Below, one piece after another: positions 1 to 46,799 of a DNA stretch of 46,799 nucleotides. Source of the DNA: Chloroflexota bacterium. GTDB lineage: Bacteria > Chloroflexota > Anaerolineae > UBA1429. The position numbers and the translations under genes were made by a program. The DNA lies in assembly GCA_012841405.1 (NCBI GenBank), contig DUUT01000214.1:1-46799 (forward strand), read 5' to 3'. The notes under the pieces are model-generated. The model was given only the letters and a program-made list of their open reading frames with translations. It was not told the origin of the DNA and searched no databases. Position 1 is the stretch's first letter. Every line of letters begins with the position of its first letter.

Positions 1-139
1 CCCAGGCCTGGGCCGCGCGGTTTGTGTATGTCCGTTGCAGCCGATCGGTTCCGACCTGAGGCATGGCCAGGCAGTAGCACGCGGAGAATGCGGAGCACGC
101 CAAAGCGGCTGCGGTGGTTACGAGTGCTTTGCGTTTCAT
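1..139 (-). CDS. Secreted or lipoprotein-like protein, 5' end only
   Basis: A leftward reading frame opens with ATG at 139 and stays open for 46 codons to the window edge, so only the amino terminus is visible. It starts MKRKALVTTAAALACSAFSAC: two basic residues, a hydrophobic alanine-rich core and a Cys in a small-residue context. That looks like a signal peptide, possibly with a lipobox. No clear Shine-Dalgarno precedes the ATG. It diverges from alaS and shares the short gap with the alaS promoter. Function cannot be stated from this fragment; a spurious frame is possible because it is short. Confidence 0.42.
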   Translation of the reverse strand, partial: MKRKALVTTAAALACSAFSACYCLAMPQVGTDRLQRTYTNRAAQAW

Positions 140-159
140 TTGTCTAAGGTTCTTAGTGT

Positions 160-188
160 TTGACACCCCTCGTCGCTTTGCCTAGAAT
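160..188 (+). promoter_or_regulatory. Sigma-70-like promoter for alaS
   Basis: TTGACA at 160-165 and TAGAAT at 183-188 are separated by 17 bases, close to the housekeeping consensus. The predicted start near 195 gives a leader of about 30 bases before the alaS ATG, too short for a T-box. Confidence 0.75.
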
Positions 189-226
189 CCGGTCTGGCGT
201 TACGAGGTTCAGTGGGAAGGAGCGGC

Positions 227-2872
227 ATGTTATCGAGTGCCGAGATCAGGGCACGCTTTCTGGCCTTCTTTGAATCACAGGGGCACGTTGCTGTGCCCAG
301 CTCGCCACTAGTTCCTGCCAACGACCCCACGCTGCTCTTTGCCAACGCGGGGATGGTCCAGTTCAAGGATGTGTTCACGGGGCTCGAGGCGCGTCCCTAT
401 CGTCGCGCCACCACCGCGCAGAAATGCATGCGCGTCAGTGGCAAGCACAACGATCTGGATGCCGTCGGTCCGTCGCCTCGGCACCACACCTTTTTCGAGA
501 TGCTGGGCAACTTTTCCTTCGGCGACTATTTCAAGCGCGAAGCGATTGACTTTGCCTGGACCTTTTTGACGCGCGAGCTGGGGCTCGATCCACAGCGCCT
601 CGCTGCCACGGTGTACACCGATGACGACGAGGCGTACGCCCTCTGGCAAGAGGTGGCCGGCCTGCCGCCGGAGCGTATCAGCCGCCTGGGCAAGGAAGAC
701 AACTTTTGGGCGATGGGGGACACAGGCCCCTGTGGACCCTGCTCCGAGATTCACTATGACCGGGGCCCGGAGGCGTGCACCTGTGGCCGCCCGGACTGCA
801 GCCCCGCCTATGGCTGCGATCGCTGGTTCGAGCTGTGGAACCTCGTGTTCATGCAATACGAGTCGCACAGCGATGGCACGATGACGCCATTGCCGCACCC
901 CAGCATCGATACTGGTATGGGGTTGGAGCGCATTACAGCGGTGCTGCAGGGCGTCGAGAGCAACTATGACACCGATCTGTTCATGCCCATCATGCGGCGT
1001 ACGCAAGAGCTCCTGGGGCATGACGATGCCACCATGCGCGAGCGCTATGTGGCTTATCGCGTCATCGCCGACCACAGCCGCGCCATGACGTTCCTCATCG
1101 CCGATGGCGTTCTGCCCGGTAACGAGGGGCGGAGCTATGTCCTGCGTCTCATTCTGCGGCGCGCGGCGCGGTTCGGCCGGCTGTTGGGCTTTGAGAAGCC
1201 GTTCCTCGCCGAGACGGCCCAGGTCGTGATCGATACCATGGGCGGTCACTATGGCGAGCTGCGACAGCGCGCCGACCTCATTCGCGACGCCATCACCCAG
1301 GAGGAGGAGCGCTTCCTGGCGACGCTGAGCACCGGGTTGGCGCGTATCGACGCGCTGGCCGACCGGCTCCAGGCGGAGGGCGCACGCGTGATCCCCGGTG
1401 AAGAGGCGTTTCGCCTCTATGACACCTATGGCTTTCCCCTCGAGCTCACCCGCGACGCCGCCGCTGACCTGGGGCTGGAGGTTGACGAGGAGGGATTCCG
1501 AGCGGCCATGGCGGCGCAGCGCGAGCGCGCTCGGGCGGCGCAGCGTTTCGCCACGGATACGAGCGCCGAGCTCTACCGCGGCCTCGGCCTGGCGCCGAGC
1601 CGCTTCCTGGGATACGGGATGTACACGGCCGAAGCTACGGTCCAGGCGCTGATCCACGATGGCGAACGGGTATCGCGCGTTAGCGCCGGGCAAGAGGTCG
1701 AGGTCGTGCTGGATGCCACTCCCTTCTATGGGGAGGCGGGTGGCCAGGTGGGGGATACCGGCGAGCTCGTTGCGGCGAACGGTCGGGCGGTGGTCGACGA
1801 TGCGAGCCACCCCATACCGGATGTCATCGCGCATCGGGCGCGGATCGTTGAGGGGTCGCTGGCGGTTGGCGACACGGTTTCGGCGCGCGTCGATAGGGAG
1901 CGGCGCCTCGATATCGCCCGCAACCACACGGCTACGCACTTGCTCCATCGGGCGCTGCGCCAGGTGTTGGGAGAGCATGCCGCCCAGTCGGGCTCGCTGG
2001 TTGCTCCCGACCGACTGCGGTTCGACTTTGCGCACCTGGCGCCCATGACGCCGGACGAGGTGCGACGTGTAGAGGAGATCGTCAACGCTCAGGTGCGAGC
2101 CAACCGCTCGGTGAGCGTTCGCGTCTCGTCGTTCGATGAGGCGATCAAAGAGGGCGCAATCGCCCTCTTTGGCGAGAAGTATGGCGACACGGTGCGCACC
2201 GTGTCGATCGAGGGGTATAGCGCCGAGCTGTGCGGTGGCACCCACCTGCACGCCACGGGAGAGATCGGGTTCTTTGTCATCACCTCCGAATCGAGTATCG
2301 GCTCGGGCTTGCGCCGCATCGAGGCGGTAACCGGCCGGGGTGCCGAGGCGTATGTGCGCACCCACCTAGACACCCTGGCGGCCATAGGGGCCGCGTTGGG
2401 CGCCCGTCCAGGTGAAGAGCTCGATAGGCTGGCCGACCTCCAGGATCAGGTGCGCGACTTGCGCCATGCCCTCCAGGATGCGCAGCGGCAGTTGGCGGCG
2501 CGCAACGTCGATGCCTTGTTGGACGAGGCCGCCGAGGTGAACGGCGCACGCGTGTTGACGGCGCGGGTAGATGCCCCTAGCGTGGATGCGCTGCGCGAGC
2601 TGTGCGACCGCTTCCGCGACCGGTTGGGCAGTGCCGTCGTGGGGCTCGGTGCCGTGATCGGTGAGCGCCCCATGCTGGTGGTGGGCATCACGCCCGATGT
2701 GGTGGAGCGTGGGCTGCACGCTGGCAAGCTGGCGGGTGCCGCGGCGCGCGAGATGGGCGGCGGTGGTGGCGGCCGTCCGAATATGGCGCAGGCAGGTGGC
2801 AAGGATAGCAGCCGTCTCCCCGTAGCGCTCGAGACGCTGCGCCGACTGGTGGAAGAGGCGCTCTCGGCCTGA
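227..2872 (+). CDS. alaS: Alanine--tRNA ligase
   Basis: Charges tRNA-Ala with alanine in the cytoplasm and clears mischarged Ser/Gly-tRNA. At 881 residues it has the full bacterial length and domain order. The class II catalytic core includes the motif-2 segment around R85 (RHHTFFEMLGNFSFGDY). A central tRNA-recognition region follows. The editing domain carries HTATHLLH (H567, H571) and CGGTH (C669, H673) as zinc/editing ligands. The C-terminal DHHA1 domain has a glycine-rich loop near 844. ATG 227 is chosen over the upstream GTG 212 because GGAAGGA lies six bases before it and because alaS proteins usually begin shortly before the ExRxxFLxFF segment. It heads the run alaS, FtsA-like, J-like, ruvX, mltG; alaS-ruvX-mltG linkage is common in Gram-positive bacteria. 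Confidence 0.98.
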   Translation: MLSSAEIRARFLAFFESQGHVAVPSSPLVPANDPTLLFANAGMVQFKDVFTGLEARPYRRATTAQKCMRVSGKHNDLDAVGPSPRHHTFFEMLGNFSFGDYFKREAIDFAWTFLTRELGLDPQRLAATVYTDDDEAYALWQEVAGLPPERISRLGKEDNFWAMGDTGPCGPCSEIHYDRGPEACTCGRPDCSPAYGCDRWFELWNLVFMQYESHSDGTMTPLPHPSIDTGMGLERITAVLQGVESNYDTDLFMPIMRRTQELLGHDDATMRERYVAYRVIADHSRAMTFLIADGVLPGNEGRSYVLRLILRRAARFGRLLGFEKPFLAETAQVVIDTMGGHYGELRQRADLIRDAITQEEERFLATLSTGLARIDALADRLQAEGARVIPGEEAFRLYDTYGFPLELTRDAAADLGLEVDEEGFRAAMAAQRERARAAQRFATDTSAELYRGLGLAPSRFLGYGMYTAEATVQALIHDGERVSRVSAGQEVEVVLDATPFYGEAGGQVGDTGELVAANGRAVVDDASHPIPDVIAHRARIVEGSLAVGDTVSARVDRERRLDIARNHTATHLLHRALRQVLGEHAAQSGSLVAPDRLRFDFAHLAPMTPDEVRRVEEIVNAQVRANRSVSVRVSSFDEAIKEGAIALFGEKYGDTVRTVSIEGYSAELCGGTHLHATGEIGFFVITSESSIGSGLRRIEAVTGRGAEAYVRTHLDTLAAIGAALGARPGEELDRLADLQDQVRDLRHALQDAQRQLAARNVDALLDEAAEVNGARVLTARVDAPSVDALRELCDRFRDRLGSAVVGLGAVIGERPMLVVGITPDVVERGLHAGKLAGAAAREMGGGGGGRPNMAQAGGKDSSRLPVALETLRRLVEEALSA

Positions 2873-2931
2873 GTGGAGCGCTGTTCGGAGCGGCTGGTCG
2901 CGAGGCGCCCGCGTCGCCCGGCTCACCGGGG

Positions 2932-2942
2932 TGTGGCACAAT
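2932..2942 (+). promoter_or_regulatory. TGTGGCACAAT element, possible extended -10 promoter
   Basis: An 11-mer of the TGTGGYACAAT family lies 58 bases upstream of the next start codon. The same word, with Y as T or C, occurs in three other intergenic regions of this window, two of them 50-59 bases upstream of a start. No good -35 box is visible, which fits an extended -10 promoter. Confidence 0.4.
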
Positions 2943-2999
2943 GTCGCGGGCCCTGACCGCCGCCTCACGCATGCCCGGCACTGGCCGGGGTAGGATTCC

Positions 3000-4325
3000 A
3001 TGATCACGTCTTTCCGCAACGTCATCCAGCAGTGGCGTCGGAGGGCGCGCTGGGCACGGATGCCCATCGTGCGCCAGCCGTTGCGCCATGCGATGCACCA
3101 TAGCATCCTCACCTGGGAGCGCGGGCACGTGCGGGCGGCCGTGATCGAGCTGGGCGATGGCGCGGCTGAGCTGTTGGGTGTCTCGGTAGTGCCGGTGCAC
3201 GGCCTCGACGGCAGACACCATCCCGACGTGGATCGCTGGTTCGTGGGGTGTCAGGCGGCGCTGACACAGGCGGAGGACATGACGGCGCTCACGGGGCGCA
3301 AGTGGGTGCCCAATCAGCTGACGATGTGTGTCTCCTCCGAGATCACCCGCAGCCTCCCGGTGAGCGTCACCTGGCAGCGTAAGCAGGCCGAGGAGCCTAT
3401 TGCCTTTGAGGAACTCGGCCTCCTCTTGCAGCGCTGCTATCGTAGGGCACAAGACCTCCTCGATGTCCAGGGGCGCACGCGCGAGGATATTGTCTGGGGG
3501 ACGGTCACCGAGCTGCGGCTCGATGGGCAGCGCGTGCCCTATCCCTTGGGGTTGCGCGGCGAGAAGGTCGAGGCACGGGTGCACTTTTCTCTGGCGCCGC
3601 TCGAGTGGCTGCGTGCGCTCGAGGTGGTCGCCGAGCGCCTGGAGGTTGGGCTGTCCGGTATTATCCCCGAGAACGTGGTGTACGCCGCGGCGCTGGGAGA
3701 TGTGCCGGCGTTACTCATTCTGCTCGACGAGCACCACACCTCGATCAGCCTGGTGCGCGGCGGGCAACTGCAGTGGTCGACTCTCGTGCCGGTGGGCGAA
3801 AAGGAGATCACCGGCGGCACGGCGGAGGCGCTCGAGCTGCAAGGGCGCCAGGCCGATCTGCTCATGCGCGCCTTTCGCTCGCAGCAGCTCAGCTACAGCG
3901 TGGAGCAGGCCTTGGCGCGGGCGTACTGGGCCGAGCTGCGTCGCTGGATGTACACCATGGCCGATGGTGTGACGGCGCTCCACGGCGCCGAGCGTCAGAA
4001 CGGGGACGCCGTGGAGCCGCTGCCTGCGACGGTCTACTTTGCGGATATCAGCCGGCACGTCCCCGAAGCGTTTCCATCACTGGGCACGCCCTTCTGGGAA
4101 CGGTGCTTGCCGTTTGAACGTTGCCCCGAGCCGGTGGCCCTCAGCGTGAGCACCGTGCGCGACGTGCTCGACTGCACGACACAAGCCAGTGAGCCGGCCT
4201 TTCTTTTGTTGCGCGCCCTGGCGCGGTACGTCGCTCAGCTGAACGCCCCGGGCGACAATCTGGATCGGACGCTGGCCGAGATGATCCGGTGGCGAAGAGG
4301 GATGCCCTCCGCGCAATCCCACTGA
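3000..4325 (+). CDS. FtsA/PilM-like actin-fold protein
   Basis: A 441-residue soluble protein. I recognise it only by pattern. A mid segment around residues 100-170 reads like the SHS2-type insert of FtsA/PilM proteins: a strand ending in VSSEITRSLPVS, then a helix-rich stretch and a strand-turn-strand. A later segment near 235-275 (LLILLDEHHTSISLVRGGQL) resembles the phosphate-2 strand pair of actin-fold ATPases, although the usual DxGxG glycines are eroded. ATG 3000 follows TAGGA by five bases. The next gene encodes a membrane-anchored baseplate J-like protein, suggesting a cytoplasmic partner that recruits it, as PilM does for PilN. ATP binding is doubtful given the degenerate loops. Family assignment is inference. 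Confidence 0.6.
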   Translation: MITSFRNVIQQWRRRARWARMPIVRQPLRHAMHHSILTWERGHVRAAVIELGDGAAELLGVSVVPVHGLDGRHHPDVDRWFVGCQAALTQAEDMTALTGRKWVPNQLTMCVSSEITRSLPVSVTWQRKQAEEPIAFEELGLLLQRCYRRAQDLLDVQGRTREDIVWGTVTELRLDGQRVPYPLGLRGEKVEARVHFSLAPLEWLRALEVVAERLEVGLSGIIPENVVYAAALGDVPALLILLDEHHTSISLVRGGQLQWSTLVPVGEKEITGGTAEALELQGRQADLLMRAFRSQQLSYSVEQALARAYWAELRRWMYTMADGVTALHGAERQNGDAVEPLPATVYFADISRHVPEAFPSLGTPFWERCLPFERCPEPVALSVSTVRDVLDCTTQASEPAFLLLRALARYVAQLNAPGDNLDRTLAEMIRWRRGMPSAQSH

Positions 4326-4348
4326 TCCTGCCCATCACAGGAGGTTCC

Positions 4349-5875
4349 TTGTCGACGAACGCACGGCACGCGGTCGAGGTAATCCATCTGACGCGGCGTG
4401 ATAGCATCGATACCATGCGCGAGATGCTCGAGAGCGCCACGCCCGGCGCCCAGGTATGGTTGGTGGTGCCCTGGCGCTATCCGCTCTTGCGCAGCCTCGT
4501 CCACCTCAAGCTCCTGCGGCGAGCTGCCGAAAGCGCGGCCCTCGACCTACGCCTCGTATCGACCCACTCGGAGACGCGCACCCTGGCGCGAGCTGCCGGC
4601 ATCCCCGTGCACTGGTTCGTGCCGCCGGGGCTGGCGGGCGCTCGGCACCAGCGGAGGCACGACGTGCCCACGTTGGCCGCGCGCGTCATGCCGGTGGAGG
4701 GTGGCGTGGCCGCAGGCTGGCAGCGCCGACCCCGCAACCTCGGTATCGGCTCGGTCGTGCTCGCACTGGGTGTCAGTGTGGGGCTGTTGGCCGTCATGCT
4801 GGGCGTGGGGCTCGCCTTGGTGCCGACGGCCAAGGTGACGATCGAGCCGGTGGCGCGTCCCGTTGCGGCGCGTTTCGACGTCGTGGCCGATACCACGTAC
4901 CGCGAGGTGGCGGCGGACAAGATGATCGTGCCGGCGCGCGTCGTGCAGGTGATCGTCGAGGGGCGTGGAGAGACCCCCGCCAGCGGCCGCGCTGACGTGC
5001 CCGACGCTCAAGCAACGGGGCGCGTGGTCTTTGCCAACAAGACCGACAGCCCGGTGGTGGTGCCCAAGGGAACGATCGTGCGCACCGGCTCGGGAGCTGT
5101 CGTGCGCTTTGCGACGACCAGCGCGGTGGAGCTGCCGGGAAGTCTCTATGCGAGTGCGTCCACCGGGATTGTGGCCCTCGACGCGGGGCCGGTGGGCAAT
5201 GTGCAGGCCCTGACGATCAACGTGGTCGAGGGTGAGATCGCGACGCGCGTTGAAGTGCTGAACGACGCCCCCACGGGGGGTGGAACCGTCAAGGGTGTGC
5301 CGGTGATCGATGCCACCGATTTCGATCGGCTGCGGGGCGAGATGGTGGCCAAGCTGCAGCAGCAGGCGTATGAGCAGTTCATCGCCGAGCTGGCGCCCGG
5401 CGAGTTCGTCCCGCCCGAGTCGGTGGAAGCGCAAGTCATGTCGCAGAGCTTTGATCAGGTAACCGGCGAGCGCAGTGATGTCCTCTCGATGACGATGAAG
5501 GTCGTCGTGCGTGGGGTGTCGGTAGACGGCAACTCGCTGTACGAGTTGGCCATCGCCGAGCTCGAGGCACAGGCGGCGGAAGGGCACAGCGTCATCGAGG
5601 ATAGCCTCGTGCTGGATCGTTCGAACCGCGTGACGGTGGAACAGAATGGGCTGCGCTTTAGCGCCAGCGCCCGGGGCATGGTGGCGCCGGATATCGACGT
5701 CGCCCATGTGAAGCGATTGCTGCGCGGCAAGCAGGTGAACGACGCCGCAGCGGCCCTCAGTGAGACGCTCGAGCTCGCGGCGCCGCCCTACATCGAGGTG
5801 CAGCCCGGCGGCTGGCGCTATATGCCCTGGCTGCCTGCACGCCTGGAGGTGCTCATTTCCTCGGAGGTCGACTAG
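4349..5875 (+). CDS. Membrane-anchored baseplate J/gp47-like protein
   Basis: About 508 residues. A soluble N-terminal part of roughly 130 residues is followed by one transmembrane segment (near 134-155, rich in V/L/G). A long beta-rich extracytoplasmic part then matches the phage baseplate J-like family often annotated in Chloroflexota, with the recurring ATGxVxFxNKTDSPVVVPKGT signature and a VEAQVMSQSFDQVTGE segment. TTG 4349 is preferred because AGGAGG stands four bases before it; GTG 4289 in the same frame would overlap the previous gene by 37 bases and has no ribosome site. Its stop overlaps the ruvX start by one base, so translation is probably coupled. A cell-envelope role beside mltG is inferred, not shown. 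Confidence 0.72.
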   Translation: MSTNARHAVEVIHLTRRDSIDTMREMLESATPGAQVWLVVPWRYPLLRSLVHLKLLRRAAESAALDLRLVSTHSETRTLARAAGIPVHWFVPPGLAGARHQRRHDVPTLAARVMPVEGGVAAGWQRRPRNLGIGSVVLALGVSVGLLAVMLGVGLALVPTAKVTIEPVARPVAARFDVVADTTYREVAADKMIVPARVVQVIVEGRGETPASGRADVPDAQATGRVVFANKTDSPVVVPKGTIVRTGSGAVVRFATTSAVELPGSLYASASTGIVALDAGPVGNVQALTINVVEGEIATRVEVLNDAPTGGGTVKGVPVIDATDFDRLRGEMVAKLQQQAYEQFIAELAPGEFVPPESVEAQVMSQSFDQVTGERSDVLSMTMKVVVRGVSVDGNSLYELAIAELEAQAAEGHSVIEDSLVLDRSNRVTVEQNGLRFSASARGMVAPDIDVAHVKRLLRGKQVNDAAAALSETLELAAPPYIEVQPGGWRYMPWLPARLEVLISSEVD

Positions 5876-6336
5876 TGCGCCACATGGCGTTGGATGTGGG
5901 CGATGAGCGCATCGGTGTCGCGCTCAGTGATCAATCGGGATTCCTGGCGCGCCCACTGGAGATCATCGCTCGGCGGCCAGGACCCTCGAGCTTTGTGCGC
6001 ATTGCCGAGATCATTGCCCAGTATGGTGTCGAGCTGATCGTGGTCGGCCTGCCGCTGATGCCCGATGGCAGCGAGGGGGAGCAGGTGCGCTCCACCCGGG
6101 CCTACGTGGCGGGGCTCACCCAGCATGCGGACGTCCCCATCGTCTACTGGGACGAGCGGCTCACTACCTTTCGCGCCCGCGAGATCATCGCTGAGCAAGA
6201 GTCGGTGCGGGGGCGGGGTGGCCGCCGAAAGACTGGGACCCGGAGCGGCAAGAGGCGGCGGCGCGATGACGCCATCGCTGCGGCAGTGATCCTGCAGGAG
6301 TACCTCGACGAGCACTCAGGAGGCCCTACGCCGTGA
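5875..6336 (+). CDS. ruvX: Putative pre-16S rRNA nuclease / Holliday junction resolvase RuvX (YqgF)
   Basis: A 153-residue RNase H-fold nuclease of the YqgF/RuvX family, implicated in pre-16S rRNA 5'-end processing. It shows the family signatures in order: ALDVGDERIGVALSD with catalytic D7, GLPLMPDGSEGEQ, DERLTT, and the closing RRDDAIAAAVILQEYL with its acidic pair. The start is GTG 5875, inside the TAG stop of the preceding gene. The 3' end overlaps the mltG start by four bases (GTGA). A basic insert (RRKTGTRSGKRRRR) before the final motif is longer than in many homologues and may aid RNA binding. Confidence 0.93.
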   Translation: MRHMALDVGDERIGVALSDQSGFLARPLEIIARRPGPSSFVRIAEIIAQYGVELIVVGLPLMPDGSEGEQVRSTRAYVAGLTQHADVPIVYWDERLTTFRAREIIAEQESVRGRGGRRKTGTRSGKRRRRDDAIAAAVILQEYLDEHSGGPTP

Positions 6337-7508
6337 ATCGTGCTATTCGCATCGCACTCCGGCTCGTGACCCTCGTGCTGACCCTTTCGACCGTCATCGT
6401 CGTGGTCGGAGGGGGCCTCTGGTACGTCTGGCAGGATGCGCGCGGGCGCACGCCGCAAGTGAGCTATACCCTCACGGCGAAAAAGCTGCAACGGGCGGCG
6501 CTGGGAGCCTATCTCAAGTATCGCGACAAGGACGTCTCCATCCCGGCCAATCCTGCGGATGGACACGAGGTGTCGTTCACCATCGAGCCGGGTGATACCG
6601 TCGCCCAGGTCGCCGACGAGTTGGAGCGCCTCGGGCTCATTACCGATGCCGGGGTCTTTCGGCGGCTGTTGCAGTACCATGGCGCGGACAGCAACATCGA
6701 GGCGGGCGTCTTTGTCCTGCGGCCCAACATGGCCATGCGCGAGATCATGGAGGAGCTGCAGCACGGGCGTCTCGCTACCACCACGGTGACCGTGCTTGAG
6801 GGCTGGCGCGCCGAAGAGACTGCGGCAGCGCTGGAGCAGGCAGGGATCGTCTCCGCGGAGGCGTTCATGCAGGTGGTGCGGGGCGGCGCGCAGGCCGTCG
6901 ACGCTGAGCGGTACGCCTTCCTGCGGGATCGCCCCGAGGGCAGCCCTACGGATCTCGAGGGCTATCTCTTTCCGGATACCTACCAGTTCCCACAGGAGAG
7001 CGACGCCGTGCGGGTGGTGGAGACGATGCTGCAGAACTGGGACCAGCGCGTCTCTGAAGACCTGCGCGAGAAGGCGCAGGCCCGCGGCATGACGCTGTAC
7101 GAGGTGCTGACCCTCGCCTCGATCGTCGAGCGCGAGGCGGTGGTGGACGAGGAACGCCCCCGCATCGCCGGCGTGTACCTGAACCGGCTGGAGGCCGATA
7201 TGCGCCTGGAGGCTGATCCCACCGTCCAGTATGCGCTGGGGCTCGACGCCGAAACGGGCCGCTGGTGGACACCGCTAACCATCGATCAGGTGCAGAACAC
7301 CGATTCACCGTACAACACGTACCGCGTCGGTGGGCTGCCCCCTGGGCCGATCTGCAACCCGGGGCTGGCTTCGATTCAGGCCGTGTTGAACCCCGAGCCG
7401 ACCGACTATCTCTACTTTGTGGCCAACAAGGTCGCCGGCGATGGCTCGCACGTGTTTGCCCTCACGTTTGACGAGCACGTGGCCAATATACAGCAGTACG
7501 GTCAGTAG
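6333..7508 (+). CDS. mltG: Endolytic murein transglycosylase MltG
   Basis: Cuts nascent peptidoglycan glycan strands at the outer face of the membrane and so limits strand length. At 391 residues it begins with one N-terminal membrane anchor (about residues 6-32). A LysM-like segment follows (FTIEPGDTVAQVADELERLGLI), then the YceG catalytic domain with the diagnostic TLASIVEREAVVDEERP, whose Glu is catalytic, and VYLNRL...LEADPTVQYALG. GTG 6333 is supported by AGGAGG eight bases upstream. It completes the alaS-ruvX-mltG run and suggests that the two preceding unusual genes also serve envelope growth or division. Confidence 0.95.
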   Translation: MNRAIRIALRLVTLVLTLSTVIVVVGGGLWYVWQDARGRTPQVSYTLTAKKLQRAALGAYLKYRDKDVSIPANPADGHEVSFTIEPGDTVAQVADELERLGLITDAGVFRRLLQYHGADSNIEAGVFVLRPNMAMREIMEELQHGRLATTTVTVLEGWRAEETAAALEQAGIVSAEAFMQVVRGGAQAVDAERYAFLRDRPEGSPTDLEGYLFPDTYQFPQESDAVRVVETMLQNWDQRVSEDLREKAQARGMTLYEVLTLASIVEREAVVDEERPRIAGVYLNRLEADMRLEADPTVQYALGLDAETGRWWTPLTIDQVQNTDSPYNTYRVGGLPPGPICNPGLASIQAVLNPEPTDYLYFVANKVAGDGSHVFALTFDEHVANIQQYGQ

Positions 7509-7556
7509 GCCGCGGCCGCCTTCTGCAGGCCGTGATCACACCACGAAAGACGTTTG

Positions 7557-8324
7557 ATGCTCATCGATCTCCATGTACACACGAATCGCTACTCCGCCTG
7601 CGGGCGGAGCACACCTGAGGATATGGTGGCGACGGCCGCCGCGTTGAGGTACGACGCCATCGTCCTGACAGAGCACCACGCGATGTGGTCCGCCGAGGAC
7701 GCTGCAGCACTCGAGCGGGGCTGCCCCGGGCTGCGCGTGTTTCGCGGCATCGAGGTGACCTCGGACGAGGGAGATGACTTTTTGCTCTATGGCGCCATCG
7801 ACGGGGGCGCGTTTCATGCTCGGATGGATGCGGTGCGCATCGTCGAGGAGGCCCATGCCCAGGGAGCGGTGGTGGTCTTGGCGCACCCGTACCGCTACCG
7901 GGATCGCGTGCCGCAGGTCGTTGAGGATGCCCTGGTCGATGGTGTTGAGGTGTTCAGCAGCAACATCCTCGTCGCCAGCCAGGCGCGTGCCACGGACCTG
8001 GCGGCGCGCACCGGGGTGTTCACCACGGCGGCCACCGATGCGCACCACGTGGACACGTTGGGCCTCTATGGCATTCGGCTGGATGAACCTGCCACGAACG
8101 AGACAGAGCTCGCTGCCGCCCTGCGGCGGCGTGCCTTCACGCTCTACATTGACGCCGAGCGTGTCGCGGCGTCGAACGCCACGGTGGCCGCGCACAAGGA
8201 CGAGGCCCTCGAGATGATCGCTCAGGGGTGTGACGATCGCACCATCCATGAGCGGGTGCCGGGGATGAACAGCATCATCATCCAGGGGCTGCGCCAGGGG
8301 GCGGATGTCCGCCGCGCCATGTAG
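7557..8324 (+). CDS. PHP-domain metal-dependent phosphoesterase
   Basis: A 255-residue stand-alone PHP-domain protein. The metal-binding motifs are visible: DLHVHT at the start (H6, H8), LTEHHAMW, GIEVTSDEG, AHPYRYRD and the late ATDAHH. This family hydrolyses phosphoesters such as nucleoside 3',5'-bisphosphates or histidinol phosphate; which substrate applies here cannot be read from sequence. ATG 7557 is preferred over the adjoining TTG 7554 because GAAAG is better spaced from it. It lies 48 bases after mltG on the same strand and is probably read from the same transcript. Confidence 0.87.
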   Translation: MLIDLHVHTNRYSACGRSTPEDMVATAAALRYDAIVLTEHHAMWSAEDAAALERGCPGLRVFRGIEVTSDEGDDFLLYGAIDGGAFHARMDAVRIVEEAHAQGAVVVLAHPYRYRDRVPQVVEDALVDGVEVFSSNILVASQARATDLAARTGVFTTAATDAHHVDTLGLYGIRLDEPATNETELAAALRRRAFTLYIDAERVAASNATVAAHKDEALEMIAQGCDDRTIHERVPGMNSIIIQGLRQGADVRRAM

Positions 8325-8415
8325 GCGGCCATGCAGAGCTTGGCGTTTGCGGGGGCGCCTGTGCCAGCCTCGACAGCCATCGCGTTCGGGCCGGAGGGCT
8401 CGGGAGAGCGCGTGT

Positions 8416-8444
8416 TTGACGCGCCTCTTCTGTAGGTGTAGATT
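8416..8444 (+). promoter_or_regulatory. Sigma-70-like promoter for the threonine aldolase gene
   Basis: TTGACG at 8416-8421 and TAGATT at 8439-8444 with a 17-base spacer. The predicted leader to GTG 8488 is about 37 bases. Confidence 0.65.
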
Positions 8445-8487
8445 TTCGCAGACATTTCTGTATCCGCCAGAGTGAGGAGGCGCCGCT

Positions 8488-9534
8488 GTGAGTACGATTG
8501 ACCTGCGAAGCGACACGGTTACCATGCCGAGCCCCGCCATGCGCGAGGCGATGTACCGCGCCGAGCTGGGCGATGACGTCTATCGGGAGGACCCCACCGT
8601 CAATCGCCTCGAAGAGATGGCAGCCGAGCGCCTGGGCAAAGAGGCGGGCTTGTTCGTGGTGAGCGGCACCATGGGCAACCTCGTCGCGTTGCTGACCCAC
8701 TGCGCGCGTGGCGATGAGGTCATCCTGGGTGATCATGCCCACATCTTTTTGTACGAGGCGGGGGGTATCTCGGCCCTGGGCGGCGCCATGGTCCATACGG
8801 TGCCCAACCTGCCCAATGGCATGCTCGATCCGGTGCAGGTCGAGGCGGCGGTGCGCGATACGCAGAATGTGCACTTTCCCCGCAGCCGCGTCATCTGTCT
8901 GGAGAACACCCATAACCGCTGCGGCGGCGCAGCCCTCTCCCCCGAACAGATCGGTACGATCAAGGCCGTCGCCGATCGGCACGGCCTCCGCATGCACCTC
9001 GACGGAGCGCGCATTTTCAACGCGGCAGTGGCCCTCGGCGTAGACGTCGCCGAGCTCGCGGCACCGTTCGATTCGGTGCAGTTCTGCTTCTCCAAGGGGT
9101 TGGCGGCGCCCGTAGGATCGGCGATCGTGGGCTCGAAAGAGTTCATCGAGCAGGCGCGCCGCAACCGCAAGATCGTGGGGGGTGGCATGCGCCAGGCTGG
9201 GGCCATCGCCGCAGCGGCGATCGTGGCGCTGGAGCAGATGGTCGACCGTCTGGCCGACGACCACGCCAACGCCAAGCGGCTTGCGGAGGGCCTGGCCGAG
9301 ATCCCCGGTGTGGATATCGATCCCTCGACGGTGCAGACGAACATCGTCATCTTTGGCCTGCGCAACCCCAAGATCGCCATCGCCGATGTGACCAGCGGCC
9401 TGGCTGCTGAGGGGATCCAGATGAACGCCATCAGCCCGACGCAGTTCCGTGCTGTGACCCACTATGGCATCGAGCGTGACGATATCGACAAGACGCTCGT
9501 AGCCTTTCGCAAGGTCATGGGTGCGCTGGCATGA
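8488..9534 (+). CDS. ltaE: Low-specificity L-threonine aldolase
   Basis: A PLP enzyme that cleaves L-threonine or L-allo-threonine to glycine and acetaldehyde. The 348 residues fit the family. The N-terminal signature DLRSDTVTMPSPAMREAM is present, followed by GDDVYREDPTVNRLE, SGTMGNLVAL and ENTHNRCGG. The PLP-binding lysine is K203 in CFSKGLAAPVGS. The start GTG 8488 follows GAGGAGG. The gene has its own promoter and overlaps the next gene by four bases (ATGA), making a two-gene unit. A related beta-eliminating lyase is the main alternative; the DLRSDTVT and GDDVYxEDP motifs favour threonine aldolase. Confidence 0.93.
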   Translation: MSTIDLRSDTVTMPSPAMREAMYRAELGDDVYREDPTVNRLEEMAAERLGKEAGLFVVSGTMGNLVALLTHCARGDEVILGDHAHIFLYEAGGISALGGAMVHTVPNLPNGMLDPVQVEAAVRDTQNVHFPRSRVICLENTHNRCGGAALSPEQIGTIKAVADRHGLRMHLDGARIFNAAVALGVDVAELAAPFDSVQFCFSKGLAAPVGSAIVGSKEFIEQARRNRKIVGGGMRQAGAIAAAAIVALEQMVDRLADDHANAKRLAEGLAEIPGVDIDPSTVQTNIVIFGLRNPKIAIADVTSGLAAEGIQMNAISPTQFRAVTHYGIERDDIDKTLVAFRKVMGALA

Positions 9535-10148
9535 GCCGGCGCCCGGCGCGACCCTCTATCGAGGATCCCTACCTGCTCTTCCTGGTCTTTATGGGGATCG
9601 GGATTGGTACGGTGTTGCTCGATCCCCCGGTGCGCCTCACCCTGCTGTGGGTGACGCTGGCCATCCTGAGCATTCTCTCGTGGGGCAGGCGACCCGTCGA
9701 TACGGCGTTCACGCTGGGCAACATCGCCAGGGGGGCGCTGCTGGGCTTGGTGATCGCGGCGCCGTTGCTGGTGTTTCTCTCCGGGCAGGTACGCATCTTT
9801 TGCGAGCGCCTGTACGGCACGCGCAGCCCCTTGCTCCTGTTCTACCAGATCTGTCTGGTGTCGGCCCCCGTCGAGGAGGCCTTTTTCCGGGGAGTGGTGC
9901 AGCAGCACAAGGGCGCGTCGGCAAGCATCGCCCTCTATGCGATTACGGCGCTGTTGTATTGTTTCCCACATGTGCCCATACTGGCTGCGCTTATTGTCTT
10001 TATTGCTATGGGGGTCCTGGGTATCGTCTATACGAGCGTCTATGAGCGCTATGGGCTGACGGCCTCGATCGCCAGTCACGTCGTGATTGGGTTCGTCCTT
10101 CAGATGATCCCTGCGCTCTGGGGCTCGCTGGGCGGCATCCTGGGATGA
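9531..10148 (+). CDS. CPBP-family intramembrane metalloprotease
   Basis: A 205-residue polytopic membrane protein of the CAAX protease/bacteriocin-processing (Abi) family. The diagnostic EExxxR motif is E115-E116-A-F-F-R120. A second conserved motif around FPHVPILAALIVFIAMG supplies a metal-ligand His in a membrane helix, and a later segment has SIASHVVIGF with another His. About five to six hydrophobic segments are visible. Bacterial members process peptides or act in immunity to bacteriocins; the substrate here is unknown. ATG 9531 overlaps the stop of the threonine aldolase gene, so the two are translationally coupled, with no obvious functional link. Confidence 0.88.
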   Translation: MSRRPARPSIEDPYLLFLVFMGIGIGTVLLDPPVRLTLLWVTLAILSILSWGRRPVDTAFTLGNIARGALLGLVIAAPLLVFLSGQVRIFCERLYGTRSPLLLFYQICLVSAPVEEAFFRGVVQQHKGASASIALYAITALLYCFPHVPILAALIVFIAMGVLGIVYTSVYERYGLTASIASHVVIGFVLQMIPALWGSLGGILG

Positions 10149-10180
10149 GGTAGCGCTAGTAGATCGTTGACGCGCGGGTG

Positions 10181-10241
10181 ACAGGTTGCCGGCGACGCGG
10201 GCGAGCGATGTTCCCGCCATGCCCGGTTACCGGCAACCTGT
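10181..10241 (+). terminator. Perfect 12-bp inverted repeat with nested stem
   Basis: ACAGGTTGCCGG at 10181-10192 is exactly complementary to CCGGCAACCTGT at 10230-10241. The 37 bases between contain a smaller GCGGG/CCCGC pair. It lies between the CPBP gene and the pfkA promoter. There is no T-tract, so it is either a factor-dependent terminator or another structured element. Confidence 0.45.
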
Positions 10242-10284
10242 TCCATGTGAGAGGGAAACGAACACACCCAGCGCCCCACGCCCA

Positions 10285-10314
10285 TTGACACCATGGGCCG
10301 CCCGCGGCTAGAAT
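10285..10314 (+). promoter_or_regulatory. Sigma-70-like promoter for pfkA
   Basis: TTGACA at 10285-10290 and TAGAAT at 10309-10314 with an 18-base spacer; the leader to ATG 10375 is about 54 bases. Confidence 0.72.
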
Positions 10315-10374
10315 CAAGCCATGCGCGGAACGCAGGGGCGCCGGTACGTCGGCCGGGGGTGAGGTTACGACCTG

Positions 10375-11346
10375 ATGAAGCGCATAGCCGTTCTCACGAG
10401 TGGGGGGGATGCCCCCGGAATGAACGCCGCCATTCGAGCGGTGGTGCGCACCGGGGCCGATGCCGGTCTTGAAGTGTTTGGCGTCCGACGCGGCTATCGC
10501 GGCCTGATTGACGGCGACATCGGCTACCTCTCGCGGCGTGATGTGGGTGGCCTGATGCACCTGGGCGGCACCTTTTTGGGGAGCGCGCGCTCGGAAGAGT
10601 TTTTCTCCACCGAAGGGCGGCAGCGAGGCATCGGCAACCTGCGAACCCTCGGCATCGAAGCGCTGGTCGTCATCGGCGGGAACGGCTCGCAGGCTGGCGC
10701 GCACGCGCTGTGCGAGATGGGCTACCCCGTGGTGGGCGTGGCCTCGACCATCGACAACGACCTGGTGGGCAGCGATACCACCATCGGCGTCGACTCGGCC
10801 ATCAACGTCGCCTTGGAGGCCATCGACCGACTCAAGGTCACGGCCGAGTCACACCGCCGGGCGTTCCTGGTGGAGGTGATGGGCCGCAAGTGTGGCTTCG
10901 TGGCGCTGATGGCCGGTATCGCCGGGGGCGCGGAGGTGGTGGTCATTCCAGAGCGCGAGTTGCCGCCTGAGGAGGTGGCGCGACAGCTCCGCGAGGCCGC
11001 CGAGCTCGGCAAAACGCACGCGCTGGTGGTGGTGGCAGAGGGCGCAAAGAACAATGCCGAGGCGCTCATCGAGCATTTTGAGCAGCATCCGGAGAGCACC
11101 GGTTTCACTCTACGCGCCACCATTCTGGGGCATGTACAGCGTGGCGCGAGCCCCACGGCGTCCGACCGCATGCTGGCAACGCGGTTGGGAGAGGGCGCTG
11201 TGCGGGCCCTGTTGCGGGGCGAGCACTGCGTCTTGACGGGGATCAGCGGCAACAGGGTCGTGACGACGCCGCTCAGCGAGGTGGTCGGCAAGACCAAGGG
11301 CGTCGACCTCCGGCTCTTTGAGCTGGCGGGCATCATGGCCCGCTAG
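10375..11346 (+). CDS. pfkA: 6-phosphofructokinase (PfkA family)
   Basis: Phosphorylates fructose 6-phosphate at C1 in glycolysis. At 323 residues it lines up position for position with the E. coli PfkA core: TSGGDAPGMNA near the N-terminus, STIDND with catalytic D127 and metal-binding D129, AESHRRAF, and VEVMGRKCGF. Two nucleotide-site positions differ. The usual GGDGS reads GGNGS, so the Mg-coordinating D103 is N103, and position 124 is Ser. G104, which favours ATP over pyrophosphate, is kept. Phosphoryl donor and allostery are therefore uncertain, with ATP most likely. The gene has its own strong promoter and lies upstream of a sugar isomerase gene on the same strand. Confidence 0.93.
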   Translation: MKRIAVLTSGGDAPGMNAAIRAVVRTGADAGLEVFGVRRGYRGLIDGDIGYLSRRDVGGLMHLGGTFLGSARSEEFFSTEGRQRGIGNLRTLGIEALVVIGGNGSQAGAHALCEMGYPVVGVASTIDNDLVGSDTTIGVDSAINVALEAIDRLKVTAESHRRAFLVEVMGRKCGFVALMAGIAGGAEVVVIPERELPPEEVARQLREAAELGKTHALVVVAEGAKNNAEALIEHFEQHPESTGFTLRATILGHVQRGASPTASDRMLATRLGEGAVRALLRGEHCVLTGISGNRVVTTPLSEVVGKTKGVDLRLFELAGIMAR

Positions 11347-11478
11347 GGTGGCGGCAGCCGAGCGGTACGGCCTGCTGCCCCGTGTAGCCGTGCGCCATCC
11401 TACCCCGGAGGGCACACCGCTGTTGTGCACCGTGTGGTGGCGGATGCGGGCAACGACATCAACGAGGAGAGGGCACAC

Positions 11479-12441
11479 ATGCGAGTCAAGCACGCCGTTA
11501 TGGTTGGGCTGCTCGGAGAGCAGCACGACCGGTTTCACACGTACACGGGGGCGCGCAGCCTCGATGAGCGCTTGGCGATGCTGCGCCAGATTCCGGGGTG
11601 CCAGGGGATTGAAGTCGTTTACCCGTCGGAATTCCGCAACTTGGAGGCGGGCGCCAAGCAGGTGAAGGATTCGGGTTGGGAGGTGTCGGCGGTCAACCTG
11701 AACGTCAAGGGTGACGACAAGTGGCGCAATGGCTCGTTCACGTCGTCCGATCCTGCCATCCGTGCCGATGCCGTGCGCGATCTACAGATCTGCATGGACC
11801 TGGCCGCCGAACTCGGTGCCAACCTCGTGACCTGCTGTCCGCTGATCGACGGCCACAACTATGCCTTCCAGGCTGACTATGTCCAGCAATGGCACTGGCT
11901 CGTAGAGGGGGTGCGCGAGGCCGCCGCGCATCGCTCGGATGTACGCGTGAGCATGGAGTACAAGATTAACGAGTCGCGCAACTACTGCATCCTGGCCGAT
12001 ACGGGGCGTGCTCTGCACCTGTGCCATCAGGTGGGGCTGGACAATGTGGGCATCACCTACGACGTGGGCCATGCCCTGGTGGCCAAGGAGGCGCCGGCCG
12101 CGACGGCGGCGCTGGCCATCGACGCCGGCAAGCTGTTCTATATGCACTTTAACGACAACGCCCGCGAGTGGGACTGGGACATGATCCCCGGCGCGGTGAA
12201 TGTCTGGGACCTGCTCGAGACGATCTACTACCTCGACCGTGCCAACTGGGAGGGGTGGTTCTGCTATGACGTGCTAACGCGCAGCGGGGATGACGTCGTT
12301 AGCATCCAGAGTGCCACCCTCAGGGTCATGTCGGCGGCAGAAAAGCTCCTAGAAAAGATGGGGCGTGACCGTCTTGCCGCCTTGATCGCCGAAGGTGCTC
12401 CCCACGAGAGCGTTGCCTTTTTGTGGGAGTCGCTCCTGTAG
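11479..12441 (+). CDS. Sugar phosphate isomerase/epimerase-like TIM-barrel protein
   Basis: A 320-residue xylose-isomerase-like TIM-barrel protein (AP endonuclease 2 superfamily). Barrel strands carry the expected metal ligands: an acidic residue in VRVSMEYKINE, Asp/His in GITYDVGHAL, His in FYMHFNDN followed by WDWD, and a late acidic strand (WFCYDVLTR). Such enzymes isomerise or epimerise free or phosphorylated sugars; the substrate is not deducible. ATG 11479 is chosen because GAGGAGAGGG lies immediately upstream and the earlier in-frame GTG 11425 would add a non-homologous leader. It lies 132 bases downstream of pfkA and may share its transcript. Confidence 0.83.
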   Translation: MRVKHAVMVGLLGEQHDRFHTYTGARSLDERLAMLRQIPGCQGIEVVYPSEFRNLEAGAKQVKDSGWEVSAVNLNVKGDDKWRNGSFTSSDPAIRADAVRDLQICMDLAAELGANLVTCCPLIDGHNYAFQADYVQQWHWLVEGVREAAAHRSDVRVSMEYKINESRNYCILADTGRALHLCHQVGLDNVGITYDVGHALVAKEAPAATAALAIDAGKLFYMHFNDNAREWDWDMIPGAVNVWDLLETIYYLDRANWEGWFCYDVLTRSGDDVVSIQSATLRVMSAAEKLLEKMGRDRLAALIAEGAPHESVAFLWESLL

Positions 12442-12647
12442 CGGGGCGACGCATACAGGCGGAAGGGGCTGGGGCGATACAAGCCGGGGGGCGGGCGAAG
12501 GGATGCCGGCAAACGGCGACTTGGCCCGCCCCCGCGTTGTGGCCGATCCCCGGTAGTGTGGCCGGCATCATCGGGAGAGGCTGGCCGTCCCGACGACAGT
12601 TGCCGAGGCGTCCGACGCCCAGACCACACCCCCCCCATGGGAGCTCT

Positions 12648-12676
12648 TTGACCACGCTCGGAGACAACCCTATACT
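12648..12676 (+). promoter_or_regulatory. Sigma-70-like promoter for the RNase H gene
   Basis: TTGACC at 12648-12653 and TATACT at 12671-12676 with a 17-base spacer. The remaining 12442-12647 is GC-rich with no recognisable gene. Confidence 0.72.
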
Positions 12677-12732
12677 GCCAGGAGGCCCCCGTGTGTGTGG
12701 GGCGCCGAGCGCTCTGGCGCGACGAGGGATGC

Positions 12733-13734
12733 ATGGCGTTGACCAACGCGTTGACCAATGACCTGCCGCACGTCGAGATCTATACGGATGGTGGCTGCGA
12801 TCCCAACCCCGGCCCCGGTGGTTGGGGGGCGGTGCTGGTGTTTGGGGTGCGCACCAAAGAGATCAGCGGTGCCGATCCTGCGACCACCAACAACCGTATG
12901 GAGTTGACCGCGGCCATCAACGCGCTGCGGGCCCTCGTCAGGCCGTGTGATGTCGTCGTGCATACCGACTCGCAGTACCTGCGCCGCGGCATTACCGAGT
13001 GGCTGCCCGCGTGGCGTGCCCGAGGGTGGCGCAAAGCGAACGGTAGTCCCGTGGAGAACCAGGATCTCTGGCAGGCGCTGGTCGAGGAGGAGAATCGACA
13101 CCGCGTCGAGTGGCGTTGGGTCAGAGGACACCGGGGCAATCCCCTGAATGAGCGGGCCGACCGGCTGGCCACAGAGGCGCGTCAGCGAATGCTGGCCGGC
13201 GATCCCTTGCAGCAGGAGGATCCGCCCGCGCCTAGGGCTGCCGCGAGGCGCCGCCCCGCTCATCAACTGCCGCGCGTGAACGTGTATGCTCGCGCATGCG
13301 TGCTGGGCGTGCCGGGGCCCGGCGGCTATGCGGCGCTGATCGCCGAGGTCGCTGACGACGGCGAGCCTTCGGAGCCGCGCATCGTGTCGGGAGGGTGGCC
13401 ACTGACGACCAGCAACGCCATGGAGCTATGGGCGGTGGTCAAGGGGCTGCAGGCATTGCGGCAGAGATCGCAGGTGACGGTGTACACCGGCTCCAAATAT
13501 GTGCTCGAAGGGGCGACACGGTGGCTCGCCTCCTGGGAACGGAACGATTGGCGCACGCGCACCGGTCGCCCTGTCAAGAATCGTGAGTTGTGGGAAGAGC
13601 TGGTGCGCGTCGTCGGGGACCACGACGTGACCTGGGTAGCCCTGTCACAGGCGGCGGATAGCGCTCACAGTGAAAGAACCGCCCGCATGGCGCGCGCCGA
13701 GGCAGAGCGCGTCCGCGCGGGCGAGGACGGATGA
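12733..13734 (+). CDS. rnhA: Ribonuclease HI with a second, degenerate RNase H domain
   Basis: Degrades the RNA of RNA-DNA hybrids. Residues 12-150 form a complete RNase HI: D19 in [20 protein letters not shown]57 in [10 protein letters not shown]79 in HTDSQYL, H133 in VRGHRG, and D143. After an Arg/Pro/Ala linker (about 155-180), residues 181-325 repeat the fold with clear similarity: [33 protein letters not shown] and a matching W-rich helix. In the second copy the catalytic D19 equivalent is R187, D79 is G253, and the His and last Asp are lost; only E231 remains. The second domain is therefore probably a non-catalytic binding module. ATG 12733 follows GAGG. The gene stands upstream of two lipid-synthesis genes. 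Confidence 0.92.
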
Positions 13735-13777
13735 GGCCCCAAGGGCCTGGACGAGTGTGAACTGGAAGGGTACACCG

Positions 13778-14419
13778 ATGGCGAACCTCATTACCGTGGC
13801 GCGGTTTCCGCTGCTGCTCCTGATCGTCATACTGCTCAACGCACCGGATCCCACGGCACGGTACGTCAGTGCCGCCTTGGTAGTGGTGTTGATCCTCCTC
13901 GATTCCGTCGATGGCATGGTCGCTCGGGCGCGGCAAGAGACATCGCTCCTGGGCAGCGTGCTCGACATCATGGCTGACCGAACGGTCGAACTCGTCCTGT
14001 GGATCTGCTATGCGCACCTGCGGCTCATCCCGGTGGCGATCCCCATCATTGTCGCTATCCGCGGGACCATTGTCGACTCGCTGCGCAGCCTGGCCGTGAG
14101 CGAGGGGACCACTCCGTTCAAGTCCACGCGCTCCCGGGTTGGGGCGTTCATCGTGGGCAGCCCCTTTATGCGTTCCGGCTATGGCATTGCCAAGCTGGTA
14201 TCCTTTGCGGGGCTGGCGATCACCAATGCTCTGGCCGCCCAAGTGGCCTTGGGGACGGCCGCGCTGTCGACGATGGCAACGTATCAGGTGATCTTTAACG
14301 TGGTCAGCTGGATTGCAGTGGGGTACTGTGTGGTGCGTGGTGCGCCGGTGATCGTTGAGGCAATTCCCGCTCTGCTAGCGCCGGGCTCGTCGCCCGCCTC
14401 ACGGAATCCTGTTCCATGA
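13778..14419 (+). CDS. CDP-alcohol phosphatidyltransferase (PgsA/PI-synthase type)
   Basis: An integral membrane enzyme of 213 residues that transfers a phosphatidyl group from CDP-diacylglycerol to an alcohol. The family signature is intact: D42-x2-D45-G46-x2-A49-R50 ... G59-x3-D63-x3-D67 (DSVDGMVAR, then GSVLDIMAD). About five hydrophobic segments surround it. The alcohol may be glycerol 3-phosphate (PgsA) or inositol phosphate; sequence alone does not decide. ATG 13778 follows GGAAGGG by seven bases. It overlaps the downstream acyltransferase by four bases (ATGA), a coupling that recalls the actinobacterial phosphatidylinositol synthase-PatA pair. Confidence 0.88.
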   Translation: MANLITVARFPLLLLIVILLNAPDPTARYVSAALVVVLILLDSVDGMVARARQETSLLGSVLDIMADRTVELVLWICYAHLRLIPVAIPIIVAIRGTIVDSLRSLAVSEGTTPFKSTRSRVGAFIVGSPFMRSGYGIAKLVSFAGLAITNALAAQVALGTAALSTMATYQVIFNVVSWIAVGYCVVRGAPVIVEAIPALLAPGSSPASRNPVP

Positions 14420-15342
14420 AAGCGCAAAAGGTCTTTGGCAGTGCCACCGGCATGATGCTGGGGATCGCCATTGCGCGCATGACCCCCAAGCGCTTTGGGT
14501 ATTGGCTCGCCGCACGCATTGCGCAGCTGATGGCGTGGCGGCGGAACGAGCTCTTCTGTACCCTGCGCACGAACCTGGCGCATGTGCTGCCCGATGACAT
14601 CGACGCACAAGCACTGGATGCCGCAGCGGAGCGGGTGATCTACCACGCCGGCGTGAGCTACTATGACTTGTTTCGCGTCGGCGTCGATGACCATATCGCC
14701 GGCCGTGCGCCCATCCGCTACGACCCGGTCGAGTGGGAGCGCACTATTGCCGCGCTCACCGATGGTCGGGGGACGGTGTTGGTGGGGCCGCACGTCGGTA
14801 ACTTTGACTTGGCGGCGCAGTGGATCGCGGCCCAAGGCATCGAAATCCAGGCGCTGAGCCTTGCGGACCCGACGACCGGCAATCGCGCGCAGAACTGGCT
14901 GCGACGCAGGCGCGGCATGATCGTCACGCCGATCTCGGTGACGGCGCTGCGTATGGCGATGGAACGCCTACGCAAGGGCGGGGTGGTGCTCACCGGCGTG
15001 GATCGCCCCGTATCCCCACATGACGAGCCGGTGTTGTTCTTTGACGCCCCGGCGCGCCTTCCCGACGGCCACGTGCGGCTGGCGCTGCAGACCGATGCGT
15101 GGGTGGTGGCGGCAAGCTGCGTGCTCGAACCCGATGGATGCTGGGTCTTGCATATGGCGCCGCCCCTGGAGATGGAGCGCACCGGGAAGCGCGACGCCGA
15201 CATCCGACATAACGTGCGCCGCGTGCTCGAGGTGATTGAGGCGCTCATTCGACTCGCGCCGGACCAGTGGATGATGTTCGAGCCGGTGTGGGAGTATCCT
15301 GCGCGCAACTGCCCCCACAGAGTGCGCGGGATGCCGCGCTGA
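14416..15342 (+). CDS. LpxL/PatA-family lipid acyltransferase
   Basis: A 308-residue membrane-associated acyltransferase of the lysophospholipid/LpxL family. The catalytic HxxxxD motif is H126-VGNF-D131 in VGPHVGNFDLAAQW. Further hallmarks are an RNW-like helix (NRAQNWLRRRRGM), LRKGGVVLTGVDRP and a C-terminal APDQWMMFEPVW. In diderms such proteins acylate lipid A; in monoderm actinobacteria the homologue PatA acylates phosphatidylinositol mannosides. Coupling to a CDP-alcohol phosphatidyltransferase, with no lipid A genes in sight, favours a phospholipid or glycolipid acceptor here. No PimA-like mannosyltransferase follows; the next gene is convergent and begins its stop 18 bases later. Confidence 0.86.
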   Translation: MKAQKVFGSATGMMLGIAIARMTPKRFGYWLAARIAQLMAWRRNELFCTLRTNLAHVLPDDIDAQALDAAAERVIYHAGVSYYDLFRVGVDDHIAGRAPIRYDPVEWERTIAALTDGRGTVLVGPHVGNFDLAAQWIAAQGIEIQALSLADPTTGNRAQNWLRRRRGMIVTPISVTALRMAMERLRKGGVVLTGVDRPVSPHDEPVLFFDAPARLPDGHVRLALQTDAWVVAASCVLEPDGCWVLHMAPPLEMERTGKRDADIRHNVRRVLEVIEALIRLAPDQWMMFEPVWEYPARNCPHRVRGMPR

Positions 15343-15360
15343 TTGGTGCCGGTGGGCTCT

Positions 15361-17988
15361 TTACCCCCGTTCTACGGTGTCACGCGCATCGCGCAGGCGA
15401 CGCAGGGCCTCCTCGAAGGTTCCCGAGGCGTAGGCCAGTTCGATGCCGCGCTCGGCACCATCGCAGGCACGCTCGATCTCGGCGGCCTCTTCCTCCTCGC
15501 CGCGCTCGCGCAGGGCGCCGGCCTGTCTCCGCGCTTTGCTGATCGCCCCATGTACGCCACGCAGCTCGTCGTTGAGACGCCGTAGGGCGCTCTGCAGCTG
15601 GTGTTCGACCCGCGCATACAACCCCTCAGCCTGTAGGGCGGCGTTTACGGCGCGCTGCAGGTGGTCGCAGGCCTGGAGCAACGTGCGCGCCGTCTGACAG
15701 TCGCGTTCGGCCTCGAGCGCCTCGTCCCAGATGCGATCGGCCTCCTCCGTTTCCCAGGTGAGGTTGGCAAAGGCGCTCTCGGCGCAGAGATCGCGGATGC
15801 GCATGCGCAGCGCGTGGGCGTTCTGGGCCGCTTTGCGGTAGTGGCGATCGAGTGCCTCGAGGTCACGCCGCCCGGTGGTGATCTGCTCGATGGCCAGAAC
15901 GATGCGCTGCTCCAGCGCCGGCGCGTGGCGCGCCAGGATCTCGCGCAGAGCCACGGGGTTGTCTGCCTGGCGCTCAGCGGTGTCACGCCAGGCGTCCAGG
16001 TCTGCGGCGAGGCGGACGACGTCCTCAGCGGGTAGTGGGGGATCGTACGGGTCAAGGCGTGCTAACCTGGTCCACTGCTTGTCGATGCGTCGAATGGTTT
16101 CACGGAGCAGCCCGGCATAGTGTGCGCGACTGCGCGCCTGTTCAGCGTCGAGCTCCTCGATCTGCTGTCGGAAGGAGGGGAGCCAGGCGTTCACCGCCCT
16201 GTCGTGGTCGAGCTGGGCGGGATCGGCGGCGAGCGAGACCTGCTCCTTCAGCGCATCGGCCAGGCTGTTCAGACGTTGGCGCAGCTCGGGCAGCATGTGC
16301 CTGCCCGCCTGCTGCAATGCAGGAAAGGCGACCTCCTGCAGCTCCTCGAGCCCCTCCAGGAGTTGCGCACGCAACGCCTCGATGCGCGCCAGCTCGGCCT
16401 CCAGCGCCTCCACGTGCTCGCCGGCGACGAAGATGGCGTCCCGGGCCTGGGTGAGGATCTCGGTGGCGTGTTCGATCTCGGATTCGCGCACGCGCCGCGC
16501 TTGGCGCGCCCCGGGCGCCAGGCTCCGGATGAGCGTCTCGGCCGTATCCAACAGGGCCAGGGCCTCGCCCGCGCTGCCGGCCATCTCGGTGTTCCAGTGT
16601 CGTGCATAGGCCTGGAGCTGCTCCCGCACGCGCGCGGCACGCGCACGCCACTCGCTGAGGACCGGCGCCGACGCGACGCCGGCGAGGTCCCGCAACGTCG
16701 CCAGACGCTCCGGCAACGCGGCGATCGCTTCGCGCGCCTCGGCGAGGCGCTGCATCGCCTCCTCGGAGAGGGTCAGCGATGCCCGGTACCCTTCGATGGT
16801 TCCCAGTGCCTGCTGCTCCTCCGCCTGCGCAAAGCTTTGGGCGGCGTCCTCGATGAGCGATGCGGTGCGCTCCGCCACGAGGCAGGGCTCGTTGCGGGCA
16901 AGCTCGGTGAGGGCGTGCTGCGCCTCCGCCAGCGCCTGGACGTCCCCCTGGATCGCGGCGCGGCTCTGCTCCATCACGTCATCGAGGGCGTCGAGGTACT
17001 CGCCGAGCGCCGCCATGCGCGCGTCGAGGGCGGCCACGTCGGCGTGGATCTCGTGGTAAGCACTCACCGTGCGGCGATTGGCCTTTTGGAGCACACGCTT
17101 GGCGTCGGCACGCAGACTGGCGAGCTCGTGCCCCGGCGCCTCCTCACGAGCCCCACGGGCGATGAGCCCCGCGAGGCGCTCCTCAAGCAGGTTCAGGCTG
17201 CTGCCGAGCCGCTCGATGAGGTTCTCCGCTTGATTGCGTGAGGACACCGCCTGTGTGATCTGCTCATCGAGCCCATGGACGTCGGGGGCGGCACGTTGCA
17301 GCAGCGCGTCCGCCTCGAGCACGACGTGAGGCATGGCGTCGGCCGTGGCCTGGCTCAGAGCGTCGAGCATCTGGGCGATGTCCGCCTCGACGGCGTCCAG
17401 GTGGTGGGCCAGCTCCTCGAGGCCGACGGTGCCCGCCTCCTCCTTCTCGGCCTCGAGCACGGCCTGTAGGCGCCGAATCTCGGCGCGCACCTCGTTCAGC
17501 TCGGCGCGCAAGCGCGTGGGGATGCTCTCCACGCGTTGGCGACCCTGCTGCAAGTGCAGGAGCACGTCATCGCCCTGGTCGAGGAGGCGGCGCAACTGGC
17601 GCGCGTGGCGCCATAGGGAGTAGTTCCGCAGGAGCGGCTGCCAGGCCCGAAAGCGGGCGATATCGAGGGGAGCGAGTGGCGTGGGCCGAAAGGTGGACAG
17701 CACCGGTCGGAGGCTGGTAGCCTCGTGAAGGAGATCATGGAGGCGCGTCAACGCCTCACTGGCGCGGCGATCGAGCTCTGCATAGCGGCCGGGGCGGGGT
17801 GCCTGGGGCCAGAACTGATCCTCATCCTCCGTCTCTGTCCGCAGGAGGTGCAGCCGCCGATCGCATTCGGAGGGCGAATCTGCGGCGTGCTGCAGCCGCC
17901 ACTCGAGGACAACGAGCAGCAGCCAGGGGGCTACGCTGGCGAGCAGGTAGATGTCGACGGCGAGCACCAGGACCCTCAGCCAGATCAC
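15361..17988 (-). CDS. Large membrane-anchored coiled-coil protein (EzrA-like architecture)
   Basis: About 875 residues. After a very short cytoplasmic start there is one transmembrane segment (roughly residues 3-28). The rest is almost wholly alpha-helical, rich in Ala, Glu, Arg, Leu and Gln in heptad patterns, with repeated three-helix, spectrin-like blocks. Cys and Gly are rare. This layout matches EzrA, the FtsZ-regulating septation protein of Firmicutes, but I cannot show sequence homology. The frame opens at 18078, but that extension runs through a perfect hairpin, so GTG 17988 is preferred: it directly precedes the membrane segment and has GGAGG 11 bases upstream. GTG 18006 is an alternative. 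Function is unknown; scaffold or division roles are guesses. Confidence 0.72.
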   Translation of the reverse strand: MIWLRVLVLAVDIYLLASVAPWLLLVVLEWRLQHAADSPSECDRRLHLLRTETEDEDQFWPQAPRPGRYAELDRRASEALTRLHDLLHEATSLRPVLSTFRPTPLAPLDIARFRAWQPLLRNYSLWRHARQLRRLLDQGDDVLLHLQQGRQRVESIPTRLRAELNEVRAEIRRLQAVLEAEKEEAGTVGLEELAHHLDAVEADIAQMLDALSQATADAMPHVVLEADALLQRAAPDVHGLDEQITQAVSSRNQAENLIERLGSSLNLLEERLAGLIARGAREEAPGHELASLRADAKRVLQKANRRTVSAYHEIHADVAALDARMAALGEYLDALDDVMEQSRAAIQGDVQALAEAQHALTELARNEPCLVAERTASLIEDAAQSFAQAEEQQALGTIEGYRASLTLSEEAMQRLAEAREAIAALPERLATLRDLAGVASAPVLSEWRARAARVREQLQAYARHWNTEMAGSAGEALALLDTAETLIRSLAPGARQARRVRESEIEHATEILTQARDAIFVAGEHVEALEAELARIEALRAQLLEGLEELQEVAFPALQQAGRHMLPELRQRLNSLADALKEQVSLAADPAQLDHDRAVNAWLPSFRQQIEELDAEQARSRAHYAGLLRETIRRIDKQWTRLARLDPYDPPLPAEDVVRLAADLDAWRDTAERQADNPVALREILARHAPALEQRIVLAIEQITTGRRDLEALDRHYRKAAQNAHALRMRIRDLCAESAFANLTWETEEADRIWDEALEAERDCQTARTLLQACDHLQRAVNAALQAEGLYARVEHQLQSALRRLNDELRGVHGAISKARRQAGALRERGEEEEAAEIERACDGAERGIELAYASGTFEEALRRLRDARDTVERG

Positions 17989-18030
17989 GACGGCGCGGAC
18001 CTCCACGTGAGTGGTGAAGCAAGCGATAGC

Positions 18031-18057
18031 GTTCGCGGCGGACGCGCCGCCGCGAAC
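18031..18057. repeat. Perfect 11-bp inverted repeat, 5-base loop
   Basis: GTTCGCGGCGG (18031-18041) pairs exactly with CCGCCGCGAAC (18047-18057). It lies just upstream of the coiled-coil gene and 7 bases from a second hairpin. It probably forms part of the terminator or leader region between two leftward genes. Confidence 0.5.
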
Positions 18058-18064
18058 GGGAGGA

Positions 18065-18098
18065 GAGCGGACGAACACTGACGAGCGTTCGTCCGCTC
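18065..18098 (-). terminator. Perfect 12-bp stem-loop after the dehydratase gene
   Basis: GAGCGGACGAAC (18065-18076) pairs exactly with GTTCGTCCGCTC (18087-18098) across a 10-base loop. It lies 17 bases after the leftward dehydratase stop. No T-run follows on either strand, so intrinsic termination would be atypical. Confidence 0.45.
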
Positions 18099-18114
18099 GC
18101 AGGGTCGAGAGCGA

Positions 18115-19257
18115 CTACCAGTTGGTGAACCCACCGTCCGCACGGTGGAGATGCGGCAGCTCGGTCATGCGGAAGGGATGCGCCTTGGCTGCTTCACGGT
18201 CAAAGGTGACGCCCAGGCCGGGGGCCGTCGGCGCCAGGATGTAGCCATCCTCAAAGACAGGCTGGTTGCCCACGACGTCGGTGAGAGCCAGCCCCGGCTC
18301 GCGGGGTTGCTCCTGCACGGCGAAATTCGGGATGGCCAGGTTGAACTGGACGCACGCGGCTGTGGCCACAGGCCCCAGCGGATTGTGCACGGCCACGTCG
18401 ATATAGTGGCCCTCGCACCACCCGGCGATCTTTTTGCCCTCGGTGATTCCACCGGCGATGCACAGGTCGATGCGGGCATAGTCCATCAGGTCATGGTCGA
18501 TCAGCTCGCGAAAGTCCCACTTGCTGGCAAACTGCTCGCCGATGGCCAGGGGCACGTGAATCTTGGAGCGCAGCATGTGGAACGCCTGCGGGCTTTCGGA
18601 GCGGATCGGGTCCTCCATAAAGTAGGGGCGGTACGGCTCCACCTCGCGACAGAGCTGGATCGCTTCGGGTGGCGTGAGGCGGGTGTGGATATCAAAGCAC
18701 AGCTCGATCTCGTCGCCCACGGCGTCACGCAGCGCGTCGAACTGCTCGATGGATTGCTGGATGGCGCGCCCCGGCTCCAAGAGATCGCCCTCGGTGGGCA
18801 GGCCCCAGCGCAGGAACTTCCACCCCTCGGACACGCGCTGGCGCGCATTCTCGACGAGGCCGTCGATGCCAGGGGCATGGCCGGGGTTCAGGTGGCAGTA
18901 GCAGGCCACCTTGTCGCGCACGCGCCCCCCCAGCAGATCGTACACCGGCACGCCCAGCGCCTTGCCGCGGATATCCCAGAGGGCGAGGTCAATGGCGGCG
19001 ATGGCGCTTCCCAGGATCTTCCCATGAGGAAAAAAGCCGCCGCGCGACAGCATCTGCCAGATGTGCTCGATGCGGCGAGCGTCCTCGCCGATGAGCAGCG
19101 GTTTGAAATGATCGATGGCACCCATGACGGCCAGCTCGCGGCCCGTCAACCCAGACTCGCCGACGCCATAGATGCCCTCATCGGTGTCAACGACGACGAA
19201 CAGATAGTTGCGATGTCCCGCCCAGACGGGATAGGAGGTGATGTCGGTGATCTTCAT
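18115..19257 (-). CDS. Enolase-superfamily acid-sugar dehydratase (MR/MLE family)
   Basis: A 380-residue member of the mandelate racemase/muconate lactonising enzyme group, which abstracts a proton alpha to a carboxylate and usually dehydrates aldonic or uronic acids. Visible features are the capping domain, ALWDIRGKALGVPVYDLLGG, and a metal site formed by D in CFDIHTRLTPPEA, E in FMEDPIR and E in IGEQFASKWDF. A candidate catalytic His lies in AVHNPLGP. The DIH...RLTPPEA pattern is closest to mannonate/galactonate dehydratase-like subgroups; substrate is not certain. ATG 19257 has AAGGAGC eight bases upstream. A divergent promoter pair separates it from the DprA-like gene. It fits the window's other sugar-acid and polyol genes. 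Confidence 0.88.
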   Translation of the reverse strand: MKITDITSYPVWAGHRNYLFVVVDTDEGIYGVGESGLTGRELAVMGAIDHFKPLLIGEDARRIEHIWQMLSRGGFFPHGKILGSAIAAIDLALWDIRGKALGVPVYDLLGGRVRDKVACYCHLNPGHAPGIDGLVENARQRVSEGWKFLRWGLPTEGDLLEPGRAIQQSIEQFDALRDAVGDEIELCFDIHTRLTPPEAIQLCREVEPYRPYFMEDPIRSESPQAFHMLRSKIHVPLAIGEQFASKWDFRELIDHDLMDYARIDLCIAGGITEGKKIAGWCEGHYIDVAVHNPLGPVATAACVQFNLAIPNFAVQEQPREPGLALTDVVGNQPVFEDGYILAPTAPGLGVTFDREAAKAHPFRMTELPHLHRADGGFTNW

Positions 19258-19311
19258 GTGCTCGCTCCTTGATCGCTGCGACATGGCCAGGTCTCTGGCC
19301 GCGGCGGCGAC

Positions 19312-19341
19312 AGTGTAGCCAAGCCACGAGAGTGCTGTCAA
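19312..19341 (-). promoter_or_regulatory. Sigma-70-like promoter for the dehydratase gene
   Basis: On the minus strand TTGACA (19341-19336) and TACACT (19317-19312) are 18 bases apart. This promoter is back to back with the rightward promoter at 19355-19384. Confidence 0.65.
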
Positions 19342-19354
19342 GCGAACGGGAGCC

Positions 19355-19384
19355 TTGGCAATTCGGTTCGCCGAGACCTATAAT
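19355..19384 (+). promoter_or_regulatory. Sigma-70-like promoter for the DprA-like gene
   Basis: TTGGCA at 19355-19360 and a perfect TATAAT at 19379-19384 with an 18-base spacer; the leader to ATG 19443 is about 50 bases. Confidence 0.7.
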
Positions 19385-19442
19385 CGGGATACTGCCGAAC
19401 AGCGTCGCAGCAGACGACGCGCGACATGATTGTGAGCGATGT

Positions 19443-20537
19443 ATGGATACCAACCATGAAGCTGCTCTTTGGCTGACGCTCCTCAACACCAGCCATGTCA
19501 AGCGCCAGGTGGCCAAACGCGTGATCCATCGGTGGTGTGTCGCCGAGGGACAGCCGCTGGCGGCGCTCTTTGATCTTGGAGCGGCAGAGGTCGCCGAGCA
19601 ACTGGGTCTCTCCCCTGCCGAGGCGACACAGGTGCTGGCAGCCGGCCTCGATGTGGCCGTGCAGCAGGCCGCCCTCACGCGGCTGGCCGCGAGCGGTATC
19701 GGTGTCATCACGCGGGTGGACGCCGCCTACCCCGATCTGCTCACCGAACGCCTGCCGGAGGAGCGCCTCCCCTATTACCTCTTTTATCGCGGCGACCTGG
19801 ACAACCTCACACAACCGGGCGTGGCGCTGCTCGGCGGCGCGCAGCCGGCGGAGGACGCGCTGGCGCAGGTGAGCGCGCTGGCGTCCGCCCTGGCGGACGA
19901 GGGGCACCTCCTCGTGGGAGGCTATGACCGTGGCATCGACCGCCAGGCGCTGGACGACGCTCGTGGCGCTGGCGCTCCCATCACGCTGGTGCTGCCGGCC
20001 GGTATCGAGACCATGGAAGCGGTGCTGCAACGCCTGGCGCCCAGAGGGGCCGTTGATCGCGTTCTGGCACTGAGCCCCTATGCGCCGACCGTCCCCTATA
20101 GCGACTGGCTGGCAGCGGCGCGCATGAGCCTCATCGGCGCTCTGGCGGAGGTGCTGGTGGTGGTCGCGCCGGACAAGGAGCCGGACGCCATGGGCGATCT
20201 GCGTGACCTGTTCGTGTCACCGACGGCGGCCGCCGCCCATCGCGCGCTGGCTTGGACGGGGGATCATGGCCCGGCCACCCGGGCGTGGATCGACGCTGGG
20301 GCACAACCGTTCTCGGGAGCCGAGGCGGGCCTGGCGCATATCCTGGCGCACTTTGGGGCCGTGCCTGCCGAGGCAGCGGGCGAGGCGGACATTGACGCCC
20401 TGCCGGGTGTCGAGCCCATCGTCTTTCACGACGCCGACTCGGCCATCGAGGCGTTGGAGCAGACCGGTAGGGTGCCCGAGGCGCTGGCGCGTCGGCTGCG
20501 CGAGGCCAACTGGGACGACGACTGGCATAACGACTAG
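19443..20537 (+). CDS. Divergent DprA/Smf-like Rossmann-fold protein
   Basis: A 364-residue protein. The N-terminal ~90 residues are helical, like the helix-hairpin-helix lead of DprA (ALWLTLLNTSHV, LGLSPAEATQVLAAG). A DprA-type Rossmann domain follows: YYLFYRGDLDNLTQPGVALLGG, a helix, EGHLLVGGYDRGIDRQALDDA, TLVLPAGIETM, and LIGALAEVLVVVAPD. DprA loads RecA on incoming single-stranded DNA. Here the conserved GTR after the first strand reads GGA and GLARGIDxxAH reads GYDRGIDRQAL, so the DNA/RecA surface may differ. The C-terminal ~110 residues are acidic and unlike DprA. A second DprA-related or nucleotide-binding role is possible. Confidence 0.7.
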   Translation: MDTNHEAALWLTLLNTSHVKRQVAKRVIHRWCVAEGQPLAALFDLGAAEVAEQLGLSPAEATQVLAAGLDVAVQQAALTRLAASGIGVITRVDAAYPDLLTERLPEERLPYYLFYRGDLDNLTQPGVALLGGAQPAEDALAQVSALASALADEGHLLVGGYDRGIDRQALDDARGAGAPITLVLPAGIETMEAVLQRLAPRGAVDRVLALSPYAPTVPYSDWLAAARMSLIGALAEVLVVVAPDKEPDAMGDLRDLFVSPTAAAAHRALAWTGDHGPATRAWIDAGAQPFSGAEAGLAHILAHFGAVPAEAAGEADIDALPGVEPIVFHDADSAIEALEQTGRVPEALARRLREANWDDDWHND

Positions 20538-20734
20538 GTAGTGTCTGGAAAAAGGGCCACAGCGTCGTTCTGAGCGTGGCGAGAAGCCTTGGCGATGGGT
20601 GTCAAGGCCCTTCGCTTACGCGCGGGGCGACATCGTTTCTCCATCGGGCGCATTCTAGAAACACGGCCTAGGGGCGCCTGCGGCAAGTGTCGGCCCGCGC
20701 CGTGGCGCTCACTCCGATCATGGGGGAGGGTGAC

Positions 20735-21973
20735 ATGCGCACAGGGACTGGAACGATGACGCGGCGTCGCTTCCTGTCGGCAGCGACGGTGTTGACGGCC
20801 GGGGTGCTGGCCGGGTGCGCGCCCATGGCGCGCCAACTGGCGCGCCGGACGCCCTCGCGCGCTGTGGAGCCTACCGTACCGGTAGGGCATCGCGCGGGAG
20901 AGGCCCCGGAAGGGGCCCCGGGAGAGGGCGTCGACTGGGCGCGCGTCGTCGCCATCGGGCGCTGCGAGACGTATGACGAGGCCGCGGTCGAGGCGACGGT
21001 GCGCGAGTTAGTGGCCGCCTGTGGCGGGCTTGGCGATATCGTGCGGCCGGGCGCTACAGTGGTCATCAAGCCAAACATGACCGCGGGGGGATTGACACCA
21101 ACGAGGGACGGCCGTCCCAACAACGAGACCTATACGACGCACCCAGCAGTGGTGCGCGCCGTCGCGGTGTTGGCCCGTGAGGCGGGCGCCGAGCGCATCA
21201 TCCTCACGGAGGGGTGGGGCGACGGCGTGTGGGCCGATAACGGCTACGAGGCGTGCATCGATGCGCTTGGGGCCGCGACGCTGGACTCGGATGAACCCGC
21301 CCCTGCCGCTGATTTCGTGTCGGTGCCGGTGCCCAACGCCCTGGCCTTGGATACGGTGTTGCTGCACGAGGCGATCGTCGACGCGGACGTGTTCATCTCG
21401 GTGCCCAAGATCAAGTGCCACGCCAGCGCCGGCATCACCCTGTCGATCAAGAACGTCTTTGGCTGCACGCCGCTGCCGCGCTACCGGGAGCGGCGGCGCG
21501 ATCAGTGGCGCTCCACCATGCATGCCGGTGACCTCGGCGAGCGGCTGCCGCGTATCCTGGTGGACGTCCTGAAGGCACGCCCCGTCGATTTCGCCGTGGT
21601 GGATGGCATCTCGACGATTGACCAGGGCGAGGGCCCTTGGATCCATGGCAGCAATGGCGCGGTGGTGCGCACGATAAAGCCGCAGCTGCTGCTGGCGGGG
21701 CGCAACCCGGTGGCGCTGGACGCCGTCGGCACAGCGGTGATGGGGTTTGACCCCACGGCGCCGGGGTACACCAATCCCTTTCCTTCGAGCCAGAACCACA
21801 TTGCGCTGGCGGCGGCACAGGGACTGGGCGCGAACCGCCTGGCAGAGATCGACGTACGCGGGCTTTCCATCGAAGAGGCCCGCTTTCCGTTCACGCCATG
21901 TCCCCGGATGACGATGGACGGCGCCCAGCGCATGCATGTAGCGCTGTGTGACGCCGCCCGGCAGCGCGCGTAA
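20735..21973 (+). CDS. Tat-exported DUF362 lipoprotein
   Basis: 412 residues. The N-terminus carries a twin-arginine signal (MTRRRFLSAATVLTAGVLAGC) ending in a lipobox, so the protein should be folded in the cytoplasm, exported by Tat and lipid-anchored. The mature part is a DUF362 domain: VVIKPNMT near its start, VFISVPKIKCHASAGITLSIKNVFG, and GRNPVALDAVGTAVMGFDP. The biochemical role of DUF362 is not established; many members accompany Fe-S or redox proteins. ATG 20735 follows GGGGGAGGG by four bases; ATG 20756 would retain the Tat motif. Its stop overlaps the next small gene by one base. Between 20538 and 20734 I see no firm feature. Confidence 0.85.
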   Translation: MRTGTGTMTRRRFLSAATVLTAGVLAGCAPMARQLARRTPSRAVEPTVPVGHRAGEAPEGAPGEGVDWARVVAIGRCETYDEAAVEATVRELVAACGGLGDIVRPGATVVIKPNMTAGGLTPTRDGRPNNETYTTHPAVVRAVAVLAREAGAERIILTEGWGDGVWADNGYEACIDALGAATLDSDEPAPAADFVSVPVPNALALDTVLLHEAIVDADVFISVPKIKCHASAGITLSIKNVFGCTPLPRYRERRRDQWRSTMHAGDLGERLPRILVDVLKARPVDFAVVDGISTIDQGEGPWIHGSNGAVVRTIKPQLLLAGRNPVALDAVGTAVMGFDPTAPGYTNPFPSSQNHIALAAAQGLGANRLAEIDVRGLSIEEARFPFTPCPRMTMDGAQRMHVALCDAARQRA

Positions 21974-22191
21974 TGTCTACGTGGCCCGAGCCGTGCCCTC
22001 GTTGCGGTAGCTACCGCCTCATTGGGCGGGAGACGGTGGTATCTGCTGGCGGGGGCGGCTCGTTTTTCACCCGGTTGCGCCTGCGCCTGCGGTCGTGGTC
22101 GGGTAGCAGCATCATCCGCCGGACGTACCATTGCGGGCTGTGCGGCTTCCAGTGGACGCGCGACGCCTGGCCGGGGGAGGATCACTCCTGA
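21973..22191 (+). CDS. Small zinc-ribbon protein
   Basis: A 72-residue basic protein with two zinc knuckles, CPRCG (residues 8-12) and CGLCG near residue 54, the classic spacing of a zinc ribbon. An Arg-rich stretch lies between (FFTRLRLRLRSW). ATG 21973 shares its A with the TAA stop of the DUF362 gene, so it is translationally coupled to it. It overlaps the convergent ferredoxin gene by 10 bases. No function can be assigned; nucleic-acid or protein binding is typical for such ribbons. Confidence 0.75.
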   Translation: MSTWPEPCPRCGSYRLIGRETVVSAGGGGSFFTRLRLRLRSWSGSSIIRRTYHCGLCGFQWTRDAWPGEDHS

Positions 22192-22454
22192 GGCGGAGTG
22201 GCCGGCGGTTCGCCCCCGTCGTCCTCCGGGAGGAGGATGTCAAAGCGGCAGTGGATTGCGCCCCTGGGGCAGGCCTCCTCGCACGGCCACAGGCAGTGGA
22301 GGAGCGTGGGGCACTCGGACGAGTGATGGCAGCAGTGATCACAGGCAAAGGTCACACCGTCCGCGGTGAGTGATGCGGCGTGACAGGGGCAGGCCGTGAC
22401 GCACAGCCCACAGCGGTCGCAGGATGCGGGATCATAGTGGGGTGATGGTGTCAT
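22182..22454 (-). CDS. Two-cluster ferredoxin-like 4Fe-4S protein
   Basis: A 90-residue protein with 13 cysteines. The first motif is complete: C12-x2-C15-x2-C18-x3-C22-P. The second is expanded, C38-x2-C41 followed by a loop and C58-x3-C62-P, as in DmsB/NrfC-type electron-transfer subunits where a loop separates the second and third cysteines. Extra Cys at 24, 42, 48, 54 and 69 could bind another metal or form the loop. It lies 24 bases after the crp/fnr-type gene on the same strand, so the regulator and the electron carrier are likely co-expressed. Redox partner unknown. Confidence 0.82.
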   Translation of the reverse strand: MTPSPHYDPASCDRCGLCVTACPCHAASLTADGVTFACDHCCHHSSECPTLLHCLWPCEEACPRGAIHCRFDILLPEDDGGEPPATPPQE

Positions 22455-22478
22455 GGTGTGTCGGTGCTCCAGAGCGGG

Positions 22479-23144
22479 CTATCCTCGATCGGCTTCACGT
22501 TCCAGGGCGCGGCGGTCCGCCACGACGAGGCGACCACGCTCGCGACGGACGAGCCCCTCGACGGCAAAGGCACGCAGGGTGCGCCCAACGACATCGCGTA
22601 CCGTTCCGATGGCGGCAGCGATCTCGTCCTGCGTCCAGTAGCGCGGCGCGGCGGTGCTTTCGGCGTGCGTCAGGAGAAAGCGTGCCAAGCGGGCTCGCAC
22701 GGTGTGCAGGGCGAGGTCTCGGGCCATACTGCTCAGCCGACGCACCTCCGCCGCGAGGGTCTCGGCTACTGCACGTGACAGGCTGGCGTCCGTGGCCATC
22801 AGTGCGTGGAGGCGGTCACAGGGGAGGGCGTACACGACGACCGGCGAGAGGGCGTCGGCGTCCGCCACGACGGGCCCGCCGTCCATGGCCGGCGCGAGGT
22901 TCAGGCAGGCCCCCGGTCCCAGGTGGGCGAGTACGTGCTCGCGCCCCTCGGACGAGAACTGGCGCACCCGTACCCACCCCTCAGCAATCAGGTACACGGC
23001 CTGACACGGATCCCCGGCCAGCGCGATCACCTCTCCCGCTTCGAAGGTGCATGCGCGCATCTCGGGGAGGAGCCGTTCGAGGCTCGTCTCCGTGAGGCCG
23101 CCGAACAGGTGTACATGGGACAGGGTGCTCAGATTGGTGCTCAT
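22479..23144 (-). CDS. Crp/Fnr-family transcriptional regulator
   Basis: A 221-residue regulator. The N-terminal cyclic-nucleotide-binding-like beta-roll runs from about 10 to 120 (FEAGEVIALAGDPCQAVYLIAEGWVRV, then LGPGACLNL). A dimerisation helix follows, and a C-terminal winged helix with the recognition motif YWTQDEIAAAIGTVRDVVGRTL. The N-terminal Fe-S cysteine cluster of FNR is absent and the cAMP-binding RxE-SA set is not evident, so the signal is unknown. The downstream ferredoxin suggests a redox- or oxygen-related regulon. ATG 23144 has no strong ribosome site in view. Confidence 0.9.
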   Translation of the reverse strand: MSTNLSTLSHVHLFGGLTETSLERLLPEMRACTFEAGEVIALAGDPCQAVYLIAEGWVRVRQFSSEGREHVLAHLGPGACLNLAPAMDGGPVVADADALSPVVVYALPCDRLHALMATDASLSRAVAETLAAEVRRLSSMARDLALHTVRARLARFLLTHAESTAAPRYWTQDEIAAAIGTVRDVVGRTLRAFAVEGLVRRERGRLVVADRRALEREADRG

Positions 23145-23197
23145 GTTATGCCGTGTATCGCATCAATGATTGCAGTCGCCAGTGGTCGATCAGCCCA

Positions 23198-23231
23198 CGA
23201 GGCGGGCGGAGGATGCTCACCGCCCGCCTCG
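23198..23231 (-). terminator. Perfect 12-bp stem-loop after the DOMON lipoprotein gene
   Basis: CGAGGCGGGCGG (23198-23209) pairs exactly with CCGCCCGCCTCG (23220-23231) around a 10-base loop, 28 bases past the leftward stop at 23260. There is no T-tract. Confidence 0.5.
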
Positions 23232-23259
23232 CTGGCGCCTGGCGTTGCCTCGACGGAGG

Positions 23260-24159
23260 CTAGGGGGCTGGATCCAACGTGATCTCGCTCATCTGGCGGA
23301 ACGCATGGTACGCATTGTATTCATCCGACGGTCCAAAGGCAACGATGATGGGATAGGTGTTGCCTGGCTCCAGGGGCTTGTCGTACTGGTCCCCGGTATC
23401 CAGGGGAATGCGGAACTCGAAGCGCGTGACGCCATCCTCGGTCACAACCATCGCTTCCTCGATGTCGTCGGTTCCGCCCAGCTCTTCATCGGGCGGGTGT
23501 ACAGGGCCGCTTGGCCCCGTCCCAAAGGCATCGGTGACGCGCATCTCCCCATCGAGGGCGGCTGCGAGCTTGAAATCGGCTCCCTGCATCATATTCTCGG
23601 GGTCAAGCCCGATGCCGACCCACCCTTCGGTGGGTGCCTGGAGGGCCACGCTGAGCGACTCGCCGTCATTGTACCACCACAGCTCGATGGCATTGATGGT
23701 GGCGGTGTTGGGGTACTCGTCCTCGTCGATGATGCCATCTACCGTCGGAACGGCGCCTGCGGCGGGTGTCTCGGCTTCTTCGGTCGTTGGCGTCTCCGCA
23801 GCAGGGGTCTCGCCCTCCTCGACGGTTGGTGTCTCCTCGGCGGCGGGCGTCTCGCCCTCCTCCAGGGTTGGCGTCTCTTCAGCGGCGGGCGTCTCTGCCT
23901 CCTCTTCTGTTGGCGTTTCTTCGGCTGCAGGGGTCGCGGCGGCGGGTGGCGTCTCGGCCTCCTCGGCAGGAGGGGTCTCCTCACCCGGGACTGTCGGCGA
24001 TTCCTCTGCAGGAGCCACCGGCGTCGCCTCCTCCGGCGGCCCAACCGTCTCGCCGGTCGACGGCAACTCACCCGGAGTTGGCTGTCCGGTAGGCTGGCAC
24101 CCCGCGAGTGCCAGGGTCAGAACCAGTACGATCACGATACCTGCGGTTACCTGTCTCAT
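23260..24159 (-). CDS. DOMON-domain lipoprotein with Thr/Pro/Glu repeat stalk
   Basis: 299 residues. It begins MRQVTAGIVIVLVLTLALAGC, a lipoprotein signal with the lipobox LAGC. Residues about 22-135 are a low-complexity stalk of degenerate repeats on the theme E-T-P-A-A-E-E-T-P-T. The C-terminal ~165 residues form a DOMON (CDH-cytochrome-like) domain: VDGIIDEDEYPNT, LSVALQAPTEGWVGIGLDP, GGTDDIEEA, and FEFRIPL. DOMON domains bind heme or sugar and often sit in extracellular electron transfer. The stalk probably carries the domain away from the membrane. ATG 24159 follows GGAAGGGGAG. A candidate promoter lies at 24329-24301. Confidence 0.87.
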   Translation of the reverse strand: MRQVTAGIVIVLVLTLALAGCQPTGQPTPGELPSTGETVGPPEEATPVAPAEESPTVPGEETPPAEEAETPPAAATPAAEETPTEEEAETPAAEETPTLEEGETPAAEETPTVEEGETPAAETPTTEEAETPAAGAVPTVDGIIDEDEYPNTATINAIELWWYNDGESLSVALQAPTEGWVGIGLDPENMMQGADFKLAAALDGEMRVTDAFGTGPSGPVHPPDEELGGTDDIEEAMVVTEDGVTRFEFRIPLDTGDQYDKPLEPGNTYPIIVAFGPSDEYNAYHAFRQMSEITLDPAP

Positions 24160-24300
24160 GCTCCCCTTCCTTTCGGCCGAACGTATCAATGGCTCCCCCT
24201 CGAGGGGCAGCCGCGCTCCGCGTGTATCGCGGAGGGCAAGGTTGGGGCGGTATGGGCCAGGACGTCGAGAGTGCTCCACAGCAATGATGAGAATGTTGAC

Positions 24301-24329
24301 AGTGTACCTCATCTTCTGCTGCCAGACAA
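24301..24329 (-). promoter_or_regulatory. Candidate promoter for the DOMON lipoprotein gene
   Basis: On the minus strand TTGTCT (24329-24324) and TACACT (24306-24301) are 17 bases apart; the leader is about 135 bases and includes the palindrome CCCCTCGAGGGG at 24196-24207. Confidence 0.5.
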
Positions 24330-24440
24330 TCGCGTGGCGCCATGCGAGGCCACGGAGCAGAGTAGGCGGCGTACACATGCCGTCGTCCACTTGCACTCGG
24401 GGGCGACAGCGGTTCGGCGTACGCTTTGTACATGTACGCC

Positions 24441-25649
24441 CTAGCGCCCGCACGTCGGTCCCGTCGATCGACCCGCGAACCGGTCCTGAATCCAGCCGAT
24501 GGTCGAGGCGCCCGTGTCATCGGAGCCGGGATGCCCGACCCCCGGAAACCGCATCAGGGTCACGTCCTCGCCCTGTGTGCAGCGCCGAGCGGCCTCGGCG
24601 ACGCTGCCCTCGAGTGGGATGAGGGGGTCGTCGGTGCCGTGCGTGATGAGCAGGGGCACGACGATGGCGCCATGGGGCACGTTGGCGTGGACGATCGTCC
24701 GCCAGGGCTCGAGCGCCAAGGGATCGGCACGGAGAAAGGCGGATAACGGCGGGATCTCGCGCATCCTAACGAATGCCAACGGATTCGTCAGACAGGTGCG
24801 GGCCAGATTCTCGAACTGGGCACGCCTCTCCGGTGCGATGATGGTATCGAGGTCGGCATCCGGATAGGTGTGTCCCCAGGCGTACAGCGCTTGGGACATC
24901 AGGAGGCCCCCGATGGGCCTATCGAGCGTCGCCTCAAAGAGGCCAGGAAGATCGATCGCCGCCGCCTGTGTGGCGGCGCCAACGAGCACCAGCTCGGGCG
25001 CGTACTCGGGTGCACGATGCGCCGCCCACAGCACAGCATGTCCCCCCTGGGAGGCGCCCCAGAGGGCGAACCGATCCCCGACGGCGGCATCCAACCGCTG
25101 CGCGGCGCGCACTGCGTCGAGAATGGCATGCGCCTCGACGGGGCCGACCAGGTAGGGGTGGATACCCGGCGTTCCACGTCCGGGATAGTCCGTCGCCGCC
25201 ACGATAAAGCCCTCGCGCACCATCACGTCGAGGGCCGAAATGAGTGCAAAGGGATCGTTGCGGTGACTGGTGCCGCACTCGGGTACGACGCCCAGCGTTC
25301 CAAAGGCCCAAGCGATGACCGGACGGGGGGCCGCGCTTTCGCCCTCTGGGGCGATCACGATCCCGCTGACGGCTATCGGTTCACCCTGGAGACCGGTGGA
25401 GAGGTACAAGATGCGCCAGGCCACAGCGCCCTCGGGCAGGTTGGTCGTGATTGGCTCACTGCGGATGATGGTGCCCGGAACACCCGGCGGGAGGGGAGCG
25501 GGCGGCGTGTAGAAGGCGCTCGGCGCTGGCGGCGTCGCGGCCCGCAGAAACAGGACGCCGCCGATGACGAGCAGCAGGACGATCACCAGTCCGAGCACGG
25601 CAATCCAGCGCCACACGCGCTTCACGCTATGCCTATCTCGCGTTGTCAC
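24441..25649 (-). CDS. Membrane-anchored or secreted lipase (secretory lipase family)
   Basis: A 402-residue alpha/beta hydrolase. One N-terminal hydrophobic segment (about 15-36) anchors or exports it. The catalytic triad is visible: nucleophile Ser in WGASQGGHA, Asp in THGTDDPLIP, and His in FPGVGHPGS. The segment PRPVIAWAFGTLGV and the overall length fit the secretory lipase (LIP) family, better known in fungi and actinobacteria, which hydrolyses triacylglycerol or short esters. GTG 25649 follows AGGGGG by about six bases. It is leftward and diverges from the oxidoreductase at 25804. An uncharacterised esterase is the alternative. Confidence 0.87.
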   Translation of the reverse strand: MTTRDRHSVKRVWRWIAVLGLVIVLLLVIGGVLFLRAATPPAPSAFYTPPAPLPPGVPGTIIRSEPITTNLPEGAVAWRILYLSTGLQGEPIAVSGIVIAPEGESAAPRPVIAWAFGTLGVVPECGTSHRNDPFALISALDVMVREGFIVAATDYPGRGTPGIHPYLVGPVEAHAILDAVRAAQRLDAAVGDRFALWGASQGGHAVLWAAHRAPEYAPELVLVGAATQAAAIDLPGLFEATLDRPIGGLLMSQALYAWGHTYPDADLDTIIAPERRAQFENLARTCLTNPLAFVRMREIPPLSAFLRADPLALEPWRTIVHANVPHGAIVVPLLITHGTDDPLIPLEGSVAEAARRCTQGEDVTLMRFPGVGHPGSDDTGASTIGWIQDRFAGRSTGPTCGR

Positions 25650-25725
25650 GGCTACCCCCTATGCCCCGCCCTCGAGGGGCGCCAGAGGCCGGTTGGCTTC
25701 CCTGCTCTACGCGCTCTCGGGTGGG

Positions 25726-25754
25726 TTGCATGCATCTGCCCTGGCGAGTATCAT
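25726..25754 (+). promoter_or_regulatory. Sigma-70-like promoter for the Gfo/Idh/MocA gene
   Basis: TTGCAT at 25726-25731 and TATCAT at 25749-25754 with a 17-base spacer; the leader is about 43 bases. Confidence 0.55.
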
Positions 25755-25803
25755 CGCGACAGCATTGAGGAGATGATCCCAACGCGCGACCGGAGGGACG
25801 ATC

Positions 25804-26943
25804 ATGGCGAGAATTCGGTATGGCATCGTGGGCACCGGTGGGATGGGGACGGGGCATGCCCGCACGATGCAGGCGATTGAGGAGTGCACGCTGGCGGCCG
25901 TATGCGACATTGCGCCCGAGGTAGCGGAGAGTGTGGGGGAAGAGTTCGACGTCCCCTATTATACCGATTATCACGACCTCATCAATCGAGACGATATTGA
26001 CGCGGTGATCGTCGCCACGCCCCACTATTCGCATCCCGAGATCTGTATCTATGCCATGGAGCGTGGCAAGCCCGTGCTCTCGGAGAAGCCGATCGCGGTG
26101 ACCGTCTCGGGCGCCGATGCCATGCTCGAGGCGGCACAGCGCACCGGTGTGCCCTTTGGCGTCATGCACCAGTCGCGCAGCGAGCCGATCTGGCAGGCCG
26201 CCTGGGATCTCGTCAAGAGCGGACGGCTGGGTGAGCTGTACCGCACGATGCTGGTGTACGCCGACTTTCGTAGCCAGGCATACTACGATTCGGCCGGCTG
26301 GCGCGCCACCTGGGACGGCGAGGGCGGCGGCGTGCTGATCAACCAGGCTCCCCACTCGTTGGACCGCTTCACGTGGCTCGGAGGGCTGCCCAGCCGGGTG
26401 ACGGCGTTTAGCGCCACGCGCAACCACCGGATCGAGGTGGAGGACGTCGCGGCGGCGATGCTCGAGTACCCGAACGGGGCGGTGGGCTATGTCTATTGCT
26501 CGACGACCGAGGCGCCGGGCACCGACATCCTCGAGCTGTCGGGGGAGTGTGGCAAGCTCCAGGTCGTAGGGAAGGATCTCCGCTTCTGGGAGCTGCCCGA
26601 GGGTGTCAAGCGCTTTTCCGACACGAGCCCCGAGATGTGGCAGCGCCCCCCGTGCAACGAGGTGCCTGTGGAGCTGCCCGCGTGCGAGTCGGGCCACATT
26701 GCCATCTTGCGGAACTTTGCCCGGCACCTCCTCCACGGAGAGCCCCTCATCGCGCCGGGTGTGGAGGGGATCAAGACGGTGGAGATGATCAACGCCATGA
26801 TCCTCTCGGGGCGTACCAGCGAGGCGGTGGATCTGCCGGTGGACCGTGCCCGCTATGACGCGTTCTTGGCAGAGCTCCGCGCGACCTCGGTGCGCAAGGA
26901 CACGGGCCCCGATCGCCGCATCACCGACGACGTGCATCACTAG
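25804..26943 (+). CDS. Gfo/Idh/MocA-family NAD(P)-dependent oxidoreductase
   Basis: 379 residues. The N-terminal Rossmann fold has YGIVGTGGMGTGHA (GxGxxG) and VIVATPHYSHPE. The EKP motif is present in VLSEKPIAVTVS; its Lys is catalytic. The C-terminal alpha/beta domain includes GGGVLINQAPHSLDRFTWLGG, where the His typically contacts substrate. These enzymes oxidise or reduce sugars, inositols and amino sugars; the specific one is not readable. ATG 25804 follows GGAGGG by five to six bases. It is convergent with the GHMP kinase gene, across a 210-base gap holding only short GC-rich palindromes such as 27012-27026. Confidence 0.92.
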   Translation: MARIRYGIVGTGGMGTGHARTMQAIEECTLAAVCDIAPEVAESVGEEFDVPYYTDYHDLINRDDIDAVIVATPHYSHPEICIYAMERGKPVLSEKPIAVTVSGADAMLEAAQRTGVPFGVMHQSRSEPIWQAAWDLVKSGRLGELYRTMLVYADFRSQAYYDSAGWRATWDGEGGGVLINQAPHSLDRFTWLGGLPSRVTAFSATRNHRIEVEDVAAAMLEYPNGAVGYVYCSTTEAPGTDILELSGECGKLQVVGKDLRFWELPEGVKRFSDTSPEMWQRPPCNEVPVELPACESGHIAILRNFARHLLHGEPLIAPGVEGIKTVEMINAMILSGRTSEAVDLPVDRARYDAFLAELRATSVRKDTGPDRRITDDVHH

Positions 26944-27153
26944 GAGCGGGCGCGCCTCCGTGTCGCAGACCGCGGACTGCGGCGTGAGATCGGACGCTAC
27001 GCTGTGCTACAAGCGCGCCGCGCGCTGAACCGCGCCCGCCCATCGCTTGCGTGTGCCGCGGTGTACGCCGGGGCCAGGATGACGCGGAACACCCGCGGAA
27101 TGACCGCGGAATCCCCGCGACGGCATCACCCGGCAGATGGCACGCGGTCGCCG

Positions 27154-28227
27154 TTACGCCTCATGGTCGGCATCGCGGCTCCACACGCGCAGGCCGAAGC
27201 GGCTGAGATAGATGGGGATGTTCTGGAAGAGGGGGTTCGTCTCCTCGATGGCGCGCAGCATGGCGCGGCGCGCGCTCATGGAAGAACCGCACAGCAGGGT
27301 CAGCGAGCCCCCCTCGCCGCCGGCGCCGTTCACCTTCCATCCGAGGGCGCCGTACTCCTTGGCGATATCGATCACCTGCTGTGCCTCGGCGCTCACCAGC
27401 GTCGGGTGGAGTGCGCGTTGCGCCTCGGTGTTCTCGATCATCGCCCGGCCCAAGGCACAAAAATCGCCGGCATAGACGGCATCGCGCGATGCGGCGGCTG
27501 TCTTGCGCAACGCCTCCAGCTGCGGACAATCGGGGCCCGCGTCCTCGAGGCCGTGAATGACGGTCTCGTGCACGGCGGACGAGCTGTGGGAGCGCCCGAG
27601 AAAGATGAGCGCCAGCCGCCGCTCGAGCTCCCACCAGTCGGGGTTGGGGATGTTGATGGGCGAGACGGCGGCGAAAGGATAATTGAACATTTCTATAAAG
27701 TTGACACCTCCGAATGCCGCGCAAAGCTGGTCTTGTATGCCGCTTTGCTGCCCTAGGATCTTTGTTTCGATGCGGTGGGCGGCATAGGCGATCTCGAGGG
27801 GCGTGAGCCTGCCCGGCGTCAGCTGGTCGAGGGCGCCCAACAGCGCGACGGAGACCGCCGCCGAGGTGCCCGTCGAGCAGCCGGCGGGCGCCTCCGAGAA
27901 CACCGAGATCTGCACGGCGAGCTCGGGGGGAACCCCCATATAGTCGATGGCGGCTTCGAGCAAGGGGTGCTGGATCCACTCGTGGCGCTCATGGTTGGGA
28001 GATACGGCGTAGCGGTGCCCATAGTTCTCGGCGTGAAGAATGACGCGATCGGCCATCGCCTCGCGCGGGTAGACCTCGATCTGCACCTCTACGTAGGGGT
28101 ACACGCCGATGTTAAAGATGCGACCATGGCCAGCGAACCAGGTATCTGTCCAGCCGCCGTTGTCGCACACGCGAATGGGCGCTACGCTATTGATGATGCG
28201 TAGCGGTCGATCCTCGGATTTCGTCAT
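27154..28227 (-). CDS. GHMP-family sugar kinase
   Basis: A 357-residue small-molecule kinase. The N-terminal motif APIRVCDNGGWTDT resembles the APLRISFAGGGTD opening of HddA/fucokinase-type GHMP kinases. The ATP-binding loop is EAPAGCSTGTSAAVSVAL, a variant of PxGxGLGSSAA, and the C-terminal glycine motif is VNGAGGEGGSLTLL. The likely reaction is phosphorylation of a free sugar or sugar phosphate at an anomeric or nearby hydroxyl. ATG 28227 has GGAGG eight bases upstream. It lies 151 bases downstream of the spermidine-synthase-like gene on the same strand. Confidence 0.87.
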   Translation of the reverse strand: MTKSEDRPLRIINSVAPIRVCDNGGWTDTWFAGHGRIFNIGVYPYVEVQIEVYPREAMADRVILHAENYGHRYAVSPNHERHEWIQHPLLEAAIDYMGVPPELAVQISVFSEAPAGCSTGTSAAVSVALLGALDQLTPGRLTPLEIAYAAHRIETKILGQQSGIQDQLCAAFGGVNFIEMFNYPFAAVSPINIPNPDWWELERRLALIFLGRSHSSSAVHETVIHGLEDAGPDCPQLEALRKTAAASRDAVYAGDFCALGRAMIENTEAQRALHPTLVSAEAQQVIDIAKEYGALGWKVNGAGGEGGSLTLLCGSSMSARRAMLRAIEETNPLFQNIPIYLSRFGLRVWSRDADHEA

Positions 28228-28378
28228 CTCTTCGCCTCCGTTCGAATGCCAGTGTGCTCCGCGGGTCCTGTGGTGTGGCACGATGCCCGTCGCAGGTCAC
28301 CGCGGGGGGCATCACGAGTTGCCGTCTCCACTCCCCTGCGACGCGTCGCGTGCCGGAAGGAGCGGTCCATCCTCGCCA

Positions 28379-30064
28379 TCAGTGCGTCGCGCCCAACGCC
28401 CCATCGGACTCGGACTGCGCGTAGCGCCGAAGGGCGCGTCGGCGCCGCAGTGCCCAGATGAGCACGGCGATCACGCCCACCACCAACACGGCGCCGACGA
28501 CGATCACCCGGGCTGCGATGCGGTCGAGGATCTCGCCCTCCAGCGACAGCGGGAAGAACGAGTCCTCCACCACCGGCGCCATGAGGTTATCCACCGGGGC
28601 GTGATCGTCCGTCAGGATGCGCGGAGGATCGAGGGCGAGATAGGCCTCCAACTCTTCCGGTGGCAGGGGACGATGGGCGGGCTGCAGGTGGTCGAGCTCC
28701 AGCGGCTGCTGGCTGGCGGCAATGACGTAGGTTGTGCGCAGTGTGTCCCGCCAATGCTCTGTTGATGGTGTAACGGCGACATGGGCAAAGACCTGCTGCA
28801 ACGTGCGCACATAGGCACGCATAAAGTGCCCCCGTGGCCCGCCATCGATGATGTTGACGAGGTACACCCCATCGTCGCGCAACAGCTCGTCCACGATCTG
28901 GGCGAACTCGAGCGTCGTCAGGTGGGCGGGCACGGAATAGTCGTTAAAGGCGTCGCCAAAGATAACGTCGTACGAGTCCGGCGTGCTATGGTGGGCCATC
29001 AGGATGCGGGCGTCAACGTTGTGCGTTTCGATGCGCGTGTCGCGGGGCAACCCGAGGCGCTCGTGAGCGATCTCGGTAACGCCGGGATCGATCTCGGCGA
29101 CCACGAGGTGACTGTCGGGCAGGGTGGCCTCGAGGTAGCGGGGAAAAGTGTAGCCGCCGCCACCGATGAACAGGGCGTCGAGGTCGGGGCTGCGCTCGGT
29201 GATGGGGCGGATCATGTCGGCGTAGGTACGCTCATAGCCGTAGGCGAGATGCGTCGGGTCGTCCAGATCGGTATAGCTGTGGACGAGGCGGTCGAGGATC
29301 AGCTCGTGGACCTGACGTCCCTCGACCTCTGAGGCGGACACGTTGATGCAGTAATAGTTCGTCTCGCGCAGGCACTCACCGCGCAAGTATCCTGTGCGGC
29401 CCAACAGCGCCACGCCTCCCGCGAACAGCGCCACCGCTAGGGCGATCCCGGCCATGCTGTGGCGTCGCGATGGCGTGCGGCGTACGGCCAAAAAGCTCAC
29501 GCCCAGCAGCAGGAGCAGCGACGCAACGGCGAGCACCACCATCTTGGTGCCCAGCCAGGCGATGAGCCAGAACCCGGCGGCAAAGGTGCCCATGATGCTG
29601 CCAGCGGCCGAGGCGGCATAGATGCGCCCCACGGCGCGCCCCACGCCGCGCAGGCTGGTCACGGTCAGCTTGATGACGATCGGCGACACCATGCCAAAGA
29701 GCACGCTGGGAGCAAAGAACACCCCGCCGATATAGCCCACCACCCACACGAGCAATGGGATGCGTACCGCAGGAATGACTTCGTGGAGGTCGTTGTTCAG
29801 CCAGAGGATGAGAAGACAGGCGAGGGACCCGGTGCAGAACACGGTGCCCAGCAGACCGGCCGAGGCCCTACGGTCGGCCAGCTTGCCCCCCAAGTAGTTG
29901 CCGAGGGCACCTCCGGCCATCATGATGCCGATCACGGTGGTCCAGGTGTAGAGAGAGACACCGATGCGCGGGGCGATCATGCGACTGGCGACCAACTCGA
30001 CGATCATCAGGCAGGCGCTGTTGACGAATACCAGCGTGCCCGCGACCCGAGGGCCAAACTTCAC
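28379..30064 (-). CDS. Membrane-fused spermidine synthase-like protein
   Basis: 561 residues. The N-terminal ~230 residues form about seven transmembrane helices with MFS-like features (GTLVFVNSACLMIVELVASRM, GGALGNYLGGKLADRR). The C-terminal domain is a class I methyltransferase-like fold of the spermidine synthase family: FIGGGGYTFPRYLEA, VVAEIDPGVTEIA, and FGDAFNDYSVPAHLTT. A last hydrophobic segment lies near the C-terminus. Such fused proteins are widespread and their product is usually unproved, so polyamine synthesis is only a family-level call. GTG 30064 has AAGGAG seven bases upstream; the frame stays open far beyond but lacks homology there. A promoter lies at 30135-30108. Confidence 0.88.
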   Translation of the reverse strand: MKFGPRVAGTLVFVNSACLMIVELVASRMIAPRIGVSLYTWTTVIGIMMAGGALGNYLGGKLADRRASAGLLGTVFCTGSLACLLILWLNNDLHEVIPAVRIPLLVWVVGYIGGVFFAPSVLFGMVSPIVIKLTVTSLRGVGRAVGRIYAASAAGSIMGTFAAGFWLIAWLGTKMVVLAVASLLLLLGVSFLAVRRTPSRRHSMAGIALAVALFAGGVALLGRTGYLRGECLRETNYYCINVSASEVEGRQVHELILDRLVHSYTDLDDPTHLAYGYERTYADMIRPITERSPDLDALFIGGGGYTFPRYLEATLPDSHLVVAEIDPGVTEIAHERLGLPRDTRIETHNVDARILMAHHSTPDSYDVIFGDAFNDYSVPAHLTTLEFAQIVDELLRDDGVYLVNIIDGGPRGHFMRAYVRTLQQVFAHVAVTPSTEHWRDTLRTTYVIAASQQPLELDHLQPAHRPLPPEELEAYLALDPPRILTDDHAPVDNLMAPVVEDSFFPLSLEGEILDRIAARVIVVGAVLVVGVIAVLIWALRRRRALRRYAQSESDGALGATH

Positions 30065-30107
30065 GATACGTCTCCTTCGAGGATGCCTCTCACCATGGGA
30101 TGGCGGC

Positions 30108-30135
30108 AGTATAGCCCGCCGGCCGGAGGCGTCAA
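30108..30135 (-). promoter_or_regulatory. Sigma-70-like promoter for the spermidine-synthase-like gene
   Basis: On the minus strand TTGACG (30135-30130) and TATACT (30113-30108) with a 16-base spacer; the leader is about 40 bases. This supports the start at 30064. Confidence 0.65.
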
Positions 30136-30223
30136 CCGCCAAGGCGCTCGCTACGTCTATGGGGATGGGTGCCGCGTGGTAGCCGCAACGGTTGAGGTCG
30201 GCGGACGGCAATGTGGAGGAGGA

Positions 30224-31045
30224 ATGGATCAGCGACGGAACACTATGCGAGGTAACGCCGACGACCGCGAGGTCAGTCTCGAGGGTGGTGGGCGCACGGC
30301 CGTCTCTCGCCGGGGGCATGTTGTGCTGCGGGAGGCTGGCCCGTGGACGCCGACGGTGCACACGCTGCTGCGGCACCTGGAACGGGTGGGCTTTTGCGGA
30401 GCCCCACGGGTGGTGGGCTCGGGTTTCGACGCCCAAGGGCGCGAGAAGCTGAGCTACATCCCGGGCGAGTTCATGCAGCCCGGCCCGTGGACGCTCGAGG
30501 GTGCGGCGGGGGTTGGTCGCCTTTTGCGAGCGCTGCACGATGCAGCGGCGTCCTATCGTCCTCCCGCGGATGCCGTGTGGCGCCCTTGGTTTGGGCGAGC
30601 CTTGGGCGATGAGGCGCTCATCATTGGCCATGGCGATGCCGCTCCCTGGAACATCGTGGCCCGCGAGGGGCTGCCGGTTGCGCTCATCGATTGGGAGGTG
30701 GCTGGGCCGGTCGACCCCCTTGTGGACCTGGCGCAGGCGTGCTGGCTGAACGCCAAGCTGCACGATGAGCAAGTGGCCGAAATGGAGGGGTTACCCCCGG
30801 CCGCTGAGCGCGCACGCCAGCTCCGGGCCATCGTCGACGGCTATGGGCTGACGGCGGCGCAGCGCCACGGATTTCTCGATCGCATCATCGAGTTTGCCGT
30901 TCACGATACTGCTGAGCAGGCCATCGAGGTGAATGTCCAACCCGACAGCCCGGGCCCCGGACCGTTGTGGGGCCTGGCCTGGAGGGCGCGTTCGGTTGCG
31001 TGGATGCTGCGTCACCGGCGTTTGCTAAAGAACGCCCTCACCTGA
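30224..31045 (+). CDS. APH-type phosphotransferase
   Basis: A 273-residue kinase of the aminoglycoside phosphotransferase/choline kinase-like fold. The catalytic loop is IIGHGDAAPWNIV (HGDxxxxN) and the metal-binding motif is VALIDWEVAGPVDPLVDLA. The N-lobe is short. Family members phosphorylate hydroxyls of antibiotics, sugars or choline; no clear resistance subtype is evident, so a metabolic substrate is as likely. ATG 30224 follows GGAGGAGG closely. The C-terminal codons, from about 31008, fall inside the first unit of a 53-bp tandem repeat that continues past the stop. Confidence 0.82.
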   Translation: MDQRRNTMRGNADDREVSLEGGGRTAVSRRGHVVLREAGPWTPTVHTLLRHLERVGFCGAPRVVGSGFDAQGREKLSYIPGEFMQPGPWTLEGAAGVGRLLRALHDAAASYRPPADAVWRPWFGRALGDEALIIGHGDAAPWNIVAREGLPVALIDWEVAGPVDPLVDLAQACWLNAKLHDEQVAEMEGLPPAAERARQLRAIVDGYGLTAAQRHGFLDRIIEFAVHDTAEQAIEVNVQPDSPGPGPLWGLAWRARSVAWMLRHRRLLKNALT

Positions 31046-31178
31046 CACGCGTCGCCGGTGACGCCGCCACCGACGCTTGCTGGTGAACGCGCTGGCCTGA
31101 TGCGTCGCCGGTGACGCCGCCACCGACGCTTGCTAGAGAACGCGCTGGCCTGGTGCCGCCGGTGACGTCGCCCTGCGC
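31008..31178 (+). repeat. 53-bp direct tandem repeat running out of the phosphotransferase gene
   Basis: Two full units, 31050-31102 and 31103-31155, differ at only a few positions, both opening CGTCGCCGGTGACGCCGCC and ending GCGCTGGCCTG plus two or three bases. A diverged part-unit at 31008-31049 encodes the last residues of the preceding protein. A partial unit follows from 31156. Each unit also holds the palindrome-like CACCGGCG/CGCCGGTG theme. Confidence 0.85.
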
Positions 31179-31390
31179 TAGGCTGCGGAAAGCCCGGCGC
31201 TAGCCCTGCCACGTCGACCTCCGCCGACCTCCGGACCCCGCTCCAGGAGGACGCGCCTGCCCTGCCACGCAACAGCGGCTTGTTGCCAGGGCAATGCGCC
31301 CAAGATCATCACGGCCCGACGCAGATGCTCTCGCTATGTGCACGGCGCTGGAGGCCCCGAACCCGGTACAGGCGCGCTCTGGAATACCTG
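31179..31390. other. Gene-free stretch, nothing recognised
   Basis: Together with the tandem repeat this makes a 432-base gap without a supported gene. Short frames exist on both strands, but none has a ribosome site or recognisable motif. It may hold the decayed end of the repeat array. Confidence 0.5.
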
Positions 31391-31419
31391 TTCGCTCTCG
31401 CACGCGGTTGTGGTACAAT
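31391..31419 (+). promoter_or_regulatory. Extended -10 promoter for the selenoprotein gene
   Basis: TACAAT at 31414-31419 is preceded by TGG (extended -10) within the 11-mer TGTGGTACAAT at 31409-31419. A weak TTCGCT at 31391-31396 lies 17 bases upstream. The leader to ATG 31478 is about 50 bases. The same 11-mer lies upstream of the DUF368 gene on the other strand. Confidence 0.6.
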
Positions 31420-31477
31420 AGCCGGAATCGGCAGGGCGTCCGGGCCCGCCGTAGTCGTCCTGATGAGAAGGATAGCC

Positions 31478-32803
31478 ATGTTCAAACGATGGTCTGTACT
31501 GTGGGGGGCGCTGCTCGTGCTCATGGCGGCGCTCGCCGCCTGTCAACCCGCTACGCCCCGCGTGAGTAACGGGGCTTCCGAGCCCACCGAGACGGCGACT
31601 GTGGCCGCGGCGACCGTCGCTCCTACTGAGCCGCCCAGCGCGGCGCCGACGGAGGCGACGCCCGCGCCCAGCGAGCCTACGTCGCCTCCAGCAGCGACGC
31701 CGGTCCCTGGCGCAACCTCGGCGCCGCAGCCCACGCCCCCGTGGATGATCCCCGAGATCCGTGAGGGGGACTGGGTGAAGGGACCGGAGGAGGCCGGCGT
31801 AACGATCGTCGAGTATAGCGATTTTCAATGACCAGCCTGTGCGGGGTCGGCGACCCTGCTCAGTGAACTCGAAGCATCGCATCCCGAAGGCGTGCGCATC
31901 GTCTACCGGCATTTTCCGCTGACATCGATCCACGACAAAGCCATGCTGGCCGCCGAGGCGGCTGAGGCGGCCGGCGCGCAGGGCGCCTTCTGGGAGATGC
32001 ACGATCTTCTCTTTGCGCAGCAAAGCGCGTGGGCCGACCAGTCTGTGGAGGCGTTCCGCACGACGCTGGAGGGCTTTGCGCGCGATCTGGATCTGGACGG
32101 TGACGCGTTCACCGAGGCCCTCGATAGCGGTACCTATCGCGGTGTGGTGGAGGACGCCCTGGATGAGGCGATCGAGCTGGGGCTCCCAGGCACGCCGATG
32201 CTGTTCATCAACGGGCAGTACTACGACGGACCGCGCAGCGCGTACGTGCTGGATGCCATCGCCGTATGGCTGAACTATGACGGCGTGCAGTACGATGCCC
32301 CGGGCGAGATGAACCTCGACCCCGAAGGGACGTACATTGCGACGGTCGAGACGACGCAAGGTTCCTTCTGCATCGAGCTGTACCCCGCCCGGGCGCCCAA
32401 GCTGGTGAACAGCTTTGTCTTCCTGGCGAGCGAAGGCTTTTTTGACGATACGCCGTTCCACCGGGTGATCCCCGGTTTCGTTGTCCAGGGAGGCGATCCC
32501 ACCGGTACGGGCCTCGGCGGCCCGGGGTATCGCATTGAGGACGAGATCGATCCGGACCTGCTGCATGACGGGCCCGGCGTGGTCTCGATGGCCAATGCGG
32601 GGGCCAATACGAACGGCAGCCAGTTCTTTATCACGCTGGACGCTCTCCCCGACCTCGATGGCGGGTACTCGATCATCGGCCGTGTGGTGGAGGGGATGGA
32701 GGTCGTCGAGAGGATGACGCCTCGCGACCTGCAGCAGGGCATCAGTGCAACCCCCGACCGTATCGAACGTATGACCATAGGGTCGACGTGTGACGCGTCC
32801 TGA
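31478..32803 (+). CDS. Probable selenoprotein: DsbA-like thioredoxin fused to cyclophilin, lipoprotein (TGA at 31829 read as Sec)
   Basis: Read through one TGA, this is a single 441-residue protein. Residues 1-22 are a lipoprotein signal ending LAAC. Residues 23-95 are a Thr/Pro/Ala linker. Residues about 98-275 are a DsbA/Thioredoxin_4 domain: VEYSDFQ, then the active site U118-P-A-C121, IVYRHFPL, and a cis-Pro loop GLPGTPMLFINGQ. Residues about 284-441 are a cyclophilin peptidyl-prolyl isomerase: FHRVIPGFVVQGGDP, GSQFFITLDALPDLDG. The TGA stands exactly where the family has its first catalytic Cys, the frame is intact on both sides, and a SECIS-like hairpin follows. It would act outside the membrane in disulfide exchange and proline isomerisation of secreted proteins. 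ATG 31478 follows AGAAGGA. A conventional reading would give a 117-residue stub and a separate protein starting near 31892. A point nonsense mutation is the alternative. Confidence 0.85.
31837..31863 (+). promoter_or_regulatory. SECIS-like hairpin just after the in-frame TGA
   Basis: After TGA 31829-31831, five bases intervene. CTG (31837-31839), one mismatch, and GCGGGGTC (31841-31848) then pair with GACCCTGC (31852-31859), one mismatch, and CAG (31861-31863), with one G-U pair. The apical loop is GGC (31849-31851). The loop G lies 18 bases after the TGA, within the spacing described for bacterial SECIS elements, which require a G among the first two loop bases. Confidence 0.78.
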
Positions 32804-32966
32804 CGGCTTGTGATGCGGCATCTCGCAACGCCGCTCTTCGGGAGGTGCGGACGACGCGAGGCCGGCCAGCGAGGCCCCGAACGCCGAGAAATGGTGGACG
32901 CACGAACGTCGACACGGTAGAATGGGTTGGCGGGCATGGCCACCAAAGTTGTTGGGGAGGCAGCAG

Positions 32967-33395
32967 ATGACCGAGAGTCAGCAGCCGGGCGGACAGCAAC
33001 AGCAGGGCAGTAGCGCCGACGAATGGCGCGACATCCTGCGCCAGATCGAGCGGCAGGTGCGCCGCGAGTCGGCCCGTATCGTAGGGGTGGAGCAGGAGGC
33101 TGACTGGGAGACCATCGGCCGCGCCGCCGGCGAGTCGGCGCGCAAGACGACGGCGCGCGCCGTGGGCGTGGAGGAGGAAGCCGATTGGCCGAGGATCGGC
33201 GAGCATGTGGAGCGAACGGTGCGTAGCGGGGTGGCTTCGTTGGTCGGAACAACGCCCGACGCGGATTGGTCCGCCATCGGCCAGACCGTCGATCAGCGCG
33301 TGCGCTCGTTCCTGCAGAACCTCTTTGCCAGCAAGCAACCCCCCAGCGAGCCGGGCCGGGAGGAGGATATCGTCGACCCCTGGGCTCGCCCCTGA
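32967..33395 (+). CDS. Small protein of three 27-residue repeats, unknown function
   Basis: 142 residues, soluble, no signal peptide. After a Gln/Gly-rich start, residues 29-55, 56-82 and 83-109 are three copies of a 27-residue unit with the theme R-x-V-R-x3-A-x2-VG(VE)xEADWxxIG. A partial fourth unit follows at 110-120, and residues 17-28 (ADEWRDILRQIE) resemble half a unit. The W-x2-I-G core and regular Arg/Glu pattern suggest helical hairpins. I do not recognise the family. ATG 32967 has GGGGAGG six bases upstream. It lies 163 bases after the selenoprotein gene on the same strand. The acidic tail ends EEDIVDPWARP. Confidence 0.78.
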   Translation: MTESQQPGGQQQQGSSADEWRDILRQIERQVRRESARIVGVEQEADWETIGRAAGESARKTTARAVGVEEEADWPRIGEHVERTVRSGVASLVGTTPDADWSAIGQTVDQRVRSFLQNLFASKQPPSEPGREEDIVDPWARP

Positions 33396-33414
33396 ACCGT
33401 GTAGTGTGAACGCT

Positions 33415-33468
33415 GGTAGCCGCGGTAGCCGCGGTACCTGCGGTAGCCGCGGTACCTGCGGTAGCCGC
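33415..33468 (+). repeat. Six-unit 9-bp tandem array
   Basis: Six consecutive 9-mers in the order A A B A B A, where A is GGTAGCCGC and B is GGTACCTGC. The array starts 19 bases after the repeat-protein stop. Confidence 0.9.
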
Positions 33469-33515
33469 TAACGTTCGCGAATCGACGGCCCTCGACTAGG
33501 GACCGTACCACACAT

Positions 33516-33545
33516 GCGGGGATGTGGCCATGGCCACATCCCCGC
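33516..33545. repeat. 30-bp perfect palindrome
   Basis: GCGGGGATGTGGCCA at 33516-33530 is followed directly by its exact reverse complement at 33531-33545, with no spacer. It lies 63 bases upstream of the sulfatase-fold gene. It could be an operator, a recombination or replication-slippage product, or a terminator; there is no T-tract. Confidence 0.9.
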
Positions 33546-33608
33546 TCATCCCCGCTCGACTATCCCCTTGGCAGGGCCCTCGTCGGTTGGTTGTGGAAAG
33601 GAGAACCG

Positions 33609-34973
33609 ATGCCTGCTTCCAAGACCAACGTCTTTTTCCTCGTTCTCGACTCGTTCCGCCAGGACCACATGTCCTACTATCATCCCGAGTCGCCCTGCCA
33701 AACGCCACACCTGGATGCACTCGCCAGGGACAGCGTGGCATTCGACAACTGCTACCCTGAGGGACTACCCACCATTCCCGTACGTACGACACTGCTCACC
33801 GGTGAGCGCACGCTGGTGCACCGACCCTGGCAGCCGTTGACGCCAGAGGACCGCTCGCTTCCCGAGATCCTGAGTAGCGCGGGGTATCTGACGGCCTGCT
33901 TTACCGACTGCTACCACTATTTCAAGCCGGGGATGAACATGCATCGCGGATTCCGCGTCTGGGACTGGATCCGTGGGCAAGAGTTCGACAGCTATCGCTC
34001 GGCGCCGTTGCGCAAGCTCAAGCTGGAGGACCATGTCAAGGACACGTTCTCCGAGCAGTGGTGCCGGATCGTCGAGATGGCGCTCAAGAACGTGGAAGAG
34101 CTCGCGACGGCCGAGGACTATTACTGTGCGCGCCTCATGCGCCGTGCCAGCGAGTGGCTGGCGGCAAACGCCGGTCAGCCGCCCATCATGATGTGGATAG
34201 ACTCGTTTGATCCCCACGAGCCGTGGACGCCGCCCCCAGAGTTCGACAAGTACACCGATCCGGGCTATCGCGGCAAGCGGCTCATCTTTCCGCCGGGGGG
34301 GATGGCGGCCAGCCACTTTACCGAGGAAGAGATCGCCTACATCCGTGGGCTGTATGCCGGCGAGTGCGCCTATGTCGACCACTATGTTGGCGTGTTCATC
34401 GATCAGCTCAAGGCGCTAGGGCTGTACGACGATGCCCTCATCGTGCTGATTTCCGACCACGGGCACCCGCTGTCGGATCATGGCAAGTTCCTCAAGGGTG
34501 GCGACCGGCTGTACAACGAGCTGCTCAAGGTGCCGTTCACCATCCACTTCCCGGGCGGGCGTTACGCTGGCAAGCGTCTCGACGCGTTAGCCAGCTTTCA
34601 CGATGTGCTGCCGACGCTGCTAGACGCCATTGGCATGGGCAACAACCTCGACGCCCTGCCGGGCAAGAGCCTCATGCCGGTGATTCGCGGAGAGGTGACG
34701 GCCATCCGTGAGGTCATCATCAGCGGCTACCATGGCGCGCCGGATCGCGTCATTCGCGACAAGGTGTGGAGCTATATCCGGCGGCCCGAGAACGAGCCCG
34801 ACGAGCTGTACAACCTGGTGGAAGATCCCGCCGAGCTGCGCAATCTGATCGATGACTACCCAGAGGAGGCACAGCGGCTGGCGGCGTCCTTCGGCGTGCT
34901 CTATGCCCTTCAGGGGGCGCCGGTGAAGGGGATTCAGGGCAAGTACGAGCTCGAGCACACCGGCATCGCGTAG
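33609..34973 (+). CDS. Sulfatase-fold hydrolase with Thr at the formylglycine position
   Basis: 454 residues of the alkaline phosphatase/sulfatase superfamily, with no signal peptide. The N-terminal metal site begins FLVLDSFRQDH (D14). The second half supplies VLISDHGHPLSDHGKF with Asp/His ligands, followed by LLKVPFTIHFPG and FHDVLPTLLDAIG, all typical of sulfatases. The signature C/S-x-P-S-R, whose Cys or Ser becomes formylglycine, reads T55-I-P-V-R59 in TIPVRTTLLTG. A sulfatase needs formylglycine, so this protein either uses Thr directly, like nucleotide pyrophosphatase-type members, or is not a sulfatase. ATG 33609 follows AAAGGAG. Confidence 0.88.
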   Translation: MPASKTNVFFLVLDSFRQDHMSYYHPESPCQTPHLDALARDSVAFDNCYPEGLPTIPVRTTLLTGERTLVHRPWQPLTPEDRSLPEILSSAGYLTACFTDCYHYFKPGMNMHRGFRVWDWIRGQEFDSYRSAPLRKLKLEDHVKDTFSEQWCRIVEMALKNVEELATAEDYYCARLMRRASEWLAANAGQPPIMMWIDSFDPHEPWTPPPEFDKYTDPGYRGKRLIFPPGGMAASHFTEEEIAYIRGLYAGECAYVDHYVGVFIDQLKALGLYDDALIVLISDHGHPLSDHGKFLKGGDRLYNELLKVPFTIHFPGGRYAGKRLDALASFHDVLPTLLDAIGMGNNLDALPGKSLMPVIRGEVTAIREVIISGYHGAPDRVIRDKVWSYIRRPENEPDELYNLVEDPAELRNLIDDYPEEAQRLAASFGVLYALQGAPVKGIQGKYELEHTGIA

Positions 34974-35032
34974 AGGAGGCGCACCGATCGGGGGCATCGC
35001 CGGCGTGCTCGGTTCGCGCTGTGATGGGGATC

Positions 35033-35812
35033 TCAGCGGAGGAGCGCCTTGAGAAAGCGCAGCGAGCGCGCCGACTCCCCTGTAAAGTCGTCGCCCCAGG
35101 AGCACTCGATGGAGGCTCTGCCCCGGTAGTCGATATCGCGCAGGATGTCAAAGAGGCGCTCCAAGGGATAGGTGCCACTGCCCGGCCAGCGCCGGCCGGT
35201 ATCTGCCAGGTGGACGTGCGCCAACCACTCGGGGCCCTCGAGGATGTCGTCCAGCGGCTCGCCATCCTGCATAAAGTGATAGATGTCGGCCAGGACGCGC
35301 ACCTCGTCGCGGGCGACGTCACGCGCCAGGCGCACCGCCTCCGGATAGGTGTTGAGGATGTTGCTCTCCCCCTTGTTTAGGGGCTCAATGGCGACCACCA
35401 GGCCGTTCTGGGCGGCATGGTTGGCGCAGATGTTGAGAAAGCGCACGAGTTGTCCCCAGGCGATAGCGCGGGAGAACCCCTCAGGGACCGAGCGCGAGGC
35501 GCCGCTACCGAACACCACCACCTCACCGCCGAGGTCCCCAGCCCGCCGGAACCCACGGCGCACGTACGTCTCGACCTGCTCCCAGTCGACATGATCGCCC
35601 GTCAGGCGCAGCGTACGGGGTGCGAACACATTAAAGGCGCGCACCTGCGGGCGGAGCGTCTGCAGAGCGGTGCCGCGCGTTGCGAACGCGGCGTCGTCCT
35701 CCAACGGCGAGAGGGCCGTCGAAAGGCCCAGCTCGAGATAGTCGTATCCGGGGGACAGGGCCGGCACCCTCTCGGGCGCTAGACAGATGCCGATCTCGAT
35801 GCGACCCGCCAT
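35033..35812 (-). CDS. Sugar phosphate isomerase/epimerase-like TIM-barrel protein
   Basis: 259 residues, xylose-isomerase-like TIM barrel. Metal ligands appear in order: Glu in VVAIEPLNKGESN, Asp in VLADIYHFMQDGE, His in LAHVHLADTGR, and Glu in RASIECSWG. It resembles the hydroxypyruvate isomerase/tagatose epimerase group; substrate unknown. ATG 35812 has AAGGAG eight bases upstream. It lies 60 bases after the Gfo/Idh/MocA gene on the same strand, and such isomerase-dehydrogenase pairs commonly serve inositol or rare-sugar breakdown. Its stop faces that of the sulfatase-fold gene across 59 bases. Confidence 0.85.
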   Translation of the reverse strand: MAGRIEIGICLAPERVPALSPGYDYLELGLSTALSPLEDDAAFATRGTALQTLRPQVRAFNVFAPRTLRLTGDHVDWEQVETYVRRGFRRAGDLGGEVVVFGSGASRSVPEGFSRAIAWGQLVRFLNICANHAAQNGLVVAIEPLNKGESNILNTYPEAVRLARDVARDEVRVLADIYHFMQDGEPLDDILEGPEWLAHVHLADTGRRWPGSGTYPLERLFDILRDIDYRGRASIECSWGDDFTGESARSLRFLKALLR

Positions 35813-35872
35813 GGCACGTCTCCTTCATGCAGGTTCAGGCCTGAGCGGCGGCCGTTCGGGGCGCCGACGGCG

Positions 35873-36946
35873 CTAGCTCGCGATCCAGGTGTTCTCTTTT
35901 CCTTGCACGATGCGGTCATGCACCGTCATGATATGGAGCATGTCTACCAGGTTGCCATGCTTCGGCGGCTCGCCAGCGAGCAGGCGTTCGGCAAAGTGGC
36001 GCACGCAGCCGACATAGCCCTGGAGGAAGAGCTGCTTATTGTAGAGCTGGCCGAGCGAGAACTCGGGCTCCCAGATGATCGGGGCGGTGTCATCCGCCCC
36101 GAAAAAGGTCTCATCGCGCCCAGGCTCGCCCTGGCCGCGGGTGCCTCCGGGGCGGTAATAGGTGAGGCGGGTGCCATTCTCCACCACCACGTGGGCGCCA
36201 TCGCCAATGACCTCGAGGCGCTCCAGGGTGCCGGTGGGCGCCTGCCCGCCCGTCAAGTGCAGGGTGCCCACAAACCCCTTGCGATAGCGGAGCGAGACGA
36301 CGAGCCCGCCGGTGCTCTTGCTGCGCAGGTAGACGAGTCCCTGAGATTCGCCAAAGAGGCGCGTGAGCAGCGATAAGGGGTGGACGATCTCGAGAAAGGG
36401 CGCCATGGCCCGGCTGTCGTTGCGCTGGTCCTCCGGGGGCAAAGAGAGGGGGTATCGCAGCGAAAAGCTCGAGACGCCACCAAAGCTGGGGTCGGCAATG
36501 ATCTCGGCAACCTTGAGGTAGGCGGGCGCAAACATCTTTTTAAAGCCGGTGGCCACGTACTTGTGGCGCGCCATGCATGCCTCGGTAAAACGCTGGATCT
36601 CGCTGGCACTGGCGCAGGGGGGCTTGTCGATCCAGGTGTGGAAACCCGCCCGCAGGCTCTCGCCGGCGAGCTCGGGGTAGCGCGGTCGCCCCTCAGCATC
36701 GGGCCCCACGACGATAAAGACCGCGTCCAGCTCCTCCTTTGCCAGTAGCGCCTTGTGGTTCGGGTAAAAGCGCTGCGCTCCGAACTGACGGGCGACGGCC
36801 AGGCCGCGCTCAGAGTCGTGATCGGCGATCGCCACCAGCTCGATGGGCGCATACTGAAAGCTCGGCAGGATGTTGCGGTACGCGTGTTCACCCGCTCCGA
36901 TGAACCCGACGCGCAGCTTTTTTTCGTACTCGTAGTTGAACGGCAT
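35873..36946 (-). CDS. Gfo/Idh/MocA-family oxidoreductase
   Basis: 357 residues. The N-terminal Rossmann motif is VGFIGAGEHAYRNILPSF. The usual EKP motif reads DKP in HTWIDKPPCASASE, keeping the catalytic Lys. The C-terminal domain lacks the full GGxxxDxGxH motif; FLEIVHPLSLLTRLFGE stands in its place with a His. Substrate unknown, probably a sugar or polyol. ATG 36946 has GGAGG seven bases upstream, and a promoter with TTGACA lies about 110 bases further up. It is the first gene of a two-gene unit with the TIM-barrel isomerase. Confidence 0.88.
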   Translation of the reverse strand: MPFNYEYEKKLRVGFIGAGEHAYRNILPSFQYAPIELVAIADHDSERGLAVARQFGAQRFYPNHKALLAKEELDAVFIVVGPDAEGRPRYPELAGESLRAGFHTWIDKPPCASASEIQRFTEACMARHKYVATGFKKMFAPAYLKVAEIIADPSFGGVSSFSLRYPLSLPPEDQRNDSRAMAPFLEIVHPLSLLTRLFGESQGLVYLRSKSTGGLVVSLRYRKGFVGTLHLTGGQAPTGTLERLEVIGDGAHVVVENGTRLTYYRPGGTRGQGEPGRDETFFGADDTAPIIWEPEFSLGQLYNKQLFLQGYVGCVRHFAERLLAGEPPKHGNLVDMLHIMTVHDRIVQGKENTWIAS

Positions 36947-37053
36947 GACATGGCCTCCAGGAGGTTGTGGGCGAAGCGTCCCCCTCGAGTCGCCATCGGG
37001 GCGGGCGCGGTAGCCCCCCAGCCCGACATGGGCCCACCGGCGACGCGCACCCC

Positions 37054-37082
37054 ACTATGCATGAAGGGGCCCAGGCTGTCAA
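37054..37082 (-). promoter_or_regulatory. Candidate promoter for the oxidoreductase-isomerase pair
   Basis: On the minus strand a perfect TTGACA (37082-37077) and CATAGT (37059-37054) with a 17-base spacer; the leader is about 100 bases. Confidence 0.55.
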
Positions 37083-37142
37083 GGTGCGGATGGATTGCGC
37101 CGATAAGCGTGAGGGGGGCCCACGCCAAGCGGCGGGCGACTG

Positions 37143-37169
37143 TTGCCAGCGCGCCGCCTGGCGTATAAT
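37143..37169 (+). promoter_or_regulatory. Candidate promoter for the FxLYD lipoprotein gene
   Basis: A perfect TATAAT at 37164-37169; TTGCCA at 37143-37148 is 15 bases upstream, shorter than ideal. The leader is about 56 bases. Confidence 0.5.
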
Positions 37170-37231
37170 GCGAGCGAGCCCACGGGGGTCAGGCGTAGAC
37201 ACGGGCTGAGACCGTATCCAGGAGAGGTGCC

Positions 37232-38059
37232 ATGGCGAAGCGGCGGACGAACGGCTCGAGCGGGGTACGACGGATCGTACCGGCGCTGCTCTGCCTGCTG
37301 CTTCTGGGGGCTGGATGCGATGCTGTCGATGTGGGGGGGCGCCTCGATGGCGTCATGGCCGCGCTGCGGAGAGCCGAGCCGACGGCGACAATAGCGCATA
37401 CCGCTGAACCGGCGACGATGGCATCGCCGACGCGCGAGGCCGTGCCCGAGGCCGCTGCTCCGACGGTGGCGCCCACGAGCACGCCCGTTCCGACGGCGAC
37501 ACCGGCGCCCACGGCCACCGCGACGGCGACCATCTCAATGCTGGTGGGGCCGGCCGTCCCCTGGCTCACCGTACAGGCCTACACGTCGACGCCGCGCCCG
37601 GCCTATGTGGCGGCGACGCCTCCAGAGGGGCCGGCACTGGCCACCATTCCACCGCGCTCCTTCCCCGGCGAGGCCGCGCCCACCTGGACACCAGCACCCA
37701 CCGCGTTTCCGGTGCTGCCGGGCCAGCCGGATACGGCGACACCGTCGGGGCCCGTCTTGGAGCTCCTCAGCGTGGCAGACTTTGTGGACGAGGCCACCGG
37801 CGAGCTTGTGGTCACGGGAGAGGTGCGCAATATCAGCGAGGATACCGTTACGGGCGTGAGGGCAGTGGTCAATCTGTACGACGCTCAGGACCAACTCCTC
37901 GGCTCGGCCTCGGAGCCCCTCGTCTTCCCGAGCCTATCGCCCGATCAGCGCTCGCCGTTCGCTGTGGCGCAGGCCGCCCGCCCCCAGCGGAGCCACTTTA
38001 CGATCCAGTTCCTCGACGGAACCGGCAGGCTCCTCGAAACCCTCGACGCGACAGGGTAA
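37232..38059 (+). CDS. Thr/Pro-rich lipoprotein with FxLYD-type domain
   Basis: 275 residues. The signal peptide has a basic start and ends in the lipobox LLGAGC. Residues about 45-175 are a low-complexity stalk rich in Pro, Thr and Ala. The C-terminal ~100 residues form a small beta domain with the FxLYD pattern: TGEVRNISEDTVTGVRAVVNLYDAQDQLLG, then FPSLSPDQRSPFAV. This domain is common in cell-surface proteins and its role is not established. ATG 37232 follows GGAGAGG. It is convergent with the DUF368 gene, with only 26 bases between stops. Confidence 0.82.
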   Translation: MAKRRTNGSSGVRRIVPALLCLLLLGAGCDAVDVGGRLDGVMAALRRAEPTATIAHTAEPATMASPTREAVPEAAAPTVAPTSTPVPTATPAPTATATATISMLVGPAVPWLTVQAYTSTPRPAYVAATPPEGPALATIPPRSFPGEAAPTWTPAPTAFPVLPGQPDTATPSGPVLELLSVADFVDEATGELVVTGEVRNISEDTVTGVRAVVNLYDAQDQLLGSASEPLVFPSLSPDQRSPFAVAQAARPQRSHFTIQFLDGTGRLLETLDATG

Positions 38060-38085
38060 CGCGGGGGCGCGCCGCTCAGATCGCG

Positions 38086-38967
38086 CTAGCCCAGCTCTTT
38101 CACGCTGGGCACAGCGTTGGCGGCGGTGTGCTGCTCCTCGGTGCGGCTGAACAGCACTGCCAGCGCAAACCCCGCGGCGAACGCCACCACGAGCACTGGC
38201 ACGCTCGCTCCCGCGAGGCTGCTGGGCCACAGGCCGTATACCGACCCGACAATCAGGCCAAGGACACCATAGTAGGTGATGCCCGGTGCGCGCTTGATGG
38301 CCGTATCTGCCGCTTTGGACCAGAGGATGATCCCGAGGCCTGCCCCGATGCCGAGCCCTATGAGGATCGCCCAATGGATCTGGAGGGAGGTTAGCGCCGA
38401 GAGGGCGTCAAGGATGGGCTGGTAGGTGCCGGCCAGCAAGAGGATATACGATCCGTCGAGTCCGGGGGTCACGCTAGCGCACCCGGCGACGAACGACGTC
38501 ACGGTCGTGTAGACGAACCCCCCGATGCTGCTTGGATCGGCCATCAGGCTTCCCTGGACCCCGAGACGCTCGAGGAGACGAACCCCCACGACGATGACGA
38601 GGCCGGCGATCAGGGTGAGGACACGCCCTGTCGAGGGCTTCATATCATCGTGCATCTTGAGCACGGCGGGCACGGTGCCCAGCATCAGGCCGATGAAGAA
38701 CAGCATCGCCGGGGCTGGGTAGCGCTCGAGAAGGGCGGAGACGAGGTGCGCAAACACGACCACCGAGATGGCCATGCCGATCCCGAGAGAGACGAGAAAG
38801 GGAATGTACTCGCCCCAGCGGTCGCGCCGCAGGAAAAAGTTGCCGAGAGCATCGACAAAAGGCTCGTACACGCCGAGGAGGATCATTACGATACCGCCGC
38901 CGAGGCCCGGCACGATGTGGGTGAGGCCGTACGCCATTCCCTTCAGAACCAGAACCAGGTATTTCAT
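38086..38967 (-). CDS. DUF368 polyprenyl-phosphate transporter
   Basis: A 293-residue polytopic membrane protein. The DUF368 signature opens it, KGMAYGLTHIVPGLGGG, and a second copy of the motif lies mid-protein, GCASVTPGLDGSYILLLAGTYQP, reflecting an internal repeat. About eight hydrophobic segments are present. DUF368 proteins (PopT) have been shown to return undecaprenyl phosphate across the membrane for reuse in cell-wall synthesis. ATG 38967 has AAGGAG upstream. Two candidate promoters lie upstream at 39045-39017 and 39229-39201. Confidence 0.9.
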   Translation of the reverse strand: MKYLVLVLKGMAYGLTHIVPGLGGGIVMILLGVYEPFVDALGNFFLRRDRWGEYIPFLVSLGIGMAISVVVFAHLVSALLERYPAPAMLFFIGLMLGTVPAVLKMHDDMKPSTGRVLTLIAGLVIVVGVRLLERLGVQGSLMADPSSIGGFVYTTVTSFVAGCASVTPGLDGSYILLLAGTYQPILDALSALTSLQIHWAILIGLGIGAGLGIILWSKAADTAIKRAPGITYYGVLGLIVGSVYGLWPSSLAGASVPVLVVAFAAGFALAVLFSRTEEQHTAANAVPSVKELG

Positions 38968-39016
38968 CCCGTCTCCTTCGGTACGCAATTGTCGGATACC
39001 ACTCGGACCGTGGGGC

Positions 39017-39045
39017 ATTGTACCACATGGGACCAAGCCGTCGAA
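39017..39045 (-). promoter_or_regulatory. Extended -10 promoter, proximal, for the DUF368 gene
   Basis: On the minus strand TTCGAC (39045-39040) and TACAAT (39022-39017) with 17 bases between; the -10 lies in the 11-mer TGTGGTACAAT shared with the selenoprotein promoter. The leader is about 45 bases. Confidence 0.6.
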
Positions 39046-39200
39046 ACGCCACGGGTGGGTGCTTGGGCACCGCATGCCCCGCTGCCATGGGCACGGAGAG
39101 GCCGGCGCGGAGGAGTGCTGGTGGCTCGACGCCTAGGGGAGCGCGCGCTGTCGCCGGCGTGCGGGTGGCAGCGACGCCCCTTTTCGCCGGCAGAAGCTCT
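39046..39200. other. Divergent intergenic stretch, nothing further recognised
   Basis: Part of the 321-base gap between the DUF368 and pdtaS starts. Apart from the three promoters annotated here, I see no gene or repeat in it. Confidence 0.5.
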
Positions 39201-39229
39201 ATCGTAGCGGGCCTACCGTGGGCTGTCAA
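39201..39229 (-). promoter_or_regulatory. Candidate distal promoter for the DUF368 gene
   Basis: On the minus strand a perfect TTGACA (39229-39224) and TACGAT (39206-39201) with a 17-base spacer; it would give a 227-base leader and read through the proximal promoter. Confidence 0.5.
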
Positions 39230-39254
39230 CGTGAGCCGATTACGGTTTACCATT

Positions 39255-39282
39255 TTCGCTCCCGCCGGTGTTGTGCTATAAT
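39255..39282 (+). promoter_or_regulatory. Extended -10 promoter for pdtaS-pdtaR, leaderless spacing
   Basis: A perfect TATAAT at 39277-39282 preceded by TGC (extended -10); a weak TTCGCT at 39255-39260 lies 16 bases upstream. Transcription should start at or next to the A of ATG 39289. Confidence 0.65.
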
Positions 39283-39288
39283 CTCGCC

Positions 39289-40785
39289 ATGGGGACTGGG
39301 AATGTGTGGAGCCACGTCGCGCTGCGTGCTGACGACGTGGCTTTCTTGAAAAAGCTCACGGCCGATCTTCCTATCTTGGCGGACGTCAGCCGCGCGGATC
39401 TCCTCCTCTACTGCAGCGCGGGCCCGGAGAGCGCCATACTCGTCGCGCAGGCGCTACCACACTCCGTCTCCCCGCTGTACGATGAGGGCCGCGTAGGGCA
39501 GCGTGTGCGGGCGGGCGATCAGGCCGAGGTTTTGCGTGCCTTGAACGGGGCCGTCGATCCCTCGGTGGTGCACACGGTGGAGGTGCGTGGGGCCACCGTG
39601 GCGCGGCAGGTGTACCCAGTCTATGGTCAAGAGGGTGAGCTCATTGCCGTGCTGGCGATGGACTCGTACTGGCTCGCCCACGAGCGACACCGGCGCCGCG
39701 CCCGATCGTTTCAAAAGGCGCTCAGTGCGTTCACCTGGATGGTGCTACAAGGCGACCTGCGTGGCGCGGAGGGACTTACGCCTTTTGGCGAACACGATGG
39801 GATCGTCTACGTAAGCGCGGATCGCCGCGTGCAGTACATGAGCGGCATTGCGGCCGGGCTCTACCGCCACCTGGGGTATCGCGATAGCCTGGTCGGGCGA
39901 CGGATCACCGAGCTCGAGACCGTTGACGCCGAGATGGTCTCGGTGGCGCTGACCGAGCTCCGCTGCCTCGAGCGACAGGAGGAGCAGTTCGGTCTGACCT
40001 GGATACGGCGCGTCTTGCCGGTGACCGAACGGGTCGTGCCGGCCGAGCGGCGGGCGCTCCAGTGGCTGCGTCACGACTACCGCCGCGATGGGCCGCAACG
40101 CCCGCGTGGGGCGTTCATCTTGGTGCACGATGCGACCGAGGCACTGCAGACCCAGCGCGAGCTGGAAAGCAAGATGGCCATGCTGCGCGAGGTGCACCAT
40201 CGGGTGAAGAACAACCTCCAGGTCATCGCGTCGCTGATGCGTATGCAGTCCCGGCGGGTCGAGAGCGCGGAGGCGCGCACCGTCCTGGAGGAGAGTGTCA
40301 ACCGCGTCCTCAGCGTGGCCGTGGTCCACGAGTTCCTGTCGCAGAATGCCCAGGGCGCCATCAACCTGCAGGATGTGGCGCATCGCATCGTGTCACAGAT
40401 GCAGCAGGGATTGGTGGATCCCGACAAGCGCATTACCCTGACGGTCACGGGGCCGGCGATCTGGCTGCCGGCCGAGCGCGCCACCCAATGCGCTCTGGTG
40501 ATCAATGAGCTGGTCCAGAATGCCATCGAGCACGGCATCGCGGACCGTGACGAGGGCCTGGTGGATGTCGAGTTCGTGGACCATGGCGACACCGTCGAGA
40601 TCCACGTGGTCGATGACGGGGAGGGGCTTCCCGAGGGGTTCGATCTTGGCATCAATGCTAACCTGGGGCTGCGCATTGTGCGCAGTATGGTCGAGCGAGA
40701 CCTGCGTGGACGGTTCGACCTCGTCAGCACCGGCGGTACCCGGGCAACGGTGCGCTTTGACAAGTCCATGGTAGGAGGAGGCTGA
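39289..40785 (+). CDS. pdtaS: PdtaS-like sensor histidine kinase
   Basis: A soluble 498-residue sensor kinase of the HisKA_2/HWE-like type. The N-terminal ~140 residues form the PdtaS GAF-like domain (LADVSRADLLLYC). A PAS-like domain follows (DGIVYVSADRRVQYMSGIA). The phosphoacceptor region LREVHHRVKNNLQVIASLM has His303/304, and the ATPase domain has NELVQNAIEHG, DDGEGLP and LGLRIVRSMV. In mycobacteria PdtaS phosphorylates the ANTAR regulator PdtaR and senses metals or c-di-GMP. ATG 39289 lies six bases after a perfect -10 box, implying a leaderless message; GTG 39304 is the fallback. The pdtaR start is two bases after its stop. Confidence 0.9.
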   Translation: MGTGNVWSHVALRADDVAFLKKLTADLPILADVSRADLLLYCSAGPESAILVAQALPHSVSPLYDEGRVGQRVRAGDQAEVLRALNGAVDPSVVHTVEVRGATVARQVYPVYGQEGELIAVLAMDSYWLAHERHRRRARSFQKALSAFTWMVLQGDLRGAEGLTPFGEHDGIVYVSADRRVQYMSGIAAGLYRHLGYRDSLVGRRITELETVDAEMVSVALTELRCLERQEEQFGLTWIRRVLPVTERVVPAERRALQWLRHDYRRDGPQRPRGAFILVHDATEALQTQRELESKMAMLREVHHRVKNNLQVIASLMRMQSRRVESAEARTVLEESVNRVLSVAVVHEFLSQNAQGAINLQDVAHRIVSQMQQGLVDPDKRITLTVTGPAIWLPAERATQCALVINELVQNAIEHGIADRDEGLVDVEFVDHGDTVEIHVVDDGEGLPEGFDLGINANLGLRIVRSMVERDLRGRFDLVSTGGTRATVRFDKSMVGGG

Positions 40786-40787
40786 AA

Positions 40788-41369
40788 TTGGAGCGCATAC
40801 GCGTCGTAATCGCGGATGACGAGTCCATCATCTGCATGGACCTGCGCGAGATGCTGGGGAACCTGGGCTATCTCGTCGTGGGTGAGGCCGGCGACGGCCG
40901 CAGCGCCGTCAACCTTGCGCGAGAGTTGCGTCCCGATGTGGTGCTGATGGACATCAAGATGCCGGATATGGACGGCATCGAAGCGGCTCGCATCCTGACG
41001 GAGGAGCGCGTGGCGCCGGTGGTCCTGTTGACTGCCTTTAGCCAGCGGGATCTGGTGGAGCGCGCCAAGGATGCGGGCGTGGTCGGGTACCTCGTCAAGC
41101 CGATTCAGGAGGCGGATCTGGCCCCGGCCATCGAAATCGCGCTCTCGCGCTTTCAGGAGTTTCGTGAACTCGAGCGAGAGGTCGACAATCTCGCGGATCA
41201 GCTCGAGACGCGCAAACTGGTGGATCGGGCCAAGGGGATCCTCATGGACACCCAGGGGTTGACGGAGGCGGCGGCGTTCCGGCGCATCCAAAAGATGTCC
41301 ATGAACACCCGCAAGTCCATGAAAGAGATTGCCCAGGCGATTGTGCTGACCCACGAGGTGGGCGGCTGA
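40788..41369 (+). CDS. pdtaR: PdtaR-like response regulator with ANTAR domain
   Basis: 193 residues. The receiver domain has the acidic pair in VIADDES, phosphoacceptor D55 in VVLMDIKMPDMDG, Thr in LLTAFSQ and Lys in YLVKPIQ. A short coiled coil (residues about 122-140) leads to an ANTAR RNA-binding domain with the hallmark DRAKGILMDTQGLTEAAAFRRIQ. ANTAR proteins bind paired hexaloop RNA hairpins to prevent termination. TTG 40788 is the start, with GGAGGAGG six bases upstream inside the end of pdtaS. It is paired with the kinase just upstream. Confidence 0.95.
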   Translation: MERIRVVIADDESIICMDLREMLGNLGYLVVGEAGDGRSAVNLARELRPDVVLMDIKMPDMDGIEAARILTEERVAPVVLLTAFSQRDLVERAKDAGVVGYLVKPIQEADLAPAIEIALSRFQEFRELEREVDNLADQLETRKLVDRAKGILMDTQGLTEAAAFRRIQKMSMNTRKSMKEIAQAIVLTHEVGG

Positions 41370-41396
41370 GACGCCAGCGCAAACGCGCCAACACAG

Positions 41397-41474
41397 AGGG
41401 GCTGTCGGCCCTGGGTCATCGGCTGCAGGTTCCGGTGGAGCCTAGCCGCTGACCGCCACTGGCCGATAGCCCCT
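41397..41474. terminator. Long nested stem-loop between convergent genes
   Basis: The outer arms AGGGGCTGTCGGCC (41397-41410) and 41461-41474 pair over 14 positions with one G-U. Inside, GGTCATCGGCT (41414-41424) pairs with 41444-41454 with one mismatch. The tip AGGTTCC (41427-41433) pairs with GGAGCCT (41437-41443) around loop GGT. It lies between the pdtaR stop and the stop of the convergent gene, consistent with a bidirectional terminator. Confidence 0.55.
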
Positions 41475-41493
41475 TGTGGCATTCCCTCTCAGG

Positions 41494-41823
41494 CTATTCC
41501 TCCACGAGCGCCTGCTCGTACTCCTCGAGTGTGATGAGCTCGCCGCCACTCACCTCCGCGGTCACCACGTTGTAGCGGTCGTCGAGCCATAGCTCGGCGT
41601 GCATGAGCTGGAAGCACGTGTTGTCCATCACATCCTTGCGCAGGACGTACGTCGCTGGGCCATCCTCGCGGTTGAGGTCGTTTCGGCGGTCGGCACGGAT
41701 GCGCACGACAGAGCCGCAGCGGCCGCAACGAAAGTGATACCAGAGGCCGTTCGGGTCTGAGCTGTCGGCTGCCCCGGACGTTCCGCCGCCGAAAATGCGC
41801 TTCAGTGCGTCCATGAACCCCAT
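41494..41823 (-). CDS. Small CxxC protein of unknown function
   Basis: 109 residues, soluble. Residues 1-20 could form an amphipathic start (MGFMDALKRIFGGG). A single knuckle FRCGRCG (around residue 33) and one more Cys (NTCFQL, near 70) with His residues may bind zinc. The C-terminal half, LWLDDRYNVVTAEVSGGELITLEEYE, reads as a beta-hairpin plus helix. I do not recognise the family. ATG 41823 has GAGGT eight bases upstream. It lies downstream of no obvious partner; the TPP-enzyme gene upstream is on the other side of a 136-base gap. Confidence 0.75.
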   Translation of the reverse strand: MGFMDALKRIFGGGTSGAADSSDPNGLWYHFRCGRCGSVVRIRADRRNDLNREDGPATYVLRKDVMDNTCFQLMHAELWLDDRYNVVTAEVSGGELITLEEYEQALVEE

Positions 41824-41959
41824 CGGTCTTACCTCACTTTGGAATCCCGTGTCGATAAGAGCATTATACAGGGTTTCGCACGGGGCGTCGAGGACAACGG
41901 CTCGCGAGCGTGCCCTCTCCCAGTCCTGAGCGTTGGGCCATCGGGACAGCCGTCTCTCG

Positions 41960-43705
41960 CTAGATCATCTCGCGGACGCGGCTGGCGGCGATGGTAGCCA
42001 CCATCTCTTTGCTATAGGGTTCGCCACGGGCTAGGGCCGTGACCATGTTGGTGACCTGTTCGGCCGTCACTCGAGGCGGCATGGCCGGCTCAAAGGGATC
42101 AACAACCGCCTCGACGACGACGGGCCCCGGAGTCTCCAGGGCGCGTGCGACGACGTCCGCGCAGTCGGCTGGATCCTCGACGTGGATGCCGGTAGCGCCG
42201 CAGGCCCGGGCAAAGGCGGCAAAGTCGATCGGCTGAAGCTCGCAGCCGTACTCGGGGTTGCCCTCAAAGACCATCTGCTCCCAGCGTATCTGCCCGAGGG
42301 TGCCGTTCTTGATGATGAACACCTTGACGGGCAAGCTGTACTTGATGCAGGTCACGAGGTCCGCCATGAGCATGGAGAAGCCACCGTCACCGACGAAGGC
42401 GATGCACGTGCGGTCGGGGTAGGCGAGCTGCGCGGCGATGGCGTACGGCAGGGCGCAGCCCATGGTGGCCAACAGCCCCGAGACCGAGTGCATCTGCCCC
42501 GCGCGGGCGGGGATGTAGCGCGCCCACCAGCTGGTGACGGTGCCCGAATCTGCCGAGACGATGGCATCGTCGGGCAGTTGGCGGCCCAGCTCGTAGGCCA
42601 GTACGGCGGGCTTGAGGGGTACATCGCCCCGGCTGGCGTGCTCGGCGAGGAGATCGCTCCAGGCCGCGATGCTGTCACGCACGTCGGAGAGCAGGCCGCG
42701 CGGCTTTTGGCTGAGCAGGGGCAGCAGCGCGTTGAGCGTCTTGTCCACATCGCCCAGCAGCCCCACCTCGACGGGGTAGCGCAGCCCGATGCGCGCGGGT
42801 TCGATGTCGATCTGGATGCCCCGGGCCTGGCGCGGCTTGGGGTAGAACTCGATGTAGGGGAACGAGCTGCCGGCGATGAGTAGCGTATCACAGGATTCCA
42901 TGGCGTCCTGGGAGGGACGGGTGCCCAAGAGGCCGATGCCGCCGGTGGTGTAGGGGCTGTCGTCGGGGACGACGGCCTTGCCGAGGAGGGCCTTGACGAT
43001 GGGGGCGTCGAGGCGTTCAGCGACGGCCTCGATGATGGAACCAGCTCCCAGAGCGCCGCGACCCGCAAGGATGGCGACCTTGCGCCCGCGGTTAAGGATC
43101 TCCGCCGCCTGGCGCAGCTGGCCCTCGTCGGGCAGCTGCGCGCGGAGCGGGAGCTCGACGGTCGTGTGCTCGGGGACATTGCGCATGGAGCGACGCTTGA
43201 CGGACTCGGACTGGAGGTCGACGGGAAAGGTGATGTGGGAGACGCCGCGATGGGTGAGTGCCGCCCGACAGGCCAAGTTGACGACGGGCTCGACGTGTGC
43301 AGGGCCCATGATGCGGGTGTTGTAGACGGCGACATCTTGAAAGACGCGATCGAGGGCCACGTCCTGCTGGCCAAAGGTATCGGTGAGGTCATGGTAGTGG
43401 CTGCCGGTGATGGCCAGGACGGGTTGCTGATCGAGCTTGGCGTCGTAGAGGCCGTTCAGGAGGTGGATGCCGCCGGGACCGGAGGTGCCGAGGCAGACAC
43501 CGAGGCGGCCGGTGTACTTGGCATAGCCGCAGGCGGCCAGGGCGGCGGTCTCTTCGTGGCGCACCTGGATGAACTGGATGCGATCCTGGCGTTGGCGCAG
43601 CGCCTCCATGATGGCGTTGATGCCATCACCGGGGATGCCAAAGACGGTATCGACGCCCCAGGCGATGAGGGTATCGACCAACGAGTCCGCACCAGTCATG
43701 GCCAT
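41960..43705 (-). CDS. Thiamine-diphosphate enzyme, pyruvate oxidase/dehydrogenase-like
   Basis: 581 residues with the three-domain layout of the acetolactate synthase/PoxB family. The N-terminal Pyr domain has GVDTVFGIPGDGINAIMEAL and catalytic Glu in VRHEETAALAACGYAK. The middle domain has AILAGRGAL. The C-terminal PP domain has FVGDGGFSMLMADLVTCIKY...IIKNGTLGQIRWEQ (GDG...N). The SGPGGIHLLNGLYDAK and DQQPVLAITG segments are closest to pyruvate oxidase or quinone-dependent pyruvate dehydrogenase (PoxB). Acetolactate synthase is less likely because no small subunit is adjacent. ATG 43705 is favoured by GGAG eight bases upstream; GTG 43714 and ATG 43699 are alternatives. Confidence 0.87.
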   Translation of the reverse strand: MAMTGADSLVDTLIAWGVDTVFGIPGDGINAIMEALRQRQDRIQFIQVRHEETAALAACGYAKYTGRLGVCLGTSGPGGIHLLNGLYDAKLDQQPVLAITGSHYHDLTDTFGQQDVALDRVFQDVAVYNTRIMGPAHVEPVVNLACRAALTHRGVSHITFPVDLQSESVKRRSMRNVPEHTTVELPLRAQLPDEGQLRQAAEILNRGRKVAILAGRGALGAGSIIEAVAERLDAPIVKALLGKAVVPDDSPYTTGGIGLLGTRPSQDAMESCDTLLIAGSSFPYIEFYPKPRQARGIQIDIEPARIGLRYPVEVGLLGDVDKTLNALLPLLSQKPRGLLSDVRDSIAAWSDLLAEHASRGDVPLKPAVLAYELGRQLPDDAIVSADSGTVTSWWARYIPARAGQMHSVSGLLATMGCALPYAIAAQLAYPDRTCIAFVGDGGFSMLMADLVTCIKYSLPVKVFIIKNGTLGQIRWEQMVFEGNPEYGCELQPIDFAAFARACGATGIHVEDPADCADVVARALETPGPVVVEAVVDPFEPAMPPRVTAEQVTNMVTALARGEPYSKEMVATIAASRVREMI

Positions 43706-43830
43706 TTCACACACTCCTTCACACTATCGCTACTACAGCCGTGCGGGATTGGGGCGATCGGCGCGGGCGCGCCCACGGGGGGCAAGGGGCCGAATGCGAC
43801 GCTGCGTGACGGGCTGCGTACAGGGGGCGC

Positions 43831-43862
43831 GGGAGAGGCGCAGGCGCCGCTGCGCCTCTCCC
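43831..43862 (-). terminator. Perfect 12-bp stem-loop after the ABC permease genes
   Basis: GGGAGAGGCGCA (43831-43842) pairs exactly with TGCGCCTCTCCC (43851-43862) around an 8-base GC-rich loop, 10 bases past the leftward stop at 43873. There is no T-tract. Confidence 0.55.
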
Positions 43863-43872
43863 GAAGGGGAGC

Positions 43873-44700
43873 TTATCCCTTGAGCGCCCCCGCCAAGAGC
43901 CCGCGCATAAAGAGTTTGCCGAGGGCGAGGTAAACCACGATGGTAGGGGCGGCGGCAATGAGGGCCGCGGACATTTGCACATTCCATTCGACGCTCCAGC
44001 TCCCGGCGATATTCTGCACGGCGACGTTGATGGGCGCTAGGCGTGGGCTGCTCAGTACGACCAAGCCGATGAGATAGTCATTCCAGATCGATGCGAACTG
44101 CCAGAGGAGTACCACCCCAAAGGCCGGCATCGAGATGGGCAACAGGATGCGACGGTAGATGCCGAAAAAGCCGCACCCATCGATCTTGGCGGCATCAACC
44201 AGCTCGTTGGGAATCCCCACATAGTAACCGCGGAAGAGGAGCGCGGTGATGGGGATGCCAAAGATGCAGTGTACCAGGATGAGACCAATGGGTGAGCCAT
44301 AGAGGCCAAAGATCTGCAGCGTCCGTACGAGAGGGATGAGCACGCCCTGGTATGGCAGGAACATGCCCACGAGAAACAGGATAAAGATCAGATTCGACCG
44401 GGGGAACCGCCACTTGGCAAAGATGTAGCCGTTCATCGACCCCAGCACCGACGAGAGCAGCGCCGCCGGGATGGTGATCATGGCGCTGTTGCGGAAATTC
44501 GGCGCTACCCATCGCCACCCTTCCGCCAGGCCCTCCAGATGAATGACCTTGGGCAGCTCCCACATGCGGGTGACGTTCAGGTCCTCGTAGGGCTTGAGGC
44601 CGGTGATGGTCATCACGTAAAAGGGAAGCAAGTAGAACGCCGCGAAGGCGATAAGCGCGAGATAGATCGGAGCGCGGGCGAACCCGCGTTGGAGTCTCAT
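43873..44700 (-). CDS. Carbohydrate ABC transporter permease, MalG type
   Basis: 275 residues and six predicted transmembrane helices. The cytoplasmic EAA-type loop, which contacts the ATPase, is ELVDAAKIDGCGFFGIYRRILLPISMPAFG. The protein begins with a short basic stretch and one helix, typical of the second CUT1 permease. ATG 44700 overlaps the stop of the upstream permease by four bases, so the two are coupled. No ATP-binding subunit is in the window; CUT1 systems often share an MsmX-like ATPase encoded elsewhere. The substrate is probably an oligo- or monosaccharide. Confidence 0.92.
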   Translation of the reverse strand: MRLQRGFARAPIYLALIAFAAFYLLPFYVMTITGLKPYEDLNVTRMWELPKVIHLEGLAEGWRWVAPNFRNSAMITIPAALLSSVLGSMNGYIFAKWRFPRSNLIFILFLVGMFLPYQGVLIPLVRTLQIFGLYGSPIGLILVHCIFGIPITALLFRGYYVGIPNELVDAAKIDGCGFFGIYRRILLPISMPAFGVVLLWQFASIWNDYLIGLVVLSSPRLAPINVAVQNIAGSWSVEWNVQMSAALIAAAPTIVVYLALGKLFMRGLLAGALKG

Positions 44701-45623
44701 TCCTCCAATGCCCCTCCCATGCTGCGCAAATAGGGCCCGACAAGCAACGCGGACAGGAGGATCATAAAGAAGCCGATGGTCGCGCCCAAGGAGAACCGAT
44801 ACAGGCCAAAGGTCGCTTGGTACATGTGGAACGCGAGCATGCCGGTGGAGAACGCCGGCCCCTGGAGAACGACGACGAGATCAAAGGTACGAATCGACGC
44901 CATGCCCGTGAGGACGATGGCCGTAAAGGTGACCGGCATGAGCAGGGGGATGATGATGTGGCGGTAGAGCGCCCACGTGCCAGCGCCATCGACGCGCGCG
45001 GCCTCGCGTATCTCGTCCGAGATGCCGCGCAGGCCCGCCAGGTAGAGCGACATGACATAACCGGTGAACTGCCAGGCAGCGGCGATCGAGATGGCCAAGA
45101 TGCCCAGCCGGGGATCGGCGTTCCAGGCAAAGTCCGTATCCACGAGGCCCGCGTTGCGCAGCAGCAGGTTGATGCCCGTGGTGGGCTGCATGAGCCACCG
45201 CCAGGCCACGCCGGTGACCACCCCCGACACGGCGATGGTGCGAAAAATGGCTTCGCCCTTGATACGCTGATCGAGCAGGAAGGCGATAAAGAAGCCGAGG
45301 ATGATGCACTGGGACATAAACGCGGCGGCATAGAGCAGCAGGTTGCGGATGTCCCAATGGAAGCGATCCATGCGGAACAGGTCGAGCCAGTTCTTGAGAC
45401 CGACGGAGGTGTAATCCTCGACGACCGTGTTCCACTTGACGGTCGACACATAGCCCGTCCAGATGATAAAGCCATAGATAAACACGGCGGCGGCGACGAT
45501 GGATGGCAGCAGCATGAGGACGGCCACGAGCTGATCGCCCCTGAGCCAGGAACGCCGGCGATGCGTTGTGACCGGTAGGGGAGGGGCGGTGGTGCCCCTC
45601 CCCGTGGTGACGATCTTTTCCAT
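44697..45623 (-). CDS. Carbohydrate ABC transporter permease, MalF/UgpA type
   Basis: 308 residues with six transmembrane helices after a basic cytoplasmic start. The EAA loop is EIREAARVDGAGTWALYRHIIIPLLMPV. It pairs with the MalG-type permease whose start overlaps its stop. The segment SVGLKNWLDLFRMDRFHWDIRNLLLYA matches the glucose/mannose-type CUT1 permeases. ATG 45623 lies four bases after the stop of the binding-protein remnant, so it was once part of a binding protein-permease-permease operon. How it is now transcribed is unclear because the 5' part of that operon is missing. Confidence 0.92.
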   Translation of the reverse strand: MEKIVTTGRGTTAPPLPVTTHRRRSWLRGDQLVAVLMLLPSIVAAAVFIYGFIIWTGYVSTVKWNTVVEDYTSVGLKNWLDLFRMDRFHWDIRNLLLYAAAFMSQCIILGFFIAFLLDQRIKGEAIFRTIAVSGVVTGVAWRWLMQPTTGINLLLRNAGLVDTDFAWNADPRLGILAISIAAAWQFTGYVMSLYLAGLRGISDEIREAARVDGAGTWALYRHIIIPLLMPVTFTAIVLTGMASIRTFDLVVVLQGPAFSTGMLAFHMYQATFGLYRFSLGATIGFFMILLSALLVGPYLRSMGGALEE

Positions 45624-45627
45624 GGGC

Positions 45628-46008
45628 CTACTTCATGATCTCGGCGACCTTGGCCGCGTCAACGAGCATCGCTTGGCACTTTTCGACATCGCGGTTGGCG
45701 GCAAGGTCCGCCAGGGCAATGTCATAGTCGAGCAAAAAGCTCTGCTTGACGGCCGCACCGTGCTGAATGCTCGGCACGCCCTCATTGGTGGCAAAGTCGT
45801 CCATCGCCTCCTGCAGGTACTCATCATACTTGCTGCGATCGGCGTCGGTACGCGCCGGGATCGAGACCTTGATGGGGTTAAAGGCGTCCTGCCCCTCGTC
45901 AGGGGCGACGAGCGATGGCTGACTCGTCCCATCGGCGTCGGCCCGGCCACGACCATCGTACCGTGTATAGAGATCATGGCGCGCCAGCGTCGAGGTTTCG
46001 GCGCCGGT
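45628..46008 (-). pseudogene. C-terminal remnant of a sugar-binding protein of the ABC importer
   Basis: The leftward frame ending at TAG 45628-45630 reads, over its last ~90 codons, like the end of CUT1 glucose-type binding proteins: FNPIKVSIPARTDAD, then KYDEYLQEAMDDF, PSIQHGAAV and VDAAKVAEIMK. Homologues run to about 400-430 residues, but this frame meets a stop at 46009-46011 and has no start, signal peptide or N-terminal lobe. The codons upstream of about 45900 do not look like a binding protein. A short hairpin, GCCCCT/AGGGGC at 45891-45906, lies near that point. I infer a deletion or rearrangement breakpoint; an assembly join would look the same. Confidence 0.78.
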
Positions 46009-46065
46009 CTATCGAGTGATTATGTTCGCCCTGTCGGGATTCCCCTACAGACGCATGGTCCTATC

Positions 46066-46076
46066 TGTGGCACAAT
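46066..46076 (+). promoter_or_regulatory. TGTGGCACAAT element, possible extended -10
   Basis: Fourth occurrence of the TGTGGYACAAT word, 120 bases upstream of the small gene at 46196. Confidence 0.35.
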
Positions 46077-46195
46077 AGAGCCGTTGTTGTCGAGGGTCGG
46101 TTACCACGGCCGCGGCAATTAGACGCGCCCGGAGAGTCAGTCGCGCTCCCCGGGACGCACGGTTCGCACAATTCAAGTACAGATAGGGGTTTGCG

Positions 46196-46411
46196 ATGGA
46201 GAGAACACGCCACAGCACGCAAGCCCACCTCGCCAGCGGCGCCACCCCTGGACTCGTGCAGGCGATTCAGCAGGCAGCCCTCGCCACTGAGGCGGAAGGT
46301 TGGCATGATGTTGCTGTGTTGCTACGCGGATGGGCAGAGCGCTTGGATCCTCGCGCTGTGCAGCGCGAGACGCGGGGAGAGCCCTGGCAGCCGGAGATTT
46401 GGCTCGGTTAA
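46196..46411 (+). CDS. Small protein of unknown function
   Basis: 71 residues, soluble. The central part, GLVQAIQQAALATEAEGWHDVAVLLRGWAERL, predicts two helices, and the ends are charged and probably flexible. No motif is recognisable. ATG 46196 is preceded by AGGGG at a six-base spacing. It lies upstream of spoVS on the same strand. A real but lineage-restricted gene is likely; there is no functional evidence. Confidence 0.55.
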   Translation: MERTRHSTQAHLASGATPGLVQAIQQAALATEAEGWHDVAVLLRGWAERLDPRAVQRETRGEPWQPEIWLG

Positions 46412-46432
46412 GGTGGGTGGGGATGTGAGGGG

Positions 46433-46454
46433 CTCCCGAGAGGCTTGTCGGGAG
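46433..46454 (+). terminator. Short stem-loop between the small gene and spoVS
   Basis: CTCCCGA (46433-46439) pairs with TCGGGAG (46448-46454) around an 8-base loop. There is no T-tract, so termination is only possible. Confidence 0.3.
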
Positions 46455-46510
46455 GGCCCTACGATTCGCACGGCAGTACGGAGATCCTACAAGGAGCGGA
46501 GATACACACT

Positions 46511-46799
46511 ATGGAAGCGGTACGAGTACCCGAGTACTTGGGCACACTTCCCATCGTAGAGCCTACGCAGGTTCTCAAGGTAGCGGCACACTCGCAGGCC
46601 ACCTCGGTTGCCGGGGCAATCGCCGGCGTCGTCCGCGATCGGGGACGCGCCGAGATCCAGGCCATCGGTGCCGGGGCGGTGAACCAGGCCACCAAGGCCG
46701 TGGCCATCGCCCGGGGGTACCTGGCACTGGACGGCATCGACGTCATCTGCATCCCGGCCTTTGCCACGGTCGAGATCGGTGACCAGGAGCGCACGGCGC
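46511..46799 (+). CDS. spoVS: Stage V sporulation protein S family (SpoVS), 3' end cut by the window
   Basis: The frame from ATG 46511 is open to the window edge (96 codons). The diagnostic SpoVS core is present: VLKVAAHSQATSVAGAIAGVV, GRAEIQAIGAGAVNQATKAVAIARGYLA, and DVICIPAFATVEI. The Alba-like fold binds nucleic acid; in Bacillus it affects sporulation and septation, but it is also common in non-sporulating Chloroflexota and Deinococcota. Residues 1-18 form a short extension before the core. GCGGAG lies about ten bases before the ATG. Only a few residues should be missing at the C-terminus. Confidence 0.93.
   Translation, partial: MEAVRVPEYLGTLPIVEPTQVLKVAAHSQATSVAGAIAGVVRDRGRAEIQAIGAGAVNQATKAVAIARGYLALDGIDVICIPAFATVEIGDQERTA

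Follow-up and report, generated by a model that had tools for sequence, protein, structure and literature searches.

A predicted selenocysteine-containing DsbA-cyclophilin lipoprotein of a Chloroflexota bacterium and the three hairpin registers found after the UGA codon in its family

We analysed a stretch of 46,799 nucleotides (the window) from the metagenome-assembled genome (MAG) of a Chloroflexota bacterium. One of its genes very probably encodes an anchored extracytoplasmic foldase, in which a DsbA domain with selenocysteine at residue 118 (Sec118) is fused to a cyclophilin and the UGA is decoded by means of SelB and a hairpin at 31841-31859. This reading is backed by sequence, namely by the frame, the domains, the selenocysteine machinery, the hairpin and conservation. 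The prediction of selenocysteine at residue 118 is strongly supported. The features of the gene are as follows.

31466..31472, + strand: Shine-Dalgarno-like AGAAGGA, 5 nt ahead of the ATG, read by eye
31478..32803, + strand: predicted DsbA-cyclophilin selenolipoprotein gene, 441 residues with Sec118 on read-through, from the frame and a profile search
31478..31543, + strand: signal peptide with lipobox LAAC and predicted lipidated Cys22, from the sequence by eye
31766..32242, + strand: Thioredoxin_4/DsbA domain, residues 97-255, from Pfam and an AlphaFold2 model
31829..31831, + strand: UGA read as putative selenocysteine 118, N-terminal nucleophile of U-P-A-C, from the sequence and homologue codons
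31838..31840, + strand: Cys121, resolving residue of UxxC, from the sequence and alignment
31841..31859, + strand: SECIS-like hairpin H1, 8-bp stem, loop GGC, -12.7 kcal/mol, from folding and a scan
31864..31878, + strand: site at which most relatives examined have their hairpin (H2), from stem comparison
32195..32197, + strand: Pro240 of GTP, invariant in the 41-row alignment
32342..32770, + strand: cyclophilin-type peptidyl-prolyl isomerase domain, residues 289-431, from Pfam and fold matches

The 441-codon frame starts with ATG at 31478 and ends with TGA at 32801-32803. As an earlier sequence-only reading had noticed, its sole interruption is the TGA at 31829-31831, which is residue 118. 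Lipoproteins are marked by a lipobox motif that ends in Cys and lies behind a signal helix. In the window protein LAAC (residues 19-22) was seen by eye behind such a helix, and Cys22 was kept in at least 90% of the 41-member alignment A1. Pfam searches with the read-through protein gave Thioredoxin_4 at residues 97-255 (84.5 bits), DSBA (PF01323) at residues 109-251 (63.9 bits; gathering score 25.6) and, as the top-scoring domain, Pro_isomerase (PF00160) at residues 289-431 (143.4 bits; gathering score 21.7). FHRVIPGFxxQGGD and QFFIT, which we take to be cyclophilin motifs, were both readable in the translation. The label of DsbA-like thioredoxin given by the sequence-only reading fits the first half of the protein and not the C-terminal half, which is a cyclophilin and had been overlooked, as had the lipobox at C22 and the SECIS-like hairpin.

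The AlphaFold2 model had a mean pLDDT of 88 and a pTM of 0.75, with residue 118 placed directly before helix 119-134. The best PDB folds were cyclophilins, the top 50 fold matches being 20-49% identical, and for the DsbA half the best solved sequences were DsbA/BdbD-type proteins. Pro240 is presumably the cis-proline of the thioredoxin fold. Among the 41 members of our first set of homologues, Pfam found Thioredoxin_4 and DSBA in all and Pro_isomerase in 39; judged from lengths, the two members without it are probably L051 and L067, which are truncated by contig ends. The window MAG contained a single Thioredoxin_4 match, the DsbA-cyclophilin protein itself.

We propose that the lipoprotein signal and a Pro/Thr-rich tether would carry the DsbA-type domain to the extracytoplasmic side, lipidation and location both being predicted. 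The hairpin at 31841-31859 would direct SelB and Sec-tRNA-Sec to decode the UGA. Sec118, as the selenolate, would attack disulfides of the substrate, leaving Cys121 to resolve the mixed selenenyl-sulfide; the cyclophilin half would speed prolyl isomerisation of the same putative client. Such an anchored foldase would reshuffle disulfides and isomerise prolines.

As for the redox direction, we lean slightly towards a reductase/isomerase role rather than that of a classical oxidase, because a search of the MAG, which is 96% complete, gave no match at E 0.001 to DsbB (PF02600) or VKOR (PF07884), but a CcdA-type protein is present. One DsbD_TM/CcdA-like protein was found, encoded near a thioredoxin-like lipoprotein that by eye is TlpA-like. 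The same selenoprotein could instead act as a DsbA-like oxidase of secreted proteins, a possibility we hold to be real although the less probable of the two: its DsbA-family fold and its closest solved sequences, which include chains named DsbA and BdbD, agree with oxidation, and the want of DsbB and VKOR matches and the CcdA-like protein beside the lipoprotein speak against it. With neither DsbB nor VKOR found, the redox partner is a guess. In the region L251:152-2199 (G000:C234) the thioredoxin-like lipoprotein, another reading frame and the CcdA-like protein stand in a row, which is likely the extracytoplasmic reductive module of this genome.

The codon at site 118 was compared in two sets of homologues. 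The first collection contained 110 loci: 30 were the best from a search that covered 150 relatives, and 80 were the best of 174 relatives in a GTDB scan. Site 118 was covered by 109 of them, with 23 TGA, 70 TGC and 16 TGT. Where the window has UPAC, homologues have DFQ-C-P-x-C; the Cys that the sequence-only reading expected at residue 118 was thus found, and with the Pfam domains it bears out the claim that the TGA falls on the catalytic nucleophile of a DsbA/Thioredoxin_4 protein. The first set proper (L026-L067, class relatives or named Chloroflexota records) had 23 TGA and 18 Cys, L066 not covering the site, and the 68 loci L068-L135, mostly from actinobacteria, all had Cys.

For the second set 396 class genomes were drawn, 169 of which had a match at E 1e-30. 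From these came 14 loci and 60 hand-picked stretches (31 of the 32 listed TGA matches not yet among the loci, G106:C26 being left out, and 29 without TGA), 74 in total, of which 8 duplicates, all TGA, were dropped. This set, which includes close kin of the first, had 31 TGA, 34 Cys and 1 Ala at site 118. Both sets together gave 107 close homologous loci, all best matches, with 54 TGA, 52 Cys and 1 Ala, a TGA share that reflects the picking of best matches and of nearly all listed TGA matches and is not a prevalence. L041 and L065 are the same at the site, which leaves 53 distinct TGA loci. TGA at the aligned codon thus recurs across many separate genomes.

Over the DsbA part the nearest relative among the matches found reached 56% identity, which leaves the TGA of the window itself without confirmation from a near relative. 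Of 14 genomes from the family of the window, 11 contained nothing that matched at E 1e-10, G003 and G013 had Cys at the site, and G014 gave weak matches only. Downstream of the TGA, the TGA pair L028/L029 differed at 28, 12 and 90 codon positions 1, 2 and 3 (321 codons), and the TGA pair L038/L043 at 4, 2 and 23. These counts show purifying selection on the reading frame beyond the TGA in closely related TGA genes. The window and L027 differed at 95, 87 and 167 (319 codons) and are too diverged for a clear selection signal.

Some homologues departed from the CxxC pattern. L048 and L052, from the family of the window, read C-P-H-S and lack the second Cys, and L209 reads A-P-A-S with neither Cys; to judge by these motifs, members of this type may no longer do disulfide chemistry. 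Other matches from the search of 150 relatives, such as G022:C33:5494-5964, G057:C136:8601-9086 and G146:C67:30971-31423, had shorter open frames (206, 211 and 251 aa in these three) with one in-frame TGA each, and are perhaps further Sec-DsbA-like proteins without the cyclophilin.

The window MAG has 4.0 Mb in 238 contigs, with 96.11% completeness and 7.46% estimated contamination. A search of the genome for selA, selB, selD and tRNA-Sec, as the sequence-only reading had advised, found all of them: SelA with 575 bits, SelB with 312 bits (333.3 with a neighbouring piece; cut-off 242.25), SelD with 336.8 bits and an in-frame TGA of its own, and tRNA-Sec with 69.9 bits (gathering score 47), called by ARAGORN as tRNA-SeC with anticodon tca. 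They sit on four contigs other than that of the window. The four fetched sel loci had a GC content of 0.65-0.71, and the window 0.61-0.70 in 2-kb steps; contamination is a small remaining risk. The TGA of the host selD (L022, G000:C230) lies in the motif LAKAAGUGGK.

SelA was matched in all 13 TGA-form genomes, over the cut-off in 12 and as a piece at a contig end in G016. It was also over the cut-off in 13 of the 16 Cys-form genomes, so the presence of the machinery alone does not separate Sec and Cys forms. With 100 candidates scored per genome and a threshold of 60 bits set by us, 11 of the 13 TGA genomes had a tRNA-Sec, as did 12 of the 16 with Cys; the TGA genomes G113 and G134 scored 43.5 and 47.1 bits.

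The UGA is followed by what appears to be a bacterial-type SECIS hairpin, a candidate recoding signal. The loop of this hairpin, H1, begins 17 nt past the UGA, and three more outer pairs lengthen it to 31837-31863, with -17.0 in place of -12.7 kcal/mol. All the rules that PMC13188914 (section 5) gives for a bSECIS hold for H1. We combined these rules with limits of our own (at least 6 uninterrupted pairs, a loop of 3-6 nt with G then G/U, spacing of at most 38) in a scan that was written after the first hairpins were known. In the first set the scan found hairpins in 22 of 23 TGA genes, missing L059, and in none of the 18 Cys genes, against a background of 360 of 14,960 codons elsewhere in the 41 genes. 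In the second set it found them in 20 of 31 TGA genes, 1 of 34 Cys genes and not in the Ala gene (TGA against Cys, Fisher 6e-8 with relatedness ignored), so that 11 of the 31 TGA genes were missed. When the 21 codons of the window were synonymously recoded 20,000 times, 1.1% gave any match and 0.43% an equally stable one. When the 72 nt that begin at the UGA were simply folded, they were not stabler than dinucleotide shuffles (z -0.07; 93 of 200 as stable). The hairpin signal is one of position or geometry and loop, not of bulk stability, with a chance of about 0.4-2%.

These results bear on three other explanations of the TGA. A sequencing or assembly error that made TGA from a TGC or TGT Cys codon, or a recent nonsense pseudogene, could be thought of for a MAG in 238 contigs with Cys in the two same-family homologues examined (L048 and L052), but it is very unlikely given the same aligned TGA in 52 other distinct homologues, the sister L027 (100/98) included, the SECIS-like hairpin after it and the full sel gene set. 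Readthrough or decoding of UGA as Cys or Trp, free of selenocysteine, is less probable still: the gene's own terminator at 32801-32803 is TGA, so TGA also means stop inside this same gene, the MAG has the Sec machinery, and the position, the aligned Cys and the hairpin are those of Sec. Equally improbable is a pair of genes, the first for a lipoprotein stub and the second for a cyclophilin protein that starts at GTG 31892, because the split, although mechanical ORF calls do stop at 31831 and restart at 31892 as the sequence-only reading had foreseen for standard annotation, would remove the active-site nucleophile and Cys121, and because the 18 first-set homologues with Cys run through the site as one continuous frame and both domains share one frame in 39 of 41 members once read through. 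Error, pseudogene, split gene and non-Sec readthrough were all rejected on the homologue TGA, the hairpin, the sel genes and the continuous Cys frames; the selenocysteine reading drew its support from the homologue codons, the sel machinery and the hairpin.

The position of the hairpin differed among the TGA genes. Stems were scored in three fixed registers, with the loop 17 nt (H1), 23 nt (H3) or 38 nt (H2) past the UGA; this choice of registers was made with the first 23 TGA genes already in view. H2 alone was found in 34 of the 54 TGA loci, H3 alone in 12, H1 alone in 3 (the window, L027 and L152) and H1 together with H2 in 2 (L028 and L029). The other three (L161, L175 and L181) had no fixed-register stem, with 3-4 bp in register 23. 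A fixed-register stem was present in 1 of 53 non-TGA loci (L208), against a background of 188 of 14,960, and in the second set alone in 28 of 31 TGA loci versus 1 of 35 others. The window lacks H2, with only 3 of its 6 pairs possible; its sister L027 has, beside H1, a 5-pair H2 with loop GUC. The hairpin of the host selD falls in none of the three registers.

H2 stems vary by compensation. Of the 36 loci with such a stem, 30 have C-G at pair 37-49 and the other 6 have U-A; pair 38-48 takes five standard pair types, and the loop varies among GGU, GUU, GGA and GGC. Among the first 23 TGA genes helix 2 was paired in 90.9% of cells, with both-side changes at three pairs; for helix 1 the share of paired cells was 66.9%. 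In the covariation control the number of both-side-changed pairs was not above that of shuffles (185 of 500 reach it), and both-side-changed cells and the score exceeded them (0 of 500). The slide control at +2 scored 0.245 versus 0.242, yet with fewer cells paired (59.8% versus 78.0%). The residues encoded by the stem shift with the stem (RLVDA, FLEET, SLVET, FLLET, LLEEA), which suggests that the RNA structure constrains the protein sequence there. That H2 is kept merely because the protein is kept does not alone explain the data, since Cys homologues with similar residues lack the full stem (L040, KRLTEAY, 6 of 8 pairs; L150, ARLVESY, 3 of 8 pairs).

Two cases stood apart. L208 (G275:C234:3320-3778) has Cys at the site and carries SECIS-like hairpins in two of the registers, which may be left over from a time when it encoded Sec. 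Genome G293 has two UGA paralogues in different registers, one at C168:18736-19197 inside L061 with H2 (38 nt) and one at G293:C11:18675-19130 (L171/L228) with H3 (23 nt); one SelB would then read both.

In the 41-row tree the window and L027 formed a supported clade (100/98), and at least 7 Sec/Cys interchanges were needed, which the starred branches also force. A quick 91-row tree gave 12 as the fewest Sec/Cys changes (9 forced by starred branches) and 7 register changes among the Sec genes that have a register. The twelve H3 genes as one clade were rejected (p-AU 3.5e-57), a grouping chosen after the tree and in the presence of long branches. The three H1-only genes as one clade were not rejected (p-AU 0.073), so two origins of H1 are not claimed. 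The simplest story would begin with an ancient Sec form carrying H2, which changed to Cys repeatedly and whose SECIS moved on a few occasions, in the lineage of the window through a two-hairpin stage; the direction of these changes is our reading of an unrooted tree. On balance we find it fairly probable that the SECIS is mobile, with one UGA column, three registers and repeated exchange, probably via two-hairpin genes such as L028, L029 and L027, the protein bending to the RNA at the stem codons (RLVD, FLEE, SLVE, FLLE), and that the window carries a near hairpin which replaced an ancestral far one.

Ten frames of the window were scanned with Pfam; seven were matched, none of them to a selenium gene, and a plasmid search gave no match. 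The neighbours include the following.

29459-31042, + strand: APH-type phosphotransferase match, from Pfam
33522-34970, + strand: sulfatase, from Pfam
38086-39075, - strand: undecaprenyl phosphate translocase-like protein, from Pfam
39268-40782, + strand: PdtaS-type histidine kinase, from Pfam

If our reading holds, standard annotation would break into two pieces, neither with an active site, a redox folding enzyme that many genomes of one Chloroflexota class contain (54 TGA loci, 53 distinct, among the best matches examined), and one exported protein is predicted to couple selenium chemistry to prolyl isomerisation. With dozens of homologous genes, one codon allows comparison of where the SECIS lies, of Sec against Cys, and of what the RNA structure costs the protein. 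Specialists should find the movable SECIS the most rewarding part.

The sequence-only reading had called the protein undescribed. This does not hold for the general kind: DsbA-like UxxC selenoproteins have been in print since 2005 from the Sargasso Sea (PMC1088965), were also found in GOS in 2008 (PMC2398784), and are listed in a 2026 review under PF01323 as 'DsbA-like protein form 1' (PMC13188914). Like those described there, the window protein has a predicted Sec at the N-terminal CxxC position of a DSBA domain and a SECIS-like hairpin of bacterial type just downstream. It has the DSBA match over the gathering score together with UPAC that mark a DsbA-like UxxC selenoprotein, and its gene the UGA at the catalytic Cys, the bSECIS-type hairpin and, in the MAG, the SelA, SelB, SelD and tRNA-Sec of a bacterial selenoprotein. 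The word 'cyclophilin' is absent from the main text of all three papers; 'chloroflex' is absent from PMC13188914, PMC2398784, PMC5029168 and PMC9312934 and occurs twice in PMC1794560. The claim of novelty stood for the DsbA-cyclophilin form and the shifting SECIS register, for which a literature search of open-licence papers found no paper.

The best NCBIfam match was NF041057 (Rcas_1661 family thioredoxin-like (seleno)lipoprotein) at residues 12-253, a family that appears as 'DsbG-like' in PMC13188914. All 41 members of A1 matched it at E 0.001. Filing the protein under NF041057 was dropped at 113.9 bits against a cut-off of 190. Judged by its length (247 positions) and the stretch matched, the model is without the prolyl isomerase part. 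The window protein presumably shares the cis-Pro position with DsbA and BdbD oxidoreductases. It resembles them (PDB 4pwo and 3eu3) in its DsbA-family sequence match and, unlike them, has a predicted Sec for the nucleophilic Cys, a predicted membrane tether and a cyclophilin. Its C-terminal half resembles cyclophilins (PF00160, 143.4 bits; PDB matches including human PPIL2 and CypA), and is here fused to a putative Sec-DsbA domain on a predicted lipoprotein. A 2006 survey (PMC1794560) described SECIS phylogenies as consistent with protein phylogenies; here the register changes inside one family. The general kind of selenoprotein is known, and the fused DsbA-cyclophilin form and its movable SECIS look new.
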